A stretch of DNA of 64,000 bases. Source: Oxyruncus cristatus (taxonomy: Eukaryota; Chordata; Aves; Passeriformes; Cotingidae). Made by a program: the position numbers and the translations under genes. A model generated the notes under the pieces. It had not been told where the DNA came from, did not search any database, and was given only the letters and a program-made list of their open reading frames with translations. Positions 1 to 64,000 of this stretch are shown piece by piece. The stretch covers positions 385,051-449,050 of the forward strand of contig VXAY01002362.1 in assembly GCA_013399855.1 (NCBI GenBank). Direction: 5' to 3'. Position 1 is the stretch's first letter. Each line of letters opens with the position of its first letter.

Positions 1-3000
1 ATACACTAGGCATGAGTCTTCCATGCCCCTGCATAGTCAGAGATGCGCAAAGATGAAAAAATACAGTAGCATTTTCCACAATAATCTAACAGCAGTTAAA
101 CATTTCTGCTGCATAAAGTACAAATAGCTGAATAAAATAAAAACATTAATTTTAACTCTAACCAACTAGTTCCACAGCACAAGCCGCCCACAAACCACAA
201 CTCCTAATGCTTTGCAGCTGGCAGTGAAATGATTATTTGCAATAGCCACAATTACAGGACTATTCACTCATCAGGCAGAGGCCTCGTCAGATGATATGAG
301 GAAGCCCTTCCTTTAACAACAGCAGCAGGGATCCAAAAGACCGGGGAGATGACAAGCCTCCTGTTTCCGTAGGTTATCCAGAAGCTCCACAAAATTTGAA
401 ACTGGCAAATCCAAAAATAAGCCTCTGAGGAAGCCTCCCGGAGATCCTGCAAAGTGTCTCCTTTCCCAGAGAAACACTTTTGTATGCAGAATTCCCATGG
501 AGATGTATCTAGTCCTTAAGCTGCAACGACACACTCACAGAGGTGAATCCAGGACAATAAAGATATAATACAAAGAAAAACAAAGTAAAATTGAAGAGTC
601 ATAACAATACCAGGGCATGGCTGTGAATCAATGTATGGTATTGATGAATGCATTTTGTTCCCTACTTTACATTTAAACCCATTAATGTAATTCATCATGA
701 TTTCATTATAGTTTCCTTTAAGGATAAATGACAACTACATATTTCTGTGCAAAGCCAAACCTGTACACACTGATACGCAGACACAACTTTTCATTAAAAA
801 AGGAAAACAGTTTGAATTTCAAGCTTCTGAGAAAGCATGAAGAAAAAAAAATTCCATATTTTCTCTTTTAAAACCTTCTCATCTCTTTAGCATTTATCTA
901 TCGGCAGCCTCTCCAGTCCTCTCTTGCTAAAGTTTAGACCCTTAGATTAGAAATCCAAATTACAAGCTCTCTGTGTATAACCTGTTCTACTGCGTGGATA
1001 CTTTGGTAGATCAGTAAGGAGCATAGGTGAAAACCTCTGCAAACAGGCCAAAGCATGAATGCAGAGTCTGCAAAGCACCTGCAGAGTCTGCAAAGCACCT
1101 GCAAAGTCCTTGGACCCCGAAGGGCCTGCCACGCCCCGCTGCATAGCAAACAAGCAGAAAAAAGCGAGGCAGGGAGTCCGAGAGAGAACCATGAACACTT
1201 GCAGCTCAGCACGACAAATGTCATTCAGGGTTGCTCAGGCCACGGCAGCGTGTATGGCTCTATGCTGTGGCTTCCCAAACTGTCTCATTTACCAACTTGA
1301 TGCCTATTTTGAGATGGCTGTGTATAAGCTTTTCCTGGTAAAGTAGTTCTGCCTTATGTAAGTATTTAAATTGTATCAGGAGGAGACAGTGGCTAGGAAT
1401 GACTTTCTAAACTAGTGGACAAAATGCTCCTTTGAAAAACAGAACTTGGCTTGTAGCTGAATTCCCAGGAAGTATTTATATGTACTGAAATAATACCAAT
1501 AGTATTTGAAAAACTCTTACAGTATTCTCTCTCTGGAGATGATTTTGTTTATTTTGTCCTGGAAGGCAAAACGTGGGTTTTAAAGCCTCTTTGGACAGAG
1601 GAAGCCTTAAGTCTGTGATATTTTCATATTCCGGATCAGAAACTTTCCCTCTTGATAAGAATAATATTACTGTTATTGCTTCCCATTTCCAGTAGTGCAC
1701 ACTAGATCCTGATTTTTTTTTTTCTGGAACCTCTGCACAAATCCAGCTATCTCATAAGGCTTCATGTATGCAGCAGATGCAAAAGAACATCAAAACTGCT
1801 GCTATGAAAACCTGATTTTCCTTCCCAGCATAATGTCAAAAGTATTGCCTTTTCCTTTGGCTATTATCAGTTTCTTTTACTTTCTTGAACTCTGCCACAG
1901 GTGGAAAGATAAATTATGTATTGATTTTTTCCTCTATTTAATAGCCTCATGAACAAAGAGGCAGTGGTGTTGAAAATGGTGCTTCTGGGAGAGAAGGGAC
2001 ATCACCTGCAGAGCGTTTTGAATCATGGCTCCCTTTTCGGTGTTTTTTCTTGAAGTTAACAGAGTTATCACCACAGAAGCACACTTCCAGAAAGTGCATT
2101 CTGCTGATTGCTCCTCATACTGAAGCAAAGGAGAGTCATATGCATTTATCAGTAAAGTTTTTCTGCCAACAATACAGCAAAACTAATGGCCCTTTTCTGT
2201 CTCTGTCCCACTGCCTTTGCTCCTTCATATATTTTATGACAGCACACCATCCTCAGTGTTGTTGCTTTGTGACTACTCCTGTACCTGGTATCATTTATGT
2301 GCCTATAAAAACTATTCTCTAAGTAGAACTGCCCCAAGTAGTGCATCACTGGCAGTTTCAGCCTTAGGTGAGCAATCACTTACCATAATTCACTGTGACA
2401 TGCACAATTATAACTACAATAGTTTACTTCTTTGTTGAACGCTACAAATCCTTTAGCTATGAATGGCAGAGTCTTCAGCATGCAGCAGTCAAACTATGTT
2501 TCATTTCTCTCCTCTTCAAACATATTTTGTGATGGTGAATTAATTTAGCTAAGTTAAAAAACACCATGAGGATAGTTCCTTCAAGGTATTTTGTGATTTC
2601 TTATTTGAAATCCCAAGTCAGAATAGAGACCAAAGATGCTGTAGGGTGTGAGAATAAAGGCAAATTGCTTATTAAGATGTGTAGATAGAATTAATCAATA
2701 TTAAGGTAGAAGAGATAACACAGAGTTTTAGGCTTTACTTCAAACACCTACCAACAATATCAAACATCATTTGGTCCACAAACTAAATAACACCTATTCC
2801 AACAGGACCACTCCATTTCTTATCAACATTTATACAATAAAATTTTCCGCCTTGTTGAAACATAAAAAACTCCAAACTTTTTATGAAGCACTATTTCAAC
2901 TATCTGGATTTCTGGTCAGAAACTAGCAGCAAGCCAAAGACATTAATAGAAAAAGTAACAGAATTTTGCTAAAACCAATATAGATACTCAGGTTTTGAGA

Positions 3001-6000
3001 AAACAGCATAGCATATTAGAATTTTTTCTCACTGAAAACATTCTACATATGATGTTTGAGCATTTTTTCAGTGAAATGTGTGGCTGGGCATTTCATAAGA
3101 AATGTGATAAGAAATCACCCATCTCCACCCCCCAAAAAACCTTTCTAGAGGCAGAGGCAAAATTAAGTGACCTCAAGGGGTTTTCTCCATCTCTGCTTAG
3201 AGTTTGGGGCTTTTTTTAAAAAAAATGTTTCAAATGTCTGAATTTTTCATAATATTTTGGGAAACTTCCAATAAAAGTCACATAATAAAAGTCCACAGCA
3301 AGATTCACAGTTCTATTTGAGGAGGACAGACATTCCCATTGTGCTCGGTAGCTCCATTTTTAATGCATTTTTGAAAGTAGATATGTGGATTCCTTTCTCT
3401 ACCCTCTCTGAAGAGAACCATGCTTACACCTCTCATTCCTCCAGAGGAACGCTAAGCAATGGGCTTAGTCTTTTCCACTCACCATATTTGTTGCCTATTT
3501 AAGGTGTCAGTGAAAAGGGCACCTGCAGCAGCACCTGGGGTACCAGATGGAGAGAGCATTACACCTAGAATGCTCCAGCCCTGGAGTTACAGAGCACTTG
3601 GGAAGTGTGGATACCAACCTCACTGGGTAGAGGGCCAAACCGACACTGTTTCAGGTGTAGGTTAATGCCCCTATCTGCAGGCTGCTGACCTCTCTTTGAC
3701 CTCTTGTTTCTGGCATGAAGTACTATATTATCCTTGCTTTTATTACAAGTGGACAAAATAAACAGCCTGCTTAGGGTTGAAAAAAATCCTTTCAGTCACC
3801 AAAGCATTTTCTTTATTTCTTATTTAGCTATTTTACTTTTTGTATGTGTGTTTGTTTTTCCATTCAGCTTCACTGCACTGGGTCCAACACCCTGCTTCAG
3901 CAGCTGACTTGGGCAAAATAAAAGACTAACACACCCAATTCTAGATGTAGCCATCAAGGGAAGAGATTGAAGTCCATTTTTCACAGCTCTGCTCCTCATA
4001 CTCATTCCTCTCTTCCTCAAAGGTCAGCCTCTGTCCCACAGAACAGTTAATGACTCTACTAAAGAGTATATAAACTGGACAACCCCCATCTGTTGAGCTC
4101 ACCTCAAGCAAGAGCATTCCACAGCAAAGTTTCATATGTGTCACTGCAACTTCACTCACTTTCTCACTTGCTTGTTTCTCCAGAGAGAACATTTGAGGAT
4201 CATTTCCTTGTCACTTGCAAGAAACTGTCTATAACTTGTGGGAGATTATGCAATAGGCATTGGTGGACTTTGAACATGTGAAATATTCTGCCTGTCCTAA
4301 AAAAAAGTAAATACATTGTGGCCTGAGTTAAACTAGAGCCTCAGCTCTATCCTATACACATAACAGAGCCAGCTATCCTTATATGTAAAGCAACTTCAAA
4401 AGCAAGGCCAGATAATTTATCTTTGTGGAGCAAAACCTACTGATGGGAAAGAAGTAGTTAAAGTGTAAAGCTGAGACATAACATAGAAAAAAATGGTGTG
4501 TTCGGTGGTGAGACACCACTGGTAGAAAAAAAGAGGGGTAAAACAGCTTCTCTTCATCCTGCCCCAAGACTGGCTTCTGTGCTCATTACCCTCCGATGGT
4601 CAATGGCTTTCAACGGAAGGTGAAGTAACCGGGATATGTTGTCAGATTTAAATGTTTAAGACATCTAATTTCTCTGTAATCATGAACTGTTCAATTCTCC
4701 CTGCTTTAATTTTGTGGATTTTTTTCAAATCAGATTGTAAGAACAGTGACACATGCTCTTGTCCTCGTGGAGAAAGCCAACTTTAAGGTCACCTATGGCA
4801 TATTAGGATCCTCTCCCTGAGGAAAGGATGTCTGTCACAAGAAAGGATTCTCTACTCCAGAAACCAGAGCCCCCAAATGTAGATTTTGATCTAAAGTCTG
4901 GGGCAACATGTGGGAAAGGATTTGTGGTCTGCACCTGACTGAAAATTTAAGCGTCTCTATTCTAATTTGTCGTTTCCTACGCTCCATGTTCACTCACCCT
5001 GCTCATGTCTAAGGGTCTAAACTACTGTGACAAGTGCATTTACATGTTATGCTCCAAGTGCAGGGCTGGCTTTCATTTAATCAATATTATGTACATAAAA
5101 TTATTGAGGTACTAAACTCTTTATTTTAACAATCATCAACAAGACAGTTGATACCTGTGTAGTGAGATTTTTTCCTTCTATTTGTGCAAGAAAGGGCAAG
5201 GTTAAGTGTTATAAGCACATCAAAACATGAAGAAAAGATAAGGAGACACACAGGCTAACAAACCCCTGAACTCTATCAAAATTCAGCTATCAAAAAAGTC
5301 AAGTATAAAAAAAATCAGTAAAGCATTTGATTGTATTTTGCTCTTGTGCCTGAAGATACAAAGGAAGATGTTATTTTACCTGTACCAACAAATGTAAAGC
5401 TGTAAAGAACGATGTCCACTGATGGGCTTAGGGCGATGTTCTGTACTATTTTTCAGATGGAAAAGTACTTTACTTCACTTCACAAATATTTGAGTGAATG
5501 ATAAGGTATCCAATATGTAAAAGCAACATATCTTAGGTTTGTGGAATTAACCATTATGAAAATTATGATACTTAAGAAATCATCTGCATAAATGATATTA
5601 TTTCAATTTTCCACTCTATATAGAATGATTACCTCCTGTTAACCATGGGAAAAAAAAAAAAGAGTACAGTGTAAACCCGCAATTTTGATTAGGTTAGACA
5701 AGTGTAGACCCTACCAAAATTTATGTGAACTACGGTTAGAAAGCTGAAAGCAAATCTATTAACACTTTGTTCCTCTCCACTCTTAGAGATCCCATATCCA
5801 GTTCAGTAATTTAATTTAAGTATCACTGAAAAAGATAGAAAAAAAATTAAAGTGTTCATTATGAAACACTTTAAAATTATGAGATTCCAAGAGATTCATT
5901 ATATCCATCACTATATAAAATAATAATTTCACAGAGTTTCTTGGACCACAGGTTTCATGTGCAACATGATCCCATCCTTCAAGGAACCACAGAGTGAGAA

Positions 6001-8440
6001 GTCAGCACCAACAGAAAACACACAATCCTACAGCATTAAAGGCTAGTTTACTTTCATTTCTCTTAAGGTTTATAATTGTGTCACCAGGTGAGCTATGTAT
6101 GTCTGCTACCTACTCCTGCTCCACCTCCTCAGCACTTCTTTTTTTTTGGTTTATCTGGGGGGGGGGTTGCGTGCTCATTTGTTTGTTGGTTTGGTTTGTT
6201 TTTGAAAATCCAAGACAATTAAAATGGACAGTGCAACAGTAAGGGGAAATATTTAAATATACAGAGGTCAAGATAATATAAGGTTATTGTTCCCAAAGCA
6301 GTATTAATTTTACCCCACTGAACAGCCTTCACATGTAATTATATGCATGTGTTACTACTAACAGCAATGTTACAAAATATAAATGCCTCGGTGGAGTCAA
6401 GTAATGGCTACTATGGGAACCTTTGTATTTTTTTTATTTGCCTTTTTGTATCTAAATTGTTTAATTGTTGCATTAAAAGGATTTATGTTTTCTCATCTGC
6501 TTTATGTTATAGTTTTACAATATACTGTAGCTTACTCCAATACACTCCACTATTGGGACTACCAAATGTGGAGAATTTGGGATGCTTTTCTAGACAAGGT
6601 AAACTTTAGGAGATTTCACAAGTTCTCAGTGGCAGGTGATTGGAAACTGAGAGTGCAAGACCAATGAAAATTTGGGGCATTTCTGTCCAAATTTATAGAA
6701 TCAGTTTCAGACCCTCTTCTAAAGTTTTTAAAAAAGTTCAGAATATGTATTTTAAATTACAGCAATAAAAGCTTCTCGAAGCTAGAAGTTTGGACATATA
6801 AGAAATTCAAAGTTCCATGTCATCACCAAGAGTCAGATATTTTGGTGTAAAAAGAGGATGCAAAATGCCACTAGTTCATGCAAAATAAACAACTATTCTT
6901 TTAAGGAAGAATTACTATACAGAATTTGCATCCCAGAGGCCCAGATTCAACTATTTACAGAAAAGCACTAAAAAACAACAACAAAAATTACCATCATCAA
7001 ACCAAAAACCAGCCCAGTCATACATGTTGGAAACTAAAATCATATTAAGGGGATGTTCATGATAACAAAGCACAAATTTGTGAAACTCTCATTGTTTTAC
7101 AGAAAGGAAAGAAAAAGGAACTATCATCTATGGAAGTCCAGTGATGAAGTCCATAGTTCTTACAAGTACCCACTCCATTGACAAGGCTGTCTGTCCTGCT
7201 TATGATTCTTCAAGGCTGGTACTATGAATGGCTTCTAACTTTTTAAGCAGTTACTAAATATTTTGCTGTGATCATGGTGAACTAAGATCACTTAGATAGC
7301 TTTACAGTTGATGTAAGCTGACTCATTTTACTTCTCACCACAACACCTGTTCTTTGTCGCAGTTGCTGATGCAGTAACTGCATATTCCACAAAAAAAGGT
7401 CTGATGAAATCAAGAACAACAGCATTCAACACCACTTTTTCATCCTGACAACCCTTGGGGTTTTCTGGAGACATCTGAAACATGGGCAGGTCTCTCTCTC
7501 CCCACTTCAGAGACATAATAGCAGTATATTTTGACCTACCAAACGCAAAAGTTGTGACTTTACAACATACTCCGGATATCCAAAATGCAACTGTGCCTCA
7601 GTCTGTTGGTAACCTGTCCATACCAGAGGCCATTTTTGTTTCTGCAGTTTGAGAGCCACCACATCTTCTAGAAAGAAAAATATCTGAAAGTCATCTGCTC
7701 ACAGAGAGCACTGCTAGGCACCTCCTTAGAGCTAATACTAATCCTGCTTCAGGGTATGGATCTTTCTAATCCTGAACCCTAAAGACATATCTATGGAAGT
7801 AAACCATGTATCCCTAAATATAGGGAATATAAGAGAGTCAGAACTATGCATGATTTACATGCAGGACAAATTACATTGAAGTTAATATTTTAATTAAAAC
7901 TACAGTATTTTACTTTCTTCCAAAACTCAGGTTTTACTCTTTTCCTTGATAAATCCTGTTGGTCTGTCTTCTCTTCCTCTATTTCACCTTCTGAGGACCT
8001 TTAAATTAAAGAAATACTAAATTAGCATCTTTCCAGAACTAGGCTGAATTACTTAGAGTTTGGCAGAGAGATTTTCTTTACTGAGGGTCTAGCATTGATA
8101 ACCATTTCTTCTTCTTTAAGGCCTGAAAATCTATAGCTGGCATGACCTGTGATGGCTGCAGACTAATTTTGATCCACATCTATTTAACACCATGTATGAA
8201 TTAGTGAACTTGGTCCACGAAGAAAGGAACACTAATATTTACATGTTTTTTTCCCAGAAGTTCTGAAACATAAACTACATGAAAATACCATTGATTAACA
8301 ATTTACTGCAAAATAAAATGTTATAAAAAAATAGTTGTGTTTTAATTTAAATTACTAATGATTATGGATAAGACCAAGAACATCTTAATTAAATCAGTCT
8401 GCAGATACTGTTTGACTCAAGAGTTTAATAAGATATGCTA
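1..8440. other. Intergenic A+T-rich sequence
   Basis: No exon, RNA gene or recognised mobile element is visible. Open frames are at most about 96 codons and mutually overlapping. Minor items are the 20-bp duplication at 1061 and a G10 run at 6157-6166 inside a GT-rich stretch. Confidence 0.6.
1061..1100. repeat. Exact 20-bp tandem duplication
   Basis: gcagagtctgcaaagcacct occurs twice head-to-tail (1061-1080, 1081-1100), and a partial third copy starts gcaaagtcct at 1101. The following about 150 bp is locally G+C-rich. Confidence 0.95.
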
Positions 8441-9030
8441 TGTCCGGCTGGGATGGAGCTAATATTCTTCATAAAAGCCTACATGGTAGTGTTTGAATTT
8501 GCGACTAAAAACTAAACCAGTGTTGATAACATACCAGTGTTTTGGTTACCACAGAGCACTGCTTGTACAGCATTGAGGTTTTGTTTTGTGGGGTGTTTTA
8601 GCTTCCTTTTCCCCACTCTGTTCCCCCAGACAAGGCTGAGGATGTGAAAGAAGCTGGGAGGGAGCATAGCCAGGACAGCTGACCTAAACTTACCAGAGGG
8701 GTACTCCATACCAAATAACCATGTGCTCAGCAGTAAAAGTTCAGCAAAAAGAGGAGGAAGGGAGAACATATGGAGCTACAGCATTTATCTTCCTCAGGAA
8801 CTGTTACACATGATGTAGCCCTGCTTTTTAGAAAAGTCTGCCTGTTGATGAGCAGTCGTGAGTTAACATCTTATTTTGGTTTGCTTCCGCTTGCAGCCTT
8901 GTCTCCCTGATTAAATTGTTTTATCTTGAGTTATCTCACTTATGTCCCTGTGATTCTCCCCCCCACATCCTCCTGGGGTTAATAAGCAATGACTGGGTGG
9001 GGGCTTAGCTTCCAGACAGGGTCAACCTCC
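8441..9030 (+). mobile_element. Degraded ERV LTR, same family as the LTR at 57279-57837
   Basis: It shares the start (TGTCcGGCTGGGATGGAGCTAAT), the ACCAGTGTTTTGGTT block, AGAAGCTGGGAGGGAGCATA and CCAGGACAGCTGACC with the right-hand LTR, in the same order and orientation. The TATA region has decayed (CAGTAAAAGTTC where the other copy has GTATATAAAC). The 3' end is uncertain. The 5 bp CTATG occurs at both edges (8438-8442 and 9030-9034) and may be the target duplication. It has no linked internal region. It is older than the 57-kb copy. Confidence 0.78.
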
Positions 9031-10924
9031 TATGTTGAAAAGAAAAAACAAAGAAAATAGACTTTATTTTATACACACACTCTAGGTAGACATACATGAT
9101 TATAGATTCCAGCTTTTAGATTGGAAGTGTCATCTAGATAAAGTTGTCTGAGAGTGGAAAATAGCAGAGAACCTGTCTAGTAGGAAGAAAAAACAGACTC
9201 TCATTGTCATTCATCAAATTCATGAAGCCTGATAAAGGCTTAAAAAGACAATATCTGCTCCCAAGCAGCTTTAACTATTAAGAAAATTAATTAGTAACAG
9301 GCAGAAAACTAGAACTAAGTGCAGAGAATGGTAGAAACATTCAAAGGAGGGAAATGGGTTTCCCTGAACATTAACATATTGATAAGTAAAAGGATAGAAG
9401 GGGAAACACAGGAAGGACATCATGTAAACCATTCTCTTGTACAATCTCTCCTCTTCCTAGCTGGCAGAAACCTTCTTTAAAAAAAAGCTATGGCCACTGC
9501 TGGAGGGCCTTAGGAAGAAAACTTTGCTCCATGGGCACCTAATCGATTCAAACACTAGCCATCCAAAGTATATTTATTACTTCTGCTGCCAAAGTTTTGC
9601 TCTCTATTGCATGGCACTGAACAGTGGGACCAGAATCTTCCAGCAGAAGTCAGACTGGCACCTCAGACTCCACTTATTCACAGTTTGTGGTTAGAAATAA
9701 AAATAAATAAAAAACAAACAAATAACCCCCCAAGCAAATAAAATGTCAAATGCTGAGCACTCGTCAACTTACACTTGTTCATAGACTGAGATTCTTATGC
9801 ATAGCACATGCATCATACGTTCAGACATATCTTTATTCAGATCTAAGCTACAAAATGGTTAGTCCAATGAGAGCACAGACCCAACCTCATAGTGCTTTCC
9901 AGAGAGAAACATTTCTAATAACTTCTTCTGCCCCAGTAATAAGGAAGTTATCAGGCTTCTAAACTTCATCGTTTCAATGAAGTTTAAATCAATAAAGGGT
10001 GGGGAAGGAGCCCAGAAGGCATGTCAAGCACAAGGGAGGAGGGAAAAGGAACAGTCTCAAAAAATGTTGCATTATTTGCTTAGAGTAACAGGTTACAATG
10101 AATAAAAATGGAAAAAGCACTGGAGATAATTTTGCAATCCTCATAATGAAGTCTGACTATGATTCACCACATTGTATACAGTGAATAAAGATAACACAAG
10201 TGTGCATAATTTTGAGCATCTAGTGAAAAATTAATATTGCCTCCCTAAGAGTTGCCCACTTCAGTGTGGGCACGCTCCATGAGTTGTGATACATCTAATT
10301 GTTCTAAAGCAAATTAATCAAGACGTGCTCTTGGGTGTTTTGCAACTTCTCCACTAATTAATTCAGGTCTTTCTTCACTTGCATTTGAAAGAGAATATGA
10401 AGGTAAAAGCAGGGTTTGGGAATTTTTTTTTCTCCATAACTTGTCTCATTATGCAACTGAGTGTGATCAAGCCTGTGCATGTTCAGCCAGCAAGCAGAAC
10501 AGAACTGCTGAGTGCCCACAAACACTGCTAAAAGTAATAAAAACTGCAGGGACATTGTGACTTTGAGACACAGTTCATCCTTCTTCAGAAGCCTACTCAT
10601 AGGTAGAAAGGTTTATTCTGAAGCTGTGGTGAGAAGATTTCTGTACTAGTGGGTTTTTTTCTATTTTACTTCCAGAGGTGCATTGTACCAGACAAAGCAA
10701 GTCCCAGGGCAGGGTGAGAAGCAAAGAAGAAAACCTCAGTCTCAAGAAGATGAGTAGAGTTCATAAGCATCATGAGCCCATTTGCAAGCATGGGCAACAG
10801 ACCCACAGTCAGCAAAATTATTCTGTGAACAACACATCATTTAATATTGCAGATTCCCTGAGGCCCAGGGAATACACAACACATGCCTCTAGACAGTGGT
10901 TCTATGATTTTATCCATCCAATCC
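9031..10924. other. Intergenic, nothing recognised
   Basis: A+T-rich unique-looking sequence between the old LTR and the G+C-rich block. It has no coding signal beyond chance frames, the longest being 92 codons at 10678-10956, which runs into the repeat-like block. Confidence 0.55.
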
Positions 10925-11330
10925 CAGATTTGTCCACCCCTGGTTCTGCCCCCTGACACGCCCCTTCAGGAATTGGGTTTGGGGTCTTTGGGCCCCTTCT
11001 TCCTCATCTTCATCTTCTTCGCAGCACGCAGAGTTCTTGGAGTTCCTCCGAACCTTGGAGTTCCTCCGGCCTGAAGGTTGCTGTGTCTGTGTGATATCTT
11101 CTGGTCCAGGCCTTAGGGTGTTTTTCTACAATTCTACCTTGAAAAGAAGACTAAACACACTAACAGAATTTAGAGGGATTGATATGGAATGGGGTAACAG
11201 AGTTGGGTATGTGTAACTACTATGTTGAGGGTAAGGGATATAATACAGCTACATTAAAATCTACATTCACTACAAAACTACTTCTAAAATCTACAAAAGT
11301 AAAAAAACCAAAAAGCTCTGAGGCATCACC
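10925..11330. repeat. Unassigned G+C-rich, repeat-like block
   Basis: Local base composition changes sharply at about 10925. The block has a C/T-rich run (CCTTCTTCCTCATCTTCATC), then two copies of CTTGGAGTTCCTCCG with an 18-bp period (11036-11050 and 11054-11068). After 11150 it turns A-rich with internal repetition of the type CTACNNNNAAAATCTAC. It looks like part of an interspersed element (perhaps ERV) but I do not recognise the family. Open frames inside are not convincing. Confidence 0.45.
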
Positions 11331-12780
11331 AAGGAAAAAAAAAATCTTTCTGTTATCTAGCTAGGATTACTATGAAGAGTTTGGCATTCAAGGACGATGC
11401 AATGAACATATCCTATCAAGAACACATTAAGACTTGTCCTTATTCCATCTCCTGTTAAGCACTGCCATCAGGAGGGCATTAGTGATGCATAGCGGTCATG
11501 GCACAGAGGTCACAAGCACTTTTAAAGGCAAAAAGGCCAGGCTGTGCAGCCTATCTGCCTTCATCATAACTGCCAGAGGTTGAAATGGCTCAGTATTTGT
11601 CAGATGAGTTCTAAAAAGGCAATATGATAACTGACTTGTATAAGAAAAGGTTCTTGTTTAGAGTACAAGAGCTGCAGTTAGCACTGCAAAACATGTGCCA
11701 TCCTCAAAGAAAGTGAAGGAATCAAGAGGGAGGTTGAAGACCTGAAGAGGTTACCTTGATCTGCACGGGGCTAAACTGAGAAGCAGGAACACAAAAAGCA
11801 GTAGATCCCCTAGACAACACAACGAGCTAGTATATGGCTTCAGCAGTGTCCTCTGTGTGGAAAGATACTCTGTTGAGACAGAAGATGCAGAACCTGGCAA
11901 TAAGCTCAAAAAGTTCGGAAAAAAAGGCAACAACATGATATGTGTTTGAGACCATCATCTGCAAAAAATGTCTAATGAGGAAATTAGGAGTAACTGAAGT
12001 GTCATGACACTTGATCTGCCTTATATGTATTGTGCACTTTCAAAGATAGGAAATAGTCCAGAAAATCTACAATATATAGGTATAAATATGTCTATTGTTT
12101 GCATGTGTATATATATATTATATATATACACACATATATAAATGCAGACAAGATGCCCCATTTGAAGGATATGAAAAATATCCAGTTAGCATAAAAAAAA
12201 GATCAGATTACTAATTCTGAGAAAAAAAGGATTTTCTCCGTTTTACTTTAAATCGGTATGTCCTGATGTGGGAAACTGCAGTTTTACACATTGCAACATA
12301 TTAGGCTGTATGAAGAGGATAGGGAATATGAAATTTTTTGCTGCTTTGAATTTTAACACATTAGAACTTGAATATTAACAACAATCTTTTTTTTTCCTGT
12401 TTCTAAAGACATCCAATTTCTCTTCGTCCATACATTCTTGCTATTTCTGCAGAGCATTTTAGAAAAAAAAAAAGTCAGTATAAAAATGAGAAGTGCACTA
12501 TTTCCTAAATCAACCCCCCAGATAGTTAAACCTACTGGCTTGTTACCACTCTTCTGTTATAGTGTCCTTGTCACATTGCTCCTTTTGTCCCTGATTAACT
12601 CTAGTAATGTCCCCTCTTTTCCTGCATCAGAGTTTATAGACTTGATTAATATGCAGAACAAATGCATTTAGAAGTACACACCAGAGTATTCTGGAATGAA
12701 GTATTAAGTTCCTATGTGAAACACCTGATCAATTACTATTTAATACTGAATATTTAAATTTGCCCTCATCTCATGAGCAA
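11331..12780. other. Intergenic, nothing coding
   Basis: Mostly A+T-rich. 11440-11900 is mildly G-rich and may be decayed repeat material that I cannot assign. The AT palindrome at 12104 lies here. Confidence 0.5.
12104..12132. repeat. Perfect AT/GT palindrome (14-bp arms, 1-nt spacer)
   Basis: TGTGTATATATATA at 12104-12117 and its exact reverse complement at 12119-12132 flank one T. It is an AT microsatellite with mirrored TG/CA ends, able to extrude as a cruciform. Confidence 0.9.

Positions 12781-12805
<25 letters not shown>
12781..12805. repeat. Poly(T) tract, 25 nt
   Basis: Uninterrupted T25 followed by A-rich sequence (TTTTAAAAAAGGGGG). Confidence 0.95.
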
Positions 12806-12811
<6 letters not shown>

Positions 12812-13210
12812 GGGGGAACTGGTTGCTTTTAGAGGAAAATAAGAGTAGATCCCCAAAAGACCCCACTGGAAAGAAAACTTGTGGCAGGAAGCAGCAAAAA
12901 ACAGTGGCTCTCCATGGGCCATGAGCCGGGCAGCTGTGATACACTGCAGATCCCTCAGCCCTGACGACTGGGCACCTCTCTAGTGATGGGACAATGATGA
13001 GATGGGATGTGGGCCAAGCTTGGTGAGGCCCAGGACTGGGCATGGCAGTACAGGGCTGTAGTAAGCTGGAAACCATACTCTGCTGTGACACTGCTGGGGC
13101 AGGGCTGGGTGGGGACAGTGAAGGCTGCTGGCACCACTAGGGCCACCACAACTTGCACAACACCCTCAGCAAGAGCTATAAACAAGGAGCATATGGAAGC
13201 TTTTGGTTGA
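12806..13210. repeat. G+C-rich block bordered by T25; possible retro-insertion
   Basis: A run of 25 T (12781-12805) is followed by about 400 bp of G+C-rich sequence that differs from its surroundings. Read on the minus strand, the tract would be a 3' poly(A) tail of a retrocopy ending at 12806. No poly(A) signal, target duplication or known protein is seen. The two minus-strand frames of 92 and 95 codons overlap each other and resemble nothing I know. Confidence 0.35.
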
Positions 13211-13374
13211 AATTTCTGAAGTTTCAAAGACACCTAAAAAAATCTTACGTACTATTTGTAAACCCTGTAATGTCTAGTTAAAGGCCTTCACATTTATTTG
13301 TTTTCTAGTATAAGAAGTGCAGAGATTTACAGGGGCTTCACTGAGAGGCAATGTCTCATTGGAGACTAGAAGTA

Positions 13375-15062
13375 GAAAAGGAGTTGTAAGGCTGAACAAG
13401 GAATATGTAGGCTGCTGAAGGAGGTAGGCGACTTAGCAACAACAGGCACAAATAAGGCCAAGGTACTTATCATCATCTGTCTCAGTCTTCACTAAGGTCT
13501 ACCACACCCCTGTGATTAGTGAAATGGGTTGTGGAGATCTACCAGTAGTCGATGAGGACTGAGGGATTAATTGAAAGAATTGAACCTACCCAGGCCTATG
13601 GGATCCAACAGGCTGTACCCAAGAGTGCAGAGAGAGCTGGCAGATATTCTTGCAAGGCTGCTCTCTATTATCTTTGAAAGCTCATAGAGATTAAGAGTTC
13701 CCACACGACTGGAGAAGGGCAAATGTTGTATCAAGCCTCACAAAAAGTCAAAAGGTAAACCCAGGGAACTCCAAGTCTCAATCTGATCTCTTGAAAAAAA
13801 TCACAGAGCAAGTCTTTTTCCAGCATGTTTCTGGGCACATGAAGTAGATAAAATGACTGGGCACAATCAGCACACCTAAACGTAGATGATCATCTACCAA
13901 CCATAGATTGTCATCTAGGATAAAATTACCAGATTTGTGGATGAAGAAAGAGCAGTGGGTGTTTTTTGCCTTCAGCTTTGGGAATGTTCTTGACTCTCAC
14001 AATATCCTTGTATGCAATTTATGATGTTATGATCTGGATTAGTAGGCAATTAAATGCAAAAAAACCTGCTTGGATGATCAGTCTCAGAAGACACTACATA
14101 GCCCACCATGTAGCTGTATCTGGAGGTTAGCAACAAGTGGAGAACCACAGAGGTCTATCTTGGGACCTATTATTTCTAATATATTTATCAATGATTCTGA
14201 AGTAAGTGGTTGCACACACTTTCATCGAGTTTGCAGGTGACATCAAATTAGGAGAAACAGCTGATATGCTTAAGAGCAGAACTTCCATTGAAAGGGACCT
14301 AGACAGACTATAGGAATGGGCCAGCAGGAATTTTATTAATTTTAACAATTCAAAATTCAAAGCTCTTTGTCTGGGAAGAAATAAGCCTTTGCAACTATGC
14401 AGGCAGGGGATTGATAGGCTAGGGAAGAGCTGCCAGAAGTATAACCTAGTAGACAAAAAAAAAAAAACTCACTGTATCCAAGGTTGTGGATAGTTATTAT
14501 CATAACCAGTAGATAAAAGCACTTCATAGACCACGTCTCAAATACTGTGTCCATTTTTTCCCCCTCAATACGAGACAGACATTGATGAACTGGAGCGAGT
14601 TCATCAGAGTTCAGTGGAGAGCTACCAGAACAGTCAGGGTCTGGAGAATTCACCCTATGGTTAGAAACCAAGCTAATTTGTCTTCTTCAGTCTGGAGACA
14701 AGGCTTCAGAGAAGCCCACTTGCAGCCTTCTAATATCTACATGGAGGTCACAAAGACAAAGGAGACAGGTGCTTCAAAATGATGTGTTATGGGAAGAAGA
14801 GAAACAGCAAGCATGAATTGAAATGAGAGACTGAGACTGGCTAAAAGAAATTTTTTTTTTGCCACAAGGACAAACAGTCATTGAAACTGGCTGCTCAGAA
14901 GAGGTGTGTAGTCCCTTCCTTGGAGATTTTCAAGAATTTAAAGTGTGTAAAGCCCCAAGTAACATGGTTTGAGCTCATAGCTGATACTACTTTGAACATG
15001 AAGTTTAACTAAAGACCTTTTTCGGTTCCTTCCAAAAATAATTATTTTATGATACTATGATT
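13375..15062 (+). mobile_element. Old CR1 LINE relic (about 1.7 kb)
   Basis: Heavily decayed CR1 ORF2 nucleotide similarity runs along the block. CTGTCTCAGTCTTCACTAAG is near 13475, and the GGGACCTATTATTTCTAATAT section is at 14161. An FADDTKL-equivalent (TTTGCAGGTGACATCAAATT) is at 14229 and the GAGTTCATCAGAGTTCAGTG section near 14597. The terminus TTTTATGATACTATGATT is at about 15045-15062. No frame survives. It is the longest and apparently oldest CR1 copy here. Confidence 0.78.
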
Positions 15063-15194
15063 ATATTACCTGTCTATTATAGCAGGTCTCAAAATCTGTA
15101 TTAAGGCTTTGGACTTCACACAAGCAGTGTCATAAGACATGTCTTTTCCAGAATATGCTACATCATATATCCCCTTGACCAGTCAAAATTGGAA

Positions 15195-15300
15195 ATCACA
15201 GCTGAATCACAGAACCAGAAAAGCATTGAGGTTGGAAGGGACCTCTCAAGTTGTCTTGTCAAACCCTTCTGCTGAAGTTGGGTCAGCAGAATAGGCTTCA
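15195..15300 (-). mobile_element. Short CR1 3'-end fragment, minus strand
   Basis: GAATCACAGAACCAGAAAAG followed by GGTTGGAAGGGACCTCTCAA is the reverse complement of the CR1 3' end. Similarity fades by about 15300. It lies tail-to-tail with the plus-strand CR1 that ends at about 15062. Confidence 0.8.
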
Positions 15301-16348
15301 TAAAGCAACATATGCGGAGAAATTTTTCACTCACTCTGCTATTACAGTAAATGTCTTTCCTCTGTAGAAACCCTTGTTTATAACACGAAAAGCTAGGGCA
15401 TCCAGACAGAAATTTAGTCAATCTTCTCATCTGAAGAGTAGCAAAAATATACTAAACACTCCTACCACAAGTTGGTGAAGTCCCAGGAGTGTAAGTCTGA
15501 CAGAAGATGACTGAAGCAAAGATGACTATGAAAACAAAATAGAACTAGTCTCAAGAAAACTTTTGGGGGCTTACTTTCTTTTAACTTATTGAAATATAAC
15601 TGAAACATATGTAACTGGGTTGAGTAGAGCAACCAGAAACAGTGCTATGGACCCCTAATTTGGAATTGTCAAATTCTATAGTAGCAGAGTAGATCAGGAC
15701 TTTTTTGAAATTGAAAAGTTACTAGGACTTGATACACATTTGTACAGTTATCTTCATACATTCGGAATGACAGTTTCTGCTCAACCTAATACAGGCATAG
15801 GAGAAAGTAAGAAAGCAATTAATTAAAAAATATGGAGGCAAGACTAAGGAGTTTCCCTAAAGTTACTTGGGAAGGTGAATTTTAAATATACTATAGAATA
15901 AAGTTATAACTTGCTATATATTCAGACAGTATATTTCTCCCTCAAAAAGTGTTACACTTTCTCACCTAGAGTGCCAAATGATTTATTTAGCAACTGATTA
16001 ACTTTTAATGTCATGATCTCTAACCAGTATTTCATCTAAAAAGGGGGAAAGTTATCATTGTTCTTATTAAAGATCTGGAGATTTACACATTTTCTTTCAT
16101 AACCCAAGGGCTATAATTATAATTTAGATGTCAATGAATTATTCTGGATCTATCACATAATATAATGTTTCCTAAGTGGAAAATATAGACTTGAAAATAC
16201 TTCTAGGACTCTGTTCCAAGATAGTTAAGTTTCCCAAGGTGTCACTTTATTCCCAGAAAAATCTTACCTTATCCAAACAAAGACTAATGTCTAGCATTTA
16301 TAGAGTTATCTCTCTTCCTCGTTAAAATAAAAGTTATCTGTATCAATA
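15301..16348. other. Intergenic, nothing recognised
   Basis: A+T-rich sequence between two CR1 copies, without repeats or coding signal that I can identify. Confidence 0.55.
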
Positions 16349-16440
16349 AAGCGGATTATCGCCGCTTCTCCCTCTGGAGATGAAATATCTCCGCTGCTGC
16401 CAGTAGAACATCGCATTTACGTGCCTTTGTCCCGAAGAAA
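16349..16440. other. CpG-rich short block with two stem-loops
   Basis: A roughly 90-bp block has seven CpG in otherwise CpG-poor DNA. It contains a stem AAGCGG/CCGCTT (16349-16367, 7-nt loop) and a second stem GGAGAT/ATCTCC (16376-16392, 5-nt loop). It is followed by CATCGCATTTACGTGCC. It could be a conserved noncoding element, a structured RNA or a scrap of a repeat; I cannot decide. It ends just before the CR1 relic at 16490. Confidence 0.4.
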
Positions 16441-16489
16441 TTATATATTTTTTTCACTAACACATATTAAGATAAAATGGAATTGATAT

Positions 16490-17635
16490 TCAAGAGCACG
16501 AACAAGAAAAACTTAACCAGGAATACTCAGCAGGGATTTACCCAGTGCAAATTGTCCTTGACCAGCCCGATTGCCTTCCACGATGACATGACTAACTGCA
16601 CGGAGCAGGGGAGGGCAGCGGATATGATACACCTTGGCTTTCATTTGACTTTTGACAAAACCTCCCACAGCACTGATTTAGAAGCTGAGAAACTATGGGC
16701 TGACTAGACCGTTAGATACGTTGAAAATTGCCTGGACACTGGGCTCACAGTAATCAATGGCTCAAAGTCCAGCTGGCAGTCAATAACACGGAGAGAATCA
16801 AGGAGTTCATTCTGGTTCTGACACTGTTTCTTATCTTCATCAGCAACACAGGTCATGAGAAAGAATGAACTTACTATAAAAAGTGAGGACAGTACTAAAT
16901 GGAGGGAAAGCTGATACACTGAATGACAGAGTTTTAGTTCACAGCTGGAAGTACAGCTTAGTGCAGCTGGAAAGTGGCTGCCTGAGTCCAAACCTTCCTG
17001 AAAGGGCCAGGGACCATGGTGGATTCCAATGTGAGCCATGGTGCAGTCCCCTCTGAAGCTGGTAAGCCAATAATGGGCTACATTGAGAAGCTAGCCAGCA
17101 GGTCAAGGAAGTTCCTTGAGCTGTGTCTGGAAAAGGCTGCATCTGATAAGCTGTGTTCAGTTTGGGGCTCTGCAGTTCATGAAGGACGCTGAGAAGTTAA
17201 AGAAGGTCCAGTAGAAGGCTCTAAAGGTGGCCATCACTTGACCCATTAGGAGACATTGAGGGAGCTGGGCTTGTTAAGTCTGGTACAGAGGGTGATCTAA
17301 TAACAGCCTGCAGCTACTTCCGATGACAATGGAGAAAATCTCTTATCAGATACAGACAATGGCAAAAGAAGGGTCAACAGGAAGTAGTTGCAATTAGGAA
17401 GATTAGGAAGATTGGTGGACAATAAGAAAAATTTCTTCACTAGAAAGATAGTTTACTAGAATATATTATTCACATTGGAGGAATCTCCATCCTTAGAGGT
17501 TTTCAAGCTTGTCTAGACAAAGCCACAGCTCACTTGATCTAGAGTTGCTAACAGTCCTGCAGCAAGCAGAAGGATGAACTTGATGGCTTCCAGGGGCTAC
17601 TTCCAAACAAAATTTCACAGTGGTTCTGTGAAAAC
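16490..17635 (+). mobile_element. CR1 LINE relic with internal rearrangement
   Basis: 16490-16780 resembles CR1 ORF2 code (GFTQCKLSLTSPIAFHDDMT, then GRAADMIHLGFHLTFDKT, the AVDVIYLDFSKAFDTV-type motif). 17060-17635 matches the 3' third (CAGGTCAAGGAAGTTCCTTG, then the ELGLFSL and 3' end regions) and ends TTCACAGTGGTTCTGTGA. The middle (about 16790-17060) is strongly diverged or deleted. It is an old copy with many stops. Confidence 0.8.
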
Positions 17636-20600
17636 TTGTGAAATAAATGACACTGATGAGTGTAGCTTGCTTTTTCCAGTAACGTTTAGAAGGGTTATGA
17701 AATATACCCTTTGTTCATGAAGTGCTTTGAACAAATGTAAACAGATTAGAGAAAGGATTAATTCAAAATGGCAAGATCTCCATTCACATTACCTACCTGA
17801 ATGCTAGCTGTTTAGGGCAATTCTTCACCTATTTAGAAAATACATGAATTTACTGAATTACAAATCAACATTGAAAGGCAGTTTTTTCATAGGCAGAATG
17901 TGACCTAGACTTTAATCAGAAAACAGCATGAAATGCCATTTCCTTTCTATACACTTAGATGTATTAAACATTTTTTTTTGCTTTTACAGTCATGGCACCT
18001 TCAACACAAGAGAGCCAAAAGTGTCTAATATTTGCTCAGAGAAAAGAATCATGAACATATTCCCTCAACTTTTTGCAAGCTCTACTATGAAAGTATTTTT
18101 TACTTCTTTTAATTGAGTTTGAAAAGAGTCTGCCACCATACAAAAATAAATTAAAAAAAAATTAACTACAAATCAAAAAGATAATTTAAATCTGTACGAA
18201 AGTAACAAGATACTGAATGTTGCTCATGTTTTTCAATACAAGTATGGCATGGTGTTGCATTCCAACTGACAAGTAATAAACACATACATTGAATTTGGTT
18301 ACTCCTTCCTGACTGCCAAGGAAACCGTTGGATATGATGCCTGTCTGGCAAACTCTCTGCTAAAAAGCCTGCCTCCTACCACACACATTATTTGATATCT
18401 GCTTAAACCAGTATTATGCCAAATACAGAAGTGGTTTTGCCTACTCTGGGTTGGTGATTTCAAAGAACAAAAAAATATAAATTTGTATGTAAACTGCATT
18501 AATTTGTGGGATTCACCTTATCTCCTTCAGCAAAGCAATTTTATTTTTTAATCATTGCATTAAAATCTGACCACTCATCTTTAACAAAGCTAATGAGCTA
18601 CTTAGTATTGTTGCTGCAGCCATTTGGTCTTACTGACTTCAGTAGTGTATATATAGCCACTTATTGAGAGAATGCAGGAATATAAAAGCCAATTTGTAGT
18701 GGAATTATAAAATGGTTCAGGGACAAATCCTGTAAAGTCATAGGGAATACACAAAACTGCTGAAAAGGTCATGAATTCACTGCATATGTCTATATCAATA
18801 AATTAAATAGGGGCAAGGCAGCGGTTCAAATACCAACCTACACTCATCTATAACATTTAACTGCTGACATGTATACTCCATCAACAGTTGGCAAATATTA
18901 TTCTCCTTGACAATGGGAGATTAAGTACAGTTTGCAGGATAAGACAGGTCAGGGACTGTGTGTTGTGAATGCTTAAATACACTGTGGTCCATTTTATTTT
19001 CTACCATGGGCACAACCCGTTAGTCTTCAAGAAAGCTGCCAGGAATAAGAATCAGCACTCTCCTATGCTCCAGAATCAGGATGGATATCAAAACCACAGA
19101 TTGTATCAGGTAGCACCAATGCAACAACTTTGTCCTTGTTCTAGAATTAGTTCTCCAATGCTCTTTGTTCTTCAGCATATATTCACTATGCCACTTTACT
19201 GCTCCTTCAAGGAGCAATGAGTATGTCTGGCATTCACTACTGTAACCACAGCCCATGAAAACATTCTTGATAAATTAAACATGCAGAGCCTGTATACTGC
19301 TCACAGTGCAGCCACAGCAAGAAAGGGCCAACCTCAGGCCACTGGGTAGAGTTTTTAACCAGTTTCCACTGTGGCTTTTCTGCTGCAGCAGTAATGTTGA
19401 CAGTACCTGAGCTAAGAAACTTCTAACTAGCTCAAATTGTTCACCCCAGCTGCAGCTGCTATAACACAGACATGCTAAAAGTCCTGGTCTAAGAAGCCAC
19501 AGGGATCTTCAAAAATTTCTCTCAGCTGCTGACCAGCCCTGTAGCCCAGGTTGGTTGGGGCTCACAGGACATACACAGAAGAGCACACACCCTGCTCTTG
19601 GGAAACAGAAGTTGGGGTAATGTGCAAGCCCCAATAGGATTGACAGAGATCCCCAGTGTCACCTTCCCAGGCCCAAACTGTACCCAAATATGGAGCAAGC
19701 CCAGGGGGCCAGCCCTGGAAATGAACACAGAGATGCAAAATTCCCCCCTCCACCACTTCAATGATGTTGGGCAGAGGTAAACTAATTTTTACCATGTCTA
19801 TATGAGATCATACGACTTCATCAGGAAAAGCATCACATGTTCTCCCAGAACAGAACATCCAGAACAAAATTATGTACCTTGAAAAGTATTGCAGTACTTC
19901 TGCCTAAATCCAATACGCATGGACAGGTCTGAGTACAATAAAGGAAAATTTTGCCCATGATACTGATATGAACAATCCACTTCCTGATAATATTTCCATA
20001 ACCAGAACAGAAAAAACCCTTCATGCTGTATAATCCCATCAAACCAGTGAAATTCAGTAAGCAGTATGACTCAGTTTAACTGCCTCAAAAAAAAAAAAAA
20101 CAAACAAACAAAACAAATATAACCCTGTTATGCATTTTAACTTCTGGTCCTTAACCCTCTAAAGAGCTTTCAGGGTGATGCCTTCAATAAACCATCTCCT
20201 GAAGTTCTGATAATAAAGTTTTTATTACTTTCTTGTAAGTAGAGAAAAACAAGTTATGCCTCTGAGCTAGGAACGAACCCCAAAAATACTTGATTTTTTC
20301 ATTTCCCTTCTAATAAAAAAAAAAACCAAAAACAAAACAGTAATTCCATTAAAAAATGGTAAAAAGCTGCCACACAGCTATAAATGTAATTGGTATTACT
20401 ATATTTGAGTAGCAGAGGCTACTCAAGTGTGTCACTTACAATATTGAGAAGAAAAAAAGAAAAAGAAAAGCAACATTTCAGTCAATGGAGATTGGTACTT
20501 GCCTCATGAAAAGCCCTCTTATTTAAGGTGACATTAAACTGTTTTGTTAAGTCTTAAAGAGCTGCCTTAGTAAAGCATTAGTTTCTCAATTGGATCAAAC

Positions 20601-23600
20601 TAATTTGACTTACAATAAGTGGGAGGAATGGTTTAATTAGCACTATTGAATATACTCTGCACCAGACTAGATTTTCTTCTCGGCATCAGGCAGAACTCAT
20701 TAAAAAAGAGAACTCAACCTTTTGCTCATAATTACCTCTGGTAGACCAGCACTTGAGACAATTTTCTAATTGCAGAAGAGGAACTGCACAAAGCTACCAT
20801 TCAAATGCATCTTTAATTTAGTTTTATTTTCTGCTCAGCCTTCCAAAACTAATTATTTAACACTGAGGTTAGAAAATTGGAGAGTGAGCCTCAAGAGAGA
20901 TGGGGCAGAAGGTCTCTTAAAAAAATTGCATTCGAGCTTTGAGGAGGAAGGACAATTCTAAAAAACAACTTGTAAAATTGCATAAGAAAAAAAATGCACC
21001 CCAAACAAGCCCTGTAAAGGGCATGCAGTTCAGCATTGTTTTTGTCTTCACACAGCTGTCTTTTGAGATTAGAGAGTTACATGGCAAATTAAATTCACCC
21101 CTGATAAAGGTAAAGTTTTGCATATGGAAAAAGAAAAGAGGTTTGACATAGAGTGACAGATTTTGAACTGATCATAACAAGCCAGAAAATACAACTCAGA
21201 TTTGCTCAGCAGCAAATAGAAGCTGTGAAAGAAATCAATGAGATCACCTCTGATGAAGAGAACAGCATACATGGAGAGAAGCATAAAGGGAGGGTTTCCT
21301 GCTTCACATTTATTACTTAGAAGACATACTCTAACTTCATAGTACACATACAGCAATGTGCATACAAGAAACTGTATAGAGCCAATGTTTTAAATTAAAT
21401 CTTTAAATAGACTTTGTGACTGTGAGCAAATTACTTTGACAAAATGTCATCAACTAAATGACCACTACAAGGTCCATACATAAATGTTCCTGCTGCATAC
21501 CCATAATCTGGATGATATCTAGAGGAAAGGCCAGTACAGTTACTAGAGAGTCACCATGTCAACCAAGTATTTCCTATTGCACAAAGAAATACCTACACTA
21601 AGCTTGGGACTTTCTTTGGCTATGCTTATAGCACAAAGATCAAACTAAGGAATATTAATAGGACAGAAAGGAGCTTGCCAGCACCTCTGAGAGAAAGCTC
21701 AGCATCTTCCAGGATACACCTGCAGCTTTTCTAGTGAGTGATATCTATGTTGTCTTGAGTACAGGAAGGCTTTCCCTTGCTTAATCCAGCAAATCTCTGT
21801 TCTATTGTCATTTTACTATGGAGATCTTCATAAACACCACTTCCTGTTACTACAGCCTCATCATAGATGGGAAGCTGCTATTAAGAAAAATTATAAGCAC
21901 CTTCTAAAGGGCAACTTTCTCTCTGCTAACTTTCTTTGATAGCATTTTGACTTACAGATTTATTGACAATAAATTCTTGTTTCACTGCATAACTTCAAGA
22001 ATTGTTTTCTTGATAATAGAAAGAAGCAAGTTAATGCATAACATTGTTCGTTACCAGCTGCTGCAGAATCCTGTAAATCTTTCAAAGGTTATTGCTTGCT
22101 ATAATGAACATATCTAAATTAGGCTTCAGTACTGACAGCAGTGTTCAATATGTTCAGTAGCTACAGTAATATTACTATCTAGAGTTACCAAATATGTTTA
22201 ATCAATTACTTTCCTGTAAGCATCAATAAGGAAGATGGACAAGGTCATCGCAGAAAACACCTCTCTGATTTAGAGCTTCAAGAAGAGTAACTGTGGTTGC
22301 TTTAGGTCCTCAAGGGAAAACATGGAACAGTAACAAGAAGTACAAAGACTGATGAAAGACTAAGCGCTGTGGCTGAATGATACCGCTTGAAATCCTCAGA
22401 CATAGTGTCATCAAACCCTGTACAGGAATGCTGTTGGTTCAACAAGGCACTGCCAAAAAAACCCCCAAAATTATATCTCTTATCTTTATTGACGAAAATC
22501 TGCACAAGACAACAGCAATTTTTAACAATATACTACTTAAATTTTAGCAAATAATTTTATCTGCCTTAGACAACCAAACTGACTATTTTTCATTTCACCT
22601 TAATAATTCCAGTGGGTTTTTCACCACATATTTTATACAACCCCCAATCAATCCATTCATAAGATATGAATAATTATAATGTCCCATGACAAAGGCATTA
22701 GATTTACCTGGAAAAATAAGGACTAGACAGGAATCCTACAGCTTTATAGTATTTTCATTTAGTTCAGCACATCTTTCCTTTAATTTCATGCCTGATTGGG
22801 CTGAAAGAGATCTTTTTCAGACCAACATGACCAACACCAGAAACAGACTTTTTTCTCCTCACAAATAGACTTGGAATCAGTTAAGCCAGGCCTAAGTTTT
22901 TGATATTATTCTCAAAGAGAAACTGATTTAAGAACTCACAGCAGAGAAAATGCAGGAAGACTAGTCTGTACTATTGAGGAGAGTAAGATTTCTTCTTACA
23001 CAAACTATGGTGAAAATGCAATTTAAGAGAACTCTAATTATATAAAAAAAGGTACTGTGTTAAAACAAAAGCACAGGAATTATTATACTTAGCAATCTGC
23101 ACTTTTTATAGGTTTGAATAAATTATTATGAAGTATCTTAGGGTGAGGCTTGAATATAAATGGAAAGAAACAATATTAAAATTCAAATCAGAAAATTTAC
23201 TATATTTTACGGTGTTTCCCTACAATTACATCTAGCAAAATAGTGAGTTACATATTTTCACAAGCATAATTCATATGAAGATTTTCTCTACAAATTTAAC
23301 TACAAAAAAACCTTATGTGAGACCCTAAATAATCGTTTCTATTTTAAATTTATCTGTAGTACCCAAATGATTAAAAAATAATATAATTCAAAATTGTTAA
23401 AGGAAGAAATCTATGTCAGATTAATACAAGAAACACATTTAAAAAGTCAAAAATCATCATCAATGAGTCAGTGCATTGCTAGGCCTCAGAGCAGCATACA
23501 CACAGCAATATTCTCTATGAACAGAAATGTTATTACATACATCCCCCCAGCATTGGGGGAAAAAATATTGGGTTTTTTGTAAATTTGTATCCCCTTTGCC

Positions 23601-26029
23601 CCTACAAAAGAGTAAGGGTACAAAGAAAAACATGTTTGCAAAAAAATAAAGCAAGCCCACATACATTTAAAAATAATTATGGTATGCATCTTCCCAAATG
23701 TAAAGGCCCAAAGGGTTTCTTAACTCTGAGGAAGCTCAGAAAAAATCTTTCAGTCTATTAACCTCTTGCAGAGCAAAGAACACTAAAAGCCTGAGAGGCA
23801 ATAAAGAAAATTTATTTGGGCACCACTTTCTGCAGTCTCAAAGAACATTTCTACTCAAGACACATAAGTATCTGTTAACTAATGGAATCTCCAAATCTTA
23901 TTATTAATTCTTTCTATTATTATTATTTTTTAAATCTCTTTATCTCTCCTCAGAGCTTTCCCCATACATGATGCAGAAGGCTAAACACAGAGCATCAAAT
24001 TACTCTTGGATAACAACTTCCCTGATGTCTGTGAATGTTTCCATGTACTGAAGCAGGGGACACAAGCAGAATATGTAAAACACTGAGGCATCCTGCTACT
24101 GCTACTGAGCCCATGGCAATGGTACCTCTAGAGAAAAGCAATCCCAAGGGTGGAGACAGAGTCAGATGACTAAACAGAGAGGTACTGCAGAGGTCAAGCA
24201 GACAGAACAGTAATTTACCTGACACCACTTCAGTACTGTCAATAACGTCAAAATACTATCAGCTCCCTGCTAACTGCTTTATATTACTGCCCAGCCTCCA
24301 AACTGCAGTTCTTCTCCAAGTACTCTTCACTGTGTTCTCTCAGGTCATGGCAGGCCTTAGCAGAACCTTCAATTCCCTTCCTACTCTAAACATAAAAGAA
24401 GAAAAAAGAGAAATTCTGTTTGCTACATGCCAGCCATGTGGGCTCCCCAGACTGCTCAGGTCTTTCTGCTCTTTTTGCTTGTGCTCCAGATAAGAGCACA
24501 GCATGGGGGAGGAAGGAAGAGGGATGAGTTCAGCATACCTCTGTAGCAGACTTAATTGGATGCTTCTGCATCTGAAAGTGAGCAAGCAAGGCAGCAGAAG
24601 GCACTTCAATAAAAAATAAAAAAAATTAAACTAGACAGGCTCTGAACATGGAGAGAAAAAATGAAGGTCCTAATTGCAATTAACATCTCATCCACTTAAA
24701 AAAATTCAGAACACCAACAAACTACCCACTTTAACCAGATATTCAGGAGATGTCAAATTTAGGTCTTAGGAGCAGCCATAAGGTTCATGGCAGGACACAA
24801 AAACATAACCAGAAGCAGTACTTCAGAAAGGACTTTCCACATAGATCTGCTTTCATCCACAAGACAGTGCTGTTCAGTGGACCCACTGCCTCTGCCAGAA
24901 AAAGATGGTAAAAGAAACTGCAAAACATTGAAGACAAGGGAAAAAAAACCCTCTCAAACCACTTAAAATGGCAAAACTAAGATACCTGGTGAGAAACACT
25001 GTAGAAGCAGTGACCTGAAAACTGATTAAGACAGTTTTTTCCAGTGTGTGCTGAAAGGCAGCTGTCCATCATGTTCAAAAACATTCATATAAGGATTAAG
25101 TCTTGTGTGGCATTACAAACAAAAAAAGGGTAAGGGGAAGGAGGGTTGAGTTCCATCATATCAAATATTTCTGTGTCATTGACTTTGTGAAGACAGTATG
25201 TGCATTAAAAGTCAATATGGCACCTAAAAGCTGTGGGGAAAGAATAACTGAGGAAAGAGAAATTTAAAAGGACAAAGGACAAGACAGTTAAATTTTTTTA
25301 CAAAAAATGAACTTTCTAATGCCTGTGTAGAAAACAAAGTCCTTTGTTAATGATAGCAACAATGTAGTCCAATAAATGAACAGGGCAAGTGGTTCAGAGT
25401 TTACATAATTTAAAATAAAAAGAAAACCCACAGAGGAAATTGCTTGTCTTTCCCTGCAAAATGTTCACCACTTAATATTGTATTATGTACAAAGTATACC
25501 ATTAAAACTTTTCTAAACCATCTTTGATTCAATATCTGTATCATGTAGCTTTCCATTTGAGGATATCTTTAAGAACTCAATTTTGCAATTTCTAAAATAC
25601 TAGTTTCTAGTGTTTTAATTAAACTTCAGTCAAGTAACAGAACCAATATAACTTTTGTAAAACATAGTGCACATCAATATGCTGTATACATCATTCCTTT
25701 CAGTCAGTCAACCAGAAAGTTGAGCAACTGGGATGTGAAATAAACATACATTTGAGATAAAACTAGAATTGGTAGATTTACATTTTAGTCACAATGCTGC
25801 ATTTCTGTACTGTGATCTTTTGCTAAAATAGTACTCTGCCTGTTTTCAACAGTATGTGCTTCATTTCACTTTTAAATTTACTGGTGTTTACTTTTATAAT
25901 TCAGAAATAAAGAATATAGAATTGCACAGGAACACTCAGAATAAATTCAAGATAATTTCTTGTTAGAACCATGTAGAGAAATACAATTGGCAGCTTCTGA
26001 GAATGGTAAGTGCCTCCCTATTCAAGGCA
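17636..26029. other. Intergenic A+T-rich sequence
   Basis: No exon or recognised mobile element. 19500-19760 is locally G+C-rich with overlapping chance frames on both strands and could be a decayed repeat. Poly(A)/CAAA low-complexity sequence is at about 20087-20118. Confidence 0.55.
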
Positions 26030-26860
26030 GATTGACCTGACTGGACGCCACATACCCACCAACGCGGCTCTGTCACTCTCCTCCTCAGCTACACAGAGAG
26101 AAAAATATAACAAAAGGCTCATGGGCTGAGATAAGGGCAGGGAATATCACTCACCAGTTGCCACCACAGGCAAAACAGACTCAGCTCAGGATGTTTGGTT
26201 TCATTTATCACCAATCAAATCAGAGTAGGATAATAAGAATAAACCCCAAATCCTAAAAACACCTTTCTTTCCCCCACTCTTCTCTTCTTCCCAGGCTCAA
26301 CTTCACTCTCAAATTATCTAGCTCCTCCCACCTACTGGTGTAGGGGAATGGGGAATGATAGATGCAGTCAGTTCATCACACATTGTCTCTGCCACTCCTT
26401 CCTCCTTAGTGGAAGGACTCCTTACACTCTTCCCTGGCTCCCATGGGAGACAGTCAGTCCTCCATGAACTTTTCCAGTGTGGGTCCCTCCCACAGGCTGT
26501 AGTTCTTCAGCGACTGCTCCAGTGTGGGTCCCTTTGTAGTGCAGTTCTTCAGCAACAAGTTGCTCCAGAGTTGGTCCTGCGCAGGGTCACAAGTCCTGCC
26601 ACTAAACCTTCTCCATCATGTGCTCCTCTCTCCATTGCTTTCACAGGTCCTGACAAGATCCTGCTTCAGCGTGGGCTTCCCACAGGGTCACAGCCTTCTT
26701 CAGGCATCCACCTGCTGGCTGCAGATGGATCTATGCTCCCCCATGGACCGCAGTTGGGCAGTCTGCCTCACCACAGTCTTCACCAGGGTCTGCAGGGGAA
26801 TCTGTGCTCCAGTGCCTGGAGCAACTCCTCCCCCTAACTCAGCCTGACTGAGTCTAACTC
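26030..26860 (-). mobile_element. ERV-derived LTR-type repeat with internal G+C-rich imperfect units
   Basis: The left part (about 26040-26340) is LTR-like and includes CAATCAAATCAGAGTAGGAT. The right part (26440-26830) is made of imperfect units of roughly 45-55 bp, each beginning like TCCAGTGTGGGTCCCTCCCA and ending like CAGTTCTTCAGCAAC. Units start near 26466, 26515, 26563, 26612 and 26668. I recognise this composite from many neoavian genomes as ERV LTR material, read from the minus strand; I cannot name the family. A 160-codon plus-strand frame (26355-26837) is a by-product of the repeat and is not a gene. Confidence 0.68.
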
Positions 26861-29803
26861 GTGAGGATATTAAGTGTAAGATTTATGTCTGGAGTGTGTT
26901 AATCTAGATCAGAATTCTTAGTCAATTGTTATAAAAATTAGTTCTCAACATCATCTGAATAAAGTGTGACATCTTTTGTTCCCCCCAAAACACAATTTCT
27001 ACTGATGCTTAAGTGATTATGGTGTTCAATATGCTCTTCCTTTGCTCCCCTTAAACTTAATCACTGTGTGCACATACACAAATCGTTCTGAGACTAAGAA
27101 CTCTGCTGCTAAATCCTGTACCATTCCAATACTCCTTGATAGATAAAATATGGACAAAATACAACAGAAGTCTGACATTGGAGTGGCCAGTAAAATTCAT
27201 TCCACTGGTGAAACCACAATCAGAAAGATCATGATTTTTTAACAGAACTGCCCTCATGTCATTGTACTGGTAGTGTAAGTACTTCTGGAAAAGTAAGAGT
27301 TTGTTCAGGAAGGAATGACAACACAATATATTAATGAGAAGAATGAAAATAGCAAAAGGGTTTCATAATATGCTATGAACATTTCACTTTTTTAATCTGT
27401 CCTGCTGGTAGACAAGTGTACAAATTGAGGGCAGAGGGAGAATGCTTAGGGTTGATTAAAAGACCAGCCAGAACAAACTAAACTTCACATGTGTCTTTGA
27501 AACAGCTTGAATTTTAAAAAGAGGTATATGACAATTTAGGTACAACATTCAATTTATCATGCTACCTGAAGAAGCAACAATGTAGCATCTGTTGCAGACT
27601 AATTATTCTTAAAAGCTGTAAATTAGAGTCCTAAGAAATAATCTCTGCCATGAACACAGAAGACTTGCAAGGAGCTATTTCAAACAGGACAGAAAAAAAT
27701 TACACTTGGTTAACAAGACATCTCATATAACAGCTAATGAAAATTAAAGCAAAACTGTAACTGAGGATGTTTAATTTGCCTCTATATTAAAATACACAAA
27801 ATAGATTAATAACTATTCTATTTAGCTTTTGATACTGCAATTTTACTACTGCTGTGATTTCTTCTGAAAACCTACGAGGAATGCAAACTTAATATTACTC
27901 TTCTGATCAAGTTACGTTCAATTACACATGTATGATAGACCCATTCACAGTTGACATAGAGGAATAGAATAAATTCTGCTTAAATTACAAACTGCAAGCA
28001 ACCGTTTTGGCATGTTATGGATTCTCATTTCAAAATAACCCTTCTTGATATTAAAAGCAGAAGTGTAGCCAAGTAAACAAGAGCAGATAAAAGAAACCGA
28101 GGAAGGAAAACAAAATGAGGTAGAGGGAGAGGTAGAAGGAGGAAATCTGTTACACTGCTACACTAAACCAGTACTAAACTACTATGCAAGTAATTTTCCT
28201 GGTGAGAAAATAATAGATTCAGGAGAGAACAACTGGGACTGGAATTAAAATCAACCATATCCTGCTCTGTGATAAATCTCCTATTAGCTTTGTAGAATTA
28301 GAAGCAATATTAAAGACTGCAGAATAGTGGGAAGATAAGAATCCTCTTCGTAGAAAACAAAATGAGAGGATCTTGCAGATGAAAGTGCTAGTGAAAAGAT
28401 AATTGGAAATGATGGCAACTCTTACACTTTCAGAAATACTCTTCTGCTGATAAAAGATCTTATCACACATTTGAGTCTTACACAGGGATGAAGAAATTGT
28501 CATTGTTGTGGCCATCAAAGAAAGCCACAATCTGAGTGGGCCAGGTAGCAGTGCAGCAGAAGCAGCAGGTTCAGATAGGGAAGCCAGCAGAGGAGACATC
28601 AGAACTGCAGTGGAATCCTCCACAGACACCCCAGATACCCAGGCTGCCAGGTGCTGCTTCCCTCAGACATTCAGAGCAGGAATTCCCTACACATCCAGGC
28701 CCATCCTGGACATGCTGCTTCTGCTCACCTGTTGTGGCTGCTCCCCCGTGAGGTGTGCAAAAGCTTGATCTTTCATCCATATCTAGGCTCTGCTAGTTTG
28801 CTTTTTCATACGAGAAGATTCTTACGCAAGTGAGCAAGTAAGTAGTTACCCATATAAAACTGAGAGTTAAAAATTACTCATTTTGGGTTTTTCTACGTTT
28901 CTGCTCACTGATAAAGAATTCAAGGTAACAGAAATATTGGTGTCAATTTTCTCTACAAGTCTAGGTCTTCCTAATATGTGGGAGCTCACTCCATAGATTT
29001 CTTGAGCTTTCTGGCTTGAAACTCCAGACTTTTCTGGCTGGAAACACCAGATCTTTCCTTGGTGCCACAATGAGAATTCAGGAATTACTTTAAAGGTTGT
29101 TCATTTAGGTGTTACATATGGGATTAATTATATTGAAAATGCAAAATGAAGGAGAGTCTTTTTTTCCAGACAGATATGTTGCAAACTCAGAGCATACCAT
29201 GGCACTCAGATAGAGCTGGCTGACAGGATTTTTTCTCTAACGTGCACTTCAATAAATTCATGTACACACTAGAACAGACTGAAGTTGTTTTCTTTAAAGG
29301 AATACTTCAGTAAACTGCACTTAAACAGAAACACAATGCACCAATTACCGTGAAAATTCTTGCCAAAGTGTTTTAGCATTCATTTTGAAAAGCCTGGCAA
29401 TAAGAAGAAACAATGAACTCATACCAATTTATACCATTTGAATTACACTACAGAATTTCTTGTCTATTAGAGCATCCCAGTATGACTGCATAAAGTCAGA
29501 CATGGCAGACAGCTACTACAATGCACTATTCTCTTTGCATCACCTCATTTATTGCATTTCAGTGTTGAAAGTCAAACAAATGAGAGGACTAATCAAGGAA
29601 GTGACAGTGTTAATCTATCTCTTCATCTGATTTTTGAACAGAATGTACCTCCTTAATGATTACATGCTCTCACATTTATTGTTACTCAAAAAGCATGTAT
29701 GAGACAGTACATTAATTGTGATCTGGAACTGTCCCTATATACCAAATAAGTGTCTGTTTTATAATTTGCTCTAAATTAGCTAAAGCAGACAACAGAGTGT
29801 AAA

Positions 29804-29836
29804 TGCAGTAAAAACTTTTATGCAGTAAAAACTTTA
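29804..29836. repeat. 17-bp tandem duplication
   Basis: TGCAGTAAAAACTTTTA (29804-29820) is followed directly by TGCAGTAAAAACTTTA (29821-29836), which lacks one T. Confidence 0.9.
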
Positions 29837-32800
29837 ATTTTTTAGAAGTTTTTAGTCATCTACTAGCATTATGTCAAATTGATAATTAAGCCTGGAATAA
29901 GACCACAGCATTACTGGGCTGCAGTAAGGCTTTTACGACTAAGCATCATCAGAGAGTTTAGAAATCAGGCCAAATACTGTTTAGTAGATAGGCAATTGAT
30001 CTTCTGTATGTGGCTCCAAACTGTGCTCCATCAGACAGAACTCTGGACTAAAACTCGGGACACCTGAGTTCACTTCATGACCTTTGACAATGCACTTCAC
30101 ATTAACATAGAACAAAACTAAAAATGCTTGGCTGCTTTTGAGAGATAAGGTTAGAAAAAGGCAAGCTAAACAATAAGTAGGGTGGTACCCTTTGCTAGCT
30201 GAAACACTCATTTTAGTTTCAATATAAAATATTACCAAACTTTAGTCTATTTCCATGCTGCATCTCTTCAATTCCACGCTTCAATCTCTTACAGCTTCTA
30301 TGCTTCCCACCCTCGCATGAAGCTCTAACGAGGTATCATTCAGTTTTTCTGCACCTCCCCCTCGCTACAGAGGAAGCCTGACTTCTTCCATGCAAAAGAT
30401 GGAAAAATTCCTCTCCTGGGAGTCACCCATTGCAGTAATCTTCTATATGTGGGATGCCTACACCCTTGATTACAAGACTTAGAAATGTCTGCATCAAAAG
30501 AGTACCAGGACTGCAGGACACAGAAGGATGGTCACATAGTTAAGGCAGTTCAATGCCTTCCTGGGAGACCTGACTGAACTTGATCTTTATCTCCTCTGTC
30601 CTGGAGCCCTGAGCCTTAAGCAATCTAAACTTCTCAGAGCTGATCACTGAATATTCTGTGCATCCATTTGCTGAGATTCAAATTTACAGAAATGCTGATC
30701 ATGCAAAAAGGTACATCCGAAGATACTGGGAAGTCCATTTTCATGATAAAAATAAATAAATAAATAAAAAATTACAAGCACTCTGTGCATTTAAAAGAGC
30801 CTTTAGAATTAGAGAACATGACAATTTTAGGTTTAAATCTCTCTGTACCTCATTTCCTTCCCTGTAATATTAAGACAGAGTAGTTTCTCTCAGCATATTC
30901 TTTTCACTGCATCTATGTGATACTTGTGAAACTCTTGGTACAGTAGGAAACTTAGTGTAAGAAATTGTCTCTGCCCTTCTGCTGTCCTAAAGCTCAGCAA
31001 GCTTTATATCACAGGAAAAAAAAAATGTAAAAGGGCATAGAAATGACAAATATTTTTGGAATATTAGAAACGAGTTCAGTTTCAAGTTCAGATTGAACTT
31101 TCACAGTAACTCACATTTTATGTGCTCCTGCTCATTCCATCTCAATTAAAACTTGTACATTTGCCAATAAAGATTTAGAGATCAGCAGTTCATTTATCAC
31201 ATTTGCTTGAGTTACTCATTTCCAAATCATATGCCCATTCCAGCTGCTTACCACACAGCAGTGTTGGAAGGACTTATTAAAGACCATGGTTTCTGTTGCC
31301 AGTGACAACTATGATAAAAGGACTTAAAAGGAGGAAGAATTGGATCTAGTGCCATGACAGTAATGTGCTGAAATATAGCAAAGCTTTTAAATCTCAAGAT
31401 GAAAGTATTTTTCAACAAGACAGATGCACTTACCCTGATAAAACTAAGGCTATGAAAGCCTGGCTTCCTAATCACAAATCCTGTGAGTTAAAAAAAGACA
31501 AATTGCAATGTACCCATTTAAAATTAAAAATGTTAGATATTCCAGTAGCCAAAACTCAAAAAGAATATTCAGTTTGTTTACGGTTTTCTAAAGAAATGCT
31601 GTCTTCACATTCAAATTAAGCATGAACACTAATCCAGAAAGACATGGCAGGGAGCAAGGAATTAACATGCAGAAGGGAAAAAAATGGTGTGCTGCAGGGG
31701 TAGGCATTCCTGAGATCATCTTGATAAAGGACTCTAAATCTGTTTGCTTGCTACAGAAAACTCAGCACTCAGCTGTGAGCTACTCTTCCTTCTTTCTTAC
31801 AAACTAACAGTTTGAAATCTAGCTCTTACTTTTTTTTGTTAAGTCAGTCAAGCTGCACAGCACATCGTAAAGAATATAAACCTTTCATCTACTTTGGCAA
31901 AAGCTCAAACTACAGCGACTGAACACTTAAGAAAAGAGGAGAAATCAAAGAATTACCTCTAACTTTCCAAGAGATTCTCCAGGATAAAATAAAGTCCTAC
32001 AAGATTGGGAGCATTCACAAAACCGGTTCAGGGAAAACTCCCAAGATATTTGCAAATGAATGTCCTGAATGAACAATGCCTTATCTTATTTCTCTTTTTG
32101 GTTTTTTTTTGGTTTCTTTCACTGTAGAAGTATCATGTAAGAATAAAATGCACTCACTCAAGAAAGTGCACATCTCAGACACGTTTTCGTAATTCAAATA
32201 GACATTTTCTGACCTACACTCTGAGTTTCCTATACTCGGCAAAGTTTCTCTCAGGTTCACTAAAGTTTCTGCCTGCATAAGTAAGCATGTGGAAACAGCA
32301 CACTAAGAAAGTTATGTGGCAGTAATAGCTATGGAAGACAGCTGAAAACCATCCAGTTGAAAATTCCTGATTTTAAATGAAGCGCATGACATTTTGGTAA
32401 TCAGGTCACGATTATATACTGTTTAAAGAAAGGTGTGCCTGCATGCAGGCTTTTCTGTGTGTTTGGTTGGTTGGTTTCTTGGGGGGTTGCCACAAAAAAA
32501 CACCACTATTTTAGATCCTGCAAATGGTTAGTTGCTCTTTGTTACCATCTCTTTCACTATATGGGCACAAGTATGGCTCTGGCTTAGTAACAAACTGGCA
32601 AAAAAAAAAAAAAGTTCATTTATTGAGTTTTTGGGATTTATTTCTGGTGAAAGAATGTATTGATTGTTAAATAATATATGGCAGTGTTAGATTACTTAGT
32701 CACTGGTCCAAATATACTTTTCTATTGTTGCTCTTTTTCACCTACCAACAATGCCTAAGTTATCCACCTTCGTGCTCAGGACTTAAAAGTTTTGTTTACT

Positions 32801-34977
32801 GAACTGGTGAAAGTTTTTGGCATAACATTGGTATGAAAGTACTCAAATATTTATATGTCAGTAAAAGTCCTGGAGGCAAATACAGATTATGACTATACTG
32901 TGGATGCAATTGCCTTATCCTTAATTCCATGTCAAGCTGAGACTTGAGTACAATAATCTGACCCTTTGTTTCCTCACTCCTCCAAGTTATAAATGAAGAA
33001 AACCAAACTACTGGACCCAAAGAAATTGGAAAGGAAGAGGAGCACCCCAAAATCTCCCTGCTTCTCAGTCCAGAAAGATACTTTTTGATGGTGTATTTTG
33101 AGAAGTAGCTGAGTTATTTGAGCAATATGGAAAAGGTATTTTCTGGTAAGGATGAACTACATCTACAGACTTTGCTAGTAAAGCCAGTAAAGATTAGATC
33201 CACATATCTCTTTCTTTACCATTCCTCTCTTAACTCTATCCTGCAGTTTCCAGCAGATTCTTATATTTTATTCAGGTGTGAAATCACCTTCTAAAAATTG
33301 GATTAAGCAGCCTGATAGAAAGGATGTAGGCTTCCCTTGGATCTCCTTTTTGTGAAGGAAGTCTCTGGGACCACCTGCAGTTTCAGAGGAGTTTAGTCAG
33401 CTTTTAAAAACTTCTTGCAAAACCAGAAGGGAGGAAGGAGGAAGGAAAATGTTTTTTCCCATGCAGTTTTATTAATACATCTCAACCCAAAATTCCATCT
33501 CAGCAACAATTCACAAATTACTCAAACTAATATTTTTGATCAAAGCAGTAATTGGGTATCATAGAAAAAGAAAAATTACATGTAGAATTGGAACTCAGAC
33601 CCCAAGTGGAACTAAGACATTCAAAGAAAATTCCTACAGAGTTAATTGTTCCTTCTCTAAATACCCAATTCAGCAAGCAAATAAAAATGCAATGTAACAT
33701 CTAAATCCTTTCCCTATTAGAAATTTCTTCAAGATTTTGATGTTGGCTTTAGAGAGAAAGAGGTTTCTCCTATCTCATTTTCCTTCTTCATGTTATAATA
33801 GATTTCTATGTTTCCCAGTCAACAAAAGGGGCTTTCTGGTAACATGAAATCCACTGGTAGCATGCAATGAGCAAATGAATCACATTCATATGGGTGTAGT
33901 TTGATTCAAGCTTTTGCATTCAGATAATAATGAGACCTTAATCCTAAAGTAATAAAACCCCAATGGTTTTCCTATTTGGGGAGTGGAGATTTCAGCCAAG
34001 GATCAATAAATCAATACCATTTTCAAATTCTCTACAGAAAAAAGCATCACCTGCTCTTTGAATCAGTCAACCCTTTAAAAGACCATATAGAATGTTCTAG
34101 AATAGCAAAAAAAAGAAAAAAATCTTCATTAATTCTAGAATTCTTCCATTTCAGGTAGAGGAACAACTCCCTTGTAATTTATTCCCTGTCAGCAGTATCT
34201 CTGGATATTTAAAAACATGTCCATGCATGGTAAATATAAAATGCAAAAAGTGAGTTTATATAAATAATACTCTAAGCTATTGTTATTATTACATTGTACG
34301 TATTTGGAAGAAATACATTTCATCAAAATATATCTGATGTTTTCTCTTGGAGAATTAATGCTTCAGGAAAGGTCAAAATGTACTATCATATGGTAAGAAA
34401 TATAAACACATTTTCCCAGACTTTTAAGGAAAAAAATTACATATCCTAAAAGTATGCTTACTGTTCTGTTTAAAAAATAAATAAATCCCAAGTTTATTTG
34501 ACATGTTATCCAAATGAAATATCACACTTTAGCAAATAGGCAAAAAAATGAGATTTTTCCAGAATATGAGTGGATAACATCTCAAAATAGCTTTCCTCAC
34601 AACTAACATTTGCATATTAGCATTTTTCAAATATCTTTTCTTATATCTCTATGTTTTTACAGACAAACCCAGATAAGGAAATGCACGGTTAATGACAGAA
34701 TCAACAAGAAGAACATCAGCAAAAGTCATATGCTTAACAGGACTTGGATCTCAGTGCCTTAGATGTCTAGCCCCTGCCGAAAACAAAATGTCAGGCACGG
34801 AAATTTGTTTAAGAACGTGTGACAGGGTTCTTAATGTAGACCTAAACCAACATAAGCCATATATGCTATCATCGCATTTTTAAATACCCGTATAAATGAA
34901 CATTCTTTTCCAACTTCCACACAGAAGAATTAAACTTTACGTCCATTTTCTACTCATACCTCAAGAGAAAGAATTAA

Positions 34978-35030
34978 TTATGCAGTTGGAAAAGACCTTT
35001 GATACAGATCTCTTGCCATCTACTTATATG
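34978..35030 (-). mobile_element. Possible CR1 3'-end scrap
   Basis: CAGTTGGAAAAGACCTTTGA followed by ATCTCTTGCCATCTACTT resembles the minus-strand CR1 3' end (GGTTGGAAAAGACCTTTAAG type). It is only about 50 bp and could be chance. Confidence 0.4.
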
Positions 35031-38000
35031 AAAGGAGAGGGGGAAATTTAAAAAAAAAAAAACCAAAAAAAAAGGAATGAGAGAAATTTATAGTGCATTT
35101 CCAACTATACAAGAAACCAATGATCAAACACAAATAAACTGCTTGGCTGCAATATGTGAAGTGGAGAACCGGGAGAAGTCATTCCTATTTCCTGCCCATG
35201 AGCCACATCCTAAGTTCTCTTTAGCTTTCTCAGGTACACACAGATTTTGTTTTGCAGTGTACAGACTCAGGAAAATTGGTCATATCTGCCTTAATGCACA
35301 GGTTAGTTTTCCACCTTCAGCGTGGAATTGCATTTATCTCCCCATTGCTGGAAGGTAAGGCTAATGTTGCAATAAAACATGTCCAGATACAAGCTGCGGT
35401 CTGCTGTTAGTTTGTTTGTTTCTACCAGAAAAAAATTGAAGCAGTTCATAAAGCAAAACTTAGGAGGGTTTATATAGACCTTGATCTTCGCTTTCCACCA
35501 TATTCTCCACTTTTCATATCATCATGTTAGTAAGTGCCCTGGATTGCTCATCTTGAGATAATTCAAGAGCAAAGGAAGCATTTTACTGACTGAACTAGCA
35601 ATATCCAAGATCTCCACTTTAAGGGAACATTGGGCCATGTTAAGTTTCACATCTAACATTATCAAGCATTCTTCCCCCTTACTGCATAAAGTATTATTTC
35701 TTCCTAATATTTGTATTCAAGACAATAATTAGAATGGAATACTGTTTCATCTGGGAGAATATTTATCTGTGTATGAGATTTTTTTAAAATTCAGCACAAC
35801 TGAGTGGAGACCAACGATGGTAATATATTGGTCTCCATGAAGTTATGCAACAGATTTCTGAAAGTAACTCAGCAGGCACACAGAAGAACAATTGATACCA
35901 ACTAGTAGTAGACTGGTCACGTGTTTGTCCCTTTGAAAGAGACACTCTGAAGGATGCTGAGCTTAATGGTTACACACCTAACCTTGCAAATGTACCACTG
36001 AACATTTAAAAGGAAATGGTAACTTCTTCAGCTTGAAAAGATGTTGGAGAGTTGGGGTAGTGCAAGATTTGAATAGCCATGATCTTCTCAGCGCAGAATT
36101 TAGTGCTAACTTTGTACTCCACTGCTAATTTTACAGCACCACCAGTGCTATTCAGGGCTATTAAATTTCTGGCTGAGAATTCAGCACAAACAACTAACAC
36201 ATTTGTTATGTTAACCAACAGCAGAACAGGCAAGTGCACTTAAAACTTCACAGAATAGGAAATTGAGTTCAGAATACCCTGATGTCATAAAACACCTCTA
36301 TGTTCATTTCCAAGAGGAACAGAAAGTGTGTCAAAAGCCTTAACTGACCTTGAGATTGCAAGATCCCAAACCGGGAAGTACTGAAGCTGCATTTTTTTCC
36401 CACACTTCCTAAAATGTAATTATGGGTTGTAAACACAAATATTCATGACAAGTTGAAAGCTGAACTCCTTAGACAAATAAGCAAAAAGCCCGTAACACAA
36501 AGCTATATAACTACCACTAATATTGGTACTAGTTAACCACTAGTAATAGTGGTACTACTTACATTTAATAATTAACTTAAAGGTTTGAATAGTAATTTAG
36601 CTTTAATTGACACAAGTTTTAGGTTGGAAAAACATTACCAAAATAAAGAAGTTTTTTAGTTTTAAAAAAATAAGCAAAGCTTATTTCTGTGCTTATTACA
36701 GAAAGCACTTCACCCATCTCAGGGCTGTTGGTGAATTTCAGTGGCTGGAGCAACAAAGATTTCTAAGGATTTGAATGTGAAATAGTGTACATGATCATCA
36801 CATTCATTAATCTCTCCACAGGGACAGTATCAAAAGTTCATTATCTGCCCATGGGGTTTAACTGTGATTTGGAAAATGCTCATGGGGTTCTTTTGGAAAT
36901 TACATTTTCTTCAGTCTTCAGTACTTTTAGACTGTCTTGTACAACAACTTTCTTTTTATGGAGTTAACTACATTTGTGAACTACAAGCCAATCAAATCTA
37001 CTATTACAAGCTAAAATAGTCAGCAGGTGACAGAAAACACATTCATCACAGCTACTGGCTTGTATTCTGTTACCTGCATAGTGGTTTGATATTTATTCTT
37101 CTGATCTATCAGCTGGCACAACATGATGCACAGCGCAAAGGTTATGTTCTTCATCAAGACTGTTGTGGTAAACGTAATTAAGTATATGCCTTGTTTGGCT
37201 TGACCCTCTACACATAAAGTTCAATTCAATATAGAGACATAGAACAGAAAGATAGTTCAAAGAAGCATCTTATTCAAATAGGCAGAGCAATTGTTCAGCA
37301 CACAATTGGCTCAATAAATTTATATAACCTAGCTTAGAGCTGTATCTTTAGAAACGGAAGAAGTGTGGGAAATCTGGAAGGTAGTGCATTGTTCAAATAA
37401 TAGATATATAATTTTTAAATGCAAAAATATGTTAAGATTCTATGCATTAATGCAATTGGAAAGCTATGCATGTGTCTTTTGTATTATGCCAACAATATAT
37501 TACTGCATAAAAGCTATTAGGCATTACCAAAAGACATTGTCTTCACAGGATACAATGTGATGATACAACGAACAGATATTTCCCTACTTAAATCATAAAC
37601 CTTTTAACTTTTTCAAACAAATCTGGTTTTTAATTCCCTATGCATAAAAAATTGAGGCATTTCTTTTCTATCTCTTCCCATGAGTCCACATTCATGCATC
37701 TATTTAGATAAAAGAAAGATGAATTTTTGTGAAATTTTAAAAGAGACATTGACACCAGGCTGAAACCACGTGATGAAATTCAAACTAAGCATAATTTTTT
37801 GTGGAATTTAGACATTTCTGAGTTATAAAAGACATTCTTGTCACCTAACCTTATAGTTTATACCAGCAATACCAACATATTATGCTCCTCAGAAATTAGT
37901 TTATGGTGGCACACAGTGGCAACTCCTGATTTGGCTTGCAAACATAGGTGTCACAGACATGATTTTTGAAATGTACAGGAACTTAGGAGCCGAATTCCTA

Positions 38001-38154
38001 CTAGTGTAATAATCTTCCTTGAAGCAAACGAAGTTGATGAAGAAATGAGCTCTACAAACACCTGGGGGAACAATTTAATGGTCTCCACTGAGACATAGTA
38101 AGTGTAAGAGAAAGCAGAAGGTTGGGAAATATTCAAGACAGATTTTTAGATGAA

Positions 38155-38914
38155 AATATCAATATTTTGGAGAAACCAAGGCAGTGCAGTGAATGGGGTA
38201 ACATCAGACCTGTCACTAGTGGGGTTCTATAGGGCCCCATCTTAGGCCCTGAGCTCTTCAACATCTTCATAAATTACTTGGACACAGGACTGGAAGGGCC
38301 AACTCTGTCCTGGGGGGCATCAGGCAAAGCATCGCCAACAGGTCAAGGAAGGGGATTGTCCTGCTCTGCTCTGCACTGGGGAAGCCTCACCTGGAATGTT
38401 GTGTGCAGTTTTGAGCACCACAGTATAAGAAAGATATTAAGCCTTTAGAGAGCCTTCAAAGGATGGCAACAAAGATGGTGAAGGGCCTTGAGTAGAAGCC
38501 GTATGAGGAGCAGCTGAGGGCACTTGGTCTGTTCAGCCTGGAGAAGAGGAGACTGAGGAGAGACCTCATTGCTGTCTACAACTTACTCATGAGGGGAAGA
38601 GGAGGGGCAGATGTTGATCTTTCTCTGTGGTGATGAGTGACAGGACCCAAGGGAATGGCCTGAAGTTGTTCCAAGGGAGGTTTAGGTTAGACATTAGAAA
38701 AAGATTCTTCATGCAGAGGGTGGATGGACACTGGAACAGGCTCCCCAGGGAAGTGGTCACAGCACCAAACCTGACAGAGTTCCAGAAGCATTTGGATGAT
38801 ACTCTCAGGCACATGGGGTGACTCTTGGTTATGGTCCTGTGCAGGGCTGGGGTTTGGACTCGATGATCCTTGTGGGTCCCTTCCATCTTGGCATATTCTG
38901 TGATTCTGTGATTT
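38155..38914 (+). mobile_element. CR1 LINE, 5'-truncated and internally deleted
   Basis: The 5' part (38170-38310) matches the CR1 ORF2 section around '[26 protein letters not shown]'-type code, visible here as GCCCCATCTTAGGCCCTGAG. It jumps near 38315 straight to the later part (GGGGAAGCCTCACCTGGAAT). The segment that would encode the FADDTKL...KCKVLHLG portion is missing. The 3' part encodes [20 protein letters not shown] and [10 protein letters not shown] (38640-38760). The end is the CR1 terminus (ATTCTGTGATTCTGTGAT). The copy is a dead relic of moderate age. Confidence 0.9.
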
Positions 38915-40073
38915 TGGAAGACCAACATTCAGAATCTAAGCAAAGAACACAGAAACAAGTAGGAACAAGTAGGAGAAATTTTAGGAAAACAGAAATATAC
39001 TGAAAAGAACTAGCAGGATTAAAAAGGGTTCTAGGAAAGGCAAAGGACAAAGAAACTGACAAGTCCCTTTGCTTTCCAGATGAATGCTAATTGCAAGCAA
39101 AACAAGAATAGGGGAAAGAAGGAAGCTAAATCAGTCAAATCAGTTTCCTTCCCAAGTGAAAATTTACCCTTTTTCACCAACTCAGGAATACTGAGGTTTT
39201 TGCAGTCCCATTCCTGTCCCACAAACTCGCAGCGATCAGAAAAAGTCCAGGAAGAAAGCTGAGGGCTGGGTTACAGCTGCTCTCAAAATTGAGCAGCAAG
39301 GCAAATGAAGCCTCAGGCAATAGAACTGCACTGACAGGAAACTTAATGGAAAGTGTTGTATTAATTACCATGAAATAAATATGCTATAAGAGTCAATGAT
39401 ATTAGTAAGATCCTGTCATTCTCCAGTCCTAAGCAGTTAACGGTGGTTCAAAGAGCTGAGTGCATCTGTTCTGTCTCATGATAACCACCACTAGTAAATC
39501 CTTCTGCAGACCTCTAACAAAGAAAACTCATCTAGAACATTCTGGGTTTAAAAGGAAAATCTTACTTAACATTTCGACAGCACAACTTTCAGCTGCAAAG
39601 CATTTCAAGAATCATTCCCATCCCTACAACAATCTTCAGAAGAAAAAACATGAGCTGAGCTGGTCTAAAGCTCCTGCTAAAATCTGAACCATTTCTCTTA
39701 ACAGAAGTCTACATACAAAAGAGTAATGAAACTATAAAAAAATAAGTGATATGTATATAAAGGCATTTGGCAATCTTTTGTATTGGCTCACTCAAACTCA
39801 CTGCTGGACACAACTCTCAGTCTTATCAGCGAATTCAAGACCTGTCAAATGGCCACGGTCTCAGACTCTTCCTGGCCTCGTTGTAGCTGTCCCACTGTCC
39901 CAAGATGCACACCAATGTTGCAAGACACTCAGTTATTGACTGGCACAGCCAGAGACTTCTTAATAAAAAGCAAACTCTGAAAAGGAGAAAAACCAAGTGT
40001 CCTGGTTTCAGGAAAACAATGAAGAAAGATTTAAGAACAGAAGGGCGAAAACTTTGCAGTTGAATTCCTATTG
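38915..40073. other. Intergenic flank of the chimeric insertion
   Basis: Unique-looking sequence, slightly richer in G+C at about 39790-39950. It supplies the false start (ATG at 39997) of the long frame that runs into the LINE fragment. Confidence 0.55.
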
Positions 40074-40084
40074 TCTGTCATGTA
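40074..40084. repeat. Left target-site duplication of the chimeric insertion
   Basis: tctgtcatgta, identical to 41005-41015. It marks the left border, immediately next to the tRNA-Pro 3' end. Confidence 0.88.
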
Positions 40085-40137
40085 GGGCTCGTCCGGGATA
40101 TGAACCCGGGACCTCTCGCACCCTAAGCGAGAATCAT
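40085..40137 (-). pseudogene. Truncated tRNA-Pro(AGG) sequence
   Basis: On the minus strand this reads as tRNA-Pro from the D-arm 3' side to the acceptor 3' end. It contains the anticodon arm TTCTCGCTTAGGGTGCGAGA with AGG anticodon, the variable loop, the T arm (GGTTCATATCC, one change from the B-box consensus) and GGACGAGCCC. Similarity to vertebrate tRNA-Pro is near-complete over 53 nt. The 5' acceptor strand and most of the D arm are absent, so it cannot fold as a tRNA or act as a gene. Its 3' end coincides exactly with the left target duplication. There is no encoded CCA; the next bases are TACA, which belong to the duplication. Confidence 0.9.
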
Positions 40138-40959
40138 GCACCTCAGGAAGTCCCCCATCATCCCCACATCACCATTGGCCAAACAGAACTCAACCCAGTC
40201 CAGCAGTTTAATTACCTAGGCAGCCTCATCTCCTCGGATGGTAAGATTGACGGGGAGATAGACAACAGGTTAGCAAAGGCATATAGTGCTTTTGGAAAGC
40301 TCCATAAAAGAGTCTGGCGAAATAAACACCTGAAGAAAAGTACAAAGATCAGTGTTTACAGAGCCATAGTGCTGTCTACTCTCTTATATGGCTCTGAATC
40401 TTGGGTCATCTACCGCCACCACCTGCGTCTCCTAGAACGCTTCCATCAACGCTGCCTCCGTACGATCCTTAACATCCACTGGTCAGATTATGTGACCAAT
40501 ACTTCTGTTCTGGAACAAGCAGCAGTCACAAGCATTGAGGCCATGTTACTGAGAACACAGCTGCGTTGGGCAGGGCACGTCTCCAGGATGAAGGACCACC
40601 GCCTCCCTAAGATCCTGCTCTATGGTGAACTTGCCACCGGCTGCCGCAAGAGAGGAGCCCTGAAGAAAAGATACAAGGACTCCCTGAAACAACATCTCAG
40701 CCTTGGCCATATTGACCTCCACAACTGGTCTACTCTGGCCTCCAATCGGGAGTCCTGGAGACACACCATCTACAACGCTGTTGATGCTTTTGAGAAAGCA
40801 CGCAGGATCACCCTTGAGGAGAACAGACAACGCAGAAAGAATCGTGCCTTGCAGAATTTACCATCTAAGGAGTCTTTCTGCTGTGCCTTCTGCAATCGGA
40901 CTTGCCTATCTCGTATTGGCCTTTTTAGCCACCAACGCGCTTGCAACAAACGTGGGTAG
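40138..40959 (+). pseudogene. C-terminal fragment (about 273 codons) of a non-LTR retrotransposon endonuclease-reverse transcriptase
   Basis: The frame is open from before the element to TAG at 40957-40959. Only the last about 273 codons (from 40138) belong to the LINE; the apparent ATG at 39997 is in flanking DNA. Visible landmarks are FNYLGSLISSDG (thumb-side end of the RT), LLYGSESW, RFHQRCLRTIL, QLRWAGHVSRM, RLPKILLYGEL and RGALKKRYKDSLKQHL. The C-terminal zinc finger is C-X2-C-X12-H-X4-C (CAFC...H...C, about 40882-40944). The YADD catalytic motif and the endonuclease domain are missing, so it is inactive. I recognise this C-terminal type from LINEs of fish and invertebrates, often annotated as endonuclease-reverse transcriptase or 'craniofacial development protein 2-like'. 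It differs from CR1 ORF2. The exact clade (RTE-like or other) needs a database match. Confidence 0.87.
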
Positions 40960-40973
40960 AGCAATTCCCAAAT

Positions 40974-40987
40974 CTTTGTTCGCAAAG
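40974..40987 (+). other. 3'-end stem-loop of the LINE (CTTTG-TTCG-CAAAG)
   Basis: A perfect 5-bp stem with a TTCG tetraloop lies 15 nt after the stop codon, inside the 45-nt 3' tail. 3' hairpins are known recognition elements for some LINE reverse transcriptases. That role here is inferred. Confidence 0.55.
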
Positions 40988-41004
40988 CCTAGCCATGAAA
41001 AGAA

Positions 41005-41015
41005 TCTGTCATGTA
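41005..41015. repeat. Right target-site duplication of the chimeric insertion
   Basis: tctgtcatgta, identical to 40074-40084. It marks the right border after the A-rich LINE tail. Confidence 0.88.
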
Positions 41016-44000
41016 AAAAAACATCAGTGAAATGGTGGTCAGAAAATCCATCTTAAGGAAAAAAAATCAAAGTAATTAAACAGAAGCCATACATGCATGA
41101 ACTATGTAAAGATTTCTATCATTATAATTTATTGGTAGCAGATTAGTATTTGTCTTCTGTACATTTCATGGAATAATCTTAAATTGAGGCAACGGGTTTT
41201 GCCTTCATAAATGAATTTTTTTTCAGATACCAATGTTTTTATTGAGCTTGAAGGTTTGTCTGGTAAGGCCGTTCTTCCCCCTTGACTACTCAACCCTGAA
41301 ACTAGTTCCAATGGTCATTTAAAATCTGTAAAATATGTCATATTAAGCCTGAGCTTTGGTTTTCATTTTCAGTTGATGTCAAAAGGATCTGGGCTTCTCT
41401 CGTCCCCTCAAAGCAGATCAAATACAGCTTTCAATAGAAGGTGAGGAGTACTTCAAGATTCTCTAAGTCCTTGACAAAGCATATAGCTCATGGTGGTATG
41501 TGAGATTAAGCAAAGCAGAACATTTAACATATGTCATAATCAGTGTGGGAAGACACTTGTCTAAATATAAACAACCGACCATTTAATGCTACACTTAGGC
41601 CCAGTGTCCTGAGGTGCTCCTGTTTTCAAATCTGTGTGCCACAGACTTCACGCTCCCCACATATTCCATCTGTTGGTAACACAACGATATTAAAGAGAAG
41701 GCAGCAGAAACTCAGGAGCAGATTTTAAAATGACCAAAGAGACTTCTACAGAGGACACTGTCGGAACTCACACCACAAACATATTGCAAACCAACTGTTG
41801 CCAAAGAAGTACCTGCAATTCATGTTGGATATTCGTTATCCAGATTTTTTTACAGCAGTCAGAAGGTATCTTGAAGGGTTTACAGCTACTGTAAAATCCC
41901 CTTTGATGCTTACGACTACTGAGGAGGATACTTAACCTTCAATAACCCTTTGTGTTTTCCACTGTTTTCTCTAAGTATTTCTAGAGCTTACAATGTCCAA
42001 AGAACTGCCAACTGTCCTGACAGAAGACAAAGTAAAAACTTTATGAATGCATAAGAAAAACCTGGGATTTTTATAGATCTATTTCTAAGACAAGTTTTGA
42101 ACAAATAAAAGACAAAAAATATGCAAATACTATTTGCCCTTGCCACAGCTGAAATTTCAGCCTTTAAAAAATAATCAGCTTAAGAACTTCAGTATAATTT
42201 TACCCACACTCACATAACTAAATTCATGACACATGGATAGTAATTATATTTTTTTAAAATTTAATAACTCACTATTCTTCTCCCAGACTAAAAATTGCCA
42301 AATATAGCACTATTTTAGTAATCATCTGAATACTTTTAATGGTTTTTTATAAGTGCATTCACCTGCCTGAAGTAACATAAAGTAAACTTTTATCTTTAAC
42401 TTTTAAAATAAACACAAACTCAATATTCATACACATTATTGGCAGACCACCAAGTTCAGATAACGACCTCTATTCACTTTTCCAATAACCTAAAACAATT
42501 ATCTCTTTACCTATATGCATTTTTCCACTCAAAGAATAAACATGCTTCAAATTTTCTGATGATTGCATGAAAGTGTAGAAGGTAATGTAGATATAATTTT
42601 TTTGAAATACATTTTTCTCAAAACAGAAGACATCTCTCACTGACTAAGCTCCTATCTCCAAAATACTACTAAAACCCTTAATTTCTGATTATACCAAAGA
42701 TTATCCTTATTGAAGATAATCCTTCAGTATTAAGAACACAACATCTGCTCTTTTAAAATTTGCATTGTTTAGAAGATATTGCTATAAACTTCCATCACAT
42801 CAGGGAAAAAGTTAAAAAGTTCTTATTTTTCCATAATAACAATGTCATCTGTATTTTTCACAGTTACTGTACATTCACTTTTTTAGGACTGAACATACTT
42901 TTTGAGAAAGTAGAAAATGTAGCTAAACAAAAATTCAAAGAAATCTCATGTGGAACCTGATACTTAAACTTCACCTCTTTTAAATTGCATCCATTGATTT
43001 CCCTGCAGTAAGAAAATCAAAAGCTCTCTCCAATTGTTGCGCTTACATGACAACTTAACGTTAGACAGCAAAATCACTTTGCTGAAATTGTTCTTAAGAA
43101 ATAAAAATCCTTTGTTTCCCTTTACCAAGATCAAAGCAGAAACTCTTTGTTATGCAACAGATTTGAATGCAGTAAGTTATGATTTTGTGCAATATCAGTG
43201 TGATGCCACTGTTTTATGAAAAATCAACTACTAAAAATGTAGTTAAGCAGACAAGTTAAGGAATGATTGAAATCAACTGTTTGCAAGTATATGCATACAT
43301 GACCTCAAATCATTGCAGTTAAGGCAGCAGTTTACTCAACAACTTATTTTTGGAAAAAGCTGTTTACCAGAAGACTAAAACATGAGGTGATAAACTGCAT
43401 GAATACTTCTGATTTCAGAAATACATTCAATCTTACTGATTTCCCACATAAGGAAAAAGAGTAAGTTCTTGAAAACTTTCAAACTACAGACTTTTACCAA
43501 TAATTACAGGGAAAATATAACTCTGTAAACAAATCATCATTGCTTTTTCATGATGTTCAAACATGCAATGAGAAAGTCTGTCAGGATGAGCAAATTACGG
43601 GAAAACAAATATGTTATAAACAGCTTTATATAGGAACCCTTAATAACAAACAGCAAGCACTACAGCACACAGGAACTGAGCTGCAAGATTTACTTTTGAA
43701 TTATAACATTCTTGATATTATTCCGTTTCTGTTTTCTTATCATTTACCTTGATGTGACTAGCAAATTTACTGCACTTGAAATTCTGTTTGCTTTACAAAG
43801 TCACTTCATTGCTGTAATAACTGCTGTTTAAAATCTTAACACACTTCCCATTCTTTCAATTTTTACTTCAAACTCACTTCTCTATAGTATATGGATTTAT
43901 TAATTTTCAAATAACATCCATCTTCCCAAATTAACATGGTTTTGAGTGTCATTCAATCACAGATTTTTGAATTCAATTTGTGGAAAGGAACTGATGACTG

Positions 44001-44848
44001 ATTGTTGAAAGTTTTCAAGCAAACTACGTCAAATCTGAAATACCTTATTCACCTTCTTGGTGTGAATGTAAGATGCAAACTTCTATAAACAACAAAACAG
44101 GAACCCTAGTTCCATCTACTGACCAAGCGTTCTCAAGTAAAATATATAACTCTCTTGTCTTAAAAAAGACTAGTTAGATATTTGATAATATCTCAAATAA
44201 TTCTTAAAACGAACTAACAAAGATTTTTGATTAATTACTGCAAATTATGTTTTCAGTTGAAGCACTGCAGTACTTAAAAGTTTTGTCAGGTTTTAGTTTC
44301 TGTCATCCCAAAGCACATTAAAAAAATAAAATATTAAAAAAAAAAAAAGAAAAAACAAGACATATTTAAAATATAGTGGACTACAATAAGTATATGAACA
44401 TGGTATTGCACATTTTCACTGTGCTACAAGAGAATGCTTTACTGAGTTATGCATTGTAAGAGACTATAAAATAAAACACATCACAAATGACTGCATATTA
44501 ATAAACTGTTAATTATGTTCCATATTTAAGTTTATATATCAACTAGTTTATGCATACCAAAAGATCAGGAAATAAGATGTCCTTTCCAGTTTACATATAG
44601 CACATAACTGGTAGTCAGGGCTGTATCTGTCTCTCGTTTAAGTCCAAAAAAAGATTAACTGTGACAAGAAACAAAGCCTTAGTGTTGTCTGAAGTGTTTA
44701 CAAGCAGAAAATAAAGAGGTTTGTCCTCATCACCAACGGCATCATTGAAACTTGGGAGCTGGGCAGAGCAGGTAGAGCCATGCCCAATGTCGGCAGTGAC
44801 CTTTTCCTGCATTCTTTGCACCCCATTTGGGTGAATTATTGAGGAATA
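41016..44848. other. Intergenic A+T-rich sequence
   Basis: No coding signal or known repeat apart from an A-rich low-complexity stretch at about 44330-44355. Confidence 0.55.
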
Positions 44849-45420
44849 TGTGTAGCACAGGTAGCTCAGTGTGCAGCTGCAGTGGGAGCTGCAGGCTGAG
44901 CTCTGGGGGGCAGAAACCCAATGCAAGAGGCCATGAGCTGCTGATCCTTTGCACAACAAAAGGCACAGGAACTTGTGGCCCAGCCAGGGGACTGGACACT
45001 CAGAGATACAGAGGGAGCCAACAGGCCCCAGACTTTCCTGCGGTTAGACTGTGAGGGTATAAAAACCCAGGGTGTCCTTCGTTTGGGGTTCCTCCTTGGA
45101 AGCACCAGCTTGAGCTGTTACTTAGTTGTTGCACCATGATTAAATTATGTTAAGGATCTGGATATCTGAGACTCTGCTATCAGAAAGCTGGGGTTGGGCC
45201 GATGAGGAAGCCTGGTCTGATTGCGTGAGTGCGGGGAGTGTAGCTGCGAAGGGACCTCAGTCCCAGCTCAGGTGGTGCAAGTGTGACTGCCAGAGTGGCT
45301 CCTGGGTGGTCACACAGAGAAGTTTCCTTCAGATGAAGGAGGACAGTGGAGTAGACAGCAGATCCTTGGTAGGAAGATGCTGGAGCAGAGCCTCCCTAGG
45401 ACAGAGAAGTTTCCATATCA
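44849..45420 (+). mobile_element. Avian ERV LTR (probable solo)
   Basis: The G+C-rich block has a classical LTR order: U3 from about 44849 (TGTGTAGCACAGGTAGCTCA), TATAAAAA at 45058-45065, an ATTAAA-type poly(A) signal at 45139-45144, and a U5-like tail. The tail includes GGTGCAAGTGTGACTGCCAG and likely ends near 45331 (AAGTTTCCTTCA). A second AGAGAAGTTTCC occurs at 45400-45420, so the right edge is uncertain. I found no target duplication and no recognisable primer-binding site or gag downstream. It is a different family from the LTRs at 8.4 and 57.3 kb. The left limit could be as far out as 44750. Confidence 0.7.
45058..45065 (+). promoter_or_regulatory. TATA box of the 45-kb LTR
   Basis: TATAAAAA sits 74 bp before the ATTAAA signal at 45139-45144, the usual spacing of promoter and poly(A) signal in a short-R LTR. 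Confidence 0.5.
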
Positions 45421-48400
45421 CTTTTATACCGTGATAATGCATAGAAAGCCCTGATTTGCTGAAATATGGGGAACACAGGTGATACGAGAAGTGAGAGGAG
45501 TTTAAAAGAGTTGCTGCTTAGTTTATGACTCTGGTGGCAGAGAAATTGCATCATTGTTGGTTACTTACTGCCAAAGCGGTCCTTCAGTACTAGTTACTGA
45601 AATGTGGGACTCAAAATTTGTTACAGTTTCATTAAATTCTGTCAGAGTAATTTGAGGAATTCACAGTAGCTCAGTAGGAACCAGCATAGCTGCATACGAT
45701 CATATCAATCCCCACCCACGAAAGTTGTCTGCAACCTTAGTATTGAGGTCAGCTTCAATTTCCTTGGGCCAAACAGCAAAGAATTATTCAATCACCTAAA
45801 GGCCAGCAAGTATGAAAGAGTAGTAGGGACAGACCAGTGACACTTCCAGCAGGATTTATCACTAGGAAAAGCTAATTAATATCTTGACTCCCTCCATCTA
45901 GATTCATTTCAGGAGATAGAAAGTTAATTCTACTTTGTAAGTCACATGAACACTACCAACTGTTAGTGTCTTGCCAATAGCAAAAAATAGGCTCTGAAAT
46001 CACTCTGACATTGATTATCACCTCTGCAGCATGCACTTAAAAGAAGGCTCTGCACCTTCTCTTCACATCTAGTAGTATTTGTAACTACATTTCATGTTTG
46101 GATTTGGCCTGCTAGCATGCACTTATGCAGTTTGTTTCAGAAAATACGAGGAGACAGCAATTAAAATAACTTAATCCTTCCAGAAGAGGCAGATGCCCAT
46201 GTGAAAACCCCTGTGTGAGCATCCAGGTTCTCCTCACTTGCTGGACATGCACTGAACTGGGACTTTCAGCTGTTGAGCATTTTAATTTTGAATACGAACT
46301 GTAGGTCACATTTTTTAAAAATAGTTTTTATCAGCATAATCCATACTCCTTAATGCATATAGATATAATAGATAGTGTAACAATTCCATAATAAGGAAAG
46401 CAACTTAAATTAAGAGATAAATGTTTCTTCTCTATCACTTGTCAATAAACATTTTGAAAGCAGCTAGCATAGAAGCTTCTTGCTCTTCAAAGAAGATTTA
46501 ATGTTTTTTCAATCCAATTGGCCTTTTTGCATTTCCCATTCCATTCTGAGCCATAGACTTTAAAAGTGTATTGATTTTTACTTGATCTTACAGCTCCTAC
46601 TGTATCCAAGTGGCACGAAAGTAGTAGTGCAGGCTGAACATTCAGGAGTTACTGCAGCTGGATAACACTACGTAATTGGCAGTAACTACTGCTCTCCCTG
46701 TCCCCTTTTCCTATTTTATGTAATTCTAATAGTATTAATTACATGTGTTAACATATTGAACCAAAGTAGTATTCTGCATAAGGTGATACAGAGGAAAGTC
46801 TTTCAAGCCTTGAGGCTGGGGGAGGGCTGTAGTAACCTTTCAACTGGGGCAGGGGTGGAACCCAACCTAATAATTCATGTTACCATGTGGAAAAGAGTCT
46901 CAAACAGCCTTTTCTGTACACCCATTCTGAATAGCTTTTTTTTCCTCTTTTTTTTTTGCCAAGACTGGCTGATTTTGTGATATTTTTTCATGATTCAGTG
47001 ATCAGATGCAGAAACCAGCAATGTTGTTTACTTCACTGTTCCTGTGCTAACAAGCTTTGACTGTGTTTACTTAACTAATAGATAAGCTATTTGATTGCCA
47101 TGCTGGAGGTAGTGTATTTGTTCATACATTTCTCACTTATGCATCTTCCTGCGTACGGTAGAGAAAGTATTTTGTCTAGGATTTGTTCATATTTAGAAAA
47201 TATGTCAAGTTGTTGCCTCATATTTTAGAAAAATCAGACACAGAAAATATTCTAGCAAGAGCGCACACATGATTTCAGCAGCCTGTTTTCTAAGTAGACT
47301 AATATAACATCCATCATTGCTGTTTTTGAGCTGGTTAAGCTGATCACTTCAGAAGACCAAGACAGTAACTTTACTTAAAGCCAGTGCTTATGTCAGGGGA
47401 AAATGAGTCTGGGATTGTTAGGACAGAAAGTTATAAAGGAAAGAACTGCTGACGAGTCACACCAACAGAAAGTTTTCTCATTCAATTCCACATGCCATTT
47501 TGATGAAGGATAAAGTTATTAAGGCCTAAAGAAAACAGTTCTTCTCTCACATCATCTCATTGGTACCTATGTACAAATATAGAAATAAAAATGAGAAATG
47601 GGGACATGTAGGCTTGCTAACATAAGCTATGACAGATCAGTCTGATGACTTCATAAAAAAAAAATTATGTTTCATTTACGTTTAGTGAAGTGTCCTCAGG
47701 GAAGTAAGACACGGCCACGCACAAAACAACAACAACAAAAAATTATAAGGCAAGTAAAACAATAAGATATGGAAGTCACGACACCTATGCTGGATTGAAG
47801 CCACTTTATATTTAATACTCCCATAAAAACAGATTTAAGTTGTTCGAAGATGGAATTTTTCTGTCACCAGAAAATGGAAAGCATGAAAACAGTGAACCAG
47901 ATTGACTCTCACACAAAAATAGACCCAGATGTAGTAGACAATGCAAAGTCATATACTTCAATAGAAATAATGAGTTTTACTGTTAAGTAGCATGTGTAGC
48001 CAAATGACAGAGGGATCCAAATGCAGTTAAAAGCAGCAAGCATGAGACATCAAATATGTTAAGAGCTAATAAAATGGTAAGGCCAAAGAAACAAAACCAA
48101 AATCATAAATCTGACAGACACAACCACTGCAAGTGCTATGTCTTACAATTGTAAGCAGTAGGAAAGCACTATATTGCATAGGTGAGCATCTGCCCTTTCT
48201 ATCTTTGGCTCCATGAGTTGTGAAAGCGCACAGGTATTGCTACTCGAGGAGCAGTCATTTAAAAAACACATTCTTCCAGCTGTAGACACAGGCATGCAGT
48301 TGCAGACTTCATTTTAATCACAGCATTACTTTGTGGTCTTGAACAAATTAGCTCTTTGCTAGTTTTTGCAATTGTAAAGGGTGAAGATAATACCAGTCAA

Positions 48401-51400
48401 CCCTAAAAAAGTGTTGCTAGATTTACTATTCAGAAGCAGTTTGAAAATGAATACTATTGTATAAACATTGCATTTTACTGCAGGGCTAAATGCAAACTAA
48501 TAACTATCATTCCAACTGCCATTTTCTATGCGTACTTTTATTTCTTTTTAAATACATGCAAACAAATTCCCCAAAGTTAATAGGCACAACACGCACTTAC
48601 CGAAGGAAGAACAGACTCCTTCTCCAACCTAGAAATCTCTGTTCAGTACCATTCAGATCAGTCTATTGGCAGAGTGTTAGTATAAGAAGACTATTCTTAT
48701 ATTTTCATTATATTATTGCATTTTGATATTTTTTCTGAGATATAAAAGAAATTATGCTACCGTAAGGACCAAAATATGTTTTCTGACATTTCCCAAAGAG
48801 GCAAGCAGACTGAGAAAGTCCTGCTACTCCAAGCCTCCATACCAGACCCAGCATAAAACCCTGTAAACTAACCTTAATCCGAAGGTCATTACATGAAGTC
48901 TTGGTTGAAAATCAAGATGTTCTTAGTCCTAGCTGTGGTCCTGACAAATGGCATCTGATACAAATGTATCAGCAACAGGAATTTCAGAGAAAGCTTTCCC
49001 ACCTCTACTGGTACAGGATCTTTGTGCTGTTAGAGACTTTCCAGAGGAGAAGGGAAGTCCCTCAGTGAAAGACCTTTGCTCTTAAGTTTGTGCTGGAGAG
49101 GAAGGACCTCTTGTGTTAAATCTTTCCCTCCACTGAAGGGAATGGGCTGTACAAGAAACCAACCGCAATGTAAAATTTAAGAACAATGTTCTACTACTGT
49201 TAGGCAGAGAGAAAACTGGAGTGAATTTATCCTTTGCTTTACAGAGTTCCAAAACTGGAGAAGAGATCAAATTTGGCAACACTAAAGCAGTATTTATAAA
49301 AGCCTGTGAAAGACATTGATGCTCTGTTCCATCATGCTACGACAGCAAGCTTCAGGAAGTCTTCAGCACCCAGAGCCCACTCATTTCAGTGCCTTCAGAG
49401 ACTGTGAGGATTTCTTAGGCAGACCTTTGAGACAGCTGAGGCTAGAATTGACCCTACTTTCACCAAAACATAAGGTGAGCAGGCCCCACTAGGCCCATGG
49501 CCTAGACAAAGCTGGAAAGTAATGCGGTCATCTGGGCTAGCAGCTGAAAACAATATAATATATTCTGATGGATGAGGTTAAAGTGGGGGCTGTTTATTTT
49601 GTAGGAGTGTGGGGTGCGTGTAGTGATGAGGGAGGATTTAACAATAAATGGAAAATGAAGCTCAGTACTTTTGATTGGGTTATCTGCTGTAGAACTTGAG
49701 CTCCAGTATCCTGGGTTCAGTGCTGCTTGGACACTGTAACAAGAAAGCTGCATCATTCACAACCCTGATACTTACAAGCTTAGACAATAAACGACCTGAA
49801 TATCCAACATCAGGAAGGCAACACCAGGGTTAATAGAGGTTCTCAAGACCTATGAAATATCTCCTGTGTATTTTGCATAGAAACGGAAAGAGACTTGTAT
49901 TGCCAATACAGATTCTTCAAGAATACAACAGAATAGAGAGACAAATGAGTGACAAGCAACATCTCGTTTTATGCCTGTGGAAATGAAAATTTTACCAGAG
50001 CCAGACTAAAACAATACTATACAAAGGATCACTATTGATCAGATACCCTGAAAGGGATCAGAGGTATGCTTCAACATTTAATTTGTCCTTTGCCCTTACA
50101 CGTACAAGTATCACCCAAGTGGAAAAATGTCTCCATTTCAATCATATGATGTTCACAGTCTTCCAAAGTACAGACAAGCATGAAGAAAACAGCTATAGAC
50201 AAAACCTCATGACAGATCCACCATCCAGGCTTCCTATGCGTGGAAAGTGCTCAGATTACTTACTTTTCACACAGTAGACAAATAATCCTAAGAAGAGTGC
50301 TATTTGATTGGTGTTTTTATTAGAATAATCAAACAATCTACTTCAGAGTGTATGTCCAGGAGACTCACAAGAAGCATTAATTTCTTCTAAGTAACTTAAA
50401 TCATTTTTTAAGTCAGTCTGGATCTGACCTACATCATATTTCATGCTCTCTGGTAAATAAGACCCAGTTGCTGAAGCAACTTTTTCATATTAGAAGCTGT
50501 TTCCCAATGTTTAATTTCTAAAGGTGTTAAATGTAGTTTTCGTTTTAATCTTAATGTTGTCACTCTAAAAGTTTGAGGGTTTTTTTTGTGCGGGGAAGGA
50601 AAGGGTAAAGAAATTATCTGAATCATTTATCTATAGAATAAACACTTAAAGAGGCTCAGTAGTTGTATGAGCTCAGCCAGTAATACTTTCCTACCACCAT
50701 ACTCTTTATCAGAACAATAACTGTACTTAATAATTTAGATAAAACCGGACGGCAGCCTCTGAAGATAGTGTTAGAAAATTAGCTTCTTTTAAAGCACCAC
50801 ACACAGTGCTGCTTTGGTACCAATCTTTCATTCCCTGAATTTGATTGACACATCAGACTGCACACTGAAATTAAAAGTACCTCAATGGCAGGACACTCTA
50901 CCCATCCCTGCCACTAAATGACATTAGTATTTTCCCACGATAACCATTATTTTTTCCATTCCTGCTCAAAAGCTTTTTAGAATTACTTCAGTGCGAGATC
51001 TGTGTTTGCAAATAAACTTAATTGGTATTGATCACACCCACAAAGCTTATTTACAGATTGAGTATAAGTCTGGTTTCTGTGTACTCAAAAGAAGGAAGCA
51101 GCATGAACACAGATTATGAAGGTCCCTACACACAATTTAGAGAATGGCCCATATATAAATTATTTTGATTCCTGTACACTCTGATAAACTTGTAAAAACA
51201 ATAGGAAAGATAGAAAAAGAAGTATACTTTCAAGAAGCGCTGCATAATCTTAGAAAAACTAAAATTAAAAAAAGCATCAAATCTTATAGGCTGGAGTAAG
51301 AGTGACAGAGAAAGCCCCTTAGATTTTGGCTAAATCTGTCACCACTCACATTTTTCACTCCCAAAACTTTCATTGATCCTCTGGTTCTTACAGTTTATTT

Positions 51401-51658
51401 CGTGTCTCCTCTTCACGCTTCCATTTTCAATCAAAAAAAAATCAAGAATCAAGAGAGCATATGCAAGAGAGAGGTATTTATGTCTGTCTGAAGCAGAGCT
51501 CTGGCATGGACAGCTACAGACATTACATCTTTGAAGAGTTTCACAGACTCTCTTGGCTTTTTAGACAGGCTTCAACAATTCATCAGGTGTTTTGAGGATA
51601 TAAATTTAACGTTAAAGCAGCTCCTAAAAAAAAAATTAAGTAGACCCTTATACGAGGG

Positions 51659-51700
51659 TATATATCATAAATTACCTGTGATATATATCATAGATTACCT
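51659..51700. repeat. 23-bp-period tandem repeat, two units
   Basis: TATATATCATAAATTACCT (51659-51677) and TATATATCATAGATTACCT (51682-51700) are separated by GTGA and differ at one base. Confidence 0.9.
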
Positions 51701-52740
51701 AAAAAGATAGCATTATTAGAATGTGATGGGAATGTGCAAAACCATGCAGCTGGTCTCACACAGCAAAATAGGAAGTTACATGCTTTCCAGAAGAGAGACA
51801 GAGGCTCATGCATTTTGTACACTGCAGTTTCAAAGCTCAGCAATCCAGGCAAGGAACAACAGAAAGAAGAAAAAACAAAAAAAAAAACTTCCTCACTTTG
51901 ATAAACTCATTTCCATTTAGTTAATATCTTACGTAAACCCATATTTTTAGCTCAGGGATTCTCTAATGATTGCTTCTGACTCATTAAAATTTTCCCATGG
52001 AAGAACACAACCATGGGCAGCAAATATAAACCTACTGATAGTAGATGTGCTTTTTAAATTACTTTTTGTGGATTCCTCAGAAGGTAGCCACAAACCTCAG
52101 GTTGAATGCCAGTAATTTACTTCTTCTGACCTTGCAAAGACCTCTTTGTGCCACAAGTTTTATGTGGCCTTCAAAAACCTAATTTACTTTTAAAAACCAC
52201 AACATATACAGTAAGCTGAAAAATATCCTCGTGCATTTACTGGTAAGCAGGTTTTATTTCATTTTTACCAATGCTAGCAGTTCACTGGATTGTATCATAG
52301 TGATTGTTCCAAGTCTACACACCAACTTGCAGAAAAAACATCCATCTGACATTTCAAGCAAAGCCCCTAATAGAAACCCCAATATTATACTAAGAAAAAG
52401 AGGTCAGCAAAAGTCCCACCTGAACAAATAATGCAAATCCAAAGAACTACTGAAGGGATAAAAGGCCTGTATTCATTTGCCAAGTGGTGAAATATAATAA
52501 AAAAGTGAAATTAGGTACTTAAAACTCCTAAATAGTCAGAATTGTTGTAGACCAAAGCTGTTTTTCAGTCTAAATACCATTGGGGTGGATGTGTTTTTCT
52601 TTCATCCACTGGAAACAAAAGTCATGCTAAGTCAGCATAGAGACTGCTAAATAAATCAAGAAGGTTAGTTAAATGCATGTTAAAACATTAGAGAGAAAAA
52701 GAACATTCCATAACATATTCAGTCTTCCTGAAAGTTGCTG

Positions 52741-52807
52741 GGGAAAAAAAAAAAAAAAAGGAAAAAAAAAAAAAGAAAAAAAAAAAAAGAGCCTCCCCCC
52801 AAAAAAA
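52741..52807. repeat. A-rich purine tract
   Basis: Three long A runs are broken by single or double G, then CCTCCCCCC and A7. This is low-complexity sequence; the lysine-rich frame across it is not a gene. Confidence 0.9.
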
Positions 52808-53263
52808 CCTAATTTACAGGGGAAAAAAAGGAAATTAGAAGATCTGAAACTCAAACAGTCAAATTGTAAAAAGACATTATGAAAAAAATAGAAGCAAACA
52901 CTTCAATAAAGAGGGACAATTCAGAAAAAAATGGGAAAAAATTGTAGTTATCCTTGTGTAAGACTCCCTCAGTAAAACATACAAGGGTGAAAAGAAAGAT
53001 TATTATGCAAAGAAAAAAGCTGCAGAATTAATATGTTCAGTAATCTCATTCAAGGGTAATTTTTAAGTTAAACATAGTTGCCACGCTGTCTTACCAAGAA
53101 TTCAAAAAATCTTCTAGAAGAAACATACATTACTTCTGGAACGCAAGTTGGGACTACATTTTAAAGCTAGAGAACTGCACTCTTGTCAAATGTAAAAGAA
53201 AAATACATCAGTCAAAGCAGCATTTACTGGTGTTAAATCTGATATCAAGCTGCCCTCTTCAAC

Positions 53264-53400
53264 CACAGAATCATAGAATATCCTGAGTTGGAAGCATCCT
53301 ACAAGGGTCATCAAAGTCCAACTCTTGGCCCTGCACAGGACAACCCAAAACTGAACCATTAAGTGGAAGGATTCATGTCCTTTCTTGAAAAAATGCTTCA
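53264..53400 (-). mobile_element. Short CR1 3'-end fragment, minus strand
   Basis: CACAGAATCATAGAATATCC, GAGTTGGAAGCATCCTACAA and GGTCATCAAAGTCCAACTC, followed by CCCTGCACAGGACAACCC, match the reverse complement of a CR1 subfamily 3' end. The same subfamily signature (GGTCCTGTGCAGGGCTGGGG) occurs in the CR1 at 38155-38914. Confidence 0.85.
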
Positions 53401-56400
53401 GTATTTGTAAACCATGGAAAGTGAAACTATAGAAGCATGAGGCAATCTATCAATAGTTTGTTCAAGTGTAATGGGATCAGACATGACCCATGCCTGAATG
53501 AATTCTCATCATAGCCCATTCTTATTATGGATTTTCCTATTCAATGAGAAATATGCACAGATGATGGGCAAGTCTGTCAAACTGCTTTTGAAGCAGATAA
53601 AACTGCCATACTTGGGCCATAAGATCCCTTCCCTCCTTTCCTCCCACAGCTCAAAATATAAAAGATAACCAAAATGCTGCCTCTGCTTACTCCCCTTATA
53701 GATCTTAGAATGGTATTAAGGTGCTGAAAATTTTTGAAGAACTCACACATGAGAAAAGCAAAGCTCAAGTCATTCTTAAAAAAAATATGCAGAATTCAGA
53801 TCTCTGTTGCCTTCTGAAAGGTGTCTGTCCTCCATTGAAGGTGAAAGACTCGCCCAAAGCCTGGGCTTTGGAACTTTTTTCCGCAGACCATACTCATTCA
53901 ACTGATCTGTGAAATGTGGTGCTTTATTTGAAAGCAGATTCTGTATCTTCTTACCTGGCTAGAACTCATGACTCAGAAATAAACAGCAGCTCACAGGCAG
54001 AGGATTGGAGCAGTTTTAGATTAACTGACAGAATATAATCAGACCAGAGGATAAGCCAAGAACTTCTATACACCCAGTAATACAGAAATGCCTAAAAGTC
54101 TCATGATATGCGTATATTTCCCAAACAAAACTGGACAAGGTTGGTTGACACTGCTGTGTGGCTGTAGTGACTGTGCAGTGTAACGAGCAAGCCGCCTATC
54201 AGATGGCTCTCTTGTAGCTACACCCCTCTCCTTTTTCCTATAAAGCCATTTTATTCTAAATGGAAATGGGAAACTAAAAAATTAGAATTGCAGCACTCAG
54301 GTGCTGCATTGGTACAATCTATCTTGCATTACTAAACCTGTGAGGACATAATGTGTCTCAATATAAGAAGAAGAAAAGGGGAGAGGGGAAGGAAGAACAA
54401 AGAAAAAAAAATTGAAAGTATGATTCTGACTTGTATTATATACAAAAAAAAATCAAATTCTACAGTATTTCAGGAAAGAATTACTCATTCAGTAATGTAA
54501 CAACTTTTTTTGCTAAGATTTGGCAGGGCAAGGAAAGAATAAAACAAGTAACTCCCAAAAGGCAAGTGATTCTACTAGAAGATACAAACAAAAATAAACT
54601 ATGTTTTTTTCTGTGTATCTGAATTACTTTGATACTGAACAGCATGTGTAACTCAAAGATTTCCTCTTTTGGCTTCAGATATACACTATAATTTGATAAG
54701 GGCAGTTCTCTTTCCTGGTTTTCAGAAAAAAACAAATTTGTACTCTGAAGTAGCATATCAACAAACTCATAATAATTACCTTAGCAATTGGAACTCTATC
54801 GACATAATAATCCATACAGTGATAACTGAAGTCACAGTTAAGTATTTAATCTTGCAAACCAAACGAGGAACATAGCAAGTGATAGAAAAATTGAGGCCAA
54901 TATAATGAGAAAATGATTTCCCAGTCCGTCTGTGTAAATTAGAGCAGTTAGCTTTCCATTTCACACATAAGTCATGGAAACAGGAAATACAGCACATTTC
55001 TTTATGTTGTAAAGAATTCCAAACTTTCAGACCACTGCTATTTCAATATAGGCCCCCCAAATGTAAGTGGCCAGAGGAAGAAACAGCCCTCTGCTTTACA
55101 TTAAAATATTTATAAATCTCTTCTTGCCTTGAGAGCAACACTTAATTCTCCTAAAGCTCAGACTATCACATCATTAATCCTATTTTGCCTTCCTAACAGG
55201 TATTTCTGGAGGAGTAGGTGGTAACTAAGAAGTGCACATCCCAAAACCCTTACCACAGGTAGAAATGAGAAATTCGGTTTTGCCTGTTAACAGGCAAACA
55301 TTAATGCAATAGAAAAATATACAGTCAAACACAGAAGAAAAAGCAAACAGCTGCTTCATTCCCTACAAAATATGGGAATGAATTTAGTGAAATTAGGCTG
55401 TAGAAACTTGGGGCAAAGCACTGCACTGCAGATGGTAACAATTCAATTGATCAAAATCTTTGCATGCTCTTCTCCTTTACAATCATTTGAGGAAGGACTC
55501 TGCTTAATTAGCTAATTTACACTTTGTATGGTCTTTTTCCAATAATTTCAGATTTCCTTTGTCTAAAGTTCCAGTTTTATGGCCTTGGGATATCAAATTC
55601 AGCCATTTTAGATAAGCCACTGTCCTGTCGCTGTGTAATAATCATAACATTTAGATCATGACAGAAAGAATTTAGTGTAGTTTTGCAAGATGCTTTACAT
55701 AACATTGCAGTGAAGGGCTGTAAAAGTCTGCATATCAGAAACCAATGTACTTCAGTACACAGTTCCCACATTTACAGTTGTGCCTTGCCATGCAAGGCTG
55801 AAATCACCTCTCTTTTGCAGACTCCAGATACATTTGCCTTTTTTTTTCCTGTTTTGTATACCTTATCATGACAAAACCATGCAACTGCTCCATTTCAAAT
55901 CCTCAGTGTAGATTTTAAATTTCCTTCCTCTCTCCTCACACCAAAACCAAAAAGCCTGGGTACAGGAACCAACTTCGACTACACATCCCAAATAGCAGCC
56001 AACTTCTCTTCAAGCCAGATCCTATTGTCCAGCAAATTTGCTTTCCCGACACCTAATAAAATGTCACAGACCTTATATTTACCTGAAATTGTACAGTCTC
56101 AGCACTTCTCTTGGCCTGAGATAATTTTAGTTGTGATAATGACTGCCCTGAAGTCAGGTGACAATTGCCTAGCTTGTTTAACTTCATTCTGTGGGTGTCA
56201 TATATGCAAAGGTCTGACAAACTTACATAGTCCCTGCTTAACAGACAGGCTATATGTTAATGGGGGCCAGGGGAGGCTGACTATGAACTTTGACTAAATG
56301 TTACTGGGTGAAAACAGTAAAAATTTACTTGGGAACCAGAAAAAAAGAACAAGTAAGCAGACTTCTATAAAACAGAGAAGTGCTGTAACCACGGTAGAAA

Positions 56401-57273
56401 AGGAAAATACCAGTGCAGTGACAGCACCCCACCGCAAACCAGTATTGGCAGAAGGACAGGGAGAACGTGCTTCACTTCGAAGGAAAAGCCACACAGAGAT
56501 ACCATGAGTTTCTGAGATCTCATCAGATGTATAGAAAAGGGAAAAGAAGTTTGATTGAAAACCTTCTTTCTCATCTCTCATCATAAATTAAATGAAGTTC
56601 AATCAGATTTAGCCAAGCTAGCTGGAACAACTAGCTCTGGAATCATAGACAGCCTTCAAACACTCAAGTAAACAACTCTCATCCATACCTTTATCCGAAG
56701 TTTGAGCGCACAGAAATGTTGACACTTCACTGACAAGTAAATGGCTCCTGAAACCCCTTCCCAAAGTAGAGGGGTTAGGAAAAATTATGGCCATCTGCAA
56801 AGGCTTATACCAATAAGAGTTCAGTAAGAGCACACTTCTGCAATTTGTTTTCACATAAGTGAAATAAAAATTCAGTAATATCATCAGGGGCTGCACTTGT
56901 ATTAATGAATAAACAACTTATTATATTTGCTTTTTTTGTCTTACTCAGCTTTTAAAGGTAGACATTCAAGGCTGAGGTGTGAACAATCGCTATCACCATC
57001 ATATGGTGATATGTTTTGTGTACGCAGCATTATGCCTACTTGCCATACATAATGAAGACATTTGGGAACCACAGTTCATTTGAGAAGCCACTTGCACACC
57101 AATTCCAACACAAACAACAAATGCCACATAGGGTCAGAAAGAACAAAGTTCACCAGTTTGAGCATTTTAACTTACACAGAGATTCCACCTAACAGTAGCG
57201 ATCCATGTTTTTTATCCCATTTTCTGTATTAAAGCGTTCCACTTCTATAAAACTTTCTCATACTTTTTACTAG
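53401..57273. other. Intergenic sequence downstream of ATPSCKMT
   Basis: A+T-rich with no recognised gene. Opposite-strand overlapping frames at 56294-56584 show no family motif and are taken as chance. Confidence 0.55.
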
Positions 57274-57525
57274 CTACGTGTCATGTTTTGGCTGGGATAG
57301 AGTTAATTTTCTTCCTAGTAGCTGGTAGAATTCTGTGTTTAGGATGAAAATAATGCTGCTGACACCAGTGTTTTAGTTGATGATGAGCAGCACCTGCCCC
57401 AAGCCAAGGGCTTTTCAGTTTCCCATGCCCTGGCAAAAAGGAGGCGTTCAAGAAGCCAGGAGGGTGCATAGCCAGAACAGCCAATCCAAATTGGCCAAAG
57501 GCATATTCCATGCCGTCATGCCTGG

Positions 57526-57533
57526 TATATAAA
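57526..57533 (+). promoter_or_regulatory. TATA box of the solo LTR
   Basis: TATATAAA lies 32 bp after the inverted CCAAT pair (57481-57494) and 248 bp into the LTR. This is the usual U3 promoter layout. Any transcript would run rightward, antisense to ATPSCKMT. Activity is unknown. Confidence 0.6.
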
Positions 57534-57676
57534 CTAGGGGGGGATGGCAAGGGCCAGTTACTGCTCTAGGATGGGATGGGCATCAGTCAGTTAGGGGCGA
57601 GTAATGGCATTGTGCATAACTCATCTTTCTTGGGTTTTACTCCTCTCTTTTTTCTGTCTCTCTTTTCATTACAATT

Positions 57677-57697
57677 TTTATTATTATTACATTTATT
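57677..57697 (-). promoter_or_regulatory. Two minus-strand AATAAA hexamers inside the LTR
   Basis: TTTATT at 57677-57682 and 57692-57697 on the plus strand reads AATAAA twice on the ATPSCKMT strand. They are about 330-345 nt past the stop codon and are the first canonical poly(A) signals met downstream of it. Use by the gene is an inference. Confidence 0.5.
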
Positions 57698-57837
57698 TCA
57701 ATTATTTAACTATTCTTATCTCAACCCATGGGTATAACCCTTTTTCCAATTTTCCTTCCCATGACATAGGGGGAGTGTGAGGACTGGGGTAAACACCAGT
57801 GTGGTACTTCATTGCCAGATGGAGCTAAACCAGGACA

Positions 57838-58021
57838 CTACATCAAGCCATTTAACTACATCTTTCAGTAACCTTTGTTTGCTTTCAGATAACCAGTGAC
57901 CTTCAGTTCTTCAAGTGAATATATATATATCTCCATATGCTGGGGCTCTGTCCACATTAATCTTACATTCAACAGGTAAAGTCAAAGCTAAAAATTTCAG
58001 TATAAAAAACAAATTAGTTGT
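57838..58021 (-). other. ATPSCKMT: Proximal 3' UTR of ATPSCKMT
   Basis: This is the sequence between the ATPSCKMT stop codon and the solo LTR, and it includes an (AT)n run near 57919-57932. On the minus strand it contains neither AATAAA nor ATTAAA. The mature 3' end must therefore use a weak variant here or lie inside or beyond the LTR. The UTR assignment follows from position only; there is no transcript evidence. Confidence 0.6.
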
Positions 58022-58219
58022 TTAGGATTCTGTCTGTGGTGTAATTTCCAAGCTCTTCGTTTCACATCTTCTATAATGTTTCAAATCATAGGCCCACACA
58101 GTGTCTATTCCCTCTCCAGTAGTATGATCTGGAATCCAGCAGGGGAAAGGGAAGCGACAGGCAATGATTCTGGCATTACATTCAAGTTCTTCTTCCAGCT
58201 TCTTCTCCAACTGTGGCAT
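58022..58219 (-). CDS. ATPSCKMT: ATPSCKMT (FAM173B) terminal coding exon, 65 codons plus stop
   Basis: The minus-strand frame opens directly after an acceptor (ACTCAACAG at 58220-58228) and runs 65 codons to a TAA at 58022-58024. Recognisable parts are LEKKLEEEL, then IACRFPFPCWIPDHTTGEGIDTVWAYD, given here as overlapping segments IACRFPFPCW and GEGIDTVWAYD. These are hallmark C-terminal motifs of ATPSCKMT (ATP synthase c-subunit lysine N-methyltransferase, mitochondrial). Joined to the 17-codon exon at 63355-63405 it keeps the reading frame and gives the family's expected length at this end. The first codon (ATG) is an ordinary internal Met, not a start. The last about 18 residues (after WAYD) are less conserved, as is usual in this family. 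No stop or frameshift is seen, so the gene appears intact here. The stop codon lies only 185 bp from a solo LTR (57279-57837). Confidence 0.95.
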   Translation of the reverse strand: MPQLEKKLEEELECNARIIACRFPFPCWIPDHTTGEGIDTVWAYDLKHYRRCETKSLEITPQTES

Positions 58220-58851
58220 CTGTTGAGTAATAATAAAAAGCTTTCAGAAGCAGTAAAAAAACAGAAGCATTCTCTTTAGAATCTAATTCAAGTGTTCAAG
58301 AGAAGTCCAAGGTTTGAGTTTTTTTTTTTAAACTCTTATGAAAGTATTCATGATATATATTTTGGCTTTTATGCCTTGACAAAGAATATTTAAAACTAGA
58401 AAATGGCTATTGTGCCCAATTGGTGACAAAGAAATTGTTAACTCTAAGTTCTAAAAATTAAATCAAAAACTTATCCCTTAGATTAAAAAAAAAAGCAAAG
58501 AAAAGACTTTGCATGTTCCAATTCATGATTCCCTTCAGTGGAATTCTTCTCTGTAGAGAATGAAAGTTCAGCCCCCTGAATTTATGCTATTTCTGACACC
58601 CCTAGGTTCATGAGCTATTGTGTGGTATTCAAAAGTCACCAGTGCTCATAATTTACAGTCTAACCCCAAGACAGATCCTGGGACACTCAAAACATCACAC
58701 AGACAACAACTGAAAACAATCATCCTGCTATCACTGTATTGTGAAGTGCTGGTATGTGAAATGCTATTGAAATTGAGCTTCAATGAATCTACAGCCTGTT
58801 AAGACATGCATGTAAGTCCCTGCAGCAGCACTGCATGAAACAGAATGTAGC

Positions 58852-59985
58852 ATCATAGAATGGTTTGGATTGGAAGGGACCTTTAAAGGTCATCTAGTTC
58901 AACCCCCCTGCCACAGGCTGGGACATCTTCAACTAGATCAGGTTGCTCAGAGCCCCATCCAGCATGCTTATGTATTTACAGTGATGGGGCATCCACCACC
59001 TCTCTAGGCAACCTGTTCCAGCGTTACACCATCGCAAAAATTTTCTTGTTCACATCTAGTTTGAATCTACCCTCTTTTAGTTTAAAATCATTACGTCTCT
59101 TTTTGCCACTACAGGTGCTACTACAAAGTCTGTCCCCATCTCTTCTGTAAGTTCCCTTTAAGTACTGAAAGGTCGCAACAAGGTCTCCCCAGAGTCAGGT
59201 CTTCTCCAGGTTGAATAACCCCAACTCTCTCAAGTTGTCTTTATAGGAGAGGAACTCCAGCCCTTGATGCTACACCCTCTGATCACATTTACAGCCTTCC
59301 TCTGAACGTGCTCCAACAGATCCTTATCTGTCTTGTGCTGAGGACTCCAGAATTGGATGCAGTACGCCAGGTGGAGTCTCACCAGAGCAGAAGGGCAGAA
59401 TCCCCTCCCTTGACCTGCTGCCCACACTGCTTTGAATGCAGCCCAGGATACAATTGGCTTTCTGGGCTGCAAGTGCACATTGCTGGCTCATGTCCATCCT
59501 TTCATCCACCAGCACCCCCAGGTCCTTCTCAGCAGGGCTGCTCTCAGTCTGTTCATTCCCCAGCATGTATGGATACCAGGGTTGCCCTGGCTCAGGTGCA
59601 GCACCTTGCACTTGGTCTTGTTGAACTGCATGATGTTCCCATGGGCCCACTTCTCGTCCAGGTCCCTCTGGATGGCCTCCCATTCTTCAGGCATGTCAAC
59701 TGCACAACTAAGCTTGGTGTCATCTGCAAATTTTTCTGAGAGTGCACTCAATCCCACCATTTATGTTATTAATGAAGTTATTAAGCAGGAATGACAGACT
59801 CCTGAAGAACAGCACTTGCGATTGATCTCCATCTGGACATTGAGCCACTGACCGTTATCCTCTGAATACAGCCATCCAGTCAATTCCTTATCCACTGAAT
59901 AGTCCATCCACCAAACCCACATCTCTCCAATCTAGAGAGCAGGATGTTGTGGGGGACCATGTCACACACCACTATGCAACTCTCC
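58852..59985 (-). mobile_element. CR1 LINE, 5'-truncated, minus strand, in ATPSCKMT intron
   Basis: The 3' end at 58852 reads, on the minus strand, as the CR1 terminus (GGTCCCTTCCAATCCAAACC, then ATTCTATGAT). The body encodes broken pieces of the CR1 ORF2 C-terminal region in several frames. These include [39 protein letters not shown] and [11 protein letters not shown]. At least three frameshifts or stops separate them, so the copy is dead. The 5' truncation is near 59985, within sequence resembling DIVGDHVTH-type CR1 code. The approximate left and right edges were set by where CR1 similarity stops. Confidence 0.9.
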
Positions 59986-61825
59986 TTGATTAAACACCTA
60001 TGGTCTAGCTTTCCTTAATTCACAAAAAACTGAGGATAAGAAAGAGAAATACCACTACTTTTCTAGAACAGAGTAACACCCTGACCAGTCAGATACTCTC
60101 CTTGTAAATTTTGCTATGAATTAAGTGAGAAATGAATTAACACACCTAGACTTGATAGAAATTTCTTTCTCATCCCAGATAGTGATTATGTTCTGGATGA
60201 AAACATAAACTTAACTGATTTAGCCATTTTTGTCCTTCAGAAAAGTTTGATGGCATTGGTATGCTTAAGCAGATCAGCAGTACACATCCATTTGGACTTC
60301 CTTTTATTCTTACATACTGTATGTATCTGAATGAGTAATTGCAACAGCAAATTCCACAGGCTACTTCTATTATGTGTAGAACTCTATTTACTTTGATATA
60401 ATGATGCAAAATTTAAATACTAAAAGGTTAAAAAGACAATAATTATTTACAAATGTAGCTCACCATAAGACACAAAGACACACAATATATAAAAATTCCA
60501 CAAAAATGAAAAAAAAAAAAAACAACCAAAAACAACAGAACATTATTAGAAAACAAGACTGACTGAAGAAAATATATTTCTAATGGGTGCAGGTAACTTC
60601 CACTGTCACATGCATGCAGGGTGTGCCTTTGATGTAATATCCTACTATAGCTGCATTTAAGCTTACAATGGAATATTTTAGGAAAATTATAGTCATAGAG
60701 TCAATATATCAAAGAGCTGCCTGCAAATATTTTTAAGCATTCTATGCTCTGATTTCATCCATACTGCAAATTTTTGCTACCGCACCTTAAACAAACTAGA
60801 AAAATAAGCCCACTGTGGTATCTAAAACTGAGCTGATCCAGCAGAAGGAGGACTAATTTGTTACAGAAATTACAAATAGAGACATGGCCTAATTTTTAAT
60901 GACTAATTATGAAAATTTTTGAAACTGCATGTCAATGTTCCCTAAAATTAGAAAACATCATTAATAGTTCAAACAAGAATTGCATTCTTGAACCACTCAA
61001 AATAGTTTTTAAGCTAAATCTATTAGTTACTATAGGTGTTAAATCATACTGTATTTTATGTACATTACGTCAAGCAAAGGCTGGGATTTTTTTGGCATGT
61101 CTACATAGATACATAGTTTAGTAAACCTTTTGAACAGTATATAATCAGTTAAATACACAAAAGCTGCGAACATGAACAGCTGGTAAGAATTCCATCATCC
61201 AATCCTGAACAAGTAAAAGTCTCTCTCTCTCTGCAATGACTCAGAAGCAAACGCACCTTCCCCCAGATGCTTGCAAGAACAAGAGAGGTCTTAGTCTTCC
61301 CTGAAGATCAATAAATCCAAGTTTGTAAGTTAATCTTGGATATGAAATAAAAGCACTGTGTTGCAGCATCAAATTTGACCAGCATTAATAGAAGAGCTAG
61401 AGATCTATTGTCCTCAGTAAAAAAAGAAAAAATGTATTAAGGCTTCTAAAAAACTTAATTCAGTCGCTTCAGAGGGTTGTGACTGAATTTAAAGGGGATC
61501 ATAAGCAAATGAATGCTTAGGAAACACAGGTTCGCATGCTTGCATCTGTTGCATTTATGACAGTACTTCTACTGAAAGAATTTAGCCTAGTATTTACTGG
61601 ATTTACAGAAGTTTTTCTGAGCCCTACAGTTACTCTTCCTATCACAGCTGTTACTAATTTATCCCATTTTATTACATTTAAAGTTAGGTCGGTATTTCTG
61701 CTGGGATTATCCACATTTCCCAGGGCATTTGTTTATTTCTAGTTTACCAAAGCTGCTTTCTTCACCCGCACTTTTCCCCCTCAGTGCCGTGGTAGAATTC
61801 CTGACTGCAAATCCAAACGTTTGTA

Positions 61826-61839
61826 CTGCCCCCTGCTGG
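61826..61839 (-). promoter_or_regulatory. CTCF-type motif, perfect consensus
   Basis: The minus strand reads CCAGCAGGGGGCAG, matching every position of the CTCF core consensus CCASYAGRKGGCRS. It lies in unique, mildly CpG-containing intronic sequence between the two CR1 copies, not inside a recognised repeat. Motif presence only; occupancy is unknown. Confidence 0.5.
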
Positions 61840-62359
61840 AACTCAAGTAGGAGAGCACTAAAGCAGTCTATGCAACTAGATTTCTACACCGGTTTTGAAG
61901 AACGCATTTTCCCCAGGGACGCACTGAACATAGGCTAGAGAGCTATTTGAAGTATTTGTGTACCTTCCTAAACCCTCACAGTCCACACGTGGACAAGGGA
62001 CCATTTCAATATATCAGCTGCTGGCCTACTTGAGGTGATCTGGTTTTTGGAGAACATAAGCAAAGTTCAATACTCTCCTTTAACAAGGCTCCCAAAAATC
62101 AGTTGCAGTGAATTTCCTATTCCATCTTCCCCTTGCAAACTCCTTTTTTCAGAATGACAAACTGAAATTTCCAAGAACCAGTTTATCAGCTTCCCTCCAA
62201 GCAACTTGAGCACAGTAGTTTTCATTTGATTCCAAATGAATGGACAGAAAATTCTTCTCAAAAACAGGTGTATTTTCAAAACTCCAGTCTACATACTGTC
62301 ACAAGTTTTACCAGGCTTTATCACGGACATTAAAAAGCAATGATGAAATATCAAAATAT

Positions 62360-63242
62360 TATTATTTGGGATCGAGTGACAACACCAAGCTGTGTGCTGC
62401 AGTTGACATGCTGGAGGGAAGGATGCCATCCAGACGGATGTTGAAAGGTGGGCTAATGCGAACCTTGTGAAATTCAACAAAGCGAAGTGCAAGGTCCTAC
62501 ACCCGGATCACAGAAAACCCAGACACACCTACAGGTTGGGCAGAGAAGTGGTTGGGAACAGCCTAGCAGAAAAAGACTTGGGGGTGATGGTTGATGAAAA
62601 ACTCAACATGAGCTGGCAGTGTGTGCTCACAGCCCAGAAAGCCAAACGGAATCCTGGGCTGCATCAAAACCAGCATATACAGCTGGTCGAAGGAGGTGAT
62701 TCTACCTCTCTACTCTGCCCTGGTGAGACCCCACCTGGAATACTGCATACAGTCCTGGTGCTCCCAACATAAGGACATGGAACTGTTGGAGCAAGTCCAA
62801 AGGAAGGCCATGAAGTTGATAAAAGGACTAGAGCACATCCCCTACAAAGACAGGCTGAGAAAGCTGGGGATGTTAAGCTTGGAGAAGAAAAGCTTTTGTG
62901 GAGATCTCAGAGCTACCTTCCAGTGTCTGAAGGGGGCCTACAGGGAAGACAGGGAGGGACTCTTAGACAGGAACTGAAGTGATAGGAAAAGGAGGAATGA
63001 GTGCAAATTGAAAGAGGGGAGATTTAGGTTATATATTAGGAAGAAATTCTTTCCTTTGAGAGTGGTGAGACCCTGGAACAGGTTGCCCAGGGAGGCTGGG
63101 GGTGCCCTGTTCAAGGCCAGGTTGGATGAAGCCTTGAGCAGCCTGGTCTAGTGGGAAGTGCCCCCACCCATGGCAGGGAGGATGGGACTAGATGATCTTT
63201 ACGGTCCCTTCCAACCCCTTAACATTCTATCATTCTGTGATT
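62360..63242 (+). mobile_element. CR1 LINE, 5'-truncated, plus strand, in ATPSCKMT intron
   Basis: The element ends in the CR1 terminus (GATGATCTTTACGGTCCCTT ... ATTCTATCATTCTGTGATT). ORF2 remnants occur in three frames: DNTKLCAAVDMLEG (62370-62420), KFNKAKCKVLHP with AEKDLGVMVDEKLNMS (62467-62620), and ILPLYSALVRPHLEYCIQSW with ELLEQVQRKAMKLIKGLEH (62700-62840). Frameshifts near 62460 and 62640 break the frame. Its orientation is opposite to the CR1 at 58852-59985 in the same intron. Confidence 0.92.
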
Positions 63243-63354
63243 GTTACTGACTACCTGTGACCTGCTACAGGTTGGTTCATTTTGCAGATAAATGTACTAT
63301 CACTGAATGCCTTGGTATTAAAATAATTAAATACTGCAAAAACAGTAAACTTAC

Positions 63355-63405
63355 CATCTGAGGTACGCCAAAAACAACAATATTTGTATAATGGGAAAAA
63401 GAAAC
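63355..63405 (-). CDS. ATPSCKMT: ATPSCKMT (FAM173B) internal coding exon, 17 codons
   Basis: This 51-nt exon reads VSFSHYTNIVVFGVPQM on the minus strand. It is preceded by an acceptor (pyrimidine-rich tract ending TTTTAG) and followed by a perfect donor (ATG|GTAAGT). Both junctions are in phase 0, and the next exon continues in frame as M-P-Q-L-E-K-K. The FGVPQMM...LEKK run matches the C-terminal half of the FAM173 family as I know it. The enzyme is a class I S-adenosylmethionine-dependent methyltransferase that trimethylates a lysine of the c subunit of mitochondrial ATP synthase. The piece seen here would form a late beta strand of the methyltransferase fold. The SAM-binding motifs and the N-terminal membrane/targeting region are in upstream exons beyond position 64000. 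The exon is too short to be found as an ORF; it is supported by splice sites, phase and family similarity together. Confidence 0.93.
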
Positions 63406-64000
63406 CTAAAATAAAAATTGAGAACAAGTCTTAATCAAAATGGCATTTATATTTGGAGTTCTCACCATTCTTTTCTCCCAATGCCTCCAGCTGCACTTCT
63501 GTCAGCAGACATTTAGACCAAAAATATGAAAGGAGATCCTATGTCAACTTTTTAATCACACAAATTTCCACATAAAGAAAACTTTATATTGCCGAACAGC
63601 ACAAAATTCTACTGTCTGGCCAAGAATATGGCACCAGTTCTAGTAGCACAGGAAGCATTAATTTAGAAAATATCTACATGATTTTATTTATATCTAAGTT
63701 TGGAGTTTTTCCATAGTTTCTGTAAATGTTAAATCATGTATAGTTTAAGTTTTTGTTAAATGTTAGCTAGTTATAAAAACACACCAGGCATTCTAATGCC
63801 TGGGTTCTTCCAGTCAGTGCCATGGAGNTTTTTATAAATTTTATATGGCACTGACTGGAAGACTGTTCTTCCAGTCAGTGCCATGGAGTTTTCCTATGTT
63901 CCTCCCTGGAAAAAAAAAAATTCCAAATCCACAAAAAAAGCCCCACATAATTCATCAGGCACAGGCCTGCTCAAGGAGACTTTACTGAGAAAGGGCAGCA
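63406..64000 (-). other. ATPSCKMT: ATPSCKMT upstream intron, partial
   Basis: This is A+T-rich sequence upstream of the acceptor of the 17-codon exon, running off the window edge. No exon is visible. It contains a 9-bp-arm hairpin (CCAGGCATT/AATGCCTGG, 63783-63803) and, next to it, a direct/inverted repeat cluster around an ambiguous base at 63828. Confidence 0.75.
63804..63888. repeat. Direct and inverted repeat cluster around an ambiguous base
   Basis: A 24-bp segment (63804-63827) is repeated exactly at 63865-63888. Between them, 63846-63861 is the exact inverted copy of 63807-63822 (16 bp). The single N of the window is at 63828, at the edge of the first copy. The pattern can fold back. 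It is either a small local rearrangement or an assembly/gap-closing artefact. Confidence 0.85.

What the first reader, a model, noticed from the sequence alone, without database searches (positions are those of the whole stretch)
40074..41015. Twin-primed chimera: inverted tRNA-Pro fused to a LINE inside one target duplication
A single 920-bp insertion, bounded by a perfect 11-bp duplication, joins two RNAs tail-outwards. The tRNA-Pro 3' end is exactly at the left border and the LINE 3' end at the right border. Both are 5'-truncated at the internal junction near 40138. That geometry is what twin priming predicts if the second cleaved end primed on a tRNA instead of the LINE RNA. Ordinary template switching from LINE to tRNA would put the tRNA in the same orientation as the LINE, which is not seen. 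LINE chimeras with U6 or other small RNAs are known in mammals; an inverted tRNA-Pro partner in a bird would be unusual. If many copies share the junction, it is instead a new composite family.
Basis: partly seen in the sequence, partly recalled or inferred. Interest (0 to 1): 0.82.

Follow-up and report, generated by a model that had tools for sequence, protein, structure and literature searches.

The report
Inverted tRNA-Pro–LINE chimeric insertion
In what looks like a suboscine (probably manakin) bird genome, a jumping-gene copy landed together with a backwards piece of a proline transfer RNA inside a single target duplication, most simply because the second cut DNA end was extended on a tRNA; the same kind of accident is already catalogued for human LINE-1.

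Summary
A perfect 11-bp duplication (40074-40084, 41005-41015) brackets one 920-bp insert: antisense tRNA-Pro(AGG) positions 73 to 21 (40085-40137, ending at C73, no CCA) and a 5'-truncated LINE 3' end (40138-41004) with an open frame and 45-nt 3' UTR. The LINE groups with manakin copies and fits the RTE family AviRTE. At least 67 of 120 listed homologues continue in LINE frame upstream of the junction; none shows tRNA words. A protein search across the junction gave 5 LINE copies, none covering the tRNA part. Best explanation: one target-primed insertion with twin priming, the second primer extended on tRNA. The kind is known: 21 human tRNA/LINE-1 chimeras, predominantly antisense (PMC13174262), and inverted snRNA/L1 chimeras (PMC4476161) were given this model. 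New here: bird, non-L1 LINE, 3' rather than 5' tRNA part. The one mismatch not explained by isoacceptor is A58 to T, the m1A58 site; with A34 unedited and no CCA this suggests, but does not show, an immature tRNA template. Copy number and the empty site could not be tested: the genome search did not complete nine times.

The parts
40074..40084 (+). Left target site duplication TCTGTCATGTA; its 3' end is the inferred second primer
40085..40137 (-). Antisense tRNA-Pro(AGG), canonical positions 73 (left border) to 21 (junction), 53 nt, no CCA; position 58 reads T, position 34 reads A
40137..40138 (.). Internal tRNA/LINE junction, placed to within a few nt; no extra duplication seen between the parts
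40138..40956 (+). 5'-truncated LINE, 273 codons open, the part downstream of the reverse transcriptase core; ends in a cysteine/histidine cluster (by eye)
40957..40959 (+). TAG stop codon of the LINE frame
40960..41004 (+). LINE 3' UTR, 45 nt
   Evidence: AviRTE 3' UTR stated as about 40 bp in PMC4844689
41005..41015 (+). Right target site duplication TCTGTCATGTA

Best explanation
One retrotransposition event of an AviRTE-like LINE. The bottom strand was nicked left of the 11-bp target and its 3' end primed reverse transcription of the LINE RNA, which stopped about 0.9 kb in. The top strand was cut 11 bp away, and its free 3' end (...CATGTA) was extended on the 3' end of a tRNA-Pro(AGG) molecule instead of on the LINE RNA, copying positions 73 to 21. 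The two cDNAs were then joined. Shown: the anatomy and the single duplication. Inferred: the order of steps, tRNA RNA as template, and that the template was an immature or trimmed tRNA.
For: Single perfect 11-bp duplication at the outer borders. tRNA 3' end (C73) exactly at the left border. Parts in opposite orientation, both truncated inward. At least 67 of 120 listed LINE homologues continue in LINE frame upstream of the junction and 0 of 120 show tRNA-Pro antisense words; the junction search scored 7 candidates and returned 5, each covering 68% of the region, which is the share of its LINE part. Precedents with the same model: PMC13174262 and PMC4476161. The mismatch not explained by isoacceptor falls on position 58, reported as m1A in nearly all zebrafish tRNA clusters and as a misincorporation site (PMC11417395).
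Against: No visible pairing between the primer end CATGTA and a mature tRNA 3' end (CCA), whereas PMC4476161 noted complementarity at inverted snRNA junctions. The LINE 3' end could not be checked against other copies, as there is none in the window, and the endonuclease motif was not tested. The A58 mismatch has a 1 in 53 chance of landing there by ordinary mutation, 4 in 53 for any of four recalled modification sites, and position 37 (recalled as m1G in tRNA-Pro) reads G without error. Rfam support for the tRNA is below threshold. No empty site was seen.
Confidence: 0.8

Rival explanations
1. A composite family: an earlier locus already joined antisense tRNA-Pro to this LINE piece, and its read-through RNA was retrotransposed here, so the junction is inherited.
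For: The genome could not be searched. Manacus protein P0002, the window's sister in the tree (98/94; P0002 is a long, unsure row), starts its LINE homology within about 3 nt of the same place (by eye).
Against: Inheriting the junction would need the new copy to be truncated exactly at the mature tRNA 3' end. P0002 shows no tRNA reading upstream, and the junction search found no protein with the tRNA part (low power, since only predicted proteins are searched).
Confidence: 0.08
2. DNA-level capture: the second end was repaired by copying a tRNA-Pro gene or pseudogene as filler DNA, not tRNA RNA.
For: Position 34 is an unedited A and CCA is absent, as in a gene.
Against: The break falls exactly at the mature 3' end, which has no special meaning at DNA level; T at position 58 would not be expected in a working tRNA gene (the A is a conserved consensus base in RF00005), though a later mutation could give it.
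Confidence: 0.09
3. Two separate insertions at one site: a tailless tRNA retrocopy in minus orientation and a LINE.
For: Tailless tRNA retrocopies are known (mentioned in PMC4476161).
Against: Only one duplication pair was found, at the outer borders, and none at the internal junction (repeats of 11 nt or more).
Confidence: 0.03

Closest known systems
tRNA/LINE-1 chimeric insertions of human, predominantly antisense (PMC13174262)
   Same: tRNA fragment antisense to and 5' of a LINE, one target duplication (9-19 bp in all eight cases they checked), twin priming proposed
   Different: Human cases are mostly tRNA halves, positions 1-37 most often, joined to L1; here positions 21-73 starting at the tRNA 3' end, joined to a non-L1 LINE in a bird
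Inverted U5/U1/U2/U6-type snRNA-L1 chimeras of mammals (PMC4476161)
   Same: Opposite orientation, second-strand priming model, one duplication
   Different: Those snRNAs are 3'-truncated, so primed internally, with complementarity noted at the junction; here priming is at the tRNA end with none seen
AviRTE and its SINEs in suboscines (PMC4844689)
   Same: Host group, short 3' UTR, kinship to RTEs of aquatic animals
   Different: ManaSINE1 has a tRNA-Glu-derived head and a bipartite AviRTE tail; here an antisense tRNA-Pro abuts LINE coding sequence
Ordinary twin-primed (5'-inverted) L1 copies
   Same: Two cDNAs from two primers, inversion at the 5' side
   Different: The inverted part there is LINE RNA, here a tRNA

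Membership tests
Antisense small-RNA/LINE chimera by twin priming | One target duplication at the outer borders only | tested here: met
Antisense small-RNA/LINE chimera by twin priming | Small RNA antisense to the LINE and 5' of it, both truncated at the internal junction | tested here: met
Antisense small-RNA/LINE chimera by twin priming | Empty orthologous site, both parts gained together | not testable with these tools
   no bird genome reachable; the genome search unanswered
Antisense small-RNA/LINE chimera by twin priming | Junction not inherited from a composite family | tested here: inconclusive
   5 hits of 7 candidates, none covering the tRNA part; 0 of 120 with tRNA words; proteins only
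Antisense small-RNA/LINE chimera by twin priming | Endonuclease cleavage motif at the target | not tested
   no motif for this LINE was at hand
AviRTE (RTE clade LINE) | Presence in suboscine birds and kinship with suboscine copies | tested here: met
   15 suboscine rows plus the window form one side of a branch, 100/100; the window and 6 manakin rows form a set, 97/89
AviRTE (RTE clade LINE) | 3' UTR of about 40 bp | tested here: met
   45 nt; value from PMC4844689
AviRTE (RTE clade LINE) | Nucleotide match to the AviRTE consensus, ORF of about 3.2 kb | not testable with these tools
   the consensus is in a supplement not readable here; this copy is truncated
AviRTE-mobilised SINE (e.g. ManaSINE1) | tRNA-derived head followed by a tail from the AviRTE 5' and 3' UTRs | tested here: not met
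   the tRNA is antisense and abuts LINE coding sequence

The most novel reading that the evidence does not exclude
The insert is a molecular fossil of the tRNA's chemical state at the target site: the LINE reverse transcriptase extended the second primer on a nuclear, 3'-trimmed but CCA-less and not yet deaminated (A34) pre-tRNA-Pro, and misread m1A58 as T. Such chimeras across genomes would then report which tRNA intermediates the LINE machinery meets in the germline.
Probability: 0.25. Interest if true: 0.6.

Novelty: new member of a known kind. Interest (0 to 1): 0.36.

Why it matters
It would extend tRNA twin-priming chimeras from mammalian L1 to another LINE clade and to birds, so that use of a foreign RNA by the second cut end looks like a general trait of target-primed insertion rather than an L1 quirk. 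The position-58 mismatch suggests a testable way to tell RNA-templated from DNA-templated small-RNA insertions.

Tried and rejected
SINE reading: rejected, the tRNA is antisense and has no SINE tail. Retroviral primer-binding-site reading: rejected, 53 nt of tRNA run far past the 18 nt of such a site (length recalled). Template switching along one cDNA: would give the same orientation (stated in PMC13174262). Other copies of the insert in the window by blastn (word 7, E up to 1): none. Viral contigs: for the LINE protein P0001, 3 stretches matched a pattern and none was confirmed; for a vertebrate-type tRNA-Pro pattern, 0. Pfam on the LINE part: 4 families at E up to 1, none above its curated cut-off. 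Rfam: the tRNA did not appear in the 2,001-base search and only below threshold in the 87-base one.

Literature: searches returned 0 papers; one search returned 17 papers, whose titles and abstract starts show no bird or RTE case of this type; one search returned 10 AviRTE papers, one of them opened; one search listed 30 of 86; one search listed 6; one search listed 5 of 860. I found no inverted tRNA chimera of a bird or RTE LINE in print within; the library lacks most subscription journals. Papers opened, passages only: PMC4476161, PMC4844689, PMC11417395, PMC12217144; passages plus sections 11 and 18: PMC13174262. No paper was read whole.

Full report
What is there. The insert at 40085-41004 (920 bp) lies between two perfect copies of TCTGTCATGTA. 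Within it, 40085-40137 is the reverse complement of tRNA-Pro positions 73 to 21 and 40138-41004 is the 3' end of a LINE in plus orientation. Against the printed human Pro_TGG_3-1 (PMC12217144, passage) 51 of 53 positions agree; the two differences are position 34 (A, so the AGG isoacceptor) and position 58, A to T. Against a human AGG sequence that I recalled, position 58 is the only mismatch in these 53; the local alignment itself ran over 59 positions with two more mismatches in the last six, which I assign to the LINE because homologues encode QPAPQE there. Rfam's tRNA model did not reach E 1 in 2,001 bases; in 87 bases it aligns to the segment at 14.4 bits, below its gathering score of 29, with U at the conserved T-loop A. 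Canonical numbers follow from the T loop and the anticodon in the 72-mer.

The LINE. Its frame is open for 273 codons to TAG at 40957. The search with 276 residues returned 750 proteins among 1721 candidates, 120 listed. The four best are from Pseudopipra, Manacus (two) and Pitangus; Myiozetetes, Willisornis and Corapipo follow, mixed with Penaeus, Narcine, Branchiostoma, fishes, molluscs, corals, a turtle and unnamed sources. In a tree of 31 rows that I chose, the 15 named suboscine rows plus the window are one side of a branch at 100/100, and the window with 6 manakin rows forms a set at 97/89; 14 of 28 inner branches are under 80 and four rows are long, P0002 among them. This points to a suboscine, probably manakin, source; the organism is not known to me otherwise. 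AviRTE is reported in suboscines, with a 3' UTR of about 40 bp and kinship to RTEs of aquatic animals (PMC4844689, passages). The fit is good but the consensus was not compared.

Is the antisense tRNA part of the LINE? In 67 of the 120 listed homologues my pattern (KKTEVLHQP and variants, directly upstream of the junction) is present; the other 53 start later, differ, or were missed by the pattern. None of the 120 holds the antisense tRNA-Pro peptide words that I looked for. A search with residues 38-100 of the window frame, across the junction, scored 7 candidates and returned 5 proteins, each covering 68% of the region, which equals the share of its LINE part (43 of 63 residues). Predicted proteins are a weak proxy for genome copies.

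How it arose. Second-end priming on a tRNA explains in one step the orientation, the exact tRNA end at the left border, the inward truncations and the single duplication. In human, 21 tRNA/LINE-1 chimeras are listed, predominantly antisense, typically half-length, and ascribed to twin priming (PMC13174262, sections 11 and 18; passages). For snRNAs, 7 of 30 retrotransposon-associated copies were given this model (PMC4476161, passages). The present case has the tRNA 3' part (21-73) instead of the 1-37 part most often seen in human.

What the tRNA says about itself. Three features go together: no CCA, A rather than G at position 34, and T at position 58. Zebrafish data report m1A58 in nearly all tRNA clusters, misincorporation at such sites, and G read at several A34 sites because of inosine (PMC11417395, passages; that tRNA-Pro-AGG is one of them, and that m1A is commonly misread as T, is recalled). 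An end-trimmed nuclear precursor would show all three. Against this: one mismatch in 53 nt is what a modest age would give by mutation, its chance of hitting 58 is 1 in 53, or 4 in 53 for any of four recalled sites, and position 37, reported as m1G in many clusters, reads G without error. About 4% of possible substitutions in the LINE frame make a stop (103 of 2457), so the open frame suggests a fairly young copy but does not date it. That T58 would spoil a working tRNA gene is recalled knowledge of the T loop and B box.

What stays open. The copy number, the empty site, the LINE's exact 3' end and the host's tRNA-Pro trailers need the genome, which did not complete in nine calls. The primer end CATGTA does not pair with CCA, so priming was either without pairing or on a trailer. 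The near coincidence of the LINE start with that of P0002 is unexplained.

Noticed in passing
window 40136-40138; protein P0002 residues 117-123: Manacus candei LOC127471424 (P0002), the window's sister in the tree, starts its LINE homology (in a shifted frame, LHLRKSS) within about 3 nt of the window's LINE start, with different, non-tRNA reading upstream: shared truncation point, splice-model artefact or chance.
   Followed up: partly
window 58849-59720 and 62382-63236: Inverted pair of repeats, 68% identical over 888 aligned positions; translations look like the CR1 reverse transcriptase end (recalled, not searched).
   Followed up: no
window 39967-40959: Flank, antisense tRNA and LINE happen to share one stop-free frame of 330 codons; the flank and tRNA share looks accidental.
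   Followed up: partly
window 26322-26837: Stop-to-stop frame of 171 codons with repeated FQCGSL/LQCGSL wording; not identified.
   Followed up: no
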